Shown one piece after another: positions 1-64,000 of a stretch of 64,000 bases of DNA. Below the pieces are notes generated by a model. It did not search any database, was not told the DNA's origin, and saw only the letters and a program-made list of their open reading frames with translations. A program made the translations under genes and the position numbers. The DNA comes from Streptosporangium carneum (GTDB taxonomy: Bacteria; Actinomycetota; Actinomycetes; Streptosporangiales; Streptosporangiaceae): the NCBI RefSeq assembly GCF_027922005.1, contig NZ_BSEV01000005.1, forward strand, positions 1-64,000, written 5' to 3'. How positions within the stretch are numbered: the first letter of the stretch is position 1; each line of letters begins with the position of its first letter.

Positions 1-1975
1 CTTCGCCGGTCGTCCCGGTGGCGGCGGTGGCCGTGGCCGTGGCGGCGGCACCGCGGGCGCCTTCGGTCGTCCCGGAGGCCGTCCGACGCGTGGCCGCAAG
101 TCCAAGCGTCAGCGGCGTCAAGAGTTCGACAACATGCAGGCCCCGGCGATCGGCGGCGTGCAGGCTCCGCGTGGCGGCGGTCAGACGATCCGCCTGTCGC
201 GTGGCGCCTCCCTGGCGGACTTCGCCGACAAGATCGGCGCGAACCCCGCGTCCCTGGTGCAGATCATGCTGCACCTCGGCGAGATGGTGACCGCCACGCA
301 GTCGGTCAACGAGGAGACGCTGCAGCTGCTCGCCGCCGAGCTGGACTACAACCTGCTCGTCGTCAGCCCGGAGGAGGAGGACCGCGAGCTTCTCGAGTCC
401 TTCGACATCGAGTTCGGCGAGGACGAGGGCGACGAGGGCGACCTGGTCGCGCGTCCGCCGGTGGTGACCGTCATGGGTCACGTCGACCACGGTAAGACCA
501 AGCTGCTCGACGCCATCCGGCACACCAACGAGGTCGCGCGCGAGGCGGGTGGCATCACCCAGCACATCGGCGCCTACCAGATCGCCACCGAGCACGAGGG
601 CGAGGACCGGAAGATCACCTTCATCGACACCCCGGGTCACGAGGCGTTCACCGCCATGCGTGCCCGCGGTGCCAAGGTGACCGACATCGCCGTCCTGGTG
701 GTCGCGGCGGACGACGGTGTGAAGCCGCAGACCATCGAGGCGCTCAACCACGCCCAGGCGGCGGACGTGCCGATCGTGGTCGCGGTCAACAAGGTCGACA
801 AGGAGGGCGCCGACCCCAACAAGGTCAGGGCCCAGCTCACCGAGTACGGCCTGGTCGCCGAGGAGTACGGCGGCACCACGATGTTCGTCGACATCTCCGC
901 CAAGAACGGCACCGGCATCGACAACCTGCTCGAGGCCATCCTGCTCACCGCGGACGCCGAGCTCGACCTGCGGGCCAACCCGACGATGGACGCCCAGGGC
1001 GTCGCGATCGAGGCGCACCTCGACAAGGGCCGTGGCCCGGTCGCGACCGTGCTGGTCCAGCGCGGCACGCTCAGGGTCGGCGACTCGATCGTCTGTGGCG
1101 AGGCCTTCGGCCGCGTCCGGGCGCTGCTCGACGACAACGGCAAGCTGATCGACGAGGCGGACCCGTCGCGTCCGGTGCTGGTCCTCGGTCTGACCGCGGT
1201 GCCGGGAGCCGGTGACAACTTCATCGTCGTCACCGACGACCGGATGGCGCGCCAGATCGCCCAGCAGCGGGCGGCTCGCAAGCGCATCGCGGACATGGCC
1301 AGGTCCGGCCGCCGCCGCACCCTCGAAGAGCTCTTCAGCGAGATGGAGAAGGGCCAGGTCGACGAGCTCAAGCTCATCATCAAGGGTGACGTCTCCGGTT
1401 CGGTCGAGGCTCTCGAGGACGCCCTGCTCAAGATCGACGTCGGCGACGAGGTGCGCCTGCGGGTGCTCCACCGCGCCGTCGGTGCGATCACCGAGTACGA
1501 CGTCAACCTCGCGGTCGCGGACGACAACGCCGTCATCATCGGTTTCAACGTGCGTCCCGAGGTCAGGGCGCGCGACCTGGCCGAGCGCGAGGGCGTCGAC
1601 ATCCGCTACTACTCGGTCATCTACCAGGCGATCGAGGAGATCGAGGCGGCCCTCAAGGGCATGCTCAAGCCGGAGTTCGAAGAGGTCCAGATGGGCACCG
1701 CCGAAGTCCGCGAGGTCTTCAAGGTGCCGAAGATCGGCAACATCGCCGGTGCGCTGGTCCGTTCGGGCACGATCGTCCGCAACAGCAAGGCACGCCTCAT
1801 CCGTGGTGGTGTCGTCATCTCCGACAACCTCACCGTCTCGTCGCTGCGTCGTTTCAAGGACGACGCGACCGAGGTCCGCGAGGGCTACGAGTGCGGTATC
1901 GGTGTCGGCTACAACGACATCAAGCTCGACGACGTCATCGAGACGTTCGAGATGCGGGAGAAGCCGCGCGTCTGA
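1..1975 (+). CDS. infB: Translation initiation factor IF-2 (5' end missing)
   Basis: GTPase that places initiator tRNA on the 30S subunit and promotes subunit joining. The frame is open from the window edge (first full codon at base 2), so the N-terminal part lies outside. What is visible begins in a Gly/Arg-rich linker, followed by the [10 protein letters not shown] stretch usual in actinobacterial IF-2. The G domain shows G1 GHVDHGKT (about visible residue 159), G3 DTPGHEAFT and G4 NKVDK, followed by the beta-barrel and C-terminal fMet-tRNA-binding regions. It ends in TGA at 1973-1975. DUF503, rbfA, a DHH phosphoesterase gene and truB follow, the standard actinobacterial nus/infB order. Confidence 0.97.
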
Positions 1976-2103
1976 TGCTCCGATCCGGCGAGGAGGACCG
2001 TTCGCCGGCCGTCGGAACCGCCCACGATGTGGGCGGGGCCTTCGGTCGGCGGGCGGCCTCCGCGCCGTCGGCGCACGGTGACGTCCGTGGCGAGTGACTC
2101 AAC

Positions 2104-2403
2104 ATGTATGTAGGTGCCCTGACACTGGACATCCTGCTCGGCGACGTTCATTCGCTGAAGCAGAAGCGCTCCGTGGTGCGTCCCATCATCGCCGAGGTGC
2201 AGCGACGGTTCCCGGGTGTGGCCGTCGCGGAGACCGGCCATCTGGATCTGCACCGCCGTACCGAGATCGGGATCGCCGTGGTCTCAGCGACCGCCGCCAA
2301 CTGCGGCGCGGTGCTGGACGACTGCGAGCGCCTGGTCGCCTTCCACCCGGAGATCGAGCTGCTGTCCGCCAGACAGCGGCTCTACAACGAGGACGAGGAC
2401 TAG
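2104..2403 (+). CDS. DUF503 family protein
   Basis: Small 99-residue protein of the DUF503 family (YlxP-like), a conserved neighbour of infB and rbfA in Gram-positive bacteria and thought to act in ribosome maturation; its biochemical role is not established. The family is recognised from the N-terminal MYVGALTLDILLGDVHSLKQ and the full-length fit. It sits 128 bp after infB and 68 bp before rbfA, so it is very likely in the same transcript. The ATG is used as start because the family begins with this strand. Confidence 0.85.
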   Translation: MYVGALTLDILLGDVHSLKQKRSVVRPIIAEVQRRFPGVAVAETGHLDLHRRTEIGIAVVSATAANCGAVLDDCERLVAFHPEIELLSARQRLYNEDED

Positions 2404-2471
2404 CCACAGGACGGCCGGTCGCGGAGTGAGCCTTCGTGTCCGGTCGTTACTGTGAGAAGGGGGGAGCGAAT

Positions 2472-2954
2472 ATGGACGCCGCACGCGCACGTAAGATCGC
2501 CGACCGGATCCAGCAGGTCGTGGCGGAGATGCTGGAGCGTCGGATCAAGGACCCGAGGCTGGGCTTCGTGACCGTCACCGACGCGCGGATCACCAACGAC
2601 CTGAGCGAGGCCACGGTGTTCTACACCGTGTTCGGCTCCGAGGCGGAGCGGGCCGACTCCGCGGCGGCGCTGGAGAGCGCCAAGGGGCTCATCCGTTCCG
2701 AGGTCGGCCGTCAGACGGGGCTGCGCCACACGCCGACGCTGACCTTCACGCACGACCCGCTCCCCGACAGCGCCCGCCATCTGGACGGCCTGTTCGCCGA
2801 GGCCAAGGCCAGGGACGCCGAGATCGCCCGCAAGGCCGAGGGCGCGCAGCACGCCGGGGACGCCGACCCGTACCGCAGGCCGGAAGAGGACGAGGACGGG
2901 TTCGAGGACGGCGAAGAGGAGCCGTCTGAGCACGCGGGACGCTCCGCGACGTGA
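2472..2954 (+). CDS. rbfA: 30S ribosome-binding factor A
   Basis: RbfA binds the 30S subunit near 16S rRNA helix 1 and aids late maturation and cold adaptation. The 160-residue protein has the KH-type core ([20 protein letters not shown], then [15 protein letters not shown]) and an acidic C-terminal tail. I take the ATG at 2472, preceded by GGGGGAGCG, rather than an in-frame upstream start, because the family begins with the [10 protein letters not shown] segment. The stop overlaps the next gene's GTG (GTGA), suggesting translational coupling to the DHH phosphoesterase. Confidence 0.93.
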
Positions 2955-3949
2955 CGCCCGACGTGCGTGGTGGAGGCTCGGTTCCAGGTCGTGACTGGGA
3001 CCGGGCCGTCGGGCTGGTCTCCTCCGCCGACGAGGTCGCGCTGGCCTGCCACATCTCGCCGGACGCCGACGCGCTCGGCTCGATGCTCGCCCTCGGGATG
3101 GCGTTGCGCGCGCGGGGCAAGCGGGTCACCGCCTCCTTCGGGGAGCGCAGGTTCAGGGTGCCCCGGCTGCTGCGCTTCCTGCCGGGGCAGGAGCTGCTGG
3201 TCGAGCCCGGGGCCTATCCGCCCTCACCCGAGCTGATGATGACGTTCGACGTCCCCATCGCCGACCGGCTCGGCGTCCTGGCCGCGAACGCCGGCAAGGC
3301 GCGAGAGCTGGTCGTGGTCGACCACCACGCCTCCAACACCGGGTTCGGCACGCTCAACCTGGTCGACCCCGGCGCGGCGGCCACCGCCGTGCTCGTGGAG
3401 GAGCTGCTCGACCGGCTCGGCCTGCCGGTCGACAGGGACGTCGCGACCTGTCTGTACGCCGGGCTGGTCACCGACACAGGTTCGTTCAGGCACTCCTCGA
3501 CCACCCCCGAGGCGCACGCCATGGCCGCCCGGCTGCTGGCCACGGGGCTGGATCCCGAGGAGATGGCCAGGGAGCTGTGGGACCGCTCCCCGTTCGGCTA
3601 CCTCAGGGTGCTCGGCGCCGCTCTGGACAGGGTCGAGCTCGACCGCTCCACGGGGCAGGGGCTGGTCTGGACGTTCGTCACCCGGGCCGACCGGGCGGCG
3701 TACGGCCTGCCGTACGACGAGCTCGAGGGGATCATCGACGTGGTCAGGCGCACGGACGAGGCGGACGTCGCCGTGGTCCTCAAGGAGGACGACGACGGGG
3801 CCTGGCAGGTCTCGACCCGTTCGAAGGGCGGGGTGGACGTCTCGCGCGTCTGCGCCGCGCTGGGCGGCGGCGGACACGCCAAGGCGGCGGGCTTCACCTC
3901 CCACCTGCCGGTCGAGCAGACCATGGCGAGCTTCCGCGCCCTGCTGTAG
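2951..3949 (+). CDS. nrnA: DHH-family phosphoesterase, NrnA-like (nanoRNase/pAp phosphatase)
   Basis: NrnA-type enzymes degrade 2-5 nt RNA fragments and dephosphorylate pAp in the cytoplasm. The 332-residue protein has the metal-binding motifs of the DHH superfamily: [11 protein letters not shown] near residue 35, the DHH triad itself (VVDHHASN) near residue 120, and a DHHA1-type C-terminus with the glycine-rich [11 protein letters not shown]. It overlaps rbfA by four bases (GTGA) and precedes truB, the conserved order in Actinobacteria and Firmicutes. Family membership is clear; the exact substrate is inferred from the family. Confidence 0.88.
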
Positions 3950-4100
3950 CACCCGCGGAGTCCGCGGCCAGGGCTTCGCGCCGCCACGCGTCCTTCGCCG
4001 GGGCGGATGGCCGTCGCCCCGGCGCGGGCTCCCCGGCTCCCGGAGAGCCCGCGCCCGGGTTCCCCGTTCACTTCCACAGCTTCTTTGATGAGGACCTCCC

Positions 4101-5000
4101 ATGAGCACGCCTCGCGCCAAGCGCACCCCGCCGCCGAGCGGACTGATCATCGTGGACAAGCCCGCCGAGTGGACCTCGCACGACGTCGTCGGCAAGATGC
4201 GGGGCGTCGCGGGCACCCGGAAGGTCGGTCACGCGGGCACCCTCGACCCGATGGCCACCGGGGTGCTGGTGCTCGGCGTGGAGAAGGCGACCAGGCTGCT
4301 GGGCCACCTGGCGCTCACCGAGAAGGGCTACGACGGGACGATCAGGCTCGGCCAGTCGACCAACACCGACGACGCCGAGGGGGAGATCACCGCCTCGGCC
4401 TCGGCGGCGGGGGTCGGGGAGGACGACGTCAGGAAGGGCGTCGCCGCCTTGACGGGACGGATCATGCAGATCCCTCCGCAGGTCAGCGCCATCAAGGTGA
4501 ACGGCGAACGCGCGTACAAGAGGGCGAGGGCGGGTGAGGAGGTCGCCCTCGAGGCGCGTCCTGTGACCGTCTCCGCCTTCGAGGTCACCGAGGTCCGCCG
4601 CGAGGGCGACCTGGTCGACGTCGACGTCTCGGTGACCTGCTCCAGCGGCACCTACATCCGGGCGCTGGCCCGTGACCTGGGGGCCGCGCTGGGCGTCGGC
4701 GGCCACCTGACCTTCCTGCGGCGCACCCGGGTGGGACCGTACGACCTGTCGACGGCCCGGACGATCGAGCAGCTCTCCGCCGACTGCGTCATCCTGCCGA
4801 TGGCGGAGGCGGTCGCGGCGGCCTTCCCGCGCCGTGACGTGACCGAGGAGGAGGCGGTCCTCGTCGCGCACGGCGGGCGGCTGCCGTCGCTGCGTCTCGG
4901 CAAGGGGCCGATCGGGGTGTTCGGCCCGGACGGCACGCTGCTGGCGCTGGTCGAGGAACAGGGGAGAATCACCAAATCCCTGGCGGTCTTCGTTCCCTGA
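4101..5000 (+). CDS. truB: tRNA pseudouridine(55) synthase
   Basis: Makes pseudouridine 55 in the T-loop of tRNAs. The 299-residue protein has the TruB opening (GLIIVDKPAEWTSHDVV) and the catalytic motif GHAGTLDPMATG with the invariant Asp near residue 48. The RNA-binding segment SSGTYIRALARDLG follows, then a PUA-like C-terminus. It starts at ATG 4101, 150 bp after the DHH gene, with GAGGA upstream. In most actinomycetes ribF follows directly; here ribF is displaced by nearly 3 kb. Confidence 0.96.
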   Translation: MSTPRAKRTPPPSGLIIVDKPAEWTSHDVVGKMRGVAGTRKVGHAGTLDPMATGVLVLGVEKATRLLGHLALTEKGYDGTIRLGQSTNTDDAEGEITASASAAGVGEDDVRKGVAALTGRIMQIPPQVSAIKVNGERAYKRARAGEEVALEARPVTVSAFEVTEVRREGDLVDVDVSVTCSSGTYIRALARDLGAALGVGGHLTFLRRTRVGPYDLSTARTIEQLSADCVILPMAEAVAAAFPRRDVTEEEAVLVAHGGRLPSLRLGKGPIGVFGPDGTLLALVEEQGRITKSLAVFVP

Positions 5001-5031
5001 CCCGACGCTTCGCGCGGCGAGATGGTGCTTT

Positions 5032-5052
5032 ATGGTTCATGAACCGAACCAT
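5032..5052. promoter_or_regulatory. Nested palindrome upstream of pepA
   Basis: A perfect 12-bp palindrome GGTTCATGAACC (5034-5045) lies inside a second symmetry, ATGGTT at 5032-5037 against AACCAT at 5047-5052. It ends 22 bp before the aminopeptidase ATG, in a relatively AT-rich patch. Position and symmetry suggest an operator or promoter element for pepA; the binding protein is unknown, though the FadR-type regulator at 6591-7421 is a neighbour. Confidence 0.4.
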
Positions 5053-5074
5053 TTAGCGCTGTTAGGAGTGCCTC

Positions 5075-6490
5075 ATGGAGGTGTCCCTCTCCTGTCTGCC
5101 CGCCGCCGAGATCACCGCCGACCTGCTCGTCGTGCCGGTGCGCGAGGGGCACGACCCGGGGCTGGGCCTCGGCGGAGTCCTCGAGCAGGTCAGGTTCACC
5201 GGCCAGACCGGTGAGGAGCTGTTGCTGCCCCGCAGGGACGGCGACGCCTTCACAGCGGGCGCCGTCCTGCTGGTCGGCGTCGGCGCGGGCGGCGACGAGC
5301 ACGCGGTACGGCGTGCGATCGGCCGCGTCGCGCCCAGGCTGGCCGACTTCCCCACGGTGGCGATCGCCTTCCCCCACGTTCAGGCGGTCGTCGAGGGCGT
5401 GCGCCTGGGCGGCTACCGTTTCGACGGCTACAAGAGCGCGCCGCCGCGGCAGGCGCTGCGAGAGGTGATCGTCCTGGCCGGTGAGGAGGGCGGCGCGGAG
5501 CGGGACGGGCTCGCGCGGGCGCGGGTCGTCGCCGACGCGGTGACCTTCGCCAGGGACCTGGTCAACACCCCCGCGGGCGACCTGGTCCCGATGGACCTGG
5601 CCGAGCGGGCGCGCGCGATGGCCGAGACCTGCGGCCTCGGCGTGCGGGTGCTGGAGGCGGCGGAGCTCGGGGAGGGTGGTTTCGGCGGGATCCTCGGCGT
5701 CGGCGCGGCCAGCGCGAACCCGCCGTGCCTGATCGAGGTGAGCCACCCCGGTGACGGCGTCAGCGGCACGGTCGGCCTGGCGGGCAAGGGCATCACCTTC
5801 GACTCCGGCGGGCTGGCCATCAAGAGCCTCAAGGGGATGTCCACCATGAAGTGCGACATGGCGGGAGGCGCGACCATGCTCGCGGTCGTCCAGGCGGCCG
5901 CCCGCCTCGGGCTGCCGGTCGGGGTCACCGCCGTGGTGCCCGCGGCGGAGAACATGGTCAGCGGGACGGCGACCCGTCCGGGGGACGTGCTGACGCACCG
6001 CAACGGGCGCACGACCGAGGTGACCGACACCGACAGCGAGGGCCGCCTCGTGCTGGCCGACGCGCTCGCCTACCTGGCCGAGGGCTCTCCCGACGTGCTG
6101 ATCGACGCGGCCACGCTGACGTATTCGGTGATGCACGCGCTCGGCGAGGAGGTCACCGGGGTGCTCGGCAGCGACGGGGAGCTGGTCGGCGAGCTGGTGG
6201 CGGCCGGCGCGCGGGCCGGGGAGCCGATGTGGGAGCTGCCGCTCTGGGAGCCGTACGCCGAGCGTCTCAGGTCCGAGGTGGCCGACGCCAAGAACGAGGG
6301 CGGCAGTTTCGCGGACGCGACGATCGCCGCGCTGTTCCTGCGTCCCTTCACCGCGGGCCTGCCCTGGGCGCACCTGGACTTCGCCGCGACCGCCTACCGC
6401 GACAGGGCGACCGACCTGGGGCCCGCAGGGGCGACGGGTGTGATGGTCCGCACGCTGATCGGCTATCTGGAGTCCCGTTCCGGGGCCTGA
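5075..6490 (+). CDS. pepA: Leucyl aminopeptidase, M17 family
   Basis: Two-metal cytosolic aminopeptidase that removes N-terminal residues from peptides. In the 471-residue protein the M17 catalytic signature is intact. GKGITFDSGGLAIKS supplies Lys and Asp ligands (near residues 235-245), MKCDMAGGA follows, and DTDSEGRLVLADAL stands for the usual NTDAEGR motif with its Asp/Glu pair. The ATG at 5075 has GTTAGGAG seven bases upstream. It interrupts truB-ribF together with a regulator and the remnant of a peptide-uptake operon, which fits a small peptide-utilisation island. Confidence 0.94.
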   Translation: MEVSLSCLPAAEITADLLVVPVREGHDPGLGLGGVLEQVRFTGQTGEELLLPRRDGDAFTAGAVLLVGVGAGGDEHAVRRAIGRVAPRLADFPTVAIAFPHVQAVVEGVRLGGYRFDGYKSAPPRQALREVIVLAGEEGGAERDGLARARVVADAVTFARDLVNTPAGDLVPMDLAERARAMAETCGLGVRVLEAAELGEGGFGGILGVGAASANPPCLIEVSHPGDGVSGTVGLAGKGITFDSGGLAIKSLKGMSTMKCDMAGGATMLAVVQAAARLGLPVGVTAVVPAAENMVSGTATRPGDVLTHRNGRTTEVTDTDSEGRLVLADALAYLAEGSPDVLIDAATLTYSVMHALGEEVTGVLGSDGELVGELVAAGARAGEPMWELPLWEPYAERLRSEVADAKNEGGSFADATIAALFLRPFTAGLPWAHLDFAATAYRDRATDLGPAGATGVMVRTLIGYLESRSGA

Positions 6491-6497
6491 GCCGTAC

Positions 6498-6530
6498 GCG
6501 GGCGGCCCGGGGCTCTCCTGGACCGCCCGC
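6498..6530. terminator. Hairpin between pepA and the convergent FadR-type gene
   Basis: Inverted arms GCGGGCGG (6498-6505) and CCGCCCGC (6523-6530) can be extended by a CC/GG pair across a bulged A. There is no T-run, as is usual in high-GC actinobacteria. It sits between two convergent stop codons and could end transcription in both directions. Confidence 0.5.
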
Positions 6531-6590
6531 GCCCAAGGCCCGGCCCCCGGCGGCCTCGGCGGGTCGCCTGCCGGGTCTTCCTGCCGTGTG

Positions 6591-7421
6591 TCAGCCGGAC
6601 GGGCGTCCCTGGGCGCGTCCGAGCATGGCGCGCATCATGTCCGAGGTGAGGGTGAAGTGCTCCTCGGCCAGGGAGCCCGCCTGCTCGGCGTCGCCCGCCT
6701 CGATGGCCTCGTAGATCTTCCTGTGCTCGATCAGCGCCCGCTGGTAGTCCTCGGGGTCGTCCTCCCCGTACGGTTCGACGGGGAAGCCCAGGCTCACCCG
6801 CGTCAGCATGTCCCTGCTCAACTCGACGATCTTCGGATTGCCCGTCGAGGCCAGCACGGCGGCGTGGAAGGCGGCGTCCGCGGCCTGCTCCTCGCCCAGC
6901 GTGCGCGCCCTGGCGTAGCCGTCCAGCGCCACGCGCATCGCGGCCAGGTCCTCCTCGGTACGACGCAGCGCCGCGGCCCGCGCGACCATCCCCTCGACCA
7001 GGCAGCGCAGGTCGAACAGCTGCTCCAGCTCGGGCCAGCGGGGCAGGAGCGTCCGGCGCACCGCGGAGGCCGTCGCCTCGGTCCAGCTCGTCCTGACGTA
7101 CGCGCCGCCGGTCCGGCCGCGTTTGATCTCCACGATGCCGACGGCCTGGAGTCTGCCGATGGCCTCGCGGACCGTCGCGCGGCTCACGTCCAGGATCGAG
7201 GCGAGCTCGCGCTCTCCGGGGAGCCGCTCGCCGGGCAGGTAGTCGCCTGTCGCGACGGCGGTCATCAGCCGGTCGGCCACCTCGGTGGCCACCGAGTGCA
7301 CCCTGACGGGGCCGAGGGCTGCGGGCCGGGGGGCGCCGTCCAGCACCTGGTTCAGCATGCGGGAGAGGTCGTCGGTGGTCGGGGGGGTCGCGTCGGGGGG
7401 CACACCCGGCACGTTACACAA
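6591..7421 (-). CDS. FadR-type GntR transcriptional regulator
   Basis: Ligand-responsive DNA-binding repressor of the FadR subfamily. The 276-residue protein has a winged helix (ATEVADRLMTAVATG, then LPGERELASILDVSRATVR) at about residues 44-115. An all-helical FCD ligand domain follows, with the helix EQAADAAFHAAVLAS and later EHRKIYEAIEAGD that carry its usual metal/ligand residues. A start 21 codons further in (MLNQVLDG) is also possible. It is divergent from the chimeric remnant at 7536, whose parent peptide-transport genes it may once have controlled. That target is inferred. Confidence 0.88.
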   Translation of the reverse strand: MCNVPGVPPDATPPTTDDLSRMLNQVLDGAPRPAALGPVRVHSVATEVADRLMTAVATGDYLPGERLPGERELASILDVSRATVREAIGRLQAVGIVEIKRGRTGGAYVRTSWTEATASAVRRTLLPRWPELEQLFDLRCLVEGMVARAAALRRTEEDLAAMRVALDGYARARTLGEEQAADAAFHAAVLASTGNPKIVELSRDMLTRVSLGFPVEPYGEDDPEDYQRALIEHRKIYEAIEAGDAEQAGSLAEEHFTLTSDMMRAMLGRAQGRPSG

Positions 7422-7535
7422 CCTGGTGATCCTATAAAAGGTATTATGTTCAGGCCATTAATCCTTAATATGTCTACAAGCGGACATTCGCCGCATCTGG
7501 CGGCATGCTTCCCCCTTGCTGTATGGAGGATCGCG

Positions 7536-7859
7536 GTGGCCACCCCTGAACCGACCACCCAGGGCTTCGCCCCCTTCGGAGAGTGGCGGACCTGGTATCG
7601 CGTCACCGGCGACCTGACCGCGGGCAGGGCCGCGGGCGGTGTGGCGGACAAGGCCCCGCTCGTCGTGCTGCACGGCGACGTGCCCAGCCCGATCGACCGG
7701 CCGACCGGCTGTTCCCTCCGTCCCCGCTGCCCGATCGCCCAGGAGCGCTGCCGGGTGGAACGCCCGGCGCTGAGCCGTGTCGGCGGACGTCAGGTGGCCT
7801 GCCGCTTTCCAATGCGCTCCCCGATTGGAGCCGAAGCCGGGGAGCATGGCAGGCTTTAG
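7536..7859 (+). pseudogene. Chimeric remnant: proline iminopeptidase head fused to oligopeptide ABC ATPase tail
   Basis: An open frame of 107 residues with a good start (GGAGG then GTG at 7536). Residues 1-47 look like the beginning of a proline iminopeptidase-type alpha/beta hydrolase (FGEWRTWYRVTG, then PLVVLHG, where LHGGPG would normally follow). From residue 47 it continues as the C-terminal end of a DppF/OppF-type ATPase (DVPSPIDRPTGC, then LRPRCPIAQERC and VACRFP, the family's Cys-containing zipper). Both parents lack everything in between. The simplest reading is a deletion joining two genes of a peptide-use operon at about 7673-7682. Neither activity can survive, so I call it a pseudogene. 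Confidence 0.75.
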
Positions 7860-7891
7860 GGGTCGATCCGCTACAACGGGAAGAGGTCGCG

Positions 7892-8845
7892 GTGCGAGCC
7901 TGGCACGGATTGGACGACGTGCCCGAAGACTGGGGCAGGTCCGTCGTCACGATCGGCGTCTTCGACGGGGTTCACCAGGGGCACCAGCAGATGGTGGCCA
8001 GGGCCGTCTCGATGGCGGGGGAGCTCGGGCTCCCCTCCGTGGTCGTGACCTTCGACCCGCATCCGGAGGAGGTCGTGCGGCCCGGCACGCATCCGCCGAG
8101 GCTGACGACGGCCAGGCACCGCACCGAGCTGCTCGCCGGTCTCGGCGTGGACGCGGTCTGCGTGCTGCCGTTCACGCTGGAGTTCTCCCGGATGAGCCCG
8201 GACGAGTTCGTGCAGACCGTGCTGGTCGACCGGCTGCACGCGGCGGGGGTCGTCGTGGGGGAGAACTTCCGTTTCGGCCACAAGGCGTCCGGTGACGTCG
8301 AGACGTTGCAGACCCTCGGTGAGAAGTACGACTTCGTGGCGGAGGCGGTCCCCCTGGTGAGCAACGGCGACACCATCTCCTCCACCCTCATCCGCGAACG
8401 GCTCGCCGCCGGCGACATGGAGGCCGTCGCCGTCGCGCTCGGCCGTCCGCACCGGGTCGAGGGCGTGGTCGTGCGCGGCTACCAGCGCGGCAGGCAGCTC
8501 GGCTTCCCGACGGCCAACGTGGAGTCGCCGGAGTTCACCGCGATCCCCGCGGACGGTGTGTACGCCGGCTGGCTGCAGGGCGTCTCCAACGGCAACCTCC
8601 CGGCCGTCTACGGCGGCCATCGCTGGCCCGCCGCCATCTCCGTGGGCACGAACCCCACCTTCGAGGGGGTGCCCCGCACCGTCGAGGCCTACGCCCTCGA
8701 CCGCGACGACCTCGACCTCTACGGCGCCCACGTGGCGGTGGACTTCGGGCGCAGGCTCCGCGCCAACCTCAGGTTCGACTCGATCGAGGCGCTCATCGCG
8801 CAGATGCACGCGGACGTCGACGAGGCCCGCCGCCTCACCTCCTGA
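7892..8845 (+). CDS. ribF: Bifunctional riboflavin kinase / FAD synthetase
   Basis: Converts riboflavin to FMN and FMN to FAD. The 317-residue protein has the N-terminal nucleotidyltransferase domain with GVFDGVHQGHQ (HxGH near residue 30) and ISSTLIRERL, and the C-terminal flavokinase domain with GYQRGRQLGFPTANV and ISVGTNPTFEG. The GTG at 7892 with GGGAAGAGG upstream gives the usual family length; longer in-frame extensions run into the upstream remnant. It is normally next to truB, but here pepA and the peptide-island genes lie between them. Confidence 0.95.
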   Translation: MRAWHGLDDVPEDWGRSVVTIGVFDGVHQGHQQMVARAVSMAGELGLPSVVVTFDPHPEEVVRPGTHPPRLTTARHRTELLAGLGVDAVCVLPFTLEFSRMSPDEFVQTVLVDRLHAAGVVVGENFRFGHKASGDVETLQTLGEKYDFVAEAVPLVSNGDTISSTLIRERLAAGDMEAVAVALGRPHRVEGVVVRGYQRGRQLGFPTANVESPEFTAIPADGVYAGWLQGVSNGNLPAVYGGHRWPAAISVGTNPTFEGVPRTVEAYALDRDDLDLYGAHVAVDFGRRLRANLRFDSIEALIAQMHADVDEARRLTS

Positions 8846-9117
8846 ACCTCCGCTCCCGCCGCGGGGCGCGTCCGCCCGCCCTGCCGCCCGCCCCGCCGCA
8901 CGCGGGGTCCACGCCCGGCGCGCCCGCGACGATTCGCCCGCGTCGCGGAGCGTCCTCGCCGATGTGCGAGTTTCTGAGGCCTGATGGTAATCTGGCGTGT
9001 CAGCTCTGTAACCGGTGGTGTCGAAGCCCCGGCGCTGATCCCGCCACGGCGACTGTAGGCACGCACGGTCGTTCGGGCATCTGAAGATCCGCGTGCCCGT
9101 AGAGTCCAAGGAGAGAT

Positions 9118-9387
9118 GTGTCGCTCGACACCGCCGCCAAGAAGCAGATCATCGGTGAGTACGCCAAGGGTGAGACCGACACCGGTTCCCCCGAGGTGCA
9201 GATCGCGCTGCTGAGCAAGCGCATCAGCGAGCTCACCGAGCACCTGAAGCTGCACAAGCACGACCACCACAGCCGTCGCGGGCTGCTGCTGCTCGTCGGC
9301 CGCCGCCGCAGGCTGCTGAAGTACCTCCAGAGCAAGGACATCGAGCGTTACCGTTCGCTCATCGAGCGGCTGGGTCTGCGCCGATAA
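9118..9387 (+). CDS. rpsO: 30S ribosomal protein S15
   Basis: S15 binds the 16S rRNA three-way junction of the platform. The 89-residue protein matches the family along its length, with [16 protein letters not shown], the [10 protein letters not shown] segment and the [13 protein letters not shown] helix. The start is GTG 9118, with AAGGAGAG immediately upstream; the preceding ATG is out of frame. It lies upstream of pnp as in most bacteria, with a hairpin between them. Confidence 0.97.
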
Positions 9388-9393
9388 AATTGT

Positions 9394-9421
9394 GAGGGAG
9401 CGGCGGCCGCGCCGCTCCCTC
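9394..9421 (+). terminator. rpsO 3' hairpin
   Basis: A perfect 12-bp stem, GAGGGAGCGGCG (9394-9405) against CGCCGCTCCCTC (9410-9421), with a 4-nt loop, begins seven bases after the rpsO stop. In other bacteria the rpsO-pnp gap carries a partial terminator and RNase III processing sites; this hairpin is placed for such a role. Confidence 0.7.
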
Positions 9422-9642
9422 ATCTCATACGGGGTGTCGGCGCGTCGCGCCGTCAAGACACGTCCCGATGAGCAAACTGAATAGCCGAGACAGTGCCCCG
9501 CGTCCGCACAGCAAGCGCGCCCCACGGCGTCGGAGGGCCGGTCCTCGGTAGTGGCCCCCGGTCATCATGGCTTCAGCCATACGGAACCGGGCGCTTCGAT
9601 CGAAGACCGGCGCTGCACCTACGGGGAGCCGGCAAGCAGACG

Positions 9643-9669
9643 ACTCAGGCGCGAGACGCGTGCCTGAGT
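9643..9669 (+). promoter_or_regulatory. pnp leader hairpin
   Basis: Perfect arms ACTCAGGC (9643-9650) and GCCTGAGT (9662-9669), with inner GCG/CGC pairing, end 33 bases before the pnp GTG. PNPase in several bacteria controls its own mRNA through an RNase III-cleaved leader stem-loop, so an autoregulatory role is plausible but inferred. Confidence 0.45.
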
Positions 9670-9702
9670 GGACGCGGGCGACCGACCACAAGGAGGTCCC
9701 CC

Positions 9703-12033
9703 GTGGAGGGTGTCCACAGCAGTGAAGCCGTCATCGACAACGGCTCCTTCGGTACGCGCACCATCCGGTTCGAGACCGGGCGGCTCGCGCGCCAGGCGGC
9801 GGGTTCGGCCGTCGTCTACCTCGACGACGAGACGATGATCCTGTCGGCGACCACGGCGTCCAAGAGCCCCAAGGAGAACTTCGACTTCTTCCCGCTCACG
9901 GTGGACGTCGAGGAGCGCATGTACGCCGCGGGCCGCATCCCCGGCTCGTTCTTCCGGCGTGAGGGCCGTCCCTCCGAGGACGCCATCCTCACCTGCCGCC
10001 TCATCGACAGGCCGCTGCGCCCCTCGTTCGTCAAGGGGCTGCGCAACGAGATCCAGGTTGTCGCCACCATCATGGCGCTCAACCCCGACCACCTCTACGA
10101 CGTGGTCGCGATCAACGCCGCGTCCCTGTCGACCCAGCTCGCCGGGCTGCCCTTCTCCGGGCCGATCGGCGGCGTGCGCGTCGCCCTGATCGAGGGCCAG
10201 TGGGTCGCCTTCCCGACCCACTCCGAGCTGGAGAACGCCACCTTCGACATGGTGGTCGCGGGCCGCGTCCTCGACGACGGCGACGTCGCGATCATGATGG
10301 TCGAGGCCGAGTCCACCCGTGACACGCTCAAGCTCATCGGGGAGGGCGCCGTCGCGCCGACCGAGGAGACCGTGGCGCAGGGCCTGGAGGCGTCCAAGCC
10401 GTTCATCAAGGTGCTCTGCGAGGCGCAGTCCAAGATCGCCAAGGTGGCGGCGAAGGAGACCCGCGAGTACCCCGTGTTCCTCGACTACCAGGACGACGTC
10501 CTGGAGGCCGTGACCAACGCGGTCAAGAGCGAGCTCGCCGCCGCGCTGACCATCGCGGCCAAGCAGGAGCGCGAGACCGAGCTCGACCGCGTCAAGGCGC
10601 TGGCGGCCGAGAAGGTCGCCCCCGACTTCGAGGGCCGCGAGAAGGAGATCGGCGCCGCGTTCCGGTCGCTGACCAAGAAGCTCATGCGCGAGCGGGTCAT
10701 CTCCGAGGGCGTCCGCATCGACGGCCGGGGCGTCAAGGACATCCGTCAGCTCAACGCCGAGGTCCACGTCGTGCCCCGCGTGCACGGCTCGGCCCTGTTC
10801 GAGCGCGGCGAGACCCAGATCCTGGGCATCACCACCCTCAACATGCTCCGCATGGAGCAGATGATCGACACGCTCAACCCCGAGCGCACCAAGCGCTACA
10901 TGCACAACTACAACTTCCCGCCCTACTCCACCGGGGAGACGGGCCGGGTCGGCTCGCCCAAGCGCCGCGAGATCGGCCACGGCGCGCTCGCCGAGCGGGC
11001 GCTCCTGCCGGTCCTGCCGACCCGCGAGGAGTTCCCCTACGCCATCCGCCAGGTGTCGGAGGCGCTGGGCTCCAACGGCTCGACCTCCATGGGCTCGGTC
11101 TGCGCCTCGACCATGTCGCTGCTCGACGCCGGAGTCCCCCTCAAGGGCATCGTCGCGGGCATCGCGATGGGCCTCATCAACGAGGGCGACCAGTACGTCA
11201 CGCTGACCGACATCCTCGGCGCCGAGGACGCCATGGGCGACATGGACTTCAAGGTCGCGGGCACCAAGGACGTCATCACCGCCCTCCAGCTCGACACCAA
11301 GCTCGACGGCATCCCCGCCTCGGTCCTGGCCGCCGCGCTGAAGCAGGCGAAGGGCGCGCGCCTGGCCATCATCGACGTGATGCAGGAGGCCATCGACTCC
11401 CCGGCGGAGATGAACGCGACGGCTCCGCGCATCATCACGATCAAGGTCCCGGTCGACAAGATCGGCGAGGTCATCGGCCCGAAGGGCAAGATGATCAACC
11501 AGATCCAGGACGACACCGGCGCCGAGATCACGATCGAGGACGACGGAACCATCTACATCGGCGCCACCGACGGCCCGTCCGCCGAGGCGGCCAGGTCGGC
11601 GATCAACGCCATCGCCAACCCGCACATGCCGGAGGTCGGCGAGCGCTACCTGGGCACGGTCGTCAAGATCGCCGCCTTCGGCGCCTTCGTCTCCCTCATG
11701 CCGGGCAAGGACGGCCTCCTGCACGTCTCCCAGATCCGCAAGCTGCACGGCGGCAAGCGCATCGAGAACGTCGAGGACGTCATGAACGTCGGTGAGAAGG
11801 TCCAGGTGGAGATCGCCGAGATCGACTCGCGCGGCAAGCTCTCCCTGGTCCCCGTCGAGGTCATCGAGAAGGAGGCCGCGGCCAAGGCCGAGAGCGGCGC
11901 GGCCGAGGAGGAGCCGCAGGCTCCTGCCGAGGAGCGTCCCCGCGAGGAGTCGCGGCCCCGCCGCACCCGCACCCGCAGCAGCAGCGGCGGCGGCGGTGGC
12001 GCGAGCCGCGGGGGAGAAGACCGCAACTCGTGA
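9703..12033 (+). CDS. pnp: Polyribonucleotide nucleotidyltransferase (PNPase)
   Basis: Phosphorolytic 3'-5' exoribonuclease and RNA tailing enzyme. The 776-residue protein contains two RNase PH-like cores ([16 protein letters not shown] at the start; [14 protein letters not shown] and [16 protein letters not shown] in the second). A KH domain ([20 protein letters not shown]) and an S1 domain ([21 protein letters not shown]) follow, then a Glu/Arg/Ser-rich tail. The start is GTG 9703 behind AAGGAGG. The TGA overlaps the GTG of the M16 peptidase gene, so the two are coupled. Confidence 0.97.
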
Positions 12034-13340
12034 TCACCACCACTCTGCACCCCGGCAAAGACGGTGCCGGGGTCGTGCGGCGCACCGTCCTCCCCGGTGG
12101 CCTCCGGGTGGTGACCGAGTCCATGCCGACCGTGCGTTCCGTCGCGGTCGGCATGTGGGTCGGCATCGGATCGAGGGACGAGGCCCCCGAGCACACGGGG
12201 GCCTCCCACTTCCTTGAGCACCTGCTGTTCAAGGGCACCCCCACGCGGGACGCGCTGGAGATCTCCGCGGCGATCGAGGGCATCGGCGGTGAGATCAACG
12301 CCTTCACCGCCAAGGAGTACACCTGCTACTACGCGCGGGTCCTCGACGAGGACCTGCCGCTGGCGGTCGACGTCCTCGCCGACGTGATCACCTCCTCGCT
12401 CATCACTGCCGAGGACGTCGAGGCCGAGCGCGGCGTGATCCTCGAGGAGATCGCCATGCACGACGACGATCCCTCGGACGTGGTGCACGAGCAGTTCTCC
12501 GCTGCCCTGTACGGCGACACGCCCGTCGGCCGCCCCATCCTCGGCACGGTCGACTCGATCAAGGCGCTGTCACGCGACCGGATCGCGGAGTACTACCGCC
12601 GTTACTACCTGCCCTCGCACACGGTCGTGGCCGTCGCGGGCAACGTCGATCACGAGCGGGTGGTCGAGCTGGTGGCGACCGCCTACGAGCGGGCGGGCGC
12701 GCTGGGCGGCGACGAGCAGCCCATCGAGCCTCGGCTCGGCGGCGCGGAGGTCCCCTACCTGTCCGGCGTCACGGTGCTCGACCGGGCGACGGAGCAGGCG
12801 AACCTGGTGCTGGGCACCGCCGCCCTGTCGCGCAACGACGACCGTCGTTTCGCGCTGGGCGTGCTCAACGCCGTGTTCGGCGGAGGCATGTCGTCCCGGC
12901 TGTTCCAGGAGATCCGGGAGAAGCGCGGGCTGGCCTACTCCGCCTACAGCTACACCTCGGCCTACTCCGACACCGGCCAGTTCGGCATCTACGTCGGCTG
13001 CCTGCCGCCGAAGATCGACGAGGTCCTCAAGGTGGCGCGGGCCGAGCTGGCCCAGCTGATCGCGCACGGCATCACCGAGGAGGAGATCGTCCTCGGCAAG
13101 GGACAGATGCGAGGCGGTCTCGTGCTCGGTCTCGAGGACACCGGGTCGCGGATGTCCAGGCTGGGCAAGAGCGAGCTGGTGCACGAGAAGCTGATGTCGG
13201 TCGACGAGGTGCTCGGCAGGATCGAGGCCGTCACCCTCGAGGAGATCCAGACCGTGGGCAGGGACATCCTGACACGACCCATGACCCTGGCGGTCGTGGG
13301 TCCCTACGGTGACAGGGACTTCTCCTCGGCACTGGAGTGA
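12030..13340 (+). CDS. M16 family zinc peptidase (processing peptidase-like)
   Basis: Pitrilysin-superfamily metallopeptidase, 436 residues, comparable to mitochondrial processing peptidase beta subunits and to the PepR protein encoded beside pnp in other actinomycetes. The inverted zinc motif [11 protein letters not shown] (HxxEH, near residue 63) and downstream Glu ([17 protein letters not shown]) are present, so it should be catalytic. The second half has the R-Y/F-type loop region ([17 protein letters not shown]). Its GTG start overlaps the pnp stop, and a strong terminator follows. The physiological substrate is unknown. Confidence 0.88.
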
Positions 13341-13366
13341 GAACGCCGTAGCCAGGCGCAGCCGGG

Positions 13367-13405
13367 GAGCCGGGGCCGTGCGGACCATCCGCACGGCCCC
13401 GGCTC
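13367..13405 (+). terminator. Terminator after the pnp-M16 operon
   Basis: A perfect 17-bp stem: 13367-13383 (GAGCCGGGGCCGTGCGG) pairs with 13389-13405, with loop ACCAT. It begins 26 bp after the peptidase stop and has no T-run, consistent with actinobacterial terminators. Confidence 0.8.
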
Positions 13406-13557
13406 TCCGCGTTCTCACGGGTCGCGCCCGCGGTGTTCCCGCCGCCACCGGCTGATCCGCGCTCTCACGTCGCGCGTCGTGTTCCGCGGTGCCGGCAGGC
13501 GACCTACGACGGCGCAGCGACAGAGGGTTGCGTCGGGTTCCCCGGTCCAGGTGAGGA

Positions 13558-14307
<750 letters not shown>

Positions 14308-14365
14308 GCCCGCGGGCCTGAGACGCCCGCCGGATTCGCCGGGCCGGGCCGTTCCCGGGCCGCTG

Positions 14366-14371
14366 TATGCT
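14366..14371 (+). promoter_or_regulatory. Putative -10 box of the GNAT gene
   Basis: TATGCT ends eight bases before the ATG at 14380, and there is no Shine-Dalgarno in between. It matches the leaderless pattern seen at several other genes in the window. Confidence 0.35.
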
Positions 14372-14379
14372 CCGCTTCC

Positions 14380-14889
14380 ATGACAGACACCCACTCTCCG
14401 TCCTCGGACGAGGTCCGCTGGGCGGAGCCGGGGGAGCTCGCGGGACTCGTGGCGGTCGAGACCGCGGCCGACGGGATGTTCGCCCAGGTGGGGATCACCT
14501 TTCCGGCCGGGACCACGATGGTCGAGGAGACCGACGACCCGTCGCGCGTGCTGGTCGCGGGGGATCCGCCGGTTGGGTTCGCCATGATCGGCTGGGTGGA
14601 CGGCCACGTCCATCTCGACCAGCTCGCGGTCCGTCCCGACCGCGGTCGGCGGGGCGTCGGCAGCGTTCTGCTGGAGGCGGTCTGCGACCACGCGGCCTCC
14701 ACAGGGGCGGCGGCCGTGACACTGACGACCTTCCGGGACGTGCCCTGGAACGCGCCGTGGTACGCCCGGCGCGGCTTCGCCGTGCTCGGGGAGGAGGAGT
14801 GGGGACCCGAGCTGGCCGCGCTGGTGGTCCACGAGCGGGAGCTGGGCATCGAGCTCGCCCCCAGGGTCGTGATGCGCAGGATCCTTTGA
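14380..14889 (+). CDS. GNAT family N-acetyltransferase
   Basis: Acetyl-CoA-dependent acyltransferase of the GNAT fold, 169 residues. Motif A, HLDQLAVRPDRGRRGVGSVL (near residues 79-98), carries the Q/RxxGxG/A pyrophosphate loop. The C-terminal WYARRGFAVLGEEEWG is the usual motif B region of small-molecule or toxin acetyltransferases. The substrate cannot be told from sequence. The gene stands alone between dapB and the opposing sensor kinase gene. Confidence 0.82.
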   Translation: MTDTHSPSSDEVRWAEPGELAGLVAVETAADGMFAQVGITFPAGTTMVEETDDPSRVLVAGDPPVGFAMIGWVDGHVHLDQLAVRPDRGRRGVGSVLLEAVCDHAASTGAAAVTLTTFRDVPWNAPWYARRGFAVLGEEEWGPELAALVVHERELGIELAPRVVMRRIL

Positions 14890-14933
14890 CCCTGTGACGC
14901 GGAGGGCGCGTCGTTCCGGTTCGGGAGAGCCTG

Positions 14934-14981
14934 GCCGGTGCCGGTGCCGGTGCCGGTGCCGGTGCCGGTGCCGGTGCCGGT
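14934..14981. repeat. Tandem hexanucleotide repeat, (GCCGGT)8
   Basis: Eight exact head-to-tail copies of GCCGGT in the 122-bp gap between the GNAT gene and the 3' end of the sensor kinase gene. Perfect copies suggest recent expansion by slippage, so copy number probably varies between strains. It is outside any gene I call. Confidence 0.95.
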
Positions 14982-15011
14982 GGCTCGGCGGGCCTGACCC
15001 GCACCGGCCCG

Positions 15012-16793
15012 CTACGACGGAAGGCGCAGGGTGAACGTCGTGCGGACCCCCGGCACGCTGGCGACCGTGGCCGTGCCACCGTGCGCCTCGGCCAGGTTGC
15101 GCACGATGGCGAGCCCGAGCCCGCTGCCGCCGGTCCGGCGGCTGCGGGACTTCTCCGCCCGCCAGAACCGGTCGAAGACGTGGGGAAGGTGCTCGGCGCG
15201 GATCCCGATCCCCGTGTCGGTCACCTCGACGACGACCTGGTCGCCGTCCTGGCGGGCGCCCAGCGTGATGTGCCCGCCGCGTGGCGTGTAGCGCAGGGAG
15301 TTGGTCACCAGGTTGCCGACGGCCTGGCGGAGTCGTACCGGATCCGCGGTCAGCAGGGGGTCGCCGACGACCGCGCTGGTCAGCGTGAGCCCTGCGGCCT
15401 CGGCCCGGCCTCGGTGGGCGGTCGTCACCTGGTCGAGAAGGTCGCCGAGGTGGACGGGTTCGAGGTGCAGACGGAGCTTGCCCGCGTCGGCGAGGGCGAG
15501 CTCCTGAAGGTCGTCGACGATGTGCTGCAGGAGCAGGATCTCCTCGACCAGTGAGGCGATCAGCGCGGGGTCCAGTTCGGCGACGCCGTCCTGGGCGGCC
15601 TCCAGCCAGCCCCTGAGGTTGCTCAGCGGTGTGCGCAGCTCGTGGGAGACGTCGCTGACCATGGCCTTGCGTTGCTCCTCCATGCGGTGGAGGTGTTCCG
15701 ACATCTCGTTGAAGGCCGTGGCGAGCTCGCTGATCTCGCCGGTGGTCCTGACCGTGACGCGGGCGGAGCTGTCCCCGTCGCGCATCCGCCGCGCGGCGTG
15801 GGTGAGCGCGTTGACGGGCCCGACCAGGCGCCTGGCCGCCATGACGCTCACGCCCACGGTCAGCACGAGCACGAGGAAGGCGGCGCCGGCGATCGAGGAC
15901 AGCGGGATGCGCTGGCCGGTGGCCTCGGTGGGGGAGCCGATGTACAGGTATGCCGCGGGGGCGACGTAGGGGTCGAGTTGTTCTCTGCGGGCGGTGACGA
16001 CGCAGGAGGAGATCCTCTGGTCGGGTGCGGCGACCGGCGGCGTCGGCTGTTTCTCCCCGGAGACCCAGGTGAAGTCGAGACCGACCGAGCCCTTTTCTGT
16101 GCCCTTGTCCTTGAGGCACCTGCTGACCAGGAGGTTGAGGTGTCTCAACGCGGCTTTCTCGGTACGCGTCGGGGCGCTGAAGGGGGTGGCGTCGCAGACG
16201 CCGACAACGGCGGGGGCCGGAGCCGGCGTCGGGCTCGTCTGCCGAGCGACCCCCTGGCTGAGCGGTGTGACGAGGGGCCTGCCGGTGTTCGAGACGGTCA
16301 CCTGTACGGTCTGCCCGGTGCGGCCCAGGCAGGCGGCGTAGGCGTCGGCGGCCTTCCTCAGCCGGACGCGATCGCGGGCGGACAGCAGGAAAGGACCCGT
16401 CGCGCGGGGATCGATACGGTCCTTGGCCGCCCCCGGCACCAGGGTCACATCCACGGCCAGCGGGTCGACGACGGCCGACACCCTGGCGGGCAGTGGGGTC
16501 CCGGCGGTCGCCGAGTCCGCGATGAGGGCGCCGTTCTCGGTGGCCAGCGCGATGCGGCGGCCGTTCTGGGCGGCGAGGTCGCGCAGGGTGGCGGCGACGC
16601 CCGACCAGTTCGGGTGGCGGGAGGCGTAGCCGAGCAGACTGTCGTTGATCCGGGCGTCGCTGGCCAGCGTCTGGCCCTGCTCGCGCTGGATGGCGCCGGA
16701 GGTGCTGCTGGCGGCCAGCCACGCGGTCGCCGTGATCGAGCAGACCGCCACGACAGCCGAACTCGTGAGCAGCCTGACGAACAACGACCTCAT
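15012..16793 (-). CDS. Membrane sensor histidine kinase
   Basis: Two-component sensor of 593 residues. An N-terminal transmembrane segment (about residues 8-28) is followed by a roughly 270-residue extracellular part containing several Cys. A second transmembrane segment (SSIAGAAFLVLVLTVGVSVM), a HAMP linker, HisKA with phospho-acceptor His in MVSDVSHELRTPLSN, and HATPase_c with N, G1 and G2 boxes (VGNLVTNSLRYTPRGG; DTGIGIR; GSGLGLAIVRNLAEAHGG) complete it. Its start overlaps the stop of the upstream response regulator gene by four bases, so the pair is co-translated. The signal is unknown; the nearby L,D-transpeptidase suggests cell-envelope sensing, by inference only. Confidence 0.93.
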   Translation of the reverse strand: MRSLFVRLLTSSAVVAVCSITATAWLAASSTSGAIQREQGQTLASDARINDSLLGYASRHPNWSGVAATLRDLAAQNGRRIALATENGALIADSATAGTPLPARVSAVVDPLAVDVTLVPGAAKDRIDPRATGPFLLSARDRVRLRKAADAYAACLGRTGQTVQVTVSNTGRPLVTPLSQGVARQTSPTPAPAPAVVGVCDATPFSAPTRTEKAALRHLNLLVSRCLKDKGTEKGSVGLDFTWVSGEKQPTPPVAAPDQRISSCVVTARREQLDPYVAPAAYLYIGSPTEATGQRIPLSSIAGAAFLVLVLTVGVSVMAARRLVGPVNALTHAARRMRDGDSSARVTVRTTGEISELATAFNEMSEHLHRMEEQRKAMVSDVSHELRTPLSNLRGWLEAAQDGVAELDPALIASLVEEILLLQHIVDDLQELALADAGKLRLHLEPVHLGDLLDQVTTAHRGRAEAAGLTLTSAVVGDPLLTADPVRLRQAVGNLVTNSLRYTPRGGHITLGARQDGDQVVVEVTDTGIGIRAEHLPHVFDRFWRAEKSRSRRTGGSGLGLAIVRNLAEAHGGTATVASVPGVRTTFTLRLPS

Positions 16794-17476
16794 GCGCGGG
16801 TCAGTTTGTAGCCGACGCCGTACACGGTCAGCAGCCGGACCGGGCGGCGCGGATCAGGCTCGATCTTCCTGCGCAGGTTCATCACGTGCACGTCGACCGT
16901 GCGTTCGGTGATGAACCTGTCGAAGCCGTGGATGCGCTCCAGCAACTGCTGCCTGGTGAACACCCGTTCCGGCTCGGCGGCCAGCGCCTCGATGATCCGG
17001 AACTCCGCGAGCGTGCAGTCCACCGGCGTGTCCGCCGCGGTGACGGTGTGCCTGACCGGGTCCACAAGGAGATCGCCCGCCTGGAACACCCGCCGATCGG
17101 CGTCCTGGGACTTCCCGCTACGGCGCAGCAGGGTCCGCACGCGGGCCATCAGCTCACGCGGGCTGTACGGCTTGGCGACGTAGTCGTCAGCGCCGAGGTC
17201 GAGCCCCAGCAGCAGATCGTCCTCGGTGGACCTGGCGGTCACCATCAGGATCGGCAGGTCGGACTCGGCGCGCAGCACCCGGCAGACGTCCAGCCCGTCA
17301 ACCTTCGGCATCATCACGTCGAGCACCACGAGGGCGGGATTCGCCCGCCTCGCCTCGTCGATCGCGGAACGCCCGTCGTGCACGACGACGACCTCGTGGC
17401 CCTCCCGCTCCAGGTACCGCCTGAGCAGTTCGGCCTGTTTGGGGTCGTCCTCGGCGACCAGCACGTACGCGCACAT
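16790..17476 (-). CDS. OmpR-family response regulator
   Basis: 228-residue regulator with an N-terminal receiver domain (acidic pocket AEDDPK, phospho-acceptor Asp in VLDVMMPKVDG, Lys in DYVAKPYSPREL). A C-terminal winged helix follows, with recognition region TRQQLLERIHGFDRFITERTV and the wing GYKLTRA. It is first in the operon with the histidine kinase. The start is ATG 17476; the L,D-transpeptidase gene is divergent 90 bp away and is a natural candidate target. Confidence 0.95.
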   Translation of the reverse strand: MCAYVLVAEDDPKQAELLRRYLEREGHEVVVVHDGRSAIDEARRANPALVVLDVMMPKVDGLDVCRVLRAESDLPILMVTARSTEDDLLLGLDLGADDYVAKPYSPRELMARVRTLLRRSGKSQDADRRVFQAGDLLVDPVRHTVTAADTPVDCTLAEFRIIEALAAEPERVFTRQQLLERIHGFDRFITERTVDVHVMNLRRKIEPDPRRPVRLLTVYGVGYKLTRA

Positions 17477-17523
17477 GGGCTGAGGCTATGCCCTTGTCAG
17501 GGGTGCACATGGGATCCGCACGA

Positions 17524-17548
17524 CAACCAAACAGGTTCCAAACATTCT
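17524..17548. promoter_or_regulatory. Repeat-containing divergent promoter region
   Basis: Between the response regulator and the L,D-transpeptidase gene, ACCAAACAG (17526-17534) and TCCAAACAT (17537-17545) form near-direct repeats eleven bases apart, one helical turn. This is the usual arrangement for OmpR-family dimers. That the adjacent regulator binds here is inference. Confidence 0.3.
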
Positions 17549-17566
17549 GCCGTCAGGCTGCGGCAG

Positions 17567-18289
17567 GTGAGAACCAACCTGCTTCGTACGGCTGCCGCGA
17601 CGGCACTCGCCCTCCTGCTGACCGGCTGCGTGGGCAGCGCGAGCGGCGCCGGCAGCGTGAACGGCGCCGTACGGCCCGAGTCGGTGACCGCCGCCAGTTC
17701 GAAGATCGCGACCGTCAGGGGATCTCGGATCACGGTCTACGGAAACAGGGGAGGGGGATCGCGCAGGACGATCACGAGCCCCAACGACTACGGCGTGGCG
17801 CGTGTCTTCCTGGTGGAACGCGACGAGGGCGAGTGGCTCCAGGTGCTGCTGCCGATCCGGCCGAACGGCAGCAAGGGCTGGATCAAGGCCGCCGACGTGA
17901 CGCTCGCGGAGACCTCCTATCGGGTGGAGATCGATCGCGGGGCGTTCAGGTTCACGGTCTATGACGGCGACAGGGCCGTCAGGACGGGCAGGGTCGCGAC
18001 GGGCGAGGCGGGCACGCCGACACCTCCAGGTCGTTACTTCTTCACCGAGCTGGTGAGGCCCGCCGACCAGGGCGGGGCCTACGGCGCCTACGCCTTCGGG
18101 CTGAGCGGCTTCTCGCCGGTGCTGAAGAGCTTCGCCGGCGGCCCAGGCCAGCTGGCGATCCACGGGACGAACAAGCCCTCCGCCATCGGCACGCGCGCCA
18201 GTCACGGCTGCGTCCGGATCGGCAACGACGACATCACCTGGATGGCGAAGAACCTGGCGATCGGCACTCCGGTCGTCGTACGGGGCTGA
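17567..18289 (+). CDS. L,D-transpeptidase lipoprotein (YkuD domain)
   Basis: Exported enzyme that forms 3-3 crosslinks in peptidoglycan or attaches proteins to it. The 240-residue protein begins with a short lipoprotein signal (ALALLLTGC, lipobox Cys near residue 19). An SH3-like stretch follows, then a YkuD catalytic domain with IHGTNKPSAIGTRASHGCVR, holding the His and Cys catalytic pair. The GTG at 17567 places the signal peptide at the N-terminus; in-frame codons upstream are antisense to the regulator gene. A small secreted peptide gene follows after 29 bp. Confidence 0.9.
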   Translation: MRTNLLRTAAATALALLLTGCVGSASGAGSVNGAVRPESVTAASSKIATVRGSRITVYGNRGGGSRRTITSPNDYGVARVFLVERDEGEWLQVLLPIRPNGSKGWIKAADVTLAETSYRVEIDRGAFRFTVYDGDRAVRTGRVATGEAGTPTPPGRYFFTELVRPADQGGAYGAYAFGLSGFSPVLKSFAGGPGQLAIHGTNKPSAIGTRASHGCVRIGNDDITWMAKNLAIGTPVVVRG

Positions 18290-18318
18290 GGCCCGACATG
18301 AATGAGAAGGGGAACCCT

Positions 18319-18528
18319 ATGAAGATCAAGTCCATGCTCACCGGCATCGGCGCGGCGCTGGTCCTGGCTGCGGGCCTCGCGGGCTTCGCGGGCACGGCCG
18401 CGGCCGAGCCCAAGCCCGTGAAGCCGTCCGCCAGCCCCGCCCCGGTGCCGGCCGAGGACCGGCCCACGGCCAAGTCGACGGCGGGTCCGGAGGAGCCCGT
18501 CGTCGTCAGGCCGGCCTACACCGGCTGA
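18319..18528 (+). CDS. Small secreted Pro-rich protein, function unknown
   Basis: 69 residues: a clear Sec signal peptide (MKIKSMLTGIGAALVLAAGL, cleavage after about AAA-EP) and a mature part of about 40 residues rich in Pro, Lys and Ala. The start at ATG 18319 has AGAAGGGG just upstream. It lies 29 bp after the L,D-transpeptidase gene and before a strong terminator, so the two are probably co-transcribed. No family is recognised; a cell-wall-associated or transpeptidase-linked role is only suggested by context. Confidence 0.65.
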   Translation: MKIKSMLTGIGAALVLAAGLAGFAGTAAAEPKPVKPSASPAPVPAEDRPTAKSTAGPEEPVVVRPAYTG

Positions 18529-18601
18529 TCGCGGTGCGGCCGCAGGCCTCGGGCCCGCGGCCGCGCCTTGGCACCCACGGCCCCGCCGTGAGACGCGCCA
18601 C

Positions 18602-18648
18602 CCGGTGGGGAGCCGGCCGGTTCTGGGGCCCGGCCGGCTCCCCACCGG
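18602..18648 (+). terminator. Strong terminator hairpin
   Basis: A perfect 19-bp inverted repeat: arm 18602-18620 pairs with 18630-18648, separated by a 9-nt loop. It closes the transpeptidase/small-peptide unit just before the tenA promoter region. Confidence 0.85.
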
Positions 18649-18660
18649 CCACGGGGCGGA

Positions 18661-18666
18661 TAGCAT
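18661..18666 (+). promoter_or_regulatory. Putative leaderless -10 box of tenA
   Basis: TAGCAT seven bases upstream of the GTG at 18674, directly after the terminator and with no Shine-Dalgarno. It matches the leaderless TANNNT arrangement found at dapA, dapB and ftsK. Confidence 0.4.
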
Positions 18667-18673
18667 CGCTGGC

Positions 18674-19339
18674 GTGAGCCGGTTCCGAGATGAGTTGTGG
18701 CAGGTGGTCGACGGTGTCTACGGCCAGATCCTGGCTCACCCGTTTCTCACGGGGCTGACCGACGGGACACTCCCGCGGGAGGTCTTCCGCCGTTTCGTGG
18801 TGCAGGAGACCCACTTCCTGCCGGACTACGCCCGGGCGCTGGCGGCGTGCGGGGTGAAGGCCGCCGATCCGGCCGCGCTCCAGCGGTTCGCCGGGGACGC
18901 CGCGCGCACGGTCGAGGTCGAGCACAGCCTGCACGTCGAGCTGCTGGCCGCCTTCGGCATGGACGAGGACGACGCGCGCCGCGAGGGCGCGACCCCGACC
19001 ACCGTCGGCTACGCCTCCTACCTGCTGCGCGCCTGCCACCTGGGCGCCTTCCCCGAGGCGCTGGGCGCCATCGTGCCCTGCTACTGGATCTACGCCAGGG
19101 TCGGCGAGGCGCTGCTGAAGCAGTCGTCGCCCGATCCGCTGTACGCCTGGTGGATCGAGACCTACGGCGGCGAGCACTACCAGGAGACCGTCGCAGGGGT
19201 GCTCGACCTGCTCGACGACGTCGCCGCGACGCTTCCTCCGGCCGACAGGGAAAGGCTGTGCGAGCACGCGCTGACCACCGCTCGCTACGAGTGGCTGTTC
19301 TGGGACGCGGCGTGGCGGCGGGAGTCATGGCCGATCTGA
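18674..19339 (+). CDS. tenA: TenA family protein (thiaminase II / aminopyrimidine aminohydrolase)
   Basis: Salvages thiamine pyrimidine breakdown products by hydrolysing aminopyrimidines. The 221-residue all-helical protein has FRRFVVQETHFLPDYARAL near residues 40-58, IVPCYWIYARVG with the catalytic-region Cys near residue 136, and the terminal Glu-containing TTARYEWLFWDAAW. The start at GTG 18674 gives the normal family length. It stands alone, without other thiamine genes. TenA-like proteins without thiaminase activity exist, so the reaction is probable rather than certain. Confidence 0.85.
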   Translation: MSRFRDELWQVVDGVYGQILAHPFLTGLTDGTLPREVFRRFVVQETHFLPDYARALAACGVKAADPAALQRFAGDAARTVEVEHSLHVELLAAFGMDEDDARREGATPTTVGYASYLLRACHLGAFPEALGAIVPCYWIYARVGEALLKQSSPDPLYAWWIETYGGEHYQETVAGVLDLLDDVAATLPPADRERLCEHALTTARYEWLFWDAAWRRESWPI

Positions 19340-19347
19340 GCTGCGGC

Positions 19348-19353
19348 TAACCT
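19348..19353 (+). promoter_or_regulatory. Putative leaderless -10 box of the PucR gene
   Basis: TAACCT six bases before ATG 19360 in the 20-bp gap after tenA; no Shine-Dalgarno fits. No -35 is recognised. Confidence 0.35.
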
Positions 19354-19359
19354 ACTGGT

Positions 19360-20904
19360 ATGCGCCTGCGGGACCTGTGCCAGGTCGATCACCTGGGACT
19401 GAAGGTCCTCACCGGTCACGATCTGCTCGATCGCCGGGTCCGTGGCATCACGACCACCGACCTCATCGAGCCGGGTCGTTTCCTCAAGCCCGCCGAGCTC
19501 GTCCTCACCGAGCTGACCTGGCACGAAGGCCCCGGCTCCGCCAGGCGGTTCGTGGCCGCGCTGGTCGAGGCCAAGGCGGCCGCGCTCTGTTCGGGCACCG
19601 CGCTCAAGGTCCCGCCCGCCGACCTCGTCGACGCCTGCGCGGAGGCCGGGCTGCCGATGCTCGCGCTGGGGGTCGAGGTCTCCTTCGGCTCGCTCACCGA
19701 ATACGTGCTGCGCGCCCTGATCGAGGAGTTCGGCTCCGCCCCGAGCAGGCCGTACGGCCCCCGCAGAAGGCTGGCCAGCACGCTCGTGGACGGCGGCAGC
19801 CTGAGCAAGGTCGTCACCACGGTCGCGGGGGAGCTGGACGTGCCCTGCTGGGTGATGTCGGCCACGGGGCGGGTGGTCGTCGGCTCGCAGCCGCTGCCCG
19901 AGGGGGCCGGCGGGCGGCTGGCGCACGCGTTCCTGTCCGCTCGTTTCCTCCCCGGCACGGCCCCGCAACCCGACGGCACCGTGCTGTCGGTGTTCCCGGT
20001 CAGCAGGGGGGCGCCCCACCGGATCGCCAACTGGTTCCTGGCCTACGCGGGCGAGCAGGTGCGGGCGGGGGGCGAGCACGAGGACCTGATCGTCGAACTG
20101 GCCGCCCTGGTGGCGCTGGAGCGCTCCCGTCTGGAGGCGGCGCAGCGCATCGAGCGCCGGGTGCTGGACCAGCTGCTCGCCCTGCTCGCCTCCGGCGACG
20201 CCAACCTGCCCGGTGTGGTCTCCCGGCTGCACACCCTGCACATCGAGACCGAGGACGGCCTGCTGGCCGTGGCGCTCGCGGTCGAGGGGGCCGAACGGGC
20301 CGACGAGGTGGGCGTCGCCGTGCTCGACGAGCTGCTGCGGCCGCTGGCGCCCGGCGTGGCGACCGCCGTCGGCGCGCAGGCCGTCGCGCTGGTCCCGCTG
20401 GCGGGCAACACCGCCGACGAGCTGACCGCTCATCTGCTGGCCGGGGCCGCCACGCTGGAGGCGGGTCTCGGCCAGGCCCGGATCACGATCGGCGTCAGCA
20501 GCGTGACCAGGGGGCCGGCCGCGCTGAGCAGCCTGATCGAGGAGGCCAGGCACGCCCGCACGCTGGCGGAGCTGGGCGAGGGCCGGGTCTCCGCGATCAC
20601 CGGGGCCGACGTCAGCTCGCACCGCTCACTGATCGCCGCTATTCCGGGGGAGCTGCGGCGTTCGTTCAGGACGCGGCTGCTGGGCCCGCTGGAGGAGTAC
20701 GACACGGCCCACCAGACGGGTCTGCTGGAGACGCTGGAGACCTTCCTCGAGGAGTCGGGCTCCTGGGCGGCGACCGCCGACCGGCTGCACGTCCACGTCA
20801 ACACGTTGCGCTACCGGTTGAAGCGGATCGAGGAGCTGACCGGCAGGTCCCTCAACGCCCTCGACGAACGCGTCGACTTCCTCCTGGCCCTCAGGATGCG
20901 CTAG
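19360..20904 (+). CDS. PucR family transcriptional regulator
   Basis: 514-residue regulator with the N-terminal purine-catabolism/PucR domain (RLRDLCQVDHLGLKVLTGHD, about residues 1-125), a middle GGDEF-like/CdaR region, and a C-terminal HTH_30 (ATADRLHVHVNTLRYRLKRI near residue 475). The family often controls purine, glutamate or sugar-acid catabolism. A purine permease/deaminase operon begins within 7 kb, making purine control a reasonable guess, but the two are not adjacent. It is probably transcribed from its own leaderless promoter. Confidence 0.9.
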   Translation: MRLRDLCQVDHLGLKVLTGHDLLDRRVRGITTTDLIEPGRFLKPAELVLTELTWHEGPGSARRFVAALVEAKAAALCSGTALKVPPADLVDACAEAGLPMLALGVEVSFGSLTEYVLRALIEEFGSAPSRPYGPRRRLASTLVDGGSLSKVVTTVAGELDVPCWVMSATGRVVVGSQPLPEGAGGRLAHAFLSARFLPGTAPQPDGTVLSVFPVSRGAPHRIANWFLAYAGEQVRAGGEHEDLIVELAALVALERSRLEAAQRIERRVLDQLLALLASGDANLPGVVSRLHTLHIETEDGLLAVALAVEGAERADEVGVAVLDELLRPLAPGVATAVGAQAVALVPLAGNTADELTAHLLAGAATLEAGLGQARITIGVSSVTRGPAALSSLIEEARHARTLAELGEGRVSAITGADVSSHRSLIAAIPGELRRSFRTRLLGPLEEYDTAHQTGLLETLETFLEESGSWAATADRLHVHVNTLRYRLKRIEELTGRSLNALDERVDFLLALRMR

Positions 20905-21136
20905 TCGCGGTGACCGCATGCCTTCACCGGGTTCATGGTGTCTCTGCGCGCCGGTACGGCGAGTGCCGACACGGGCGTGCCCGGCGCCTTCGAACGGCGC
21001 GCACCCGGTGAACGTTCCCGGTCACAGCACCAGGGCCGTTGTGCGGCTCGGTCACCATCCGCGCAACATGCCCCGGGGTGGTGACTCAGGGCACCGTCGC
21101 CCATGATCGTGTCGGCGCGGGCGTCGCCCAGGGGCG

Positions 21137-21577
21137 TCACCGGGGGTCGGCGATCTCTTCGGGGGGCAGGGCGGCGAGCGCCTGGAGGGCGCGCAGGAAG
21201 CCGCGCCGGTCCTCGTCGGGGAGGCGCGCCAGCAGGCGTTCCTCCTTGCTCTGGATGCCCGCCTGCGCGGAGTCGCGCACGCGACGGCCTTCGGCGGTCA
21301 GCGACAGGAGACGGACGCGCCGGTCGGTGGGGTCGGGGGTCCGCTCGATGAGGCCCCTGCGCTGCAGGTCGTCGAGGAACCCGATGATGCGGGTCTTGTC
21401 CGCGCCGATGGACTCCGCGAGCGCGGCCTGGGTCCGCAACGGCCGTTCGTCCAGGGCGAGCAGGACCGCGTAGGCCCACATCGACAGGCCGTGCTCGCGC
21501 AGCACGGGCAGCTCGGCGTCGATCAGCGCCCGGCTCAGCGGGATGATCATCGCAGCCAGGTCGGGACGATCGGTCAC
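21137..21577 (-). CDS. MarR family transcriptional regulator
   Basis: 146-residue winged-helix dimer protein. The core is RTQAALAESIGADKTRIIGF (recognition helix near residues 53-72), LIERTPDPTDRRVRLLSLTAEG forms the wing, and amphipathic helices lie at both ends. MarR proteins typically repress a divergent gene and respond to small phenolic or xenobiotic ligands. Here the divergent partner is the DinB-like TIGR03086 gene, with a perfect inverted repeat between them. Confidence 0.92.
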   Translation of the reverse strand: MTDRPDLAAMIIPLSRALIDAELPVLREHGLSMWAYAVLLALDERPLRTQAALAESIGADKTRIIGFLDDLQRRGLIERTPDPTDRRVRLLSLTAEGRRVRDSAQAGIQSKEERLLARLPDEDRRGFLRALQALAALPPEEIADPR

Positions 21578-21605
21578 GGCATCCCATTATATGGATTGAC
21601 CGATA

Positions 21606-21638
21606 ATAAGCTCATATAGATAATCTGCATGAGCTTAT
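21606..21638. promoter_or_regulatory. Probable MarR operator
   Basis: Perfect 10-bp inverted repeat ATAAGCTCAT (21606-21615) / ATGAGCTTAT (21629-21638), 13-bp spacer, in an unusually AT-rich 78-bp gap between the divergent MarR and TIGR03086 genes. Half-site spacing of about two helical turns suits a MarR dimer. Confidence 0.65.
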
Positions 21639-21655
21639 CAATTGGGAGATCACTC

Positions 21656-22252
21656 ATGGACATCAGGGAACTGAACCGGCGGGCGGTGCGCGCCAGCGTG
21701 GACGTGGTCGCCAAGGTGACGGCCGAGGACCTCGGCAGGCCGACGCCGTGCGAGGGCTGGACGCTGGCCGACCTGCTCGCTCACATGATCGCCCAGCACC
21801 GCGGCTTCGCGGCCGCGGCACGGGGAACCGGGGCCGATCCGGAGGCCTGGCGGGTCCGGCCGGTCGGAGACGACGCCGTCTCGGTCTACACCGAGGCCGC
21901 CGAACAGGTGCTGGAGGCGTTCGCGGAGGAGGGCGTGCCGGATCGCGTGTTCACGCTGCCCGAGTTCGCGCAGCCCGGGTCCGGCCGGGAGCCGACGTTC
22001 CCCGGGACGCATGCCGTCGGCTTCCACTTCATCGACTATCTGGTGCACGCCTGGGACGTCGCCCGGTCGCTCGACGTCGACTTCGCGCCGGACCCGGAGC
22101 TGGTCGAGGCGGCCTGGCCGATCGCGCTGGCGGTTCCCGACGACGAGCGCCGCCTCAGGCCGGGGGCCGCCTTCCGGCCGAGCGTGGCCGTTCCGCAGGA
22201 CGCCTCCTCCTTCGACCGGATCCTCGCCCTGCTCGGCCGCGCCGTCGCCTGA
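21656..22252 (+). CDS. TIGR03086 family metal-binding protein (DinB/MDMPI-like)
   Basis: 198-residue four-helix-bundle protein of the mycothiol-dependent maleylpyruvate isomerase-like superfamily. It has the typical opening RPTPCEGWTLADLLAHMIAQ with the first metal-binding His, and a second His pair in FHFIDYLVHAWDVARSL. The family is thought to use mycothiol or metal in detoxification; the reaction here is unknown. I choose ATG 21656, after TTGGGAGATCACTC, because the upstream in-frame ATG at 21629 falls inside the operator. Control by the divergent MarR protein is likely. Confidence 0.85.
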   Translation: MDIRELNRRAVRASVDVVAKVTAEDLGRPTPCEGWTLADLLAHMIAQHRGFAAAARGTGADPEAWRVRPVGDDAVSVYTEAAEQVLEAFAEEGVPDRVFTLPEFAQPGSGREPTFPGTHAVGFHFIDYLVHAWDVARSLDVDFAPDPELVEAAWPIALAVPDDERRLRPGAAFRPSVAVPQDASSFDRILALLGRAVA

Positions 22253-22320
22253 GACGCGTCCAGGGCCGCCCGCCCGCCGCCTCCCCGGGGCACACGGGGT
22301 CCCCGCGGCCAGAAAGCACG

Positions 22321-22351
22321 CGAAAGCCCCCGGGAGGTCCGGGGGCTTTCG
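22321..22351. terminator. Bidirectional terminator
   Basis: Perfect 13-bp stem CGAAAGCCCCCGG (22321-22333) / 22339-22351 with loop GAGGT, between the convergent TIGR03086 and adenosine deaminase genes. The A-rich start and T-rich end make it usable from both sides. Confidence 0.85.
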
Positions 22352-22388
22352 AGGCTTTCGAGGGCGGCGGGCTCAGCGGGCGGCGGGC

Positions 22389-23390
22389 TCAGCGGGCGGC
22401 GTAGGCGTCCAGTTCGGCCAGGTAGGCGTCCTTCACGTGGCGGGGAAGCCAGGTGATCTCGAAGGCGTTGCGCTCCAGCTGCACGAGGTCCTCGCGGGAG
22501 AGCGAGAGCGCGTCGGCGAGGGCGACCAGGTTCTCCTGGACGTAGCCGGCGAAGTAGGCCGGATCGTCGGAGTTGACGGTGACGCGCAGGCCGAGGTCGA
22601 GCATGCGGCGGATGGCGTCGGCCTTCATCGAGTCGGTCACGTAGCCGTTGGAGATCGGGCACACGGTCAGGCCGAGCCCCCTGGCGCGGATCGCCTCGAC
22701 GAGCGCCGGGTCCTCCAGGGAGTTGACGCCGTGGTCGATGCGGTCGACGCCGATCTCCTCGATGGCCTGACGGATGTGCTCGGTCGAGTTCTCCTGGTCG
22801 ACGTCGCAGTGCATCGTCAGCAGGTAGCCCTCCTGCCGGGCCCGCTCGTAGACGGCCTTGAACTTGACCGGCGGGTTGCCCTTCTCGTCGGAGTCGAGGC
22901 CGACGCCCACGATCCACTCACGGTAGGGCAGGGACGAAAGCAGCGTCGCCATGGCGTACTCCGCCTGGAAGTCGCGCAGGAAGCACATGATGAGCTGCGC
23001 CTTGATCCCGAGCCGGTTCTCGGCGTCGATCAGCGCGCGGCGCAGGCCGCGGATCACGATGTCGAACGGCACGCCGCGCGAGGTGTGGGCCTGCGGGTCG
23101 AAGAAGATCTCCGCGTAGCGGACGTTCTGCGAGGCGGCCTTGCGCAGGTAGGCCATGGCCAGGTCGTAGAAGTCGGGCTCGGTGCGGAGCACGTCCATGC
23201 CCTCGTAGTAGATCTTCAGGAACGAGGGCAGGTCGTCGAACGAGTAGGCGGCCCTGATCTCCTCGACGGAGGCGTAGGGCAGCTCGATGCCGTTGCGTTC
23301 GGCGAGCTCGAACTTGAGCTCCGGTTCCAGGGTGCCCTCGATGTGCAGGTGGAGCTCGCACTTGGGCAGCCCCGCGATGAAGTCCGTCAT
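22389..23390 (-). CDS. Adenosine/adenine deaminase (metal-dependent hydrolase)
   Basis: 333-residue TIM-barrel deaminase. The zinc ligands are visible in ELHLHIEGTLEP (near residue 12), MHCDVDQENS, RIDHGVNSLEDP and VNSDDPAYF. The LHLHIEGTLEPELKFELAER opening is closer to the fungal/PA0148-type adenine deaminases than to mammalian adenosine deaminase, so adenine may be the true substrate. It is last in an operon after an AdeC-type deaminase (4-bp overlap) and an NCS1 permease, all pointing to uptake and deamination of purines. Confidence 0.88.
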   Translation of the reverse strand: MTDFIAGLPKCELHLHIEGTLEPELKFELAERNGIELPYASVEEIRAAYSFDDLPSFLKIYYEGMDVLRTEPDFYDLAMAYLRKAASQNVRYAEIFFDPQAHTSRGVPFDIVIRGLRRALIDAENRLGIKAQLIMCFLRDFQAEYAMATLLSSLPYREWIVGVGLDSDEKGNPPVKFKAVYERARQEGYLLTMHCDVDQENSTEHIRQAIEEIGVDRIDHGVNSLEDPALVEAIRARGLGLTVCPISNGYVTDSMKADAIRRMLDLGLRVTVNSDDPAYFAGYVQENLVALADALSLSREDLVQLERNAFEITWLPRHVKDAYLAELDAYAAR

Positions 23391-25141
23391 GCTCGGCTCC
23401 AGGAGAGAATCGGGTCGACGACCTCGAGCTTGACGCAGTCGACGAGACCGAGGTCGGTGATGGCGTAGTCGGGAATCGCGGTGATCGACAGGAAGAAGAG
23501 GTACATCAGCGGCGCGGGCAGCGCGCAGCCCAGCTCGCGGGCCAGGTCGTCCAGCCTGCTCTCGGCCTCCGCCATCTCCCGCGCGGGCAGGTCGGAGACG
23601 ATGCCGCCGACAGGCAGCGGCAGCAGTTGCAGGACCTCGCCGTCCACGACGACGACCTGGCCGCCGCCCGCCCTGACGACCTCGTTGACGGCGATCGCCA
23701 TGTCGGAGCGGGACGCGCCGACGCAGATGACGTTGTTGTCGTCGGGGGCGGCGCTGGTCGCGATCGCGCCCCTGGTGATGCCGAAGCCGTTGACCAGGGC
23801 GACCGGCCTGTTGGCGGTCTTGCCGTACCGCTCGACGACGGTGATGTAGAGCGCGTCCTGTTCCACCGAGGGTTCCACGATCCCGTCGGTGACGGGGAGG
23901 GTGACGTCGTGCCGCTTGCGGACGAAGACCTGCTCCGGGCTCATCCTCATGGCCAGCGCGGTGACCGTGGCGGCGCCCTCCGGGGCGCGCAGCACGATGT
24001 CGTCCGCGGTCAGCTCGGCGACGGGGAAGGGGCGCACCGTGCCCCGGGAGGGCGGCGTGGAAGGCGTGATCATGGCGTTGTCCCTGGCGACCAGCGTGCC
24101 GCCCGCCACGACCTCGCGCACCCGGAAGTCCGCCAGGTCGTCCACGATCAGCACGTCGGCGAACCGCCCGGGGGCGATGCTGCCGACCAGGTGGTCGATC
24201 CGGTACATCTCCGCGCAGTTGACCGTGGCCATCTGGATGGCGGTCACCGGGTCGACGCCCGCCTTGATCGCCATCCGGACCAGTTTGTCCATATGCCCTC
24301 CGGCGAGCACGTCGGCGGCGTGCACGTCGTCGGTGCAGAAGGCCACCCGGCGCGCGCCCACCTGGGAGACGATCTTGATGTTCTCCTCGAGGAAGTGGGC
24401 GACGCTGGACTCACGCACAATGGCGTAGATGCCCCGGCGGAGCTTCTCCAACGCCTCCTCGGCCGAGTACGACTCGTGGTCCAGGCGGATCCCGGCCGCG
24501 GCGAGGCCGCTGATCCGGCGCGGGTCCGACAGCGGGGCGCAGCCGAAGACGGGCAGCCGACGCCGCTCGGCCAGGTCGAGCGCCTCCATGACGGCCTCGT
24601 CGCCGTGTTCGACGAACTCCTGCACGGTCTCCCAGATGCCGACGCACTCGGGCCACTCGTGGGCCTGGCGGTGCTCGGCGGGGCCGAAGGCGTGCCCGAC
24701 GGTGGACTCGGGGACCGTGTAGGGGGCCTTGGCGGGCGCGCCCCACCAGACGCGCATGCCGGTGGCCGCCGCCTCGTCCAGGAAGCCCCGCACGCCGGGC
24801 AGGCCGTCGACCACGAGGATCTGGTCCAGTCCCGAGACGACGCTGGTGGTGCCGTACGGGACGACCAGGTCGGCGAAGCTCGTCACGGAGAGCTTGCTGC
24901 ACTCGATGTGCAGGTGGCCGTCGATCAGGCCGGGGACGAGGTGGCCGCCCCGGGCATCGATGATCTTCGTCTCGGGGCCTCGGGGGAGGTCGGGGCCGAC
25001 GACGGCGATCCGGGCGCCGCTGATCCCGATCTCGGCCGGGTAGGTCTCGCCGGTCAGGACGTTGACCAGGGTTCCGTTGGTGATGATCGTGTCGGCGGGA
25101 CGCCGTCCGTATGCGACGTCGAGCAGGGTGCGGTCGACCAT
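23387..25141 (-). CDS. ade: Adenine deaminase, AdeC type
   Basis: Amidohydrolase-superfamily enzyme converting adenine to hypoxanthine and ammonia. The 584-residue protein has the metal motif VPGLIDGHLHIECS near residue 75, conserved FCTDDVHAADVL, the GSIAPGRFADVLIVDDL barrel end and a C-terminal Ade-specific domain. Its last four bases overlap the start of the downstream deaminase gene (ATGA). It follows the permease gene by 31 bp. The operon thus encodes two deaminases of different families for probably the same base. Confidence 0.92.
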   Translation of the reverse strand: MVDRTLLDVAYGRRPADTIITNGTLVNVLTGETYPAEIGISGARIAVVGPDLPRGPETKIIDARGGHLVPGLIDGHLHIECSKLSVTSFADLVVPYGTTSVVSGLDQILVVDGLPGVRGFLDEAAATGMRVWWGAPAKAPYTVPESTVGHAFGPAEHRQAHEWPECVGIWETVQEFVEHGDEAVMEALDLAERRRLPVFGCAPLSDPRRISGLAAAGIRLDHESYSAEEALEKLRRGIYAIVRESSVAHFLEENIKIVSQVGARRVAFCTDDVHAADVLAGGHMDKLVRMAIKAGVDPVTAIQMATVNCAEMYRIDHLVGSIAPGRFADVLIVDDLADFRVREVVAGGTLVARDNAMITPSTPPSRGTVRPFPVAELTADDIVLRAPEGAATVTALAMRMSPEQVFVRKRHDVTLPVTDGIVEPSVEQDALYITVVERYGKTANRPVALVNGFGITRGAIATSAAPDDNNVICVGASRSDMAIAVNEVVRAGGGQVVVVDGEVLQLLPLPVGGIVSDLPAREMAEAESRLDDLARELGCALPAPLMYLFFLSITAIPDYAITDLGLVDCVKLEVVDPILSWSRA

Positions 25142-25172
25142 TTTCTCTGCCGGCCTTTCCGGTCGGGGCCTG

Positions 25173-26534
25173 TCAGGCGGGGACGGGGACGGGGACGGGA
25201 CGGCGGTCGAGCGCGGCGTACACCAGGCCGGCCACGACGAAGCCCGCGAAGATGCTGAAGTCGGAGCCGCCGGTCGCCTGGGAGATCGGCCCGGTGAAGG
25301 CCGTCGAGTTGATCCAGAGCGCCGCCGCGACCATGCCCGCGACCTGCGCGACGATGCCGTTCCAGCGGATGCCGCCGCTGCCGTGGTAGGGGCCGCCGTC
25401 GGCGAACAGTCCTTCCGCGTCGTAGGAGCCCCCGCGCCTGCGCCAGTCGGTCAGGTAGATGCCCGCCCACGGCGCCAGCCAGAGGATCAGCAGGCCGAGG
25501 AAGGTGTTGAGCATCGTGTTGAAGGAGTCGGAGAACACCGCGACGCAGGTGATCGCGACACAGATCACCAGGTCGAGCACCACCGCGGCCGACCGGTTCA
25601 TCCTGATCCCCGACGCCTGGAGGTTCAGGCCCGAGGAGTAGAGGTCGGTGGTGTTCACCGCGAACAGCGTGACGATCGCCAGCACCAGGTAGGGGACGAC
25701 GAACCAGGAGGGCAGCGCGCCGGGCAGCCCGGAGATCGGGTCGCCGGCGTCCTTGACCACGGTGGCGACGGCCGCGCCGAGGGTCATCAGCAGGATGTAC
25801 GGCACCAGCCCGCCGAGCGCCGCGTAGCCGAAGACGGCCTTCCTGCTGGAGGCCGCGGGCAGGTAGCGCGAGTAGTCGCTGCCCAGCGGGGCCCACGAGA
25901 GGCCGCCGCACGACATGACCAGCGCCACCGCGACGGTGAACGTGGCGAAGTCGGCGCCGCCGCTCGAGGCGAGCTGCACCTTCGGACCGATGAGCGCGGC
26001 CATGACGGCGAACATCGCGACGAACACCCAGGTGAAGTACTTCTGCGCCCTCATCACGGCGGCGTGCCCGATGAGCGGCAGGACGAGCTGGATCAGCGCC
26101 GCGACGACGATCACGCCGATCTTCAGGCCCGCGCTCTGGTCGGTGATCCCGGCCTGGTCGAGCAGGGCCAGCGAGGCGAAGGTGATCAGCACCATGCCGC
26201 CCGCCTCGAAGCCGACCATGTTGACCCAGCCGAAGAAGCTGAGCACCCGCGCGCCCTTCGGCCCGAACGCGGCGCGGGAGATCGCCATCGTGGAGGTGCC
26301 GACCGCCGGTCCCTGCAGGCTGGTCAGGCCGACCAGCGGGAAGGACAGCAGGTTGCCGATCACGATGGCCAGGACGGCCTGCGGGAAGCTCAGCCCGAGG
26401 GAGACGACGACGGTGCCGTAGACCAGGGTGAAGACGCCCAGCGTTGTGCCGGTCCAGAGGAAGAGCAGATCACGCGGTCTGCCGTACCTCTCCGACGGCG
26501 AGACCAGCTCGATCCCGCGTTGCTCGACCGCCAC
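25173..26534 (-). CDS. NCS1-family purine/cytosine permease
   Basis: Integral membrane symporter of about 453 residues with some 12 hydrophobic segments (for example LGVFTLVYGTVVVSLGLSF, WVNMVGFEAGGMVLITFASL). It carries the NCS1 nucleobase-site region SFPLVGLTSLQGPAVGTSTM. The open frame continues upstream, but I set the start at the GTG ending at 26532, preceded by GGTGGAGGCGTC, because the upstream 53 residues are not membrane-protein-like. It is first in the operon with two deaminases; adenine, hypoxanthine or cytosine are possible substrates. Confidence 0.88.
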   Translation of the reverse strand: MAVEQRGIELVSPSERYGRPRDLLFLWTGTTLGVFTLVYGTVVVSLGLSFPQAVLAIVIGNLLSFPLVGLTSLQGPAVGTSTMAISRAAFGPKGARVLSFFGWVNMVGFEAGGMVLITFASLALLDQAGITDQSAGLKIGVIVVAALIQLVLPLIGHAAVMRAQKYFTWVFVAMFAVMAALIGPKVQLASSGGADFATFTVAVALVMSCGGLSWAPLGSDYSRYLPAASSRKAVFGYAALGGLVPYILLMTLGAAVATVVKDAGDPISGLPGALPSWFVVPYLVLAIVTLFAVNTTDLYSSGLNLQASGIRMNRSAAVVLDLVICVAITCVAVFSDSFNTMLNTFLGLLILWLAPWAGIYLTDWRRRGGSYDAEGLFADGGPYHGSGGIRWNGIVAQVAGMVAAALWINSTAFTGPISQATGGSDFSIFAGFVVAGLVYAALDRRPVPVPVPA

Positions 26535-26809
26535 GACGCCTCCACCTCTGCCTTGGACATTCACGTTCAGTGAACCAAACAGGAAGGAGTGGACCTGTTG
26601 TCGGAGAACACGAGCCGGGGAGTCCCGGTATGTGACGGTCTCCAAGGTGATCGTCGCGTGAGCCCGCACGGCGTCACGCTTCCGGGAGCTCACGGAGCCG
26701 GGACGGCGCCCCGCGCTCCGCCGCGTCCGGTCTCGTCAGGGCGCCGGCACGGGGTGCGCCGGTCGTCGCCCTGTCCGGCGCGACCCCGTGAACGTGCTCC
26801 GAGGTGGGG

Positions 26810-27688
26810 CTAGAGGGCGTTCAGGGCCAGGCCGATCGTGAACAGCAGGCCGTAGACGAGCTGGAAGCGACCTGTCTGCTGGAGCGTCGCGATCAGCGCG
26901 GGGCCGGTGACGCCCCTCCTGACGGCCTTGACCGGGGTGATCGCGAGCGGGGCGGAGAGCGCGGCGAGCGCCGTGAACGGCTGCCACGGCGTCATGGCCA
27001 CCGCGACGGCCAGGGGCAGCACCAGGCAGAGGGTGTAGAGCGTGCGGGTCCTGCGGTCGCCGAGCACCACGGCCATGGTGCGCTTGCCCGCGGGGCCGTC
27101 CGTCACGATGTCGCGCAGGTTGTTGACCACCAGCATCGCGCAGGCCAGCAGGCCGACGGGGACCGAGGCGACGAGCGCCGCCCACGGCAGCCATTCGAGC
27201 TGCACGAACGAGGTGCCCGTGACCGCGACCAGGCCGAAGAACACGAACACCGAGATCTCGCCGAGCGCGCGGTAGCCGTACGGTCTTGAGCCGCCGGTGT
27301 AGAACCAGGCCGCCGCGATCGACAGCGCGCCGACCAGCAGCAGCCACCACGCCCCCGTGACCACGACCAGGACCAGCCCGGCGACGGCGGCGGCGAGGAA
27401 ACAGCCGAGAGCCGCGGACAGCACCTCGCGAGGCGAGGCGGCCTTCGAGCCGACCAGGCGCATCGGGCCGACCCGCTCGTCGTCCGTGCCGCGCACGCCG
27501 TCGCTGTAGTCGTTGGCGTAGTTCACGCCCACCTGCAGCGCGAGCGCGACGAACAGGGCGAGCAGGGCCCGCCACCACACCGCGCCGCCGTGGCCGATCG
27601 CGACACCGGTGCCGACGGCGACCGGGACGACTGCGGCGGGAAGGGTGCGCGGACGGGCTCCGGCGATCCACTGGCTCGGGGTGGCCAT
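26810..27688 (-). CDS. menA: 1,4-dihydroxy-2-naphthoate polyprenyltransferase
   Basis: UbiA-superfamily membrane enzyme that attaches the prenyl chain in menaquinone synthesis. The 292-residue protein has the first Asp-rich motif NYANDYSDGVRGTDD (residues about 60-74) and the second, NNLRDIVTDGPAGKRT, with several hydrophobic helices. The start is ATG 27688 with GAGAGGAAA about 13 bases upstream; long in-frame extensions beyond it overlap the next gene. No other men genes are close, common in actinomycetes. Confidence 0.93.
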   Translation of the reverse strand: MATPSQWIAGARPRTLPAAVVPVAVGTGVAIGHGGAVWWRALLALFVALALQVGVNYANDYSDGVRGTDDERVGPMRLVGSKAASPREVLSAALGCFLAAAVAGLVLVVVTGAWWLLLVGALSIAAAWFYTGGSRPYGYRALGEISVFVFFGLVAVTGTSFVQLEWLPWAALVASVPVGLLACAMLVVNNLRDIVTDGPAGKRTMAVVLGDRRTRTLYTLCLVLPLAVAVAMTPWQPFTALAALSAPLAITPVKAVRRGVTGPALIATLQQTGRFQLVYGLLFTIGLALNAL

Positions 27689-27777
27689 GGCGTTGCGGGT
27701 TTCCTCTCGGGGTCTTACCGGCGCCGGGTCCAGCCGACGCCCGGCTCTGACCGATGCCGGGCCGGCTGGGCTCGGGC

Positions 27778-28389
27778 CTAACTGATGTCGGTGGCCAGGC
27801 GGACCATCCGTACGGGACGGCCGATGTTCAGCACCCGCTCGGCTCCGTCCTCGCCCCAGCCCGCCGACTCCAGGAAGCCGAGAACCGCGTGGTTGTCGGC
27901 GAACACCCAGGTCACGATGGTGCGGTAGCCGTCCTCCCTGAGGTGGTCGACCGTGGCGTTGAGCAGGCGGCTGCCGTGGCCGCGCCGGACGTGGTCGGGG
28001 TCCACGAGGAAGGTGAGCATCTCGCCCGTCGTGGACGGGTCGAGGTCGGGGTCCTCGGCGGGGGCGTGCGAGGCCAGGCCCGCGACCCGCTCGGCGCCCC
28101 GCATCGCCGCGGCGGCCTCGATGCCGCCGGGCCCCAGGGCGGGGAACGCGTCGGTGTCCAGGACGACCTGCTCGACCGCGACCAGCACCCGGTGGCGGGA
28201 GCTGGGCGGGGAGACGATCGCCTCGTCCCACTGCCGTCGCCAGAGGTCCTCGGCCGCGGGGCCGGTCATCTGCTCCAGCGGCCCCTCGGGAAGGAAATCC
28301 CGGTAGCCGTACTTCCAGGCGCGGATCTGGGTGCTCGTCACCGCGGCGACATCATCGTGCCGAGCCGCCCGCACGCCTACGTCTGCCAT
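27778..28389 (-). CDS. GNAT family N-acetyltransferase
   Basis: 203-residue acetyltransferase: the N-terminal RAARHDDVAAVTSTQIRAWK and YGYRDFLPEGPLEQ are typical of a widespread GNAT group, and motif A is TFLVDPDHVRRGHGSRLLNA (near residues 126-145). Motif B, FADNHAVLGFLESAGWGED, follows. The substrate is unknown. It lies 89 bp upstream of menA on the same strand and may or may not share its transcript. Confidence 0.85.
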   Translation of the reverse strand: MADVGVRAARHDDVAAVTSTQIRAWKYGYRDFLPEGPLEQMTGPAAEDLWRRQWDEAIVSPPSSRHRVLVAVEQVVLDTDAFPALGPGGIEAAAAMRGAERVAGLASHAPAEDPDLDPSTTGEMLTFLVDPDHVRRGHGSRLLNATVDHLREDGYRTIVTWVFADNHAVLGFLESAGWGEDGAERVLNIGRPVRMVRLATDIS

Positions 28390-28517
28390 CTCAGCCCGCT
28401 CCTTCTCTACCGTCGTCGCCTCAGGGATCGCCGCCTCGCGGGTCTCGTGCCACGCGAGCGGGCGTCAGGCGGGTGGATCCGTGAGGCAGGCCCCTACACC
28501 GTATCGGGGAATCCGAC

Positions 28518-29054
28518 TCAGAGACGACGTGAGTCCGTCTCGGTCTGACGTCGGGCCCGATATGCCCTGGTCTTGGTGCGGTTTCCGCAGACCTTCATGG
28601 AGCACCACGACCGTGAGCGGTTCTTCGACGAGTCGACGAACGCCCACTGGCAGGTGCTCTCCGTGCAGACCTTCAGCCTCGGCCACATGCCGTCGGCGTG
28701 CACGCTCATCACGGCGGCCGCGATCCGGGCCAGCCCGCCGGGGACCCCGGTCGCGACCGGCTCGAGGACCGGTCCGGCGGCCGTCAGGGAGACCCTCAGC
28801 GGGAGCTCGGCGAACGACCTGGGCGGCCCGGCCTCCTGGTCGCGGTCGTGGTTGTGGCGCAGCGCCGCCCGCAGGGACTCGCGCAGCTCGACGGCCAGGC
28901 CCACGTCGTCGTCGCCCGCCGCGTCGGCGGGGCCGATCAGGTCGCGCCTGCCGAGCCAGGCGGTCAGCGCGGCGGGTGACGGGATCGAGTCGGTGTCGGT
29001 TTCGACGTCGTAGGTGTTCACGAAGTCGCACACCAGGTCGGAAGGGTTGGTCAT
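28518..29054 (-). CDS. CGNR zinc-finger protein (ABATE-type)
   Basis: 178-residue protein of the ABATE/CGNR family, presumed transcription factors or stress-responsive DNA-binding proteins. An N-terminal stress domain (DLVCDFVNTYDVETD, LTAWLG) is followed by a C-terminal zinc finger: C-x4-C in KVCTESTCQWAFVD and the name-giving MKVCGNRTKTRAYRAR. ATG 29054 is preferred because GAAGAGGTGAG stands seven bases before it. The gene is divergent from the small monooxygenase-like gene. Confidence 0.85.
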   Translation of the reverse strand: MTNPSDLVCDFVNTYDVETDTDSIPSPAALTAWLGRRDLIGPADAAGDDDVGLAVELRESLRAALRHNHDRDQEAGPPRSFAELPLRVSLTAAGPVLEPVATGVPGGLARIAAAVMSVHADGMWPRLKVCTESTCQWAFVDSSKNRSRSWCSMKVCGNRTKTRAYRARRQTETDSRRL

Positions 29055-29221
29055 GTGGTCGCTCACCTCTTCGAAACCACTGTACGTCAATAGGGGGTTG
29101 TGTTTCTCCAGACACCGGCATACGGTTTTAAGTGGTGTCGTATTGGGGGTCGTCGTGTGATACCAGGCCTTCCTCGCATTCAGGGAGAGTCGTGGGGACG
29201 AGCCGCATCGGAGGAAAAATC

Positions 29222-29527
29222 ATGATCATGCGGGTGTGGCGCGGCTGGACGCGGACCGAGGACGCCGCCGCCTATGAGAAGTACCTGCTGGGCACCGGCT
29301 ACGTGGGCTACACCTCGACGGAGGGCAACCGGGGCGTGTGCTTCACCAGGAGGGACGAGAACGGCCTGAGCGAGTTCCTGCTGACCTCGCTGTGGGAGTC
29401 GTGGGAGGCGGTCACCGCCTTCGCGGGCGAGGACCCGTCACGGGCCGTCTTCTACGACGAGGATGACCGCTTCCTGGTCGAACGGGAGCTCACGGTGACC
29501 CACTACGAGGTGTTCGCCGCCGCCTGA
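29222..29527 (+). CDS. Small ABM-like (dimeric alpha/beta-barrel) protein
   Basis: 101-residue protein with the layout of antibiotic biosynthesis monooxygenase-like ferredoxin-fold proteins: an opening beta strand MIMRVWRGWTRTEDAAAYEK, a middle LLTSLWESWEAVTAFAGEDP and a closing strand LTVTHYEVFAA. No catalytic residues can be assigned. The start is ATG 29222, with GGAGG ahead. It is transcribed away from the CGNR zinc-finger gene, which may regulate it. Confidence 0.68.
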   Translation: MIMRVWRGWTRTEDAAAYEKYLLGTGYVGYTSTEGNRGVCFTRRDENGLSEFLLTSLWESWEAVTAFAGEDPSRAVFYDEDDRFLVERELTVTHYEVFAAA

Positions 29528-29545
29528 GCGAGCTCTCGCGGCGAG

Positions 29546-29566
29546 GCCTCCTCCGGTGGAGGAGGC
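29546..29566. terminator. Hairpin between convergent genes
   Basis: GCCTCCTCC (29546-29554) and GGAGGAGGC (29558-29566) with a 3-nt loop, 18 bp after the ABM-like stop and ahead of the convergent MocR stop. Confidence 0.55.
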
Positions 29567-29634
29567 AGGAATCGCCCGGCGGACGGCGGCCGCTCGGCGT
29601 CGCCCGGACGTCCCCGGACGGCCGGTGACGTCGC

Positions 29635-31032
29635 TCAGACGCCCTGGAACGCCGCCGCCAGCCGCCTGACGCCCTCGGCCAGCTCCGCCTGGTGGACGGC
29701 CGCCGAGTGGGTCACCCTGATCCGGGGGCCGGGGGGCTCGGCCGGATAGTAGATGTGTCCCGGGCTCACCAGGACGCCCGCCCGCCTGGCCGCCTCGACC
29801 ACGGCGTCCTCCTCGAGCTCGGGCGGGAGCCGTAGCCACAGGTGCAGGCCGCCGGAGGGGACGAGGTGGATCTCGGCGGCGGGCGCCCGGGAGGCCAGCG
29901 CGGCGGCGAGGGCGTTCCTGCGGGCGGTCAGCTCGGCGCCCAGCGCGCCGAGGTGGCGTCTCCACGCGGGGGAGCCGACGAACTCGAGCGCCGTCTCCTG
30001 CAGCGGCCTCGCCACGAAGAACGACTCCACGATCTGGCTCGCCCGCAGCCGTCGCGCGGCGGGGCCCCTGGCGACGACGCCCGCGACGCGCATGCTGGGA
30101 GACAGGACCTTGGTGAGCGAGTTGATGTGCACGACGGTGCCGTGGGCGTCCAGTGCGGTCAGCGGCGGCGGGACCGGCGCCGTCGTGAAGTATCTCGCGT
30201 AGTCGTCCTCGATGACGAACGCCCCCGCCGCCCGCGCGATCGCGAGCACCTGCGTGCGCCGTTCGAGGGGAAGGGTCGCGCCGGTGGGATTGTGCAGGGT
30301 CGGCTGGCAGAGGAAGACCCGCGCGCCCGTGACGGCGAACGCCTCGGCGAGGAGCTCGGGCCGCACCCCGTCCCGGTCCATGGGCACGGCCGTCGCCCGC
30401 AGTCCGGCGGCGCGGGCCGCGGCGAGCGCGCCGGGGTAGGTCGGGGTCTCGACCAGCACGGGCGTGCCCGGGGCCGCGAGGGCGCGCAGGGCGTGGGTGA
30501 GAGCGGCCTGCCCGCCGCTGACCACGAGCGCGTCCGAGGCGGTCACGTCCCCCCCGACCTCCTGGGCGAACCATCCGCGCAGCTCGGGAAGGCCCGTCAG
30601 CGGCGGCATCTCCCAGACGCCGGGGCGTCGCAGGGCGCGGGAGGCGGCGCCGGACAGGGCCTTCGAGGGACGCAGGAGCGGATTGAGATAGCCGCCGGTG
30701 AGCGGGATGACGCCCTCGGACGGAGGGGTGAGCAGGCCGATCACGTCGGAGTCGTCCACGACCCGGTCGCCGAGCGCGACGGTCTGCCAGGAGAGGTCGG
30801 CGGCGGCGTCCGCCCTGGCGACCGCGGGGGCCACGTAGGTGCCGCTCCCCGGCCGGATGACCACCCGCCCCTCGGCGGCGAGCCTGCCCAGGGCCCGGGA
30901 CACCGTCACCGGGCTCACGCCGTGCCGCCGCATCAGCTCGCGGCTCGAGGGCAACCGGTCTCCCGGGAGCAGCCCGTCCATCTCGTCTCTGATCATGGCC
31001 GCCAGACGGACGATACTGCTATCGTCGTTCAT
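29635..31032 (-). CDS. MocR-type regulator (GntR helix fused to aminotransferase fold)
   Basis: About 465 residues: a winged helix (LPSSRELMRRHGVSPVTVSR, near residues 27-46) fused to a fold-type I aminotransferase domain. The PLP Lys lies in HINSLTKVLSPSMRV (near residue 308), with the Asp/Tyr of VIEDDYARYF. MocR proteins sense PLP or amino compounds and usually control a divergent gene, here an EamA exporter. Its ATG (31030-31032) overlaps the exporter's ATG, within CATG. A start 12 codons further in (MIRDEM) would leave room for the promoter and is a real alternative. Confidence 0.88.
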   Translation of the reverse strand: MNDDSSIVRLAAMIRDEMDGLLPGDRLPSSRELMRRHGVSPVTVSRALGRLAAEGRVVIRPGSGTYVAPAVARADAAADLSWQTVALGDRVVDDSDVIGLLTPPSEGVIPLTGGYLNPLLRPSKALSGAASRALRRPGVWEMPPLTGLPELRGWFAQEVGGDVTASDALVVSGGQAALTHALRALAAPGTPVLVETPTYPGALAAARAAGLRATAVPMDRDGVRPELLAEAFAVTGARVFLCQPTLHNPTGATLPLERRTQVLAIARAAGAFVIEDDYARYFTTAPVPPPLTALDAHGTVVHINSLTKVLSPSMRVAGVVARGPAARRLRASQIVESFFVARPLQETALEFVGSPAWRRHLGALGAELTARRNALAAALASRAPAAEIHLVPSGGLHLWLRLPPELEEDAVVEAARRAGVLVSPGHIYYPAEPPGPRIRVTHSAAVHQAELAEGVRRLAAAFQGV

Positions 31033-31057
31033 GAGAGACAAGAATAGCGCTATCGTC
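31012..31057. promoter_or_regulatory. Paired operator sites in the MocR/EamA divergent region
   Basis: Two 15-base direct repeats, GATACTGCTATCGTC (31012-31026) and AATAGCGCTATCGTC (31043-31057), agree at 12 positions and are spaced 31 bp, three helical turns. The second contains the perfect palindrome ATAGCGCTAT. MocR regulators commonly bind such tandem repeats. The first copy falls inside the annotated MocR start, which argues that the true start of that gene may be further in. Confidence 0.6.
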
Positions 31058-32002
31058 ACAAACGAAGTAGCGGTCCGCCCCGTCCTCTCGCGGGGCACGT
31101 CGGCCGTGACTCCCGTGACTCCCGCCCCTTCCGAGGGGACGGCGTGGCGGGGGACCCTGCTCGCCGGCCTCGGAGTGCTGTCGTTCTCGGGGTCGTTCCC
31201 GGCGACGGTCTTCGCGATGGAGGGGTTCGACCCCTACCTCGTGGCGATCGGGCGCGCCGTGGTCGCGGCCGCGGCCGCGACGGTGTTCCTGCTGGTGGCG
31301 AGGGCGCCGCTGCTGCCGCCCCGATCCCACCTCCGGTCATATCTCGTCATCGCCGCCGGAGTGGTGTTCGGCTTCCCGGTCTTCAGCGGCCTGGCCCTCG
31401 ACGGCGGGGCCGACGCCTCCCACGCCGCCGTCGTCGTCGGGCTGCTGCCCGCGGCGACCGCCGTCTGCGCCGTCCTGCGCGGAGGGGAACGGCCCAGGCC
31501 GCTGTTCTGGGTCGCCTGCGCCATGGGAGCCCTGTCGATCACGGCCTTCACCGTCGGCCGCGGCGGCGGCCACGCCACCGGGGCGGACCTGCTGCTCGTC
31601 GCGGCGCTGCTGTCGGCCGCCGTCGGATACACGGAGGGAGGGCGTCTGGCCCGCGAGACCCCCGGCTGGCGGGTGATCTCCTACGCTCTCGTCGTCGCCG
31701 CTCCGCTCGCCGTCCCCGTGACGGTCGTGCTGGCGCTGACCACCGAGGTGCGGCCGGACGCCGCGTCACTGGCCGGGTTCGCCTACGTGGGCCTGATCTC
31801 GATGTTCCTCGGCTTCATCCCCTGGTACGCGGGCCTGGCCATGGGCGGCATCGCCCGCGCGGGGCAGACCCAGCTCGCCCAGCCGCTGCTCACCCTGCTG
31901 TGGGCCTGGCTCCTGCTCGGCGAGCCGTTCGACCCGGCGACGGCCGCCGCGGCGCTGGCCGTGCTCGTGTGCGTCGCCGTGAGCCAGCGGGCGCGCTCCT
32001 GA
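31031..32002 (+). CDS. EamA/DMT family transporter
   Basis: Drug/metabolite-type exporter, about 323 residues with ten hydrophobic segments in two EamA repeats. The first repeat contains GTLLAGLGVLSFSGSFPATV; the second contains SLAGFAYVGLISMFLGFIPW and AQPLLTLLWAWLLLGEP. Such proteins export amino acids or small metabolites. Pairing with a MocR regulator suggests export of an amino-compound. The start at ATG 31031 overlaps the divergent gene; a GTG near 31109 is possible. Confidence 0.87.
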   Translation: MRDKNSAIVTNEVAVRPVLSRGTSAVTPVTPAPSEGTAWRGTLLAGLGVLSFSGSFPATVFAMEGFDPYLVAIGRAVVAAAAATVFLLVARAPLLPPRSHLRSYLVIAAGVVFGFPVFSGLALDGGADASHAAVVVGLLPAATAVCAVLRGGERPRPLFWVACAMGALSITAFTVGRGGGHATGADLLLVAALLSAAVGYTEGGRLARETPGWRVISYALVVAAPLAVPVTVVLALTTEVRPDAASLAGFAYVGLISMFLGFIPWYAGLAMGGIARAGQTQLAQPLLTLLWAWLLLGEPFDPATAAAALAVLVCVAVSQRARS

Positions 32003-32156
32003 GAGCCGCGTTCGTCCTGTCGGCGCCGTACCTCAACGGACAACGGCTCACAGGGGGGACGACGAGGTCGACAATGGGATCGGAACGCCGTCCTTCGCCC
32101 TCCGCCCGTCACGAGCGGGAGGCGGGGGCCCTTTCGAGGACACAGGGAGGACAGTC

Positions 32157-32627
32157 GTGGGTGGAGGCCTCAGAGTCGGGGACGAGGTCGAGGACTTCGA
32201 GCTTCTCGACGAGACCGGTACGGCACGGCGGCTCGGCGACCTGCTGGCCAAGGGGCCGGTGGTGCTGTTCTTCTATCCCGCCGCCATGACCTCCGGGTGC
32301 ACGGCGGAGAGCTGCCACTTCCGGGACCTGGCGGAGGAGTTCGCCGCGGTCGGCGCGAGCCCGGTCGGGATCAGCCGCGACGCCGTCGCCAGGCAGAAGC
32401 GGTTCGCCGACACCTACGACCTGGGCTTTCCCCTGCTTTCCGACCCGGACGGCGTGGTGGCCCGCAAGCTCGGCGCGCGCCGCAACTTCGCGGTCGGGCC
32501 GTTCCTCACCCGCAGGATGACCTTCGTCATCGACGTCGACCGTCGCGTCCTCGAAGTGATCCACAGCGAGACCGGCATGCAGGCCCACGCCGACCAGGCC
32601 CTGGAGGTCCTGCGGGCGCGGCGGTGA
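32157..32627 (+). CDS. Peroxiredoxin, Bcp/PrxQ type
   Basis: Thiol peroxidase of 156 residues reducing peroxides in the cytoplasm. FFYPAAMTSGCTAESCHFRD (near residues 38-57) has the peroxidatic Cys (TSGC) and, five residues on, the resolving Cys typical of the PrxQ group. GISRDAVARQKRFADTYDLG and the catalytic Arg region (RRMTFVIDVD) follow. The GTG start at 32157 is the only one preceding VGDEVEDFELLDE with the normal family length. Confidence 0.92.
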   Translation: MGGGLRVGDEVEDFELLDETGTARRLGDLLAKGPVVLFFYPAAMTSGCTAESCHFRDLAEEFAAVGASPVGISRDAVARQKRFADTYDLGFPLLSDPDGVVARKLGARRNFAVGPFLTRRMTFVIDVDRRVLEVIHSETGMQAHADQALEVLRARR

Positions 32628-32745
32628 GCGTCGGCCGCGCATCTTTTTAGAGGCCCCGGGCGAGCACACGGTGTAGCCGTGGTCATGAGGCGGAGACGCT
32701 GGGTGGAGAGACAGCGAAACCTTCGCTGAGCCGGCGGGAGGATAC

Positions 32746-33048
32746 ATGGTCGCCCTGGGACTGTTCGTGCTGCTCGAGGCCAAGCCGGGCAAGGAGGACG
32801 AGGTGGAGGTCTTCCTCAAGGAGGCGCTCCCGGAGGCGGAGGCGGAGGCGGGGACCACGGCGTGGTTCGCGATCCGTCTGGGACCGACGACCTTCGCCGT
32901 GTTCGACGCCTTCCCCGACGAGGCGAGCCGCGACGCGCATCTGTCCGGCCGGATCGCCGAGGCGCTCGAGGAGCAGACCCCCCGTCTGTTCGCCAAGCCC
33001 CCGGCGGTCAACAGGCTGAACGTCCTGGCCGCCAAGCTGCCCGGTTAG
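32746..33048 (+). CDS. Putative quinol monooxygenase (ABM domain)
   Basis: 100-residue antibiotic biosynthesis monooxygenase-domain protein: opening strand LGLFVLLEAKPGKEDEVEVF, then FAIRLGPTTFAVFDAFPDEA and HLSGRIAEALEEQTPRLF. Members of this family are small cofactor-free oxygenases or lack known activity. The stop overlaps the end of the opposing DUF6907-like gene by four bases. It is a different subtype from the 29222-29527 protein. Confidence 0.82.
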   Translation: MVALGLFVLLEAKPGKEDEVEVFLKEALPEAEAEAGTTAWFAIRLGPTTFAVFDAFPDEASRDAHLSGRIAEALEEQTPRLFAKPPAVNRLNVLAAKLPG

Positions 33049-33470
33049 GGGCCGGGTCGCCGGGTCGGGGAGGCGGGCGACGTCTCCCCGCCACCCCGGT
33101 GCGGGGCGACCAGGTCCGCCGCGTGCCGCAACTCGGCGACGAGATACTCGGTGCCGCCTCGCCCGTCGGACTTCTCGATGATCGTGGCCAGAGTCCGGGC
33201 CGCGCCGGGTGACAGTTCCACGGCGGGCCTGGCGTTCGAATGCGCCATCGTCAGACAGATCAACGGCCCGTCCGGCCCGTCGGGGGAATGACGCCGTTCG
33301 ATCTGGCTGGCCGTGATCGTAATTTGCAGTCCTTTCCAGACGGTCGCGCCGTGAACCGTCACGAGCTCGTCGTGGGCGTGGCTGCGGTCGCACCAATTGG
33401 GACATTCCACTGCAAAATTATTATTCATCGCCGAACCATAGTCGTCGGTTATATGCGTCTCTGCCAGCAT
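33045..33470 (-). CDS. DUF6907-like protein, function unknown
   Basis: 141 residues (127 if it starts at the in-frame ATG 33428). The segment VECPNWCDRSHAHDE, with CPxWC and a following His, is typical of a DUF6907-type actinobacterial family of presumed metal-binding proteins. The rest contains ITITASQIERRHSP and LSPGAARTLATII, also family-like. Neither start has a good ribosome-binding site. A/T content rises at its 5' end and in the upstream gap. No function is proposed. Confidence 0.6.
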   Translation of the reverse strand: MLAETHITDDYGSAMNNNFAVECPNWCDRSHAHDELVTVHGATVWKGLQITITASQIERRHSPDGPDGPLICLTMAHSNARPAVELSPGAARTLATIIEKSDGRGGTEYLVAELRHAADLVAPHRGGGETSPASPTRRPGP

Positions 33471-34064
33471 CTTCGGGAAGGACGCGAGGTGTCAAGAAAG
33501 GGCGCTGGGCGGCTTCGGATCGGCCGCCGAAAACAGAGTCTCGCCGACTCGGAACGGATTTTCGCTCGACCGTTGATATGTCACACCTAATGGCAGTGGA
33601 TTTGCGCCGGACGGTGGTGTTGTTTCGGTCTGTGGAATTCGATGTCTTTTCGGTCCGCGACGTCGGAGAAGGGGTGTCGAGCGCCTCGGCCGGTCGCGCC
33701 GAAACCGGGGAGGCGGGGCTCGGCGGCCGCCCGGTGGCTCCACGGGACCCTTGCGGTGATCGTGCTCGCCGGCGCTCTTCGGGCATGCCGTGCCGTTCCC
33801 GCCCCGGGGCGGAACCCGCGGGGGCGCAGCCCCGTCATACCGGTGCAGACGCCATGACCGGCGACGGGGGTTCGACGAACGGGAGTCACGACGGAAGCAG
33901 GGCCTGGTCTCCTCCAGGACGGGTTCCCCGGAAAAAGGGGCGGGGCCCGGAAGGAGGGAACGGGCCGGAGAAGCACGTCGTGAGGTCCGCTCGGCAACGG
34001 CTGTCCGGTCGGTCGCGTCGGAACGATCCGAATACAGGATGAAGCCGATACGAGGGGGCCGTTC
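33471..34064. other. 594-bp gene-free stretch
   Basis: No convincing gene on either strand. The open frames here have no ribosome-binding sites, no family features and third-position composition unlike real genes of this window. The first half is noticeably less GC-rich. It may hold promoters for the divergent DUF6907-like and XRE genes, or be decayed accessory sequence. Confidence 0.6.
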
Positions 34065-34472
34065 GTGATCGACCCGCACATCGCCGAGTTGCTCGGCATC
34101 GATCCGGACGCTCCCGGGACACGGCGCGAGCTCAGGGCCGTCGAGCGCGACATGCGGCTCATCGAGGCACTGGTCCGGTTGCGCAGGGCGAGGGGGCTCA
34201 CCCAGGCGCAGGTCGCCGAGCGCATGAACCGCAGCCAGCCTGCCGTCTCGGACTTCGAGCGCCTCGGCGGCGATCCCCACCTGTCCACGATCCGGCGGTA
34301 CGCCCTCGCCATCGGCGCCGACGTCACCCATGTCGTCCACATCTCGGGTGACGAGCGGGCGGAGACGCGGGCCTGCGGCGTGGCGCGAGTCCGCTTCGAC
34401 GACGAGGACGGCGTGACCGCCGCCGTGACGGGCGGAGCCGTCATCCTGGACCTCGTGCCGGTGGTCGCCTGA
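34065..34472 (+). CDS. XRE family helix-turn-helix protein
   Basis: 135 residues with a Cro/C1-type HTH at about residues 38-95 (RRARGLTQAQVAERMNRSQP, then AVSDFERLGGDPHLSTIRRY) and a short C-terminal beta-rich part. The GTG start at 34065 has CGAGGGGG upstream. Its stop and the ATG of the DUF6941-like gene share a base (TGATG), so the two are coupled. This resembles chromosomal antitoxin-like or orphan regulators, but no toxin is apparent. Confidence 0.85.
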   Translation: MIDPHIAELLGIDPDAPGTRRELRAVERDMRLIEALVRLRRARGLTQAQVAERMNRSQPAVSDFERLGGDPHLSTIRRYALAIGADVTHVVHISGDERAETRACGVARVRFDDEDGVTAAVTGGAVILDLVPVVA

Positions 34473-34912
34473 TGCGGGGGTTCCTGGTGCTCTGTGACTC
34501 GGCCACCGTCGACCAGGCGACGGGAAAGGTCAGCATGCTGGGCGCGGGGTGGTCGCTGACCGGGCCGCAGGTCCCTTCCATGGCGGTCGCGGGCTTCCTG
34601 CGCGTGCCGTGGATCGAGGCGAGGACGGAGTACGCCTTCACGCTCCGCCTGGTCGACGAGGGCGGCAGACCCGTCACGACGCCCGCCGCGGAGGAGGGCC
34701 GGCCGTTGAGGTTCGGCGGCAGGCTCGCCGTCGACGTCGGAGGAAGGGCGGCAGGAGAGGCCGTCGTGCCCCCCGAGGTCCACTCGAGCTTCGTCGTCGG
34801 GGTGCCCCCGCTCCCACTCGCCCCGGGGAGGTACACCTGGACGCTCGAGGTGGACGGCGAGGACCTCACGTCGGTGACGTTCGGCGTCCGCGCCGGCCTC
34901 GGGGATCGGTAG
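34472..34912 (+). CDS. DUF6941-like protein
   Basis: 146 residues, start overlapping the XRE gene stop by one base. The opening FLVLCDSATVDQATGKVSML and the downstream beta-strand pattern (YAFTLRLVDEGGRP, GRYTWTLEVDGEDL) match the DUF6941 family found widely in actinomycetes. The fold is probably a beta sandwich. The function is unknown, but steady pairing with an HTH protein suggests a regulatory partnership; this is context only. Confidence 0.68.
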   Translation: MRGFLVLCDSATVDQATGKVSMLGAGWSLTGPQVPSMAVAGFLRVPWIEARTEYAFTLRLVDEGGRPVTTPAAEEGRPLRFGGRLAVDVGGRAAGEAVVPPEVHSSFVVGVPPLPLAPGRYTWTLEVDGEDLTSVTFGVRAGLGDR

Positions 34913-34990
34913 ACCCCCGGACCGGCCCTCGTCCGCCGCTCCGAGCAGGGGCCCCGGTCGCCGTGGTCGCGCGAGGCGTCGTGGGAGGCG

Positions 34991-35716
34991 TCAGGAGGGC
35001 AGGGGATGGTTGTAGACCAGACGGAAGCGGTCGCCGGGGATGACGATGTCGCTGGTCTCGACCGGGCGTTCGCCTGACCAGTGCGTGCGCTCGACGTGCA
35101 GGACGTGGACGCCCGCGGGCAGGGCCAGGACGTCGCTCTCCGCGGGCTGGGGCACACGGGTGTAGACCTGCTCCACGATCTCGGTGACCTTGACGCCCAG
35201 GGCGGACAGGCGGGAGATCAGGCCCCGGGAGGTGTCCTCGGGGGCGGGCTCGCCGAACTCGGCGGGCTCGTAGGAGGTGGCGAGCTGGACCGGCTTGCCG
35301 TCGCCGCGGAAGACGTAGCGGGTACGGGTCACGGGCGCGGAGTCGTCCAGGCGCAGGCGCTGGGCGATCTCGGGGGGCGCCTCGGCCTGCTCGGCCCGCC
35401 ACTCCCAGGTGGCGCGGGCGCCCTGCGACTGGATGTCCGCGCCGAAGGGGGCGTGGTGGTCGGGGAAGCGCCAGCGGTGCAGCGGCAGCAGCACGGGCCT
35501 GGCCCTGACGTAGTGGCCGGAGCCGACGCGGCCGACGATCAGGCCCTCGGCGGCGAGCACTCGCAGCGCGTGGCGGGCGGCCGTCTCGCCCACGCCGTAC
35601 TTGCGGGTCAGTTGGGCGCGGGAGGGGATCGGCGCGCCGGGGGGAAGGGAGCCGTCGACGATCTGGCGGCGGATATCGGCGACGACGCGCAGGTAGACCG
35701 GATCGGAGCTTGCCAC
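34991..35716 (-). CDS. GntR-family regulator with UTRA domain
   Basis: 241-residue HutC/FarR-type regulator: winged helix at residues 1-75 (YLRVVADIRRQIVDGSLPPG, SRAQLTRKYGVGETAARHAL) and a UTRA ligand domain from about 85 (DSAPVTRTRYVFRGDGKPVQ, then GVKVTEIVEQVYTRVP and VLHVERTHWSGERPVE). UTRA ligands are often sugar phosphates or histidine derivatives. No target operon is adjacent. A palindrome lies 77 bp upstream of its start. Confidence 0.9.
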   Translation of the reverse strand: MASSDPVYLRVVADIRRQIVDGSLPPGAPIPSRAQLTRKYGVGETAARHALRVLAAEGLIVGRVGSGHYVRARPVLLPLHRWRFPDHHAPFGADIQSQGARATWEWRAEQAEAPPEIAQRLRLDDSAPVTRTRYVFRGDGKPVQLATSYEPAEFGEPAPEDTSRGLISRLSALGVKVTEIVEQVYTRVPQPAESDVLALPAGVHVLHVERTHWSGERPVETSDIVIPGDRFRLVYNHPLPS

Positions 35717-35792
35717 GTGTCCATCCCTGGGTTCGACAGGCGTCGCCCCATCCTGACGTATTCGACGGACGACTCACGGTAATGGCGGCAAT

Positions 35793-35804
35793 TTGGAGCT
35801 CCAA
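35793..35804. promoter_or_regulatory. Palindrome upstream of the UTRA-GntR gene
   Basis: TTGGAGCTCCAA is a perfect 12-bp palindrome 77 bp upstream of the regulator start, in an AT-richer patch. Possible autoregulatory operator. Confidence 0.35.
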
Positions 35805-36014
35805 CTTTGCGGCGTTTCCAAGGGAGCCTGAAAATCTCTCAGAGACCGTGTAACGCCCGTGTAAGCGTCCGCGATTCACCTACAGAGGCCGTCGATGTGT
35901 GTACCCCCGAGCACATATCGGCGGCCTCTTTGCTTTTCGCCGGAGCCCCGCGCGGCCCATCCCGTTCGCGCCCCGGTTCGCCGCGAGACGGGACGTCCCG
36001 TACAACCAGGACGG

Positions 36015-36043
36015 CGCACACATATCTCCGTGTACGGTGTGCG
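36015..36043. promoter_or_regulatory. Inverted repeat upstream of dapA
   Basis: CGCACAC (36015-36021) and GTGTGCG (36037-36043), 15-bp spacer, about 105 bp before dapA. Possible operator; no assigned protein. Confidence 0.3.
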
Positions 36044-36134
36044 ACGGGCAGCACGGGGGGATGTTCGCCCTTGTGTCCATCGGGGTACGGAGGCTAGGCG
36101 GGGTGGCGGGGTCTACCGTTTGTGCGGATCCGGG

Positions 36135-36140
36135 TACCGT
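36135..36140 (+). promoter_or_regulatory. Putative leaderless -10 box of dapA
   Basis: TACCGT seven bases before ATG 36148, with no Shine-Dalgarno between them. It is one of several such arrangements in the window. Confidence 0.45.
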
Positions 36141-36147
36141 TCGGTCT

Positions 36148-37074
36148 ATGGCAGCGCCAACTGGAACCTCTGACGCCCCCTTCGGCCGCATGCTGACCGC
36201 CATGGTCACGCCGTTCACCGGCGACGGCGCGGTCGACTACGACGGGGTGCGGCGGCTGGCCACCTATCTGGTGGACGAGCAGCGCAACGACGGTCTCATC
36301 GTGAGCGGCACGACGGGTGAGTCCCCGACCACCTCGGACGACGAGAAGGAGCGCGTCCTGCGCGCCGTCGTCGAGGAGGTGGGCGAGCGCGCCACGGTCG
36401 TCGCGGGAGCGGGCACCAACGACACCCGCCACAGCGTCGAGCTGGCCAGGGCCGCCGAGCGCGCCGGGGCCCACGGTCTCCTGGTGGTGACGCCCTACTA
36501 CAGCAAGCCCCCGCAGGAGGGGCTCTACCGGCACTTCACCGCCGTCGCCGACGCCACGGGCCTGCCGGTCATGCTGTACGACATCCCGGGCCGCAGCGGC
36601 GTGCCCATCGAGACCGCCACCCTCCTGCGGCTGGCCGCCCACGAGCGGATCGTCGCGGTGAAGGACGCCAAGGCCGACCTGTTCGCGGGGTCGCAGGTGA
36701 TGGCGACGACCGACCTGGCCTTCTACTCGGGCGACGACACGCTCAACCTGCCGTGGGTCTCGGTCGGGGCCGTGGGGTGCGTCAGCGTCGTCGGGCACGT
36801 CGTGGGCGCCGAGATCGCCGAGATGATGCGGCTGTACCGCTCCGGCGACGTCTCCGGGGCGCTCGCCGTCCACCGCAGGCTGCTCCCCGTGGTGTCGGGG
36901 ATCATGACGCGGGCGGGCGGTGCGATCATGACGAAGGCGGCGCTGACCCTGGTGGGGCGGTCCGCGGGACCGGTGCGGGCGCCGCTGGCGGAGGCCACGG
37001 CGGAGCAGGTCGCGCGGCTGAGAGAAGACTTGATCGCGGGTGGCGTGAAGCTGCCCGACGGAGTTGTGTCATGA
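36148..37074 (+). CDS. dapA: 4-hydroxy-tetrahydrodipicolinate synthase
   Basis: Condenses pyruvate with aspartate semialdehyde in the lysine/diaminopimelate pathway. The 308-residue TIM-barrel has the substrate-binding loop IVSGTTGESPTTSDDEK, the Tyr of VTPYYSKPPQEG, YDIPGRSGVP, and the Schiff-base Lys in IVAVKDAKADL (near residue 172). The start is ATG 36148, with the -10 box directly ahead, probably leaderless. An ATGA at its stop opens an 8-codon frame (MSKERGGR), followed by a longer small frame and rnj, so these are probably one transcript. Confidence 0.95.
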   Translation: MAAPTGTSDAPFGRMLTAMVTPFTGDGAVDYDGVRRLATYLVDEQRNDGLIVSGTTGESPTTSDDEKERVLRAVVEEVGERATVVAGAGTNDTRHSVELARAAERAGAHGLLVVTPYYSKPPQEGLYRHFTAVADATGLPVMLYDIPGRSGVPIETATLLRLAAHERIVAVKDAKADLFAGSQVMATTDLAFYSGDDTLNLPWVSVGAVGCVSVVGHVVGAEIAEMMRLYRSGDVSGALAVHRRLLPVVSGIMTRAGGAIMTKAALTLVGRSAGPVRAPLAEATAEQVARLREDLIAGGVKLPDGVVS

Positions 37075-37118
37075 GCAAGGAACGTGGCGGCCGGTGACGG
37101 CCGCAGTGGGGAGGAAGC

Positions 37119-37229
37119 TTGAGTGACAGAGGACACAGCGGTCCGCTGACGATCGGAGTGCTCGGCGAGGGAGCAGTCCTGCCGTTCCGGGGGGCCATCG
37201 TCACCTACCAGAGAGGCGTGGCCGGATGA
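37119..37229 (+). CDS. Possible 36-residue peptide coupled to rnj
   Basis: A TTG start behind GGGGAGGAAGC gives an open frame of 36 codons (MSDRGHSGPLTIGVLGEGAV and 16 more residues) whose stop overlaps the rnj ATG as ATGA. The strong ribosome-binding site and exact overlap suggest translation feeding into rnj. Against it: third-position GC (about 74%) is below that of neighbours, and the peptide is in no family I know. It could be a leader that controls rnj expression. Confidence 0.35.
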   Translation: MSDRGHSGPLTIGVLGEGAVLPFRGAIVTYQRGVAG

Positions 37230-38911
37230 GTCACCCCCATCCCGAACTCGGGCCGCCGCCCGAGCTTCCCGAGGGCGCGCTGCGCATCGTCGCACTGGGC
37301 GGTCTCGGTGAGATCGGCCGCAACATGGCGGTGTTCGAGTACGAAGGCCGCCTGCTGATCGTCGACTGCGGGGTGCTCTTCCCCGAGCCCGACCAGCCAG
37401 GCGTCGACCTGATCCTGCCCGACTTCGAGTACATCCGGGACCGTCTCGACGACGTCGAGGCGGTGGTGCTGACGCACGCGCACGAGGACCACATCGGCGC
37501 CGTGCCGTACCTCCTGCGGGAGCGCCGCGACATCCCGATCGTGGGCTCGAAGCTGACGCTGGCGCTGATCGAGGCGAAGCTCACCGAGCACCGCATCCAG
37601 CCGGTCAAGATCGAGGTCGTCGAAGGGGAGCGACGCACGTTCGGGCCGTTCGAGACCGAGTTCCTCGCCGTCAACCACTCGATCCCGGACGCGCTGGCGG
37701 TGGCGATCAGGACGCCCGCCGGCATCGTGCTGCACACCGGCGACTTCCGGATGGACCAGCTGCCCAGTGACGGGCGGCTGACCGACCTGGGCGGGTTCGC
37801 CAGGCTCGGCGCGGAGGGCGTCGACCTGCTGATGTCGGACTCGACGAACGCCGAGGTGCCGGGCTTCGTCACCAGCGAGCGGGAGATCGCCCCGGTCATC
37901 GACGAGGTGGTCCGCACCGCGGAGAAGCGCGTGATCGTGGCGAGCTTCGCCTCCCACATCCACCGCGTCCAGCAGGTCATCGACTCGGCGGAGAAGCACG
38001 GCAGGAAGGTCGCGCTGGTCGGCCGCTCCATGATCCGCAACATGGGCGTCGCCAGGGACCTCGGCTACCTGAGGGTCTCGCCGGGCGTCATCGTCGACTC
38101 CAAGGAGATCGAGGGCTGGCCGCCGGAGGACGTGGTGCTGATCTGCACCGGGTCCCAGGGGGAGCCGATGGCGGCCCTGTCGCGCATGGCCAACCGCGAC
38201 CACCCGATCAGGGTGGCCGAGGGCGACACCGTCCTGCTGGCCTCCTCGCTGGTGCCGGGCAACGAGACCGCCGTCAACAAGGTGATCAACGGGCTGAGCC
38301 GGTGGGGCGCCCGCGTGGTGCACAAGGGCAACGCCAAGGTGCACGTCTCGGGGCACGCCGCGGCGGGTGAGCTGCTCTACGTGCTCAACCTGACCCGTCC
38401 CTCCAACTTCATGCCGGTGCACGGGGAGTGGCGGCACCTGCGGGCCCACGCCAAGCTCGCCGCACTGACCGGCGTGCCCGACGACCACATCGTGATCGCC
38501 GAGGACGGCGTCGTGGTCGACCTGCTCGACGGCCGCGCGAGGATCGTGGGAGCGGTCCCCGCGGGCTACGTCTACGTGGACGGCACCTCGGTCGGCGACG
38601 TCACGGACTTCGCCCTGAAGGACCGGCGGATCCTGGGCGAGGAGGGCTTCATCTCCGTCGTCGTGGTGGTCGACACCGGCACCGGCAAGCTGACCGGCGG
38701 CCCCGAGATCCACGCCCGCGGATCGGGCATCGACCCCGACCGGCTTCTCGAGGTCCTCCCGCAGATCGAGAAGGCGATCGAGGACCACGCGGCCGACGGC
38801 GTGGTGGACATGCAGCAGATCCGCAGGGTGGTCCGCAGGACCGTCGGGCGCTGGGTGAGCGACACCTACCGTCGCCGCCCGATGATCATCCCCGTGGTGA
38901 TCGAGGTCTGA
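37226..38911 (+). CDS. rnj: Ribonuclease J
   Basis: Metallo-beta-lactamase-fold nuclease with 5'-3' exo- and endonuclease activities in mRNA decay and rRNA maturation. The 561-residue protein shows LGGLGEIGRNMAVFEYEGRL at the N-terminus and the metal motif THAHEDHIGAVPYL (near residue 85). VNHSIPDALAV, HTGDFRMDQLP, SDSTNAEVPGF and the beta-CASP HVSGHAAAGELLY follow. The dapA-rnj-ftsK order is conserved in actinomycetes. Translation may be coupled to the small upstream frame. Confidence 0.96.
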   Translation: MSHPHPELGPPPELPEGALRIVALGGLGEIGRNMAVFEYEGRLLIVDCGVLFPEPDQPGVDLILPDFEYIRDRLDDVEAVVLTHAHEDHIGAVPYLLRERRDIPIVGSKLTLALIEAKLTEHRIQPVKIEVVEGERRTFGPFETEFLAVNHSIPDALAVAIRTPAGIVLHTGDFRMDQLPSDGRLTDLGGFARLGAEGVDLLMSDSTNAEVPGFVTSEREIAPVIDEVVRTAEKRVIVASFASHIHRVQQVIDSAEKHGRKVALVGRSMIRNMGVARDLGYLRVSPGVIVDSKEIEGWPPEDVVLICTGSQGEPMAALSRMANRDHPIRVAEGDTVLLASSLVPGNETAVNKVINGLSRWGARVVHKGNAKVHVSGHAAAGELLYVLNLTRPSNFMPVHGEWRHLRAHAKLAALTGVPDDHIVIAEDGVVVDLLDGRARIVGAVPAGYVYVDGTSVGDVTDFALKDRRILGEEGFISVVVVVDTGTGKLTGGPEIHARGSGIDPDRLLEVLPQIEKAIEDHAADGVVDMQQIRRVVRRTVGRWVSDTYRRRPMIIPVVIEV

Positions 38912-38918
38912 CCCGCCC

Positions 38919-38950
38919 ACCGTACGGCGGCCCGGCGGCCGCCGTACGGT
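38919..38950 (+). terminator. rnj terminator
   Basis: Perfect 14-bp stem ACCGTACGGCGGCC (38919-38932) / 38937-38950 with a 4-nt loop, beginning eight bases after the rnj stop. Confidence 0.8.
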
Positions 38951-39135
38951 CCGTCCCCGCTCGCCCGCCCGGCTTCCCCGGCAGGGGCGGGGACGAGCCG
39001 GCGCCGACGGCGTTCACCGCGCCGCGCGTGGACGTCGAGGAGTCGAATACGGGAAAAGCGGACTTCTGGGGGGTTTATCCCTTCTGGCTGATTTGGCTCC
39101 CGGCGAGCCTACGCGCCATCCGCCGCCCGCCTCGT

Positions 39136-39141
39136 TAGCCT
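39136..39141 (+). promoter_or_regulatory. Putative leaderless -10 box of ftsK
   Basis: TAGCCT seven bases before ATG 39149; no Shine-Dalgarno in the gap and no clear -35. Confidence 0.45.
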
Positions 39142-39148
39142 CCCTAGC

Positions 39149-41674
39149 ATGGCCACCCGTACGTCCAAAGGCGCCTCAGACAAGCCCCCCGCCAAGGGGT
39201 CATCGGGCAGGTCCGGGTCTCCCTCGTCCCGCACGACTCCCGTGAAGCGGGTCACCACCACGCGGGCGAAGCCCGCGAGTCAGGCCCGCAGGCCCTCCAC
39301 GCCCCAGCACGACCCGATCGGCTGGCTCTTCACCATGATCGGCAAGCTGTTCATGGGGATCTGGATGCTGCTCGCGGGCGGCGTCGGCAGCGCGGCGCGC
39401 GCCCTGGGGCAGAACGCCAGGGAGCTGGACCCGGTGCACCGCCGCGACGGGCTCGGCCTGGCGGTGTTCTCCGGGGCGATCGCGCTGGCCGCCATCCTCT
39501 GGCGGGACACGACGGGCACGGTCTCCGAGGTCGTCAACGGGGCGATGCGCGGGATCTTCGGGTCGCTGGCCTGGCTGATCCCCGTCCTGCTGGCGCTGCT
39601 GGCCTGGCGGCTGCTGCGCCACCCCGACCAGAACGCCGACACGGGCCGGATGAGCATCGGGTGGTCCGCGCTCATGGTCGGCGTGCTCGGGGTCGTGCAC
39701 GTCGTGCACGACACGCCCTACCCGTCGGGAGGCCCCTCCGACGGCATGGACAAGGTCTCGGCGGCGGGAGGCATGGTCGGCTTCATCGTCTCCGCGCCCC
39801 CGGCGAGCATCCTGCCCGCCTTCGTCACCGTCCCGCTGCTGCTGATCCTGTCCGGGTTCGGCGTGCTGGTGATCACCGCGACCCCGGTGCACCGGATCCC
39901 CGAACGGCTGGCCGAGATCAGGCACATGCTCTTCGACCGCGAGGCCCAGCCCAGGACCGGCAGGCCCGCCAGGCGGCCCGCACGCAAGAAGTCCTCGGGC
40001 GGCCAGGACGCGGGCGAGACGGTCAAGCCGTACGACACGCCCGTCGTCACCGAGTCGCGGAACAAGCCGGCCGACCACTCGCCGGAGATCGTTCCCGGGC
40101 TCGCGGAGGAGCCTGAGGAGGAAGAGGCCGTCACCCCCGTCAGGGCGGAGCCGCCGGCCCCGACCCCGGCGCCGCGCAAGGTGGAGCAGCTCGTCCTGTC
40201 CCCGCAGGCGGGTCCCTACACGCTGCCGGACACCCAGCTCCTGCGTCCCGGCAGCGCGCCCAAGCCGCAGACCAAGGCGAACACCGTCGTGGTCAACGCG
40301 CTGACCAGCGTGATGGAGCAGTTCTCCATCGACGCGCAGGTCATCGGGTTCACCCGGGGGCCCACGGTGACGCGCTACGAGATCGAGCTGGGCCCGGCGG
40401 TCAAGGTCGAGAAGGTCACCGCGCTGACCAGGAACATCGCCTACGCCGTCAAGTCGGCCGACGTCCGGATCCTGAGCCCCATCCCCGGCAAGTCGGCGAT
40501 CGGCGTCGAGATCCCGAACACCGACAAGGACCTCGTGTCGCTGGGCGACATCCTGCGCTCGCAGGTGGCCCAGGCCGACCACCACCCGATGATCGTCGGC
40601 CTGGGCAAGGACGTCGAGGGCCGCACGATCGTGGCCAACCTCGCCAAGATGCCCCACCTGCTCATCGCGGGCGCCACCGGCGCGGGCAAGTCGGTCTGCG
40701 TCAACGGCCTGATCTCCTCGATCCTGATGCGGGCCACGCCCGACGAGGTGCGGATGGTCCTGGTCGACCCCAAACGGGTCGAGCTCAGCGTCTACGAGGG
40801 CATCCCGCACCTCATCACGCCGATCATCACCAACCCCAAGAAGGCCGCCGAGGCCCTGGAGTGGGTGGTCGGCGAGATGGACCGCCGCTACGACGACCTG
40901 GCCGCCAGCGGCTTCCGGCACGTCGACGACTTCAACAAGGCGGTGCGCGCGGGCAAGCTCGTGCCGCCGCCCGGCAGCGAGCGGGTCTACCAGCCCTACC
41001 CCTACCTCCTGGTGATCGTCGACGAGCTCGCCGACCTGATGATGGTCGCCCCGCGCGACGTCGAGGACTCCATCGTCCGCATCACGCAGCTCGCCCGCGC
41101 CGCCGGCATCCACCTGGTCATCGCGACCCAGCGGCCCAGCGTGGACGTGGTCACCGGCCTGATCAAGGCCAACGTGCCCTCCCGCCTCGCCTTCGCCACC
41201 TCCAGCCTCGCCGACAGCCGCGTCATCCTCGACCAGCCGGGCGCGGAGAAGCTGGTCGGGCAGGGCGACGCGCTGTTCCTGCCGATGGGCGCGAGCAAGC
41301 CCATGCGGCTGCAGAACGCCTTCGTCTCCGAGAAGGAGATCACCGAGGTCGTCACGCACTGCAAGGCGCAGATGCAGGTCGAGTACCGCGACGACGTGGC
41401 CGCCTCGACGTCCGCGAAGAAGGAGATCGACGAGGACATCGGCGACGACCTCGACCTGCTGGTCCAGGCGGCCGAGCTGATCGTGACCACCCAGTTCGGC
41501 TCGACCTCGATGCTCCAGCGCAAGCTGCGGGTCGGCTTCGCCAAGGCGGGCCGTCTGATGGACCTGCTGGAGAGCAGGAACGTGGTCGGGCCGAGCGAGG
41601 GGTCCAAGGCGCGCGAGGTCATCGTCAAACCGGACGAACTTCCCGGGCTTCTCGCGGACCTGCGCGGCCAATGA
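39149..41674 (+). CDS. ftsK: DNA translocase FtsK/SpoIIIE
   Basis: Septal ATP-driven pump that moves chromosomal DNA during division or sporulation. The 841-residue protein starts with a basic Ser/Thr/Lys-rich tail, then about four transmembrane segments (from residue 60 to 245) and a Pro/Glu-rich linker. The motor follows with Walker A LIAGATGAGKSVCVNGLI (near residue 515), Walker B LLVIVDELADLMMV and the alpha/beta core. The C-terminal gamma winged helix (FGSTSMLQRKLRVGFAKAGR) reads KOPS-like sequences. The linker is short compared with E. coli FtsK. Confidence 0.96.
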   Translation: MATRTSKGASDKPPAKGSSGRSGSPSSRTTPVKRVTTTRAKPASQARRPSTPQHDPIGWLFTMIGKLFMGIWMLLAGGVGSAARALGQNARELDPVHRRDGLGLAVFSGAIALAAILWRDTTGTVSEVVNGAMRGIFGSLAWLIPVLLALLAWRLLRHPDQNADTGRMSIGWSALMVGVLGVVHVVHDTPYPSGGPSDGMDKVSAAGGMVGFIVSAPPASILPAFVTVPLLLILSGFGVLVITATPVHRIPERLAEIRHMLFDREAQPRTGRPARRPARKKSSGGQDAGETVKPYDTPVVTESRNKPADHSPEIVPGLAEEPEEEEAVTPVRAEPPAPTPAPRKVEQLVLSPQAGPYTLPDTQLLRPGSAPKPQTKANTVVVNALTSVMEQFSIDAQVIGFTRGPTVTRYEIELGPAVKVEKVTALTRNIAYAVKSADVRILSPIPGKSAIGVEIPNTDKDLVSLGDILRSQVAQADHHPMIVGLGKDVEGRTIVANLAKMPHLLIAGATGAGKSVCVNGLISSILMRATPDEVRMVLVDPKRVELSVYEGIPHLITPIITNPKKAAEALEWVVGEMDRRYDDLAASGFRHVDDFNKAVRAGKLVPPPGSERVYQPYPYLLVIVDELADLMMVAPRDVEDSIVRITQLARAAGIHLVIATQRPSVDVVTGLIKANVPSRLAFATSSLADSRVILDQPGAEKLVGQGDALFLPMGASKPMRLQNAFVSEKEITEVVTHCKAQMQVEYRDDVAASTSAKKEIDEDIGDDLDLLVQAAELIVTTQFGSTSMLQRKLRVGFAKAGRLMDLLESRNVVGPSEGSKAREVIVKPDELPGLLADLRGQ

Positions 41675-41756
41675 CGCCCCCGCCGTACGGGACACACCCG
41701 ATTACTGATTGAATAGTACCCACTACGCAGCGTCGGGGGCTTTGGGGGCGTGCGGC

Positions 41757-42500
41757 ATGAGCATTGGCAGCAGTTTGGCGGAGGCACGTCGGTCGGCGGG
41801 GCTGACCGTGGCGCAGTTGAGCGAGCGCACGCGCATTCGCGAGGCGCTGATCCACGCGATCGAGCGGGACGACTTCTCCCAGTGCGGAGGGGACTTCTAC
41901 GCCCGGGGGCACGTCCGCAACATCGCCAAGGTCGTCGGGCTCGACCCGGAGACGATGGTGCACGAGTACGACGAGCTGCACGGGGGCGTGCCGCTGCCGG
42001 TCAGGGCGGCCAGCGTCTTCCAGGCGGACACGCCCATCAAGATCCGGGAGAGCCGCTCGCCCAACTGGACGACGGCCATGGCGGTCGCGCTGGCCATCGT
42101 CGTGGTCTTCGCCGTGGTCAAGACCATGGGGGGCGGGGAGGAGACGCCGACGGCCGACGTCAGGCCCGTCGTGCCGTCGCCGTCCATGCCCGCGGAGGCC
42201 CCGACCCGCAAACCGGCGTCGCTGTCGGCGGGAAAGGCGAGCAACCCCGTGGTCCTGCAGATCAGGGCGAAGCGCTCGTCCTGGCTCGATGTGAAGGACA
42301 TGAGCGGCAAGAAGCTCTTCTCGGGCACCCTTGAGGCGGGTAAAACCTCCGTGTGGCGGGCGGAGAAGGGGATGAAGGTCATCTTCAGCGACGGAGGAGC
42401 CGTCTCGCTGCAGCTCAACGGGAAGGACCTCGGGACTCCCGGGCGCAGAGGACAGGTCCTCAACCGCTCGTACGGGGCTCCCACGCCCGCGCCGAGATAG
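41757..42500 (+). CDS. RodZ-like membrane protein with HTH and DUF4115
   Basis: 247 residues: a cytoplasmic RodZ-type HTH_25 (IGSSLAEARRSAGLTVAQLS, residues 2-21, and YARGHVRNIAKVVGLDPETM), one transmembrane segment (AMAVALAIVVVFAVVKTMGG, near residues 102-121) and a Pro-rich linker. A periplasmic/extracellular DUF4115-like beta domain (SSWLDVKDMSGKKLFSGTLE) ends it. The family links MreB or cell-wall machinery to the membrane in rods; in actinomycetes its role is less clear. ATG 41757 is chosen over an upstream in-frame start because the HTH begins immediately. Confidence 0.85.
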   Translation: MSIGSSLAEARRSAGLTVAQLSERTRIREALIHAIERDDFSQCGGDFYARGHVRNIAKVVGLDPETMVHEYDELHGGVPLPVRAASVFQADTPIKIRESRSPNWTTAMAVALAIVVVFAVVKTMGGGEETPTADVRPVVPSPSMPAEAPTRKPASLSAGKASNPVVLQIRAKRSSWLDVKDMSGKKLFSGTLEAGKTSVWRAEKGMKVIFSDGGAVSLQLNGKDLGTPGRRGQVLNRSYGAPTPAPR

Positions 42501-42558
42501 TCGCGAGGCCGCCCGGGAACGGGGGAGGTGCATCGGTGGTGGCCAACTCCCGATACCG

Positions 42559-42564
42559 TAGTGT
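42559..42564 (+). promoter_or_regulatory. Putative leaderless -10 box of rimO
   Basis: TAGTGT five bases before ATG 42570 (TACCGT at 42554-42559 is an alternative). No Shine-Dalgarno. Confidence 0.35.
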
Positions 42565-42569
42565 TCACC

Positions 42570-43979
42570 ATGTCATCCCGCCGAACCGCATCGCTGATCA
42601 CGCTGGGCTGCGCGCGCAACGAGGTCGACTCAGAAGAGCTCGCCGCGCGTCTTGAGGCTGCCGGTTGGCAGGTGGGTGACGACGACCCCGATGTCATCGT
42701 CGTCAACACCTGTGGCTTCATCGACTCAGCGAAAAAGGACTCCATCGACACGCTGCTCGCCGCGGCCGACTCCGGGGCCAAGGTGGTCGCCGCGGGCTGC
42801 ATGGCCGAGAGGTACGGCGACCAGCTCGCCGACGCCCTGCCAGAGGCGGCGGCCGTCATCTCCTTCGACGACTACACCCAGATCGGCACGCGTCTGGACG
42901 ACGTGCTGGCGGGCAAACCGCTCGTCCCGCACAGTCCGCGCGACCGCAGGACACTGCTGCCGATCTCACCGGTCGAGCGCGCCACGGCTCCCAAGACCAA
43001 CATCCCCGGCCACGGCGAGCTGCCCGAGGGGGTGGCCCCCGCCAGCGGGCCCAGGCCGCTGCGCAAGCGCCTGGGAGACGGCCCGGTGGCCTCGCTGAAG
43101 CTGGCCTCCGGGTGCGACCGGCGCTGCACGTTCTGCGCCATCCCGGCCTTCCGCGGCGCCTACGTCTCGCGTGACCCCGCCGACCTCGTCGCCGAGGCCG
43201 CCTGGCTCGCTGGGGAAGGGGTCAAGGAGCTCGTGCTCGTCAGCGAGAACTCCACCTCCTACGGCAAGGACCTGGGCGACCTGCGGGCGCTGGAGAAGCT
43301 GCTGCCCGCGCTGACCGCGGTCGAGGGCATCGAGCGGGTGCGGGTCAGCTACCTGCAGCCGGCCGAGCTCCGTCCCGGGCTGCTGGAGATGATCGCCTCG
43401 ACCGACGGGGTCGCCCCCTACTTCGACCTGTCCTTCCAACACGCCAGCGGAACGGTGCTGCGACGGATGCGCCGCTTCGGCGACCCCAGGCGCTTCCTCG
43501 ACCTGCTGGAGACCGTCAGGGCGGGCGCCCCGGAGGCAGGCGTGCGCTCCAACTTCATCGTGGGCTTCCCCGGCGAGACCGAGGAGGAGTTCGGTGAGCT
43601 GGTGGCCTTCCTCGAGGAGGCCAGACTCGACGTGATCGGCGTCTTCGGTTACTCCGACGAGGAGGGCACCGAGGCGGCCTCGCTTCCCGGCAAGCTGGAC
43701 CAGGAGACCGTCGACGCCCGGGTGGCCGCGCTCACCGAGCTGGCCGAGGAGCTCATGGCCCAGCGGGCCGAGGAGCGGATCGGCACCGAGGTCGACGTCC
43801 TCATCGAGGAGGACCTCGGCGACGGCGGCTACGAGGGGCGCGCGGCCCACCAGGGCCCCGAGGTCGACGGCTCCGTCACGGTCCAGGGCATCGGGCTGGT
43901 CCCCGGGCAGATCGTCAGGGCCGTGGTGGTCGACTCAGAGGGAGTCGACCTGATCGCCCGCATCAAGGCCGCCCCATGA
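42570..43979 (+). CDS. rimO: Ribosomal protein S12 methylthiotransferase
   Basis: Radical-SAM enzyme adding a methylthio group to the conserved Asp of S12. The 469-residue protein has the N-terminal MTTase cysteines ([27 protein letters not shown]) and the radical-SAM cluster motif [19 protein letters not shown] (CxxxCxxC, near residue 187). The C-terminal TRAM domain (EVDVLIEED to the end) completes it. The RimO rather than MiaB assignment follows from [13 protein letters not shown] and the context ahead of pgsA and cinA. Probably leaderless at ATG 42570. Confidence 0.94.
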
Positions 43980-44004
43980 GTGCGCCGCCGGGCCGGGAGA
44001 GCGT

Positions 44005-44610
44005 ATGACCAACACGCCAGAGACCGGCACCGACCCGACGCCGGCGACCACGCGCCCCAAGGTGAGCGCGTGGAACATCGCCAATGTCGTGACGGTGATA
44101 CGGCTGGCGATGGTTCCGCTCTTCGCGGTCTGCCTGTTCGTGCCGGGCACGGGCTGGCGGGTCACGGCCCTGGTGGTCTTCCTGGTGGCCTCGCTCACCG
44201 ACCTGCTCGACGGCGAGCTGGCCCGCCGCTACGGCCTGATCACCGACTTCGGCAAGATCGCCGATCCGATCGCGGACAAGGCGTTGACCGGCGCCGCGCT
44301 GATCAGCCTCTCGGTCCTGGACGAGCTGCCCTGGTGGGTCACCATCGTGATCCTCGGCAGGGAGGCGGGCGTCACCCTGCTGAGGTTCGCGGTCATCAGG
44401 CACGGTGTCATCCCCGCCAGTTACGGCGGCAAGGTGAAGACCGTCCTGCAGATCGCCGCGATCGTGTCCTACATGTGGCCGGGGGTGCCGGGGCCGATCC
44501 GCTGGGTCGTCATGGGCGCGGCGGTCGTCGTGACGGTCGGCACCGGGCTCGACTACGTGATCCGCGCGGTCCGGCTGCGGCAGGTGGCGAAGCGGGCGAG
44601 GGCCCGATGA
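44005..44610 (+). CDS. pgsA: CDP-diacylglycerol-glycerol-3-phosphate 3-phosphatidyltransferase
   Basis: Membrane enzyme of phosphatidylglycerol synthesis. The 201-residue protein carries the CDP-alcohol phosphotransferase motif spread over DLLDGELARRYGLITDFGKI and ADPIAD (DxxDGxxAR, then GxxxDxxxD), near residues 71-95, and four to six hydrophobic helices. Start ATG 44005. The stop overlaps the cinA ATG (ATGA). rimO-pgsA-cinA-regulator is a conserved actinomycete order. Confidence 0.93.
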   Translation: MTNTPETGTDPTPATTRPKVSAWNIANVVTVIRLAMVPLFAVCLFVPGTGWRVTALVVFLVASLTDLLDGELARRYGLITDFGKIADPIADKALTGAALISLSVLDELPWWVTIVILGREAGVTLLRFAVIRHGVIPASYGGKVKTVLQIAAIVSYMWPGVPGPIRWVVMGAAVVVTVGTGLDYVIRAVRLRQVAKRARAR

Positions 44611-45110
44611 GCCACCGCCTGCTCGCCGCGACCAGCGTGCTGTCCCTGCTCGTCCGCAGGGGCGAGACGGTCGCGGTCGCCGAGTCGCTGACCGCGGGGC
44701 TCATCGGCGCGGCGCTCACCGCCCCTTCGGGGGCCTCCGCGGCCTTCGCGGGAGGCGTCCTGTCCTACGCGACCGAGGTCAAGCACCGCCTGCTGGGCGT
44801 CTCCGCGGACCTGCTGAGGCGTGAGGGGGCCGTGCACCCCCGGGTCGCCGCCGAGATGGCCGACGGCGTCCGCAGGCTCGTCGGCTCCACGTACGGCCTG
44901 GCGGCCACCGGAGTGGCCGGTCCCGACCCGCAGGACGGCAAACCGGTGGGCACCGTGCATCTGGCCGTTAGCGGTCCCGACGGGCGGGTATGGCACCGGG
45001 ATCTGCACCTGGCAGGCTCGCGTGAGGAAATTCGCCAATCGACAGTCAATGAGGCCGTAGACCTGCTTTTAGGTGTGCTGGAGTCGAACTTGGGGGAACA
45101 TTCCGGGTGA
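44607..45110 (+). CDS. cinA: CinA-family nicotinamide-nucleotide amidohydrolase
   Basis: 167-residue stand-alone CinA C-terminal (PncC) domain, which deamidates NMN to NaMN in NAD recycling. Recognised from VAVAESLTAGLIGAALTAPS, FAGGVLSYATEVKHRLLGVS and AATGVAGPDPQDGKPVGTVH. The start at ATG 44607 overlaps the pgsA stop. It contains one TTA leucine codon (45069-45071) in the last helix (LLLGVLESN), a rare codon in high-GC actinomycetes. Confidence 0.9.
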   Translation: MSHRLLAATSVLSLLVRRGETVAVAESLTAGLIGAALTAPSGASAAFAGGVLSYATEVKHRLLGVSADLLRREGAVHPRVAAEMADGVRRLVGSTYGLAATGVAGPDPQDGKPVGTVHLAVSGPDGRVWHRDLHLAGSREEIRQSTVNEAVDLLLGVLESNLGEHSG

Positions 45111-45314
45111 TTACCGCGTTACGTCCCCAGCGAACATGCTCACCACGGTCTGCCGCAGGGTTGGTGGATACAGGTACGGTGGAGCTGTGAGTGAGGTAAA
45201 GGTCAAGTGATGACGGCGAGGAGTATGTACGAAGGGTCGCGTTCGAAGAACGGGCGGCACGAACCGATCGCGCGGGGTGTCGTGAAGGCGCCCGCGCCGG
45301 GGAGGGAGCGACAG

Positions 45315-45674
45315 ATGGTCCTGCTGCGTCAGCTGCTCGGTGACGTGCTGCGGCGGCTGAGGGTGCGGCAGAGTCGCACCTTGCGTGAGGTGTCCACACT
45401 GGCTCGTGTTTCCCTCGGATACCTGTCCGAGGTGGAGCGGGGTCAGAAGGAGGCCTCCTCCGAATTGCTCGCGTCGATCTGTGGTGCCCTCGGTGTGCCG
45501 CTCTCACAGGTGCTGCGCGAGGTTTCCGACCAGTTCGCGCTGGCCGAGCTTCAGCACGCCCCGGTGCTCGCCGGCGACGTCCCCGAGCGGGAGCGCCTGC
45601 CGATCGCCGAGACGGTGCCCGGTGCCATCACGGATTCGGTGTTTCCTGAGGTCAACGACATGGTGGCCGCCTGA
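45315..45674 (+). CDS. clgR: ClgR-like XRE regulator
   Basis: 119-residue HTH regulator resembling ClgR, activator of clp protease and stress genes in actinobacteria. MVLLRQLLGDVLRRLRVRQS, LREVSTLARVSLGYLSEVER and GQKEASSELLASICGAL agree closely with what I know of that family. The ATG at 45315 with GGAGGGAGCGACAG upstream gives the family N-terminus; an open frame extends to 45207. The C-terminus ends in MVAA, like the ClpP-recognised Ala-Ala tail of ClgR, suggesting proteolytic control. It follows cinA, the usual place. The stop is 8 bp from the convergent glycosylase gene. Confidence 0.85.
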   Translation: MVLLRQLLGDVLRRLRVRQSRTLREVSTLARVSLGYLSEVERGQKEASSELLASICGALGVPLSQVLREVSDQFALAELQHAPVLAGDVPERERLPIAETVPGAITDSVFPEVNDMVAA

Positions 45675-45682
45675 CAGGGCGT

Positions 45683-46462
45683 TCACTCCGGTTGGCAGCG
45701 ACGGCACCAGACGATCAGCCGTTCCTGTTGCCTCGTCCCCATCTCGCCACGACTGACCCGCCCCCCGCAGCGCAGGCAAGGTCGTCCCGCTCTGCCGTAG
45801 ACCCACAGGTCCCGGCCGGGACGCGCGTCGCCGGTCGTCACCCTGCTGGGACGCTCCCTGTTGGCGTGCAGCAGCCGCTGCGCGACTCCCACCACCTTCT
45901 CCAGATCCTCGATCGCGCCCACGGGCCGCCACGGCCAGATCCCCGTCAGGAACAGGATCTCGGCCCGGTAGATGGCGCCGATCCCCGCCAGGTTGCGCTG
46001 GTCGAGCAGCGCCTCTCCGATCGTCACTCCCGGATCCGCCGCGAGGCGTCGCACCGCCTCCTCCGGATCCCAGTCGGTCCCGAGCAGGTCGGGCCCGAGA
46101 TGTCCGACGACCCTTTCCTCATGGCCGGTCGGCAGCAGGTCGACCATGCCGAGCCTCACTCCCGCCGCCTGCCACTCGGCGTTGGCCAGCAGCAGGCGGA
46201 CGACGTCGCCCGGGGGCGGCCTGCGCCCCGCGGGCGAGATCTGCCAGCTTCCCTCCATCCGAAGATGGGTGTGCACGGTCAGGCCGCCGTCGACCCTGGT
46301 GAGCAGGTGCTTGCCGCGTGAGACGGTCTCCAGCACGGCCCGGCCCGTCAGGTCGGCCGTGGCGTGCCTGGGCACGCGAAAGTCGGAGCGGGTGAGGATC
46401 CTGCCGTCGAGCGCCAGGCCCAGCCGTCTCGCGGTGCGGTAGACGACGTCACCCTCGGGCAC
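45683..46462 (-). CDS. Nei/Fpg family DNA glycosylase
   Basis: Base-excision repair enzyme removing oxidised bases and cutting the abasic site. The 259-residue protein begins VPEGDVVYRTARRL, so after Met removal the catalytic Pro and Glu are N-terminal, which fixes the start at GTG 46462. The H2TH region (LDQRNLAGIGAIYRAEIL) and the zinc finger (CLRCGGRVSRGEMGTRQQER then CRRC, four Cys) are intact. Closer to actinobacterial Nei2 than MutM. It lies ten bases after the Rrf2 gene, as a two-gene operon. Confidence 0.93.
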   Translation of the reverse strand: MPEGDVVYRTARRLGLALDGRILTRSDFRVPRHATADLTGRAVLETVSRGKHLLTRVDGGLTVHTHLRMEGSWQISPAGRRPPPGDVVRLLLANAEWQAAGVRLGMVDLLPTGHEERVVGHLGPDLLGTDWDPEEAVRRLAADPGVTIGEALLDQRNLAGIGAIYRAEILFLTGIWPWRPVGAIEDLEKVVGVAQRLLHANRERPSRVTTGDARPGRDLWVYGRAGRPCLRCGGRVSRGEMGTRQQERLIVWCRRCQPE

Positions 46463-46472
46463 GGGAGGAGGC

Positions 46473-46922
46473 TCAGTCCCAGGCGGAGGGGTCGGCGGCG
46501 AGCTGCCGGACCCGCTCGGGAAGCGCACCCGTGGCCACGCTGTCGAGCGTGACCTCCTCCAGGATCGCCCGCTCGCTGGCCCGGAGCGCGATCCAGACCT
46601 GCTGCAGCGCCTCGGCGGGGCCACGGTAGCCGACGTGCTCGGGGCGCTCGCCCCGCACGTTGGCCAGCGGGCCGTCCACGGCGCGGATCACGTCGGCCAG
46701 GGTGATCTCCGAGGCCGGACGGGCCAGCACGTAGCCCCCTTCGGGGCCGCGCTGGCCGCGGACCAGACCGGCCCGCCGCATCTGCAGGAGGATGTTCTCC
46801 AGGTATTTGGGCGGCATGTCCTGCTCCTTGGCCAGCTCACCCACAGTGGTAGGTCCGTCACCCGCGGCAGCGAGTTCGGCGGCGGCACGTAGGGCATAGT
46901 CGACACGAGCGGATAGACGCAT
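46473..46922 (-). CDS. Rrf2 family regulator without cluster cysteines
   Basis: 149-residue winged-helix protein: MRLSARVDYALRAAAELAAA, PPKYLENILLQMRRAGLVRG and GPEGGYVLARPASEITLADV are typical of Rrf2. It contains no Cys at all, so unlike IscR or NsrR it cannot hold an Fe-S cluster and is nearer to CymR-type sensors of metabolite or protein partners. First gene of the operon with the glycosylase. The ATG at 46922 is the family start. Confidence 0.9.
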   Translation of the reverse strand: MRLSARVDYALRAAAELAAAGDGPTTVGELAKEQDMPPKYLENILLQMRRAGLVRGQRGPEGGYVLARPASEITLADVIRAVDGPLANVRGERPEHVGYRGPAEALQQVWIALRASERAILEEVTLDSVATGALPERVRQLAADPSAWD

Positions 46923-46942
46923 GTAATCGATTATCCCGCCTG

Positions 46943-48619
46943 CTATTGACTGCTTACGCGCGAGGTCCCAGAAAAATCCAACTCGCGGCCGTGACCTTCG
47001 GTGACGACAGGGGTCCGCAGCCAGGCGTCGCCGGGCGCGGGCCGGTGGACCACGTAGTGGTGCGGGGCCATCGCGGAGGTGCGGCCCGGCAGCAGCGCCA
47101 GGCACGCGGCGTGGATCTCCTCGGGGGTTCCGGAGGCGACGTGGCAGGTCAGACGCCCGTCGGCGTCGTGGACCACGTGATGCGGCCGCCCTCTCACGGC
47201 CTCGCGGACCAGCCGGTCCACGGCCTCCAGGTTCACCCAGCAGGAGTCGGTGTACACCCAGCCGGGACCGTGTTCGACGGGCGTGACCCCGGAGACCTCC
47301 GGAACCTCCGGCAGGGAAATCACCCGCTTGGCAGCCTCGATCAGCAACCTGACGAGACCGGTCCCGAACGTCTCCGCCTCGGCGCGCGACATGACCCGGG
47401 GGTCGATCCAGAACGTCAGGTCGACCTCGTCCTCGAGGCGGTTGGTCCACAGCGCCAGGTGGGCGGGGAAGGAGGCCTCCGGCAGCCAGCGGCACTCGAC
47501 GTCGCCGGAGGGCGGGGGCTCCCGCTCGGCCAGGGCGACCCCGCTCATGTCGCTGAAGACGCAGTCACGCGCGAAGTTCACCCCCCGTTCGGCGTTGACG
47601 GCCTCGATGAGCTGCCAGAGCGCGGTCGAGTCGAACCGGCTGTGCTGGTATCCGGTGAGGGAGGCGGTGCGGAAGCGGCGGACCGCCTCGTCGAAGGTGG
47701 GCACGTCGAGGTCGGCGGCGATCAGCGCGTCCTGGGCGAGCGGGCCGACGTAGTCGCGCACCTCGGGGCGGATCCTGTTGCTCGTCAGCGAGGCGACCAC
47801 GCAGGTCCGCTGGGAGGCCCGCATGCCGATCAGCGTCCCCAGCGCGGCGAGCGTGACCACGGACCTGCTGGCCCCGGTACGGCTCGCGACGGCGCCGAGG
47901 GCCTCGCCCGCCACCGCGGAGCGGACCCTGAGCCGGGGGCGGAGCGCCTGCGGGTCGGCCGTCTCGTCGATCGCGAACATGGACTGCGGCACCCGCGCGA
48001 GCTGGGTTCCCCAGTGCCGCAGGGCCGCCGCGGTGCGCAGCCGGGCGGACGGAGCCTTCTCCTCGAGTGCCATCTCGAGGGGCTGCGTCGGGCACGGCTC
48101 GGGCACGGCCTCGCCCCTGACCAGCCGTTCCCACTCGCGCATGACGGTGGCCAGCCCGACCTCGTCCACGCAGGTGTGGGACAGGACGAAGACGATCCGC
48201 AGGGGCGTGTCCTCATGGGTGACCACCGCGACCCGGATCGGCAGCTCGTTCTCCACGTCGAACCGGACGCCCTGGATCCGCAGGCCGATCTCCTCCGCCC
48301 GCTCGTCCAGGCCGTGCTCGTCCAGCTGTTCCTCGATGACGTGCACCTCGACGGGCAGCGTGCCCGAACCGGACACCAGCTGGGTGCCGGAGCGGATCGT
48401 GGCCCGCAGGCTCTCGTGCCGGGAGAGCAGCCGCCCGACCGCCTCGACGACGGAGGCCAGGGGGGTCTCCGGGGGAAGGGGTCTGGTCTCACGGAAGTTC
48501 ATGTGCAGTGGCGGGTCGCGCAGCACGCAACGCGCCATGTTCGCCTGGCCCATCGTGACGGGTCCGTGTCGGGTCGGTCGCCCCGCGTAGCAGGCCGTGA
48601 TCCTGATGACGGTTTCCAT
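46943..48619 (-). CDS. Stand-alone NRPS condensation-domain-like protein
   Basis: About 558 residues with the two-lobed CoA-dependent acyltransferase fold of condensation domains. MGQANMARCVLRDPPLHMNF opens the first lobe. RHESLRATI is the C2-like region. SHTCVDEVG (His148, Asp152) stands in place of HHxxxDG, keeping the second His and Asp but with Ser for the first His and Glu for Gly. CVFSDMSG and ASFPAHLALWTNRLEDEVDL lie in the second lobe. There is no A or T domain. ATG 48619 is preferred; an ATG at 48676 is possible. It lies 5.5 kb from the NRPS operon on the opposite strand and may belong to the same cluster. Confidence 0.75.
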   Translation of the reverse strand: METVIRITACYAGRPTRHGPVTMGQANMARCVLRDPPLHMNFRETRPLPPETPLASVVEAVGRLLSRHESLRATIRSGTQLVSGSGTLPVEVHVIEEQLDEHGLDERAEEIGLRIQGVRFDVENELPIRVAVVTHEDTPLRIVFVLSHTCVDEVGLATVMREWERLVRGEAVPEPCPTQPLEMALEEKAPSARLRTAAALRHWGTQLARVPQSMFAIDETADPQALRPRLRVRSAVAGEALGAVASRTGASRSVVTLAALGTLIGMRASQRTCVVASLTSNRIRPEVRDYVGPLAQDALIAADLDVPTFDEAVRRFRTASLTGYQHSRFDSTALWQLIEAVNAERGVNFARDCVFSDMSGVALAEREPPPSGDVECRWLPEASFPAHLALWTNRLEDEVDLTFWIDPRVMSRAEAETFGTGLVRLLIEAAKRVISLPEVPEVSGVTPVEHGPGWVYTDSCWVNLEAVDRLVREAVRGRPHHVVHDADGRLTCHVASGTPEEIHAACLALLPGRTSAMAPHHYVVHRPAPGDAWLRTPVVTEGHGRELDFSGTSRVSSQ

Positions 48620-48928
48620 GTCGAGACCTGCCTCGCCACACGCCGCAAGAGTCTTACTGAAAAGAATCTTTACCATTTCCCGTTTCCCGGAGTGTTCCAC
48701 GCGATGACGGGGCGTCGCAAGCCCTGATTTCACGGGGATCCCGCGCTGTGAGGGCGGGGAGGCGGCGACGGCGAGGCGCTGGCGAGGAGGGATGACGTGG
48801 CCCAGGGCACCCCCGGGACCCCCTGCGGGCCCCCCACGGGGCTAAACTATCAGGAAGCTTTATTAATGAATAGAACCGCTATTCTTACCTGAATGTAATT
48901 GCGACGGGGAAACGGCGAACAAGAGAGC
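48620..48928. other. 309-bp divergent region before the ROK gene
   Basis: No gene is supported. It contains the promoter regions of the condensation-like gene and the ROK gene, including an AT-rich segment (48842-48900) with symmetric elements, in contrast to the GC-rich 48740-48840 part. Confidence 0.5.
48850..48884. promoter_or_regulatory. Putative ROK operator and adjoining inverted repeat
   Basis: TCAGGAAGCTTTATTAA (48850-48866) resembles the TTAGGAAA-TTTCCTAA-type sites of actinobacterial ROK sugar regulators and shares 11 of 14 core positions with the site at 54066-54084. Next to it GAATAG (48868-48873) and CTATTC (48879-48884) form an inverted repeat. Likely autoregulation of the ROK gene, by inference. 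Confidence 0.45.
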
Positions 48929-50113
48929 ATGCGTATGGAGCGACGTCCTGGCGTGCCCAGGCTGCTGAGGGAGATCAACGACCGGGCCGCCCTGGAGCTG
49001 TTGCTTGATTCGGGACCGCTGACGCGGGGCCAGATCGGGGAGCTCACCGGCCTTTCCAAGGTGACGGCGTCACAGACGCTGGCCCGGTTGGAGGAGCGCG
49101 GTCTGGTCGAGGTGGCAGGAGAGCAGGCAGGGGGGAGAGGCCCCAATGCCGCACTTTATGGGATCATTTCTTCCTCAGCCTATGTGGCGGGCCTGGATGT
49201 CGGCCCGGAATTCGTGACGACGGCCATCGCCGATATCCACGGAGAGATCGTGGCGGAGGTCGCGGTCGCGCCGCACGGGCACGACGATCCGGTCGCCCTC
49301 GTGCACAGCGCGGTCGTCAAGGCGTGCCGCTCGGCGAAGGTCGCGCTGTCCAAGCTGCGGGCGGTCGTGATCGGCACCCCCGGTGTCGTCGACCCCCGCA
49401 CGGGGGACGTGCGCTTCTCCTTCGACCTGCCCGGCTGGCACGAGGGAATCCACGAGGCCCTCGCCCGTGACCTGCGGCGCGACGTCCGGATCGAGAACGA
49501 CGTGAACCTCGTCGCGGTCGCGGAGCGCGCCCGCGGCGCGGCCAGGGGCGCCGACGACTTCGTGCTGCTCTGGGTCGGCCGGGGCATCGGTCTCGGCGTC
49601 GTGCTCGGCGGCAGGCTGCACCGCGGCCTGTCCGGCAGCGCGGGCGAGATCGGCTACCTCCCGGTGCCCGGCGTGCCGCTGGCCGAGGACGTGCGGGCGG
49701 TGCCGGGAAGGCTGCCCTCGCTCGCCGGAGGTCTGCAGTCGCTGGTCAGCGCGGAGGCCGTGACGGAACTCGCCGGGACCTACGGGTTCGTGGGTGGGAG
49801 CGCGGCCGAGTGCGTGGCGGCGGCCGTGGAGGCGGGGGAGCGGGGAGAGCCGCTGCTGAACGAGATCGCCGGACGGCTGGCGCTGGGCGTGGCGTCGGTG
49901 TGCGTCGTGCTCGACCCCGGGCTCGTGGTGCTCGCCGGAGAGGTCAGCCAGGCGGGCGGCGACGTGTTCACCACCAGGATCGAGGAGGCGGTCGCCCGCA
50001 TCTGCCCGGTGCGCCCCCAGGTGGTGCCCAGTCAGGTGAGCGGCAACCCGGTGCTGCGCGGAGCCGTCATCGCCGCGCTGGACCAGGCGCGGGAGGAGAT
50101 CTTCGCCTCCTGA
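48929..50113 (+). CDS. ROK family transcriptional regulator
   Basis: 394-residue NagC/XylR-type repressor: N-terminal winged helix (TRGQIGELTGLSKVTASQTL, near residues 31-50) and a ROK sugar-kinase-like domain. The latter has VAGLDVGPEFVTTAIADIHG, VIGTPGVVDPRTG and VENDVNLVA-like IENDVNLVAVAERARGA, with GIGLGVVLGG. The HCxxC zinc motif of active ROK kinases is absent, as expected of a regulator. ATG 48929 is preferred over TTG 48899. A matching operator stands before the GH3 gene, suggesting aminosugar control. Confidence 0.9.
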   Translation: MRMERRPGVPRLLREINDRAALELLLDSGPLTRGQIGELTGLSKVTASQTLARLEERGLVEVAGEQAGGRGPNAALYGIISSSAYVAGLDVGPEFVTTAIADIHGEIVAEVAVAPHGHDDPVALVHSAVVKACRSAKVALSKLRAVVIGTPGVVDPRTGDVRFSFDLPGWHEGIHEALARDLRRDVRIENDVNLVAVAERARGAARGADDFVLLWVGRGIGLGVVLGGRLHRGLSGSAGEIGYLPVPGVPLAEDVRAVPGRLPSLAGGLQSLVSAEAVTELAGTYGFVGGSAAECVAAAVEAGERGEPLLNEIAGRLALGVASVCVVLDPGLVVLAGEVSQAGGDVFTTRIEEAVARICPVRPQVVPSQVSGNPVLRGAVIAALDQAREEIFAS

Positions 50114-50199
50114 GAATGTTATGGATCGCTCCTACGCGTGTTATGGAGCGGTCCTGTGAGCAGGAGTGCGCCGGAACGCCGTCAATTGCCCGACAGAAC

Positions 50200-50245
50200 A
50201 GACGATCTTCCCGTTCCCCCCGTTGCGAGGGCGGGAAGATCGTCT
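50200..50245. terminator. Hairpin after the ROK gene
   Basis: Perfect 14-bp arms AGACGATCTTCCCG (50200-50213) and 50232-50245 with an 18-nt loop, 86 bp after the ROK stop and before the methyltransferase gene. Confidence 0.65.
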
Positions 50246-50304
50246 ATGCTGGCGCGGAAATGTCATGGAAATGACACTCATCCGTGATCGGGGATCGGGG
50301 AGCT

Positions 50305-51465
50305 ATGGCGGCTGTCATCGCCGTTCTGCATGCCGAGGACGTCGTCCTCGAGTTCGCATCCGTTCTGAGACGCCATGCCGACCGGGACGTCGGGGTCCTG
50401 GTCGGTCACTCCGGAGCGCGTGTGACCCTGCCCGGAGGCCTGTCGCTGAGGGAGCGGTTCGAGCTCCTCGCGCCGCTCGTGCGGGCGGGGGGCAACACCG
50501 AGGCGCTGCCCACGCCGGAACAGGTGGCGGCCTGGCTCGACGGCCCGCCGGAGGAGGTGTGGACCCACTCTCCGGCCGACCACCGCATCCGCAGGGCCAG
50601 GTTCGGCTGGATCGTCTCCAGAGCCGTTCCCGCCCTGGCGGTGACCTACTCGGTCGGCGACAACCTGTTCCTGCAGACGGTTCCCGACGAGGCGGTCGCG
50701 ATCACCGCGCCCGAGGCCGAGGCGAAGATCGACTTCATCAACCGGCACGCCGGGGAACTGCTGCGCAGCCGGGTGCCCGACCGGCTCGTCACCACCGACC
50801 GGGTGCCGGTGGTCGAGCGCTTCTTCGCCGCTGACGCGACCCGGGCGAACCGGCTGTACGCGCTCATCTCCAGCCTGGGGGAGGACGCCGCCGTGGCGGA
50901 CGACCCCTGGGAGTTCGGCCGCTCGCCGTACGAGGCCGACAGACTCGACGCCACGGCGGCCTGGGTCACCCGGTGGGTCTCTCCCGCCGACGGGCCGATC
51001 GTGGAGGTCGGGGCCTGCGAGGGCGAGCTGACCCGCAGGCTGGCGGGCAAGGGGTACGCGGTCCAGGCGACCGAGCCGAACGACTCGTTCAGGGACAGGC
51101 TGATCGCACACGCGCCCTCCGGGGCCGAGGTGTCGTCCGAGAGCCTGGAGGACCTGGCCGAGGACGGGAAGCGTCCCGCCGCCGCCTACCTGCTGATCGA
51201 GATGCTCTACTACGACCAGGACCTGGCGCTGCTCGACGCCCTGCCGACCGATCTGGTCCTTCTCGCGCTGGAGACCGGGCAGCTCAACGACGTGGTCTGG
51301 CCTTGGCTCAGGGAGCAGTCGACCTGGCGGGTGGCCGAGCGGGTCGAGCTGGCCCCGCCGACGCTGGAGTTCGTCTGCGACGGACTGGCCTACCTGCGCA
51401 AGCGGGGCAGCCGAGGACTCGTGCTGACCAGGAACCCCGTGCCGACCGGAAACGGAGACGTGTGA
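50305..51465 (+). CDS. Class I SAM methyltransferase with degenerate PIG-L-like N-terminus
   Basis: 386 residues. The C-terminal half (from about 215) is a NodS-like methyltransferase with SAM motif I IVEVGACEGELTRRLAGKGY and ATEPNDSF. The N-terminal half resembles a PIG-L fold: VLHAEDVVLE near residue 6 is where PHPDDxxL would be (Pro lost, second acidic changed), and VWTHSPADHRIRRAR matches the later PIG-L His motif. It is thus a deacetylase-methyltransferase fusion whose first half is probably inactive. ATG 50305 has CGGGGAG ahead. Its stop overlaps the next gene, a full PIG-L protein. Confidence 0.68.
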   Translation: MAAVIAVLHAEDVVLEFASVLRRHADRDVGVLVGHSGARVTLPGGLSLRERFELLAPLVRAGGNTEALPTPEQVAAWLDGPPEEVWTHSPADHRIRRARFGWIVSRAVPALAVTYSVGDNLFLQTVPDEAVAITAPEAEAKIDFINRHAGELLRSRVPDRLVTTDRVPVVERFFAADATRANRLYALISSLGEDAAVADDPWEFGRSPYEADRLDATAAWVTRWVSPADGPIVEVGACEGELTRRLAGKGYAVQATEPNDSFRDRLIAHAPSGAEVSSESLEDLAEDGKRPAAAYLLIEMLYYDQDLALLDALPTDLVLLALETGQLNDVVWPWLREQSTWRVAERVELAPPTLEFVCDGLAYLRKRGSRGLVLTRNPVPTGNGDV

Positions 51466-52175
51466 TGAGCTGGCGCACGATCGTGGTCTCGCCGCATCTC
51501 GACGACGCGGTCATGTCCGTGGCCGGGGTGCTCTCCAGGAGCGAGGGGCCCGCGGTGATCGTCACCGTGCTCGGCGGCGTCCCGGCCGAGGGGCACTCGG
51601 CGTGGGACAGGCTCTCCGGCTTCGCCTCCGCCGAGGAGACGGTGCGGGAACGGCGGGCCGAGGACGCCAGGGCGTGCGAGATCCTCGGCGTCGACCAGGT
51701 GGTGCTGGAGTATCCCGACGTCCCCGCCAGGGCGCTGCGGTTGCGGGGACTCGAGGACTTCCTCGCCGAGCACGTCACCGGGGAGACGCAGGTGCTGCTC
51801 CCGATGGGCATCGGCAACGCCGACCACGAGGCGGTCCGCGACCAGGCGCTCGACGCGTTGGGCGGACTCGACGCCGCCCGGCCGCAGATCTACGCCGACC
51901 TCCCCTACGCCTCGGTGGTCCGCGAGTGGGGCGCGGACTCGGCGGCGGAGGCCCTGGCCGCCAAGCCGCCGGTCCGGACGCTCGCCGAACGGCACCGGAT
52001 CCGCCCCGAGCCGCGGATCCGGCTCGAGGAGGACGAGTGGGCGCTCAAGCGGCGCGCCGTGCTCTCCTACGCCTCGCAGCTCGCGCCGCTCGCCTGCGAC
52101 TACGGGGAGTTCCTCGCCATGCCCGGGCCGCTCCAGCACGAGCTGGTGTGGACTGTGTCGCCTCGCGACGCCTGA
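51465..52175 (+). CDS. PIG-L family deacetylase
   Basis: 236-residue zinc-dependent N-deacetylase of the GlcNAc-PI/MshB type. VVSPHLDDAVMSVAG near residue 7 supplies the His-x-Asp-Asp zinc and catalytic residues, and LLPMGIGNADHEAVRDQAL is the downstream His motif. Family members deacetylate GlcNAc in mycothiol, lincosamide and glycopeptide pathways. Its ATG overlaps the methyltransferase stop, so the two proteins probably act on one sugar-containing substrate. Substrate unknown; aminosugar context (ROK, GH3) fits. Confidence 0.87.
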   Translation: MSWRTIVVSPHLDDAVMSVAGVLSRSEGPAVIVTVLGGVPAEGHSAWDRLSGFASAEETVRERRAEDARACEILGVDQVVLEYPDVPARALRLRGLEDFLAEHVTGETQVLLPMGIGNADHEAVRDQALDALGGLDAARPQIYADLPYASVVREWGADSAAEALAAKPPVRTLAERHRIRPEPRIRLEEDEWALKRRAVLSYASQLAPLACDYGEFLAMPGPLQHELVWTVSPRDA

Positions 52176-52193
52176 CGGCGCCGCCCTGCTTGT

Positions 52194-52355
52194 TTGCGAC
52201 GCTGCGCGTCGCGGGCTTGGGCGCTTCCGCGTCGGCGTCTTCCCCTCGTCACTCCGTCGCTTCGCTCCTGCTGTCTCATTGCGACGCTGCGCGTCGCGGG
52301 CTTGGGCGCTTCCGAGTCGGCGTCTTCCCTCGTCACTCCGTCGCTGCGCTCCTGC
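52194..52355. repeat. Two 77/78-bp direct repeats with an internal hairpin
   Basis: Copies at 52194-52271 and 52279-52355 differ at only a few positions and are separated by 7 bp. Each begins with GCGACGC-TGC-GCGTCGC, a perfect 7-bp hairpin, then GGGCTTGGGCGCTTCC. They fill the gap between the convergent PIG-L and GH3 genes. This looks like an interspersed palindromic unit duplicated in tandem. Confidence 0.85.
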
Positions 52356-52359
52356 GTTC

Positions 52360-52421
52360 CTCAGTCCAGACACCGACGCGCCCAAGCCAGGCCTCAGTCC
52401 AGACACCGACGCGCCCAAGCC
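52360..52421. repeat. Two 29-bp direct repeats complementary to the larger repeat
   Basis: An identical 29-bp sequence at 52360-52388 and 52393-52421, 4 bp apart, starting CTCAGTCCAGACACC and ending CGCGCCCAAGCC. The end CGCCCAAGCC is the reverse complement of GGCTTGGGCG in both 77-bp copies, so the whole region can fold on itself. Confidence 0.85.
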
Positions 52422-52434
52422 GGAACCTGACTTC

Positions 52435-53985
52435 TCAGACGGCCGGTGTGGTGAGGCCTGCGAGGGGGGCGGCCGTCGGGGTTCCGCCTGACAGGAGTTC
52501 GGCCACGGCCTGGCCTGAGACGGTCGTCGCGCCGTGGGTGGTGATGTGCGTGCCGCCGGGCGTCAGGGGGCCCGGCAGGCCCATCTCGACCACGACCGCG
52601 TCCGGACGCCGCGCCAGCAGGGCGTCGAGCCCGGCCGAGACCCAGGCGTGCCGGTGGGCGTCCCGCACCACGATCACCAGGGGACGCCCGTCGGCCGGGG
52701 TGGGAAGCGGATCGTCCGCGCCCAGCCGCACTCCTTCCGTGCCGGGGAGCAGCGCGGCCAGCGGCGCGGCGACGCCCCAGGGGGTCGCCCTGTCGATGGC
52801 GATGTTGGTTTCGGACACGAACTCGATCACCTGCGGGGCCGAGGTCAGCGGAAGCCCCTCGCCGCGGACCCGCAGGGCCCGCCTGGCCGCCGCGAGCCCC
52901 GCGGGGTCCGCGGAGTCTGTGGAGTCGGGGCCGGCCCCGCCCGTCGCCCACGTCACCCGGCGCTGCTCGGCCGACCAGGCGGCCAGGCGGCGCACCCGGG
53001 CCGCGGCCTCCGCCAGGCGCTCCTCGGGCAGCGTGCCGTCGATCACCGCGGCCATGATGGCGTTGCGCATGAAACCGACCACGCCCGCGCCCTTGCGCTC
53101 GCCGCCGACGCAGATCGCGTCGGCGCCCGCGGCCAGGGCGCGCACGGCCGCGCCGGTCACGCCGTACCGCTCGGCGACCGAGGGCATCTCGACGGCGTCG
53201 GTCACGATCAGCCCGTCGAAGCCGAGCTCCTCGCGCAGGAGGCCGACCAGGAGACGGCCGCTCATCGTGGCGGGGGAGTCGGGGTCGTAGGCGGGGACGA
53301 GCAGGTGACCGGTCATCACGGCCTGGACCCCCGCCTCGATGGCGGCCCGGTACGGCGGAAGCGTCGTCGCGGCCAGCTCCTCCACGGAGTACGACACCGT
53401 CGGCAGGTCGTTGTGGGAGTCGACGGCGGTCGCCCCGTGCCCGGGGAAGTGCTTGGCGCAGGCGGCGACCCCGGCGGACTGCAGCCCCGTGACCCACGCG
53501 GCGGTGTGCCGGGCGACCAGCCAGGGGTCGGAGCCGAAGGCGCGGGTGCCGACGACGGGGTTGTCCAGGTCGGAGTTGACGTCGACCACGGGGGCGTAGT
53601 TGAGGGTGATGCCCGCCTCCGCCATGTCGGCCCCGATCCCCCTGGCCACCCGTTCGGTCAGCTCGGGGTCGTCGACCGCGCCGAGCGCGAGGTTGCCGGG
53701 GCGCGAGCTGCCGGTGAGCGCCTCGAGGCGGGTGACGTCACCGCCCTCCTCGTCCGTGGCGATCACCACGTCGGGGTTCTCCGCCCGCAGGGCGGCGGTC
53801 AGGGCCCTGACCTGCGCGCTGTCTACAAGATTTCGGGAGTAGAGCGCAACCCCGCCAAGCCCCTCCGCGAGCCGTCTGCGCAGCCAGTCGGGTACCTCGA
53901 CCCCCACGAAGCCCGGCTGCAGCACGGTGTCGGCAAGCCCGGCCAGTTCGGGGCTCGCGCCACTCAGGCCCCCGCGAACGATCAT
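52435..53985 (-). CDS. Glycoside hydrolase family 3, NagZ-like beta-N-acetylhexosaminidase
   Basis: 516-residue GH3 enzyme. The NagZ-type catalytic motif KHFPGHGATAVDSHNDLP (near residues 177-194) holds the acid/base Asp-His pair. The nucleophile Asp is in LGFDGLIVTDAVEMPSV (near residue 264), and a short C-terminal domain follows. Such enzymes release GlcNAc from muropeptides or chitooligosaccharides. No signal peptide, so cytoplasmic. ATG 53985 has GGAGGCGTT ahead. The upstream gap carries a ROK-type site. Confidence 0.92.
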   Translation of the reverse strand: MIVRGGLSGASPELAGLADTVLQPGFVGVEVPDWLRRRLAEGLGGVALYSRNLVDSAQVRALTAALRAENPDVVIATDEEGGDVTRLEALTGSSRPGNLALGAVDDPELTERVARGIGADMAEAGITLNYAPVVDVNSDLDNPVVGTRAFGSDPWLVARHTAAWVTGLQSAGVAACAKHFPGHGATAVDSHNDLPTVSYSVEELAATTLPPYRAAIEAGVQAVMTGHLLVPAYDPDSPATMSGRLLVGLLREELGFDGLIVTDAVEMPSVAERYGVTGAAVRALAAGADAICVGGERKGAGVVGFMRNAIMAAVIDGTLPEERLAEAAARVRRLAAWSAEQRRVTWATGGAGPDSTDSADPAGLAAARRALRVRGEGLPLTSAPQVIEFVSETNIAIDRATPWGVAAPLAALLPGTEGVRLGADDPLPTPADGRPLVIVVRDAHRHAWVSAGLDALLARRPDAVVVEMGLPGPLTPGGTHITTHGATTVSGQAVAELLSGGTPTAAPLAGLTTPAV

Positions 53986-54065
53986 CAACGCCTCCGGCTC
54001 GATTCATTACATGTCGCTTGTTTCAGACGTACCACATGTGTAGCATTCGGGTTGCGCAAATAAAC

Positions 54066-54084
54066 AAGAAACTTTCCTAATAAA
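54066..54084. promoter_or_regulatory. ROK-type operator between GH3 and the NRPS operon
   Basis: AAGAAACTTTCCTAATAAA; on the minus strand it reads TTTATTAGGAAAGTTTCTT, close to actinobacterial ROK operator sequences and similar to 48850-48866. It lies 81 bp from the GH3 start and only 18 bp from the start of the C-T gene, so it could affect both. Confidence 0.5.
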
Positions 54085-54102
54085 TTATTTCGGGGGCGAC
54101 TT

Positions 54103-55593
54103 ATGCCCTCTGTCACCCTGCCCGAAGAGAAGTCACCCAAGAGGGAGACGGACAGGATGTCGCACGCCTCCTTCGCTTTGCGAGGGATTCCGTTGGTGCT
54201 CCACCTCAACGGCCCCCTGGATGTTCCCGCGCTGCTGCGCGCGTGCGCCGCCGTAGCGGAGCGGCACCCCGTGCTCGGCCCGGTCAGGGTGGCCAGGGTC
54301 GAGTCGTCGCCCGAGCGCTACCCGGGGGTCGCGGCGGCCGAGGTGGCCCGACCCTTCGACCTGGAGAACGGCCCGCTCGCCCGGTTCACCCTGGTCAGGG
54401 TGGGGCGGGACCGCAACAGGCTGATCTTCACGGCACACGGCAGGGTGTTCGACGGCTGTTCGAAGGACGTCCTGGTCCACGACCTGGCCGACGCGTACTT
54501 CTCACGCGCCGCGCCGCCCGGGCCCGCCGTGCCGTACGGCGAGCGGGGCACGGCCGCCGAGGCGGCGGAGGCGGACAGTACGGCGGCACGGACGTTCTGG
54601 CGGGACAGGGGACACGCCCCGCAGGGACTCGTCCTGCCGGGGCTGCGCGCGACCGCCCACGGCGTCGGCCCCGGCGAGATCGTCGAGATGGTGCTCGCGG
54701 GGGCGGAGTTCCAGGCGTTCGCCGCCGCCGCGACCACCCTGGGCGCCACCAGGTTCGAGCTGCTCGTGGCCGCCGTCGGCGTGCTGCTGCGCCGCTACGG
54801 CAACACGGGCTCACCGCTCGCACTCGCCCTCGGCACCCGCACCGACCACACCCGCGACCACATAGGCCCCTTCGTCGCCGAGATGCCGTTCGCCGCCTGC
54901 CCGAGCCTCGACGAGACCCTTCCCGTCTATCTGCGCGCGGTCAGATCCGAGCTGCGCGAGCTCTACCGGCACCGGCACGCGCCGCCGGAGACCGTCCTGC
55001 GCCCCGTCCTGCTCGGCTACCGCAGGAGGGCGGCGGCGCCGTACTTCCCGGGAGTCGGCACCGGCGTCGAGTGGACGGTCTTCAACGGCGCGGCCCGTGG
55101 CGTGCTGCACCTCGAGGCGGTGGACGGGGACATGAGCCTCACCCTCGGCCTCCGCTTCAACCCGCTCGCGATCGGCCACGACGACGTGGCCCGCGTGGCG
55201 GGGCACCTGCGCGCCCTGCTGCGCGCGATCGCCGCAGAACCGCGCGCGAAAGTCGCCGACCTGGCCGCGCCGGTCCACCCAGAACCCGACGAGGAGCCCC
55301 CAGTGACCGAGCTGTTCTCCCCGGCAGAAAACGCCGCCTCCCCGTCCTCGGAACAGGAGGACGAGGTGGTCGCACAGGTACGCCAGATCTGGCAGGAGGT
55401 CCTCCGCCTCGACGACATCGGCCTCGACGAGGACCTCTACGACCTCGGCGGCCACTCGCTGACCATCACGCAGATCATCGCCAGGGCCCGTCGCAGGCTG
55501 GGCGTCGAGGTCTCCCTCGACGTCTTCTTCGACACCCCCACCATCGCGGGCATGGCCGAGGAGGTCTCGCGGCTGCGGGGAGATAACGCGTGA
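54103..55593 (+). CDS. NRPS didomain protein: degenerate condensation domain + carrier
   Basis: 496 residues. Residues about 25-400 have the fold of a condensation domain, but the core motif reads AHGRVFDG: first His and Asp-Gly are kept, the catalytic second His is Gly, and the C1 motif is missing. A peptidyl carrier follows, with DLGGHSLTITQIIARARRRL (phosphopantetheine Ser near residue 450). There is no adenylation domain, so its carrier must be loaded in trans. ATG 54103 follows TTCGGGGGCG. It overlaps the next NRPS gene by four bases (GTGA). It may act as a docking or structural condensation domain presenting a starter acid. Confidence 0.85.
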   Translation: MPSVTLPEEKSPKRETDRMSHASFALRGIPLVLHLNGPLDVPALLRACAAVAERHPVLGPVRVARVESSPERYPGVAAAEVARPFDLENGPLARFTLVRVGRDRNRLIFTAHGRVFDGCSKDVLVHDLADAYFSRAAPPGPAVPYGERGTAAEAAEADSTAARTFWRDRGHAPQGLVLPGLRATAHGVGPGEIVEMVLAGAEFQAFAAAATTLGATRFELLVAAVGVLLRRYGNTGSPLALALGTRTDHTRDHIGPFVAEMPFAACPSLDETLPVYLRAVRSELRELYRHRHAPPETVLRPVLLGYRRRAAAPYFPGVGTGVEWTVFNGAARGVLHLEAVDGDMSLTLGLRFNPLAIGHDDVARVAGHLRALLRAIAAEPRAKVADLAAPVHPEPDEEPPVTELFSPAENAASPSSEQEDEVVAQVRQIWQEVLRLDDIGLDEDLYDLGGHSLTITQIIARARRRLGVEVSLDVFFDTPTIAGMAEEVSRLRGDNA

Positions 55594-58500
55594 GCGCGCT
55601 CTCCCCCGCGCAGGAGCGCCTGTGGTTCCTCGACCGGCTCACGCCGGGAGACGGCGCCTACAACATAGTCGTCTGCGAGCGGCTGACCGGGCGGATCGAC
55701 GCCGACGCCCTGGAACAGGCGCTGAGCGAGATCGTCGCCAGGCACGAGGCGCTGCGCACGGTCTTTCCCGAGGCGGGCGGCGCCCCCGTCGCCAGAGTCC
55801 TCGACCCGACGCCCGTGGTGATGGAGCGTCTCGACGCGCCCTCCGAGGACCAGGCGCTCCAGGAGGCGCTCGCCGAGCGGAGCAACCAGCCGTTCGACCT
55901 GGCCGCGGGACCGCTGCTGCGCGTGAGCCTGCTGCGCGTCGGGCCGCAGGAGCACATCCTCCTGCTGGTCATGCACCACATCGCCGGGGACGCCTGGTCG
56001 ATCGAGGAGATCCTGTTCGCCGAGCTGGCCGAGCTGTACGCCGCCTTCGCCGCGGGACTGCCCTCGCCGCTCGCGCCGCCGTCCCTGCAGTACGGCGACC
56101 ATGTGCGCGGGCAGCACGAGCGACCCGCGGACGTCGCGGGCCCGGCGAGGGAGCTCGCGGGCGTCTCGGTGCTCGACCTGCCGACGGACAGGCCGCGCCC
56201 CGCCGTACGGTCGACCGACGGAGAGCTGGTGATCCACCGCGTCCCGCTCGAACTGTGGCAGCGGCTCACCGAGCTGGCCAGGACCAGGCGGTGCACCCCG
56301 TTCATGGCCCTCATGGCCGCCTACCAGGTTCTGCTGTCCCGCTACAGCGGGCAGGAGGACTTCTGCGTCGGCACCCCCGTCGCCGGGCGTGACGACGAGG
56401 ACTTCGAGTCCGTCTTCGGCATCTTCATCAACACCCTGGCCATCCGCGCCGACCTCGGAGGCGACCCGTCGTTCGAGGAGATCCTCAAGCGGGTGCGGCG
56501 GCGCGCCTTCACCATGTACGGCCACGCCGCCGTGCCGTTCGAACGGCTGGTCGGCGAGCTGCGGCTCGGCGGCGACCCCGCGAGGACCCCGCTGTTCCAG
56601 ACGATGCTGACCCTCGGCAACCCCGAGGCGGGCTCGATCGAGCTCCAGGGCCTGCGCTCCGAGCCGGTGGTCTCCGGGCTGGTGGCCGCCAAGTACGACC
56701 TGGCCCTGAACGTGGTCGTCTACCCGACGCACCTGCAGCTGATGTTCGACTACAGCACCGCCCTGTACGACCGGTCGACCGTGGAGCGGATGGCCGTCCA
56801 CTTCGAGACGCTGCTCGGCTCGATCGTCGACGCCCCGGGGCGTCGGCTGTCCGAGCTGGAGATCCTGCCGGAGTCCGAGCGCGCGATCGTCCTCGGCGAA
56901 CCCCCGGAGGACCTGGCCTGGGACGCGGGAGCCCTCCTGCTCGACCATCTGGTCGCCCGGCAGGCCGCCCGCACCCCGGACGCCCCGGCCGTCGTCACCG
57001 AGGAGGCGGTGCTCACCTACGGTGAGCTGGACCGGGCCGCGAACGCCCTCGCCGCCCGGCTGCGCGCCCTGCTGGCGCAGGCGCGGCCCGCGGGGGACGG
57101 CGTCCACCCGGGCGCGCGGGTCGCGCTCGGGTTGCCCGCGAGCCCGGAGGCGATCGTGGCGCTGCTGGGCGTCCTCAAGGCGGGAGCCGCCTACGTGCCG
57201 CTGGACCCCGCCCAGCCCGCCGAGCGACTCGGCCGTCTTCTGGCGGACTCCGGCGCGGCCGTGGTGATCGCCGACGGGGCGGAGTTCGCCGGGTTCACCG
57301 GGCCGGTCGTGACGCGCGCCGACCTCGCCCTGTGGGCGGCGGCGGAGGAGGAGGCCGAGACGCCCAGGAGCGCGCTCAGGCACCCCGACCAGGCCGCCTA
57401 CGTGATCTACACCTCCGGCTCGACCGGCAGCCCCAAGGGGGTCATGGTCGGCCACCGGACCCTTTCCCACCTGGCCAGGTCGTTTCGCGACCTGCACGGG
57501 TTCGGCCCGGGGGAGCGGGTGCTCATGGTCCCGCCGCTCAGCTTCGACGCCTCGGCGGGAGACGTCTTCCCCGCGCTGATCAGCGGCGCCGCCCTGGTGC
57601 TGCACCCCGAGACCGCCTCGCTCACGGGGCCCGCGCTCGCGGAGCTGTGCGCCAGGCGCGCGGTCACCATGGTCGACGCCGCCTCGGCCCTGTGGCAGCA
57701 GTGGGTCGACGACCTGGACGCGGCGGGCGTCCAGGTCGGCGAACCGCTCACGACGATGATGGTCGGCGGGGAGAGCATCCCGGTCGAGCGCCTGCGGACC
57801 TGGGCCAGGCTCTCCGGAGGGCGGGTGGCCTTCCACAACCACTACGGCCCGACGGAGGCGACCGTCTGCGCCACCTCCTACCGCACGGTCGACGGCGCCG
57901 AACTGGGCGCGGCCACCCATCTGCCGATCGGCGCCGCGCTCCCGCACACCCGCGTCTACGTCCTCGACCGGCACGGCAACCCGGCCCCGACAGGCGTGCC
58001 CGGCGAGGTGCACATCGGCGGGGAGTGCCTGGCCCACGGCTACCTCGGCCGTCCCGGGCTGACCGCGGCCCGGTTCGTGCCCGACCCGTTCTCCCCGCGC
58101 GCCGGAGCCAGAATGTACGCCACGGGCGACCTGGCCAGGCGGCGTCCCGACGGGAACCTGGAGTTCCTCGGCAGGACCGACCGGCAGCTGAAGGTCAACG
58201 GCAACCGGATCGAGCCCGGCGAGGTCGAGGCGGCGTGCCTCGCCTGCCCGGGGGTCCGCGAGGCCGTCGTCGTCGCCGACGGCCGGAGGCTGATCGCCTA
58301 CCTCGTCGGCGAACCGCCCACGACCGCCGGACTGCGCGCCTTCCTCGCGGGCAGGCTTCCCGCGTACATGATCCCCGCGGTCGCCGTCACGCTCCCCGCC
58401 CTGCCGCTGACCCCGCACGGCAAGGTCGACTTCGGGGCGCTGCCCGAGCCCGACCGGGACGCCGCGCCGCCGTACGAGCCGCCGAGGCAGGGCACGGAAC

Positions 58501-59861
58501 GGGCGCTCGCCGAGATCTGGGCGCGGATGCTCGGCGCGAAACCCGGCAGGAAGGACAACTTCTTCGCCCTGGGCGGCCACTCGCTGCTGGTGCCGCAGGT
58601 CGTCTCCGCCGTCGCGGCCGAGCTGGGGGTCACGGTCCCGATGACCGAGGTCTTCGCCGCCGCGACCCTGGCGGAACTGGCCGAGGTCGTCGGCGGCAGG
58701 CCGGCCGAGGTCGTCGACCTGCGCGCGGAGGCGGTCCTGCCCGGCGACGTCGCCTTCGGCGGCGCGCCGATCCCCCAGGGGCCGCCGCGCCGGGTGCTGC
58801 TCACCGGGGCGACCGGCTTCCTCGGGGCCTACCTCCTCGCCGAGCTGCTGCGCGTCACGGAGGCGACCGTCCACTGCCTGGTCAGGGGAGACGAGCCCGC
58901 CGAGCGGCTGCGCGCCAACCTCGAACGGTACGGACTGTGGGACGACCGGGTCGCCCACAGGATCGTTCCGGAGAGCGGCGAGCTGGGCGTCGCGAGACTC
59001 GGCCTGTGGGACGGGCGTTTCACCGAGCTGGCCGACACGGTCGACCTCGTCGTGCACAACGGCGCCCTGGTCAACTTCGCGCTGCCGTACCGGCGGCTGC
59101 GGGGGGCCAACGTGGACGGCGTCCTGGAGATCCTGCGCCTGGCGTCGAGCGGCCGGATCACCGCCCCCGTCCACCTGGTGTCCACCCTCGGCGTGCACCT
59201 GACCCCCGGCGAGCGCACGGTCAGGGAGGGGGACCCGCTGCCCGATCCCGGCCTGCTCCACCTCGGCTACGACCAGAGCAAGTGGGTCGCCGACCGGCTG
59301 GCCGAGACGGCCCGCCGCACCGGGCTGCCGATCTCGATCCACCGCCCCGCCAGGGTCTCCGCCGACAGCCGCACGGGACAGGCCATGCCCGGCGACTTCC
59401 TCGGCAGGCTCTTCGAGACCTGCGTGCGGCTGGGCGCGGTGCCCGACGGGGAACGGCTCGACATGGCGCCGGTCGACCACGTCGCCTCGGCGATCGTCCA
59501 CCTGGCGTCGAGCGGGGCGACCGGCGACTTCCACTACCACAACCCCCGCACGCTGCGCTCCGCAGTGCTGGCCGAGGGCCTGACCAGGCACGGCTTCCCG
59601 GTACGGCTCACCCCCGGCGACGAGTGGCGCAGGCTGGTCCGCGACCGGCTCGCCGTCGGCGACGACCTGCCGATCGCCCTCTACCCCGGCTTCTTCGCCG
59701 AGTACGGCGAGCAGGCGGGGCCGTCCTTCGACTGCTCGGCCACCGAGGAGAGACTCGCCCGCGCCGGGCTGGCCTGCCCGGCCGCCGACGCCGAGCTGCT
59801 CGACCGCTACCTGGACCACTACGTCGACACCGGGGTGCTCGTCGGAGGCTGCCGTGCATGA
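55590..59861 (+). CDS. NRPS module C-A-T with terminal thioester reductase
   Basis: 1423 residues. C domain (about 1-430): LSPAQERLWFLDRL, RHEALRTVF and MHHIAGDAW (HHxxxDA, catalytic His kept). A domain (about 440-950): AYVIYTSGSTGSPKGVM near 603, NHYGPTEATVCA near 749, YATGDLARRRPDGNLEF near 842, LPLTPHGKVD near 940. T domain: NFFALGGHSLLVPQVV near 995. R domain (about 1065-1423): LLTGATGFLGAYLLAEL for NADPH and the GYDQSKW Tyr/Lys pair near 1226. The chain should leave as an aldehyde or alcohol. A pocket read by eye gives D-A-G-D-M-G-H-V-C-K, unlike the usual proline code. Confidence 0.94.
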   Translation: MSALSPAQERLWFLDRLTPGDGAYNIVVCERLTGRIDADALEQALSEIVARHEALRTVFPEAGGAPVARVLDPTPVVMERLDAPSEDQALQEALAERSNQPFDLAAGPLLRVSLLRVGPQEHILLLVMHHIAGDAWSIEEILFAELAELYAAFAAGLPSPLAPPSLQYGDHVRGQHERPADVAGPARELAGVSVLDLPTDRPRPAVRSTDGELVIHRVPLELWQRLTELARTRRCTPFMALMAAYQVLLSRYSGQEDFCVGTPVAGRDDEDFESVFGIFINTLAIRADLGGDPSFEEILKRVRRRAFTMYGHAAVPFERLVGELRLGGDPARTPLFQTMLTLGNPEAGSIELQGLRSEPVVSGLVAAKYDLALNVVVYPTHLQLMFDYSTALYDRSTVERMAVHFETLLGSIVDAPGRRLSELEILPESERAIVLGEPPEDLAWDAGALLLDHLVARQAARTPDAPAVVTEEAVLTYGELDRAANALAARLRALLAQARPAGDGVHPGARVALGLPASPEAIVALLGVLKAGAAYVPLDPAQPAERLGRLLADSGAAVVIADGAEFAGFTGPVVTRADLALWAAAEEEAETPRSALRHPDQAAYVIYTSGSTGSPKGVMVGHRTLSHLARSFRDLHGFGPGERVLMVPPLSFDASAGDVFPALISGAALVLHPETASLTGPALAELCARRAVTMVDAASALWQQWVDDLDAAGVQVGEPLTTMMVGGESIPVERLRTWARLSGGRVAFHNHYGPTEATVCATSYRTVDGAELGAATHLPIGAALPHTRVYVLDRHGNPAPTGVPGEVHIGGECLAHGYLGRPGLTAARFVPDPFSPRAGARMYATGDLARRRPDGNLEFLGRTDRQLKVNGNRIEPGEVEAACLACPGVREAVVVADGRRLIAYLVGEPPTTAGLRAFLAGRLPAYMIPAVAVTLPALPLTPHGKVDFGALPEPDRDAAPPYEPPRQGTERALAEIWARMLGAKPGRKDNFFALGGHSLLVPQVVSAVAAELGVTVPMTEVFAAATLAELAEVVGGRPAEVVDLRAEAVLPGDVAFGGAPIPQGPPRRVLLTGATGFLGAYLLAELLRVTEATVHCLVRGDEPAERLRANLERYGLWDDRVAHRIVPESGELGVARLGLWDGRFTELADTVDLVVHNGALVNFALPYRRLRGANVDGVLEILRLASSGRITAPVHLVSTLGVHLTPGERTVREGDPLPDPGLLHLGYDQSKWVADRLAETARRTGLPISIHRPARVSADSRTGQAMPGDFLGRLFETCVRLGAVPDGERLDMAPVDHVASAIVHLASSGATGDFHYHNPRTLRSAVLAEGLTRHGFPVRLTPGDEWRRLVRDRLAVGDDLPIALYPGFFAEYGEQAGPSFDCSATEERLARAGLACPAADAELLDRYLDHYVDTGVLVGGCRA

Positions 59862-61338
59862 CGGCATCCGCAGATTCGTCGTGATCTGGGCGGCGCAGCT
59901 GCTGTCGATCATCGGGTCGAGCCTGACCGGGTTCGTGCTCGGCGTCTGGGTCTACCAGCGCACCGGCTCGGCCACCGAGTTCGTGCTGATCATGCTCTGC
60001 GCGGTGCTTCCCGAGGTGCTGCTGTCGCCGCTGGCGGGGTCGATGGCCGACCGGCTGGACCGCAGGCGGATGCTCATGACCGCCGACGCCGGAGCCGCCG
60101 TGACGACGGGCGTCCTGGCGGTGCTGCTGGCCGGCGGCGCGCTCGAGGTCTGGCACGTCTACGTGATCACGGTGGTCGGCTCCGTCTTCGGCGCCTTCCA
60201 CATGGCCGCCTACCACTCGATGATGCCGCTGATCATGCCGCAGCGGCACCTCGGCCGCGCCAACGGCCTGATGCAGGTCGCGGACGCGGTCCACATCGCG
60301 GCGCCGCTGCTGGCGGGAACGCTCCTGGTGACCGTCGGGATCACCGGCGTCGTCGTGATCGACCTCGCCACCTTCCTGGTCACCAGGGTGGTCATGTTCG
60401 CCGTACGGCTGCCGGCCGAGGTCACCCGCCCCGGCGGCGCCGTCACCGAGTCCCAGCCGCTGGGCAGAGACCTGTCGTTCGGCTGGCGGCACCTGCGGGC
60501 CAGGCCCGGCCTGTTCCGGCTGGTCGTGCTGCTGGCCGTCTACAACCTGCTGTTCGGCATGTCCGGCGTGCTGGTCCAGCCGCTGATCCTGTCGTTCGGG
60601 TCGGCGGCCGTGCTCGGCGCGCTGATGTTCGCGGGCGGCGCGGGCGTCTTCGCCGGCGGCCTCGCGCTGAGCGCGTGGGGCGGCCCGAAACGCAGGGTGC
60701 GGGGCGTCGTGGCGTTCGCGGCGCTCGGCGGGGCGCTGCTCGCCCTGCACAGCCTCGCCCCCTCACCCTGGCTGATCGCGGTCGTCGCACCCGCCTTCCT
60801 GTTCACACTCCCGTTCGTGCAGGGCACGGCGATGACCGTGCTGCAGCTGAAGACGGAACCGGCGGCGCTCGGCCGGGTGCTCAGCACGGTCCGCACCCTC
60901 ACCCAGACGGCGACCGTGCTCGCCTACCTGCTCGCGGGTCCCCTCGTCGACCGGGTCCTCGAACCCGCCATGGCGCGGGACGGAGCCCTCGCGAGCAGCC
61001 TCGGCGCCGTGATCGGCACCGGGAGAGGACGAGGCGTCGCCGCCGTCTTCCTCATGGCGGGCCTCGCCCTGCTGGTGCTCGCCCCGCTTCTGTACCTCCA
61101 GCCCCGCCTCCGCGGGGTGGAGACCGAACTTCCCGACGCCGAGGACGTGCACCGACCGGAGCCCGTCACCCAGGAGACCCCCGTCGCGCACCGGCCTTCC
61201 GGCGACCCCGACGCCCCCGCCGGCCCCTCGGGGCACGGCGGGGAGGCGGGCCCGGAGGCGGGGAGCGAGTCGCCCGACGTCGCGCAGACCGCGCGAACCG
61301 CGCAAGGAGACAGCGATGCCGTTCTATCTCGACCCTGA
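59854..61338 (+). CDS. MFS exporter of the NRPS cluster
   Basis: 494-residue major facilitator with about twelve hydrophobic segments. It opens WAAQLLSIIGSSLTGFVLGV, with loop 2-3 LLSPLAGSMADRLDRRRMLM, the family's usual motif A. It resembles MFS_3/enterobactin exporter-like drug pumps. An unusual C-terminal tail of about 75 residues (from near residue 420) is rich in Pro, Glu, Gly and Asp. It overlaps the NRPS gene by 8 bp and the methyltransferase gene by 23 bp, so it is within the same transcript. Likely product export and self-protection. Confidence 0.88.
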   Translation: MHDGIRRFVVIWAAQLLSIIGSSLTGFVLGVWVYQRTGSATEFVLIMLCAVLPEVLLSPLAGSMADRLDRRRMLMTADAGAAVTTGVLAVLLAGGALEVWHVYVITVVGSVFGAFHMAAYHSMMPLIMPQRHLGRANGLMQVADAVHIAAPLLAGTLLVTVGITGVVVIDLATFLVTRVVMFAVRLPAEVTRPGGAVTESQPLGRDLSFGWRHLRARPGLFRLVVLLAVYNLLFGMSGVLVQPLILSFGSAAVLGALMFAGGAGVFAGGLALSAWGGPKRRVRGVVAFAALGGALLALHSLAPSPWLIAVVAPAFLFTLPFVQGTAMTVLQLKTEPAALGRVLSTVRTLTQTATVLAYLLAGPLVDRVLEPAMARDGALASSLGAVIGTGRGRGVAAVFLMAGLALLVLAPLLYLQPRLRGVETELPDAEDVHRPEPVTQETPVAHRPSGDPDAPAGPSGHGGEAGPEAGSESPDVAQTARTAQGDSDAVLSRP

Positions 61339-62428
61339 GGACCTCAGATACCAGGCGCCAGGACCGCACCTCGACCTGATCGGGTCGATGGCGTTCCGCG
61401 CGGCCGGCGCAGCCCAGCGATTAGGGGTCTTCGAGACGCTCCTGTCAGGCCCGCTCCCCGTGGCGGAGCTGGCGGCCAGGACGGGCACGGACGCGGGAAC
61501 CCTGCCCGTGCTGCTGGACGCGCTCGTCTCCTTCGGCTACCTCGACAGGACGCAGGAAGGGGGCTACGCCAACAGCCCGATGACGGCCGGCTCCCTCGAC
61601 CGGCGGGCCCCCTGGAGCTACGCCCCCGCCCTGGCCTTCTGGCAGGACCTGCTGGGCGAACTGTGGGACGGGCTTGAGGAGTCCGTCAGGACCGGCAGGC
61701 CGCAGGCCGACTTCTACGCGTGGCTGGAGAGGCGCCCGGACACCCTGCGGGAGTTCCAGACCATGCTGGACGGAATGGCGGCGGGGCTCGCCCCGCTCAT
61801 CGCGGAGAGCGCTCCCGCTCCGGGGAGGCGGCTGCTCGACGTCGGTGGCGGCCACGCCCGCTACAGCATCGCCTTCTGCCAGGTCCACCCGGAACTCACC
61901 GCGACGATCGTCGACCTGCCCGCCGCCCTCGAGGGCGGCAGGGCCAGGATCGAGGAGGCGGGACTGGGCGGGCGCGTCACCACGCTTCCCGGCGACGTGA
62001 CCAGGAGTGATCTCGGCACGGGCTACGACACCGCGCTGCTGTTCAACCTCTGTCACGGGTTCGACGAGGCGGCCAACCGTGAGCTGCTCGGCAGGGTCGC
62101 CGCCGCGTTGCGGCCGGGCGGCACGGTGCTGGTCCTCGAGACGTTCGCGGACCTGCCCCGGGAGACGCCCCCGGTGACCGAGGCGTTCATCAGGGCCTTC
62201 AGCCTCAACCTCGCCGTCACCCAGGGCGGCCGCACCCACACCTTCGCCGACGTGGCCGGCTGGCTGGCCGACGCCGGGTTCGAAGTGGCCGAGCGGCGCG
62301 GCCTCGGCGGCCCCGACGAGCTGCTCGTCGCCCGGCTGCCCGAGACGGCCGTGCCGTCCGCCCCGCACCCGGAAGCCGGGGCCCGCCCCCTGCTCCCCGC
62401 CGCCTGGACCATGGAGGAAGGCCGATGA
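61316..62428 (+). CDS. SAM-dependent methyltransferase (O-methyltransferase_2-type fold)
   Basis: 370 residues: an N-terminal dimerisation/winged-helix part (AFRAAGAAQRLGVFETLLSG) and a C-terminal SAM domain with RLLDVGGGHARYSIAFCQVH near residue 176 and ALRPGGTVLVLETFADLP. Its position next to a kynurenine monooxygenase is like the C-methyltransferases of 3-hydroxykynurenine in sibiromycin- and actinomycin-type precursor routes; the substrate is inferred. Leu36 is encoded by TTA (61421-61423), so translation may need the bldA tRNA. Start ATG 61316 with AAGGAGA ahead. It overlaps the KMO gene by four bases. Confidence 0.85.
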   Translation: MPFYLDPEDLRYQAPGPHLDLIGSMAFRAAGAAQRLGVFETLLSGPLPVAELAARTGTDAGTLPVLLDALVSFGYLDRTQEGGYANSPMTAGSLDRRAPWSYAPALAFWQDLLGELWDGLEESVRTGRPQADFYAWLERRPDTLREFQTMLDGMAAGLAPLIAESAPAPGRRLLDVGGGHARYSIAFCQVHPELTATIVDLPAALEGGRARIEEAGLGGRVTTLPGDVTRSDLGTGYDTALLFNLCHGFDEAANRELLGRVAAALRPGGTVLVLETFADLPRETPPVTEAFIRAFSLNLAVTQGGRTHTFADVAGWLADAGFEVAERRGLGGPDELLVARLPETAVPSAPHPEAGARPLLPAAWTMEEGR

Positions 62429-63759
62429 CGCGCAGGATCCTCGTCGTCGGCGCGGGACCGGCCGGCACGCTCCTGTCCTGTTACCTGGCACGGCGAGGGT
62501 TCCAGGTGGACGTCTACGAGCGGCGTCCCGACCCCCGGCTCCTCGACGAGGACGAGAGTAGATCGATCAACCTGGGCCTGTCGGCCAGGGGCATCAGGGC
62601 GCTCGAGGACGTCGGCCTGATGGGGACGTTGTGGCCGCTCACCGTGGCGATGCGAGGCAGGGCCATCCACCTGCCCGGCGGCGGGGCCCCCTTCCAGCCC
62701 TACGGCGCGCACGACGGGGAGATCCTCCACTCGGTGCTGCGCCGCGACCTGATCACCACGCTGGTCGACCACGCGGAGGCACAGGCCGGGGTGAGCTTCC
62801 ACTTCGGGCACCGGCTCGTCGACCTCGACCGCGAGGCGGCGGCCGTACGCCTGGTCCAGGAGGAGACCGGAGCCGAGATCACCGTCTCCGGCGACGCCGT
62901 GATCGGCGCCGACGGCGCGTTCTCGCAGGTGCGGACCCGCATGCAGCACGGCCTCACGGCGGACAACCACCAGGAGTTCCTGGAGTGGGGCTACAAGGAG
63001 CTGACCATCCCGGCCGCCGACGACGGCTCGGCCAGGACCAGGCTGGAGGCGCTGCACGTCTGGCCGGGTGAGGACGCCCTCATCGTCGCCCACCCCAACC
63101 GCGACAACTCCCTCACCGGAACCCTCTTCCTGCCGGTCGAGCGGTTCGACGAGATCACCGACCCCGAGGCGCTCTTCGAGGAGCGCTTCCCCGACGCGCT
63201 GGAGCTCATGCCGTACCTCGCCAAGGAGTACGCCGAGCACCCGGTCGGCCACCTGGTGTCGATCCGCACCTCCCACTGGCACTACCGGGACAGGGTGGCG
63301 CTGATCGGCGACGCCTGCCACGCGGTCTACCCCTTCTACGGCCAGGGCATGAACTCCGCGCTCGAGGACTGCACGGTCCTGGACCGCTGCCTCGGCGAGC
63401 ACCCCGGCGACCTCGGCGCGGCGTTCGCCGCCTACCAGCGACTGCGCAAGCCCCACACCGACGTGCTGGACGAACTGTCCAAACAGAACTTCGTCGAGCT
63501 GCGCGACCGGCTCAGATCCCCGCTCCACCTGGCCCGCAAGAAGGCCGACCTGCTGCTCGCCCGGCTCCTGCCGGGACGGTGGGTCCCGCTCTACACGATG
63601 GTCTCGCACACCACCACCCCGTACGCGGACGCGCTGGCCCGTGCCCGGCGTCAGGACGCGATCCTGCGCCGGGCGGGAGCGGGCGGCCTCGCCGCGCTGG
63701 TCGCCGGTGTGGTGGCCGGTGCGGCGCTCAGGGCACGGCGGAACCGGAAGGGCCGTTGA
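62425..63759 (+). CDS. kmo: Kynurenine 3-monooxygenase
   Basis: FAD-dependent hydroxylase turning kynurenine into 3-hydroxykynurenine. The 444-residue protein has the FAD motif ILVVGAGPAGTLLSCYLARR, the Arg/Tyr substrate region (SRSINLGLSARG), ALIGDACHAVYPFYGQGMNS near residue 292 and the KMO-specific end MVSHTTTPYADALARAR. Ahead of the basic C-terminus lies a hydrophobic stretch (GLAALVAGVVAGAAL), like the membrane anchor of eukaryotic KMO and unusual for a bacterial one. In this operon it most likely makes the aromatic precursor for the NRPS. Confidence 0.9.
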   Translation: MTRRILVVGAGPAGTLLSCYLARRGFQVDVYERRPDPRLLDEDESRSINLGLSARGIRALEDVGLMGTLWPLTVAMRGRAIHLPGGGAPFQPYGAHDGEILHSVLRRDLITTLVDHAEAQAGVSFHFGHRLVDLDREAAAVRLVQEETGAEITVSGDAVIGADGAFSQVRTRMQHGLTADNHQEFLEWGYKELTIPAADDGSARTRLEALHVWPGEDALIVAHPNRDNSLTGTLFLPVERFDEITDPEALFEERFPDALELMPYLAKEYAEHPVGHLVSIRTSHWHYRDRVALIGDACHAVYPFYGQGMNSALEDCTVLDRCLGEHPGDLGAAFAAYQRLRKPHTDVLDELSKQNFVELRDRLRSPLHLARKKADLLLARLLPGRWVPLYTMVSHTTTPYADALARARRQDAILRRAGAGGLAALVAGVVAGAALRARRNRKGR

Positions 63760-63761
63760 CC

Positions 63762-64000
63762 ATGCTGACCGATCCCACGGACCCCTCGCGCGTCCTCATC
63801 GAAACCTCAGACCTGGACGGCGACCACGACCTGGTCCGCCGGTACGGCGTGTCGCTCAAGGAGATCGTCCTGTGGGCGCGGGAGTACCTGTGCCGTCCCC
63901 ACGCCGACCTCGGCAGGAAGGGGCCTGTCTGCCCCTACGCCCAGACCTCGCTGGACCGGGGCACCTTCTACCTGGGAGTCCGTCCGGGAACACCGGACGG
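63762..64000 (+). CDS. DUF6875-like protein (3' end outside the window)
   Basis: Only the first 79 codons are visible. VSLKEIVLWAREYLCRPHAD and LGRKGPVCPYAQTSLDRGTF, with the conserved CRPH and GxVCPY motifs, match what I know as the DUF6875 family, whose function is not known. It begins two bases after the KMO stop with a weak ribosome-binding site, so it belongs to the same operon. The cysteines may bind metal or a cofactor. The cluster continues beyond the edge. Confidence 0.6.
   Translation, partial: MLTDPTDPSRVLIETSDLDGDHDLVRRYGVSLKEIVLWAREYLCRPHADLGRKGPVCPYAQTSLDRGTFYLGVRPGTPD

Follow-up and report, generated by a model that had tools for sequence, protein, structure and literature searches.

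The window, the whole stretch of 64,000 nucleotides analysed here, ends in a tightly packed operon of six genes, in which a nonribosomal peptide synthetase (NRPS) that terminates in a thioester reductase is joined to tailoring genes linked to tryptophan. This cassette is real and conserved, and it is apparently uncharacterised. We give about even chances to the proposal that it is a peptide-aldehyde cassette, whose product would be an acyl-X or acyl-Gly-basic-X aldehyde, where X is tryptophan oxidised by a DUF6875 protein and a kynurenine 3-monooxygenase-like (KMO-like) FAD monooxygenase, hereafter FMO, and then O-methylated.

All six genes are on the + strand of contig C5, from 54103 to 64000. 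Consecutive genes overlap by 4, 8, 23 and 4 bp, and a gap of 2 bp lies ahead of the DUF6875 gene. The features, with the basis of each assignment, are as follows.

54103..55593, + strand: C*-T protein, a condensation-like domain whose active motif has HG for HH, followed by an intact carrier domain (Pfam, alignment).
55590..59861, + strand: C-A-T-R NRPS module with A-domain code DAGDMGHVCK and a thioester reductase terminus (Pfam, TIGR01746, alignment).
57387..58469, + strand: adenylation core with the conserved code, residues 600-960 of C-A-T-R (alignment).
59854..61338, + strand: predicted MFS exporter (MFS_1).
61316..62428, + strand: methyltransferase (Methyltransf_2), probable O-methyltransferase, with His247 (Pfam, alignment).
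62425..63759, + strand: KMO-like FAD monooxygenase, in which R79/Y93/N355/Y390 correspond to R84/Y98/N369/Y404 of Pseudomonas fluorescens KMO (Pfam, alignment).
63762..64000, + strand: DUF6875 protein (cytochrome P422-type), probable heme tryptophan oxidase, the first 79 of 270 codons being in the window and the end at 64574 (Pfam, fold match).

The Pfam families, in gene order, are Condensation and PP-binding; Condensation, AMP-binding, PP-binding and NAD_binding_4; MFS_1; Methyltransf_2; FAD_binding_3; and DUF6875. Gene calls, overlaps and Pfam confirm the compact six-gene operon of an earlier note on this DNA, which had also seen that the window edge cuts it: the DUF6875 gene is complete at C5:63762-64574 and runs 574 bases beyond the window. 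Since the same gene set recurs in other genera, the operon is not a chance assembly. The genome that carries it is 9.84 Mb.

The C-A-T-R module is intact, with the carrier serine, the YxxxK motif of the R domain (YDQSK) and the HHxxxD motif of the C domain, in which Ala follows the Asp. Its reductase scores 285.6 bits with TIGR01746 (cut-off 213.35), and a terminal thioester reductase with YxxxK after the T domain is the arrangement of a reductive-release NRPS. These motifs suggest that C-A-T-R probably releases an aldehyde, which upholds the earlier description of an unusual reductase-terminated NRPS with tryptophan-linked tailoring. The A-domain codes were located through core motifs, with code positions that we take from PheA. 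The ten-residue code DAGDMGHVCK is found in 23 of 24 C-A-T-R rows, window included and with L063 and L116, which are one locus, both counted; L120 has DAGDTGHVCK. It differs from what we take to be the proline code, in agreement with the non-proline pocket proposed before. By pattern match, the code is present in 44 of 120 relatives listed (of 4597 proteins), including proteins named from Streptomyces anulatus, S. uncialis and Saccharothrix obliqua. In a control with 18 genomes, many of them picked for having DUF6875, 21 of 26 reductase-domain matches, among them the orphans L178 and L198, have the code. Another set of 70 reductase loci, 27 of which gave no readable A domain, contains it in two cases (L178 again and L253).

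Copies of the code outside the cassette bear on a reading that we consider rather unlikely, namely that the A domain uses an ordinary amino acid while DUF6875, FMO and methyltransferase act on another residue or after assembly. The code does occur in reductase-type NRPSs lacking adjoining tailoring genes, at G000:C9 and G687:C6 (where the stretches read contain neither FMO nor DUF6875 nor methyltransferase) and at G070:C26 (seen solely as a 4.4 kb piece). It also occurs in P0030, P0048 and P0052, each with a thioesterase domain, and in P0054, all without the R signature. These orphan copies weaken an exclusive coupling of DAGDMGHVCK to the tailoring genes, and because the code is also found in NRPSs that lack tailoring genes or the R signature, the residue loaded as X may be an amino acid without any modification. 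However, the three reductase-type orphans sit in genomes that have DUF6875 and FMO elsewhere, and the FMO itself, described below, argues against this reading through residues that suggest a free amino acid substrate.

The role of the DUF6875 protein had been left unexplained earlier. It matches Pfam PF21780 with 220.5 bits (cut-off 24.5). A sequence search of the PDB gave no convincing match, and therefore a fold comparison was used, in which the model shows a modest similarity to the heme enzyme AglA (TM 0.33-0.39, 12-16% identity). Cys57 of DUF6875 is invariant and is the presumed counterpart of the AglA heme ligand Cys44. DUF6875 proteins have been described as heme tryptophan oxidases (PMC13307353), and from the model and this report the protein here is likely a tryptophan-acting heme enzyme.

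For the FMO, the best solved relatives among the PDB matches listed are KMOs (E 4e-80). In P. fluorescens KMO, the residues R84, Y98, N369 and Y404 contact the kynurenine carboxylate (PMC6376250). The equivalent R79, Y93, N355 and Y390 are all kept in 27 of 28 DUF6875-linked rows, with L063 and L116 (one locus) both counted and L120 having His at Y390; R79 is kept in 30 of 30 rows. The KMO label in the earlier note is thus right by sequence, and the conserved residues suggest that the substrate is a free amino acid. A VioC-type indole oxygenase was considered for the FMO and rejected, since its NCBIfam score of 174.6 is below the cut-off of 760 and KMO fits better.

The same residues favour a kynurenine route, to which we assign a low probability. 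DUF6875 or a chromosomal dioxygenase would open tryptophan, the FMO would act as a true KMO to give 3-hydroxykynurenine, methylation would follow, and the kynurenine aldehyde released by C-A-T-R would close onto the aniline to form a benzazepine-like ring. A protein 58% identical to the FMO, KMO16, is encoded on contig C16 in one cluster together with a tryptophan dioxygenase, and the same genome has another dioxygenase on C7. Nevertheless, a tryptophan dioxygenase lies within two genes of DUF6875 in none of the 47 closer loci defined below, and where DUF6875 is near a dioxygenase (L136 and L317-L320), there is no FMO among the genes listed, so that DUF6875 looks like an added tryptophan oxidase and not like a replacement for the dioxygenase.

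The methyltransferase has RedM as its best solved relative, and SibL is fourth by E-value (9.5e-26) among the matches listed. All 38 of 38 distinct rows retain His247, which, as we read the alignment, stands opposite a Val in SibL; RedM, in the same alignment, has no His at this place either. A His at this position is the base of O-methyltransferases, and the enzyme of the operon is a probable O-methyltransferase.

We searched the whole genome and four relatives for kynureninase and tryptophan dioxygenase. Kynureninase (TIGR01814) has no match on C5, the genome matches being solely on C18 and C46, and tryptophan dioxygenase (PF03301) likewise has none on C5, with matches solely on C7 and C16. 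The linked pair that belongs to the pyrrolobenzodiazepine (PBD)/actinomycin pathway is thus not found here. The earlier note had named the absence of kynureninase or aryl-acid activation genes downstream as grounds for refuting its reading, and this refutation holds by half: C5 gave neither kynureninase nor dioxygenase, but a free AMP ligase is present at C5:95261, 31 kb downstream, with best solved relatives that are FadD5-like and not clearly aryl-acid ligases. An anthranilate or 3-hydroxy-4-methylanthranilate amide aldehyde, or a PBD, the scaffold expected in that note, is therefore unsupported and very improbable: C-A-T-R, KMO, a SibL-related methyltransferase and the AMP ligase are present, but kynureninase and dioxygenase are absent from C5, the operon is without an A-T anthranilate loader, the methyltransferase is distant from SibL, with a His where SibL has Val, and the gene set is conserved in other genera.

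DUF6875 was found in 33 of 200 genomes in the family, in 53 of 297 in the order draw and in 44 of 295 in the genus of G222, which is probably Streptomyces. In the phylum draw, it was found in 3 of 396 genomes including the present one; the other 2 of 395 had no cassette in the stretch read. Besides the window, 75 distinct DUF6875 loci were read, 47 with at least 42.5% identity to the window DUF6875 and 28 below this cut, which was picked after the data had been seen. The FMO adjoins DUF6875 in 43 of the 47 closer loci and in 0 of the 28 distant ones. It is absent in L157 and L170, where the rest of the cassette is complete and whose genomes hold other copies with FMO, in L133, a short, partial match, and in L316, which is adjoined by another FAD enzyme. 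The code was counted in 42 of the 47, a figure that overlooks its presence in L115; the methyltransferase was also counted in 42, which overlooks those of L112 and L115. The loci L111 and L114 start where their contigs do, and the methyltransferase match in L133 is weak (31%). On a 56-row DUF6875 tree, which predates the addition of the loci from the genus of G222, the FMO label requires 3 changes, compared with a mean of 14.2 after shuffling. Four of 20 loci in that genus, chosen from 55 places, have the gene order A-T, FMO, DUF6875, C-A-T-C-A-T-R, methyltransferase. Eight DUF6875 loci are named, three from Streptosporangium and five from Nonomuraea, with a different gene order in N. soli (L062). 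The cassette is recurrent in Streptosporangium and Nonomuraea, and probably in some Streptomyces.

In the C*-T protein, the second His of HHxxxDG is replaced by Gly (HGRVFDG or HGRVFDA) in 5 of 5 rows, the window and four orthologs of the same genus, one of which is a remnant, so that the C* label given earlier is right. HH is kept in 15 other aligned C, C-T or C-A-T rows and in the C domain of C-A-T-R. The C*-T carrier domain is 49-59% identical to seven carriers of C, C-T or C-A-T proteins that adjoin an AMP ligase, compared with 29-37% for four modular carriers and 17% for a discrete carrier at C5:88148. C* and T are separate genes in G071, G189 and G659, and all six functions are present in G142, G071 and G189. 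Because C*-T was not found in the operons of the five Nonomuraea loci, it is an accessory. In G196, a 413-residue C* remnant lies between the left-flank gene and a gene that match, by their starts, those bordering the operon here, and this is a natural loss.

Contig C5 carries a second NRPS locus.

C5:84738-106994: DMFA2-like, C and T genes; MbtH-like gene (by eye); C-A-T-C-A-T; AMP ligase; C; T; E1-alpha; E1-beta; E2; C-A-T-TE-MFS (domain calls).

The codes of C-A-T-C-A-T are DILQLGVIWK and DAEDIGTIIK, which we take to be a glycine and a basic-residue code, respectively. In L117 and L169, which belong to two other genomes, a single stretch holds E1 genes, C-T and the cassette. The homologs of these C-T and E1 genes lie 31-37 kb downstream of the operon here, so that the pathway probably extends beyond the operon. 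In N. endophytica and N. typhae, the operon has homologs of several second-NRPS genes as neighbours, and 11 of the 47 closer loci include an AMP ligase in the stretch. In L062, L119, L121 and L126, the stretch read shows the cassette but no second NRPS. L062, L157, L168 and L169 all share one genome, G708, which may therefore supply the chain from another locus. Operon and second NRPS are probably one pathway.

The gene set, its linkage, the conserved motifs and the fold match are observed, and from these we infer every reaction and the product of the proposed pathway to an oxidised tryptophan aldehyde. DUF6875 would oxidise L-tryptophan, most likely by hydroxylation at C7, a regiochemistry taken over from ZigI, whose own step its authors infer. 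The FMO would put a second oxygen on the free amino acid, and the O-methyltransferase would cap the phenol. The A domain of C-A-T-R may load X or a precursor of X, and the C domain would couple it to an acyl or peptidyl chain made upstream. Release by the R domain would then yield an aldehyde that may cyclise, and the MFS protein would export the product. The upstream chain would most likely come from the linked second NRPS, its AMP ligase with C and T and then the glycine-like and basic-residue-like modules. C*-T may be a duplicated, condensation-dead carrier that passes the acyl group of the AMP ligase directly to C-A-T-R. Points against this pathway are the code without tailoring genes, the FMO missing in L157, L170, L133 and L316, the cassette without a second NRPS, and the modest AglA match.

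A literature search on DUF6875, cytochrome P422 and heme C-7 hydroxylase returned PMC13307353 only, and the cytochrome P422 preprint cited there may already touch on this gene set. Searches on the code DAGDMGHVCK and on this gene combination returned nothing, and those on 7-methoxytryptophan, 7-hydroxytryptophan and peptide aldehydes gave nothing that was plainly this cluster, judged by the listing. If the proposal is true, it gives a role to a gene set that recurs in actinomycetes and is apparently undescribed, provides an A-domain signature usable in genome mining, and shows how an enzyme of the kynurenine pathway cooperates with DUF6875 heme oxidases, which are newly recognised. Because the operon has few genes in close packing, its product and the order of its enzymes can be tested directly.

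Among known systems, PBD clusters use C-A-T-R release, and sibiromycin, anthramycin, tomaymycin and actinomycin clusters have a KMO and the SibL-like methyltransferase family. The operon has these features in common with them, but it has no linked kynureninase or dioxygenase and no A-T loader, and its code is not what we take to be that of proline. P. fluorescens KMO is the best solved relative of the FMO among the matches listed, with the substrate carboxylate residues conserved; unlike it, the FMO of the operon is paired with DUF6875 and has no linked dioxygenase or kynureninase. The zigralone cluster combines DUF6875 with a methyltransferase, as the operon does. There, deletion of ZigI (DUF6875) or ZigH (methyltransferase) accumulates demethoxylated quinaldic acid, and the authors expect hydroxylation at C7 and then methylation of the indole; however, it is a terpenoid-quinolone pathway with no NRPS or FMO listed (PMC13307353), and the operon has both. 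AglA is a YqcI/YcgG heme arginine N-hydroxylase (9ub3, PMC12866846). Its identity to the DUF6875 protein here is 13%, and its substrate is arginine-type. In saframycin-type lines (SfmC), acyl and Gly modules are followed by a terminal C-A-T-R of the double Pictet-Spengler kind, and the residue is made by a heme hydroxylase and a methyltransferase. The layout proposed here is similar, with an A code that differs from what we take to be the saframycin one; DPWGLGLIDK, which we take to be close to the saframycin type, is found in two other genomes (L206 and L207). Tentatively, the operon could be a tryptophan counterpart of the saframycin logic, in which a thiolate-heme DUF6875 hydroxylase, a KMO recruited for hydroxytryptophan rather than kynurenine, and an O-methyltransferase would make a dioxygenated tryptophan, to be turned into the terminal amino aldehyde by a dedicated class of A domains (DAGDMGHVCK), in modular combinations across several actinomycete genera.

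In an alignment of 34 rows, residue 148 of DUF6875 (L009:13762-14571), a probable heme tryptophan oxidase, is a tyrosine in nine, which comprise the protein of the window and its close relatives, and a histidine in the other 25. The surrounding motif reads GEFY in the tyrosine rows versus GEFH or GQFH in the histidine rows. This substitution is possibly an active-site change. DUF6875 also occurs joined to other domains:

L136:9351-10766, natural fusion, DUF6875 N-terminal and tryptophan dioxygenase C-terminal
P0154, P0156, P0176, P0197, proteins combining DUF6875 with a YbaK/EbsC (PF04073) domain

The more distant DUF6875s of genomes from the G222 genus, probably Streptomyces, have trpC-like genes nearby (L307, L308, L310-L315) and, at some of these loci, trpF-like genes, both recognized by eye.

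The S. carneum genome (G000) encodes further NRPS systems, and putative sugar-related genes are interleaved with the cluster of the window:

G000:C9:239205-252741 (L203, L204), second NRPS line of the genome
G000:C16:1-35000 (L012-L014), separate NRPS cluster
G000:C5:84738-106994 (L010, L011), second NRPS of contig C5
window 52435-53925 and C5:72463-79264, putative sugar-related genes

The C9 line consists of a C-A-T-C-A-T protein with codes DILQLGVIWK and DTEDVGTVIK, an MFS gene and a reductase-type NRPS, whose code, DAGDMGHVCK, is identical to that of the window's C-A-T-R protein and in which the pattern search used found no carrier serine. FMO, DUF6875 and methyltransferase genes are all absent from G000:C9:239205-252741. 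The C16 cluster includes an ABC-2 transporter gene as well as genes for tryptophan dioxygenase, tryptophan halogenase, two TauD-type oxygenases and an FMO with 58% identity to that of the window. Alongside an AMP ligase, the second NRPS locus of C5 encodes a DMFA2-like protein and 2-oxoacid dehydrogenase-like E1-alpha, E1-beta and E2 proteins.

By our reading, these putative sugar-related genes resemble those for beta-N-acetylglucosaminidase, ABC sugar uptake and ROK proteins; in Nonomuraea, their homologs adjoin the cluster.
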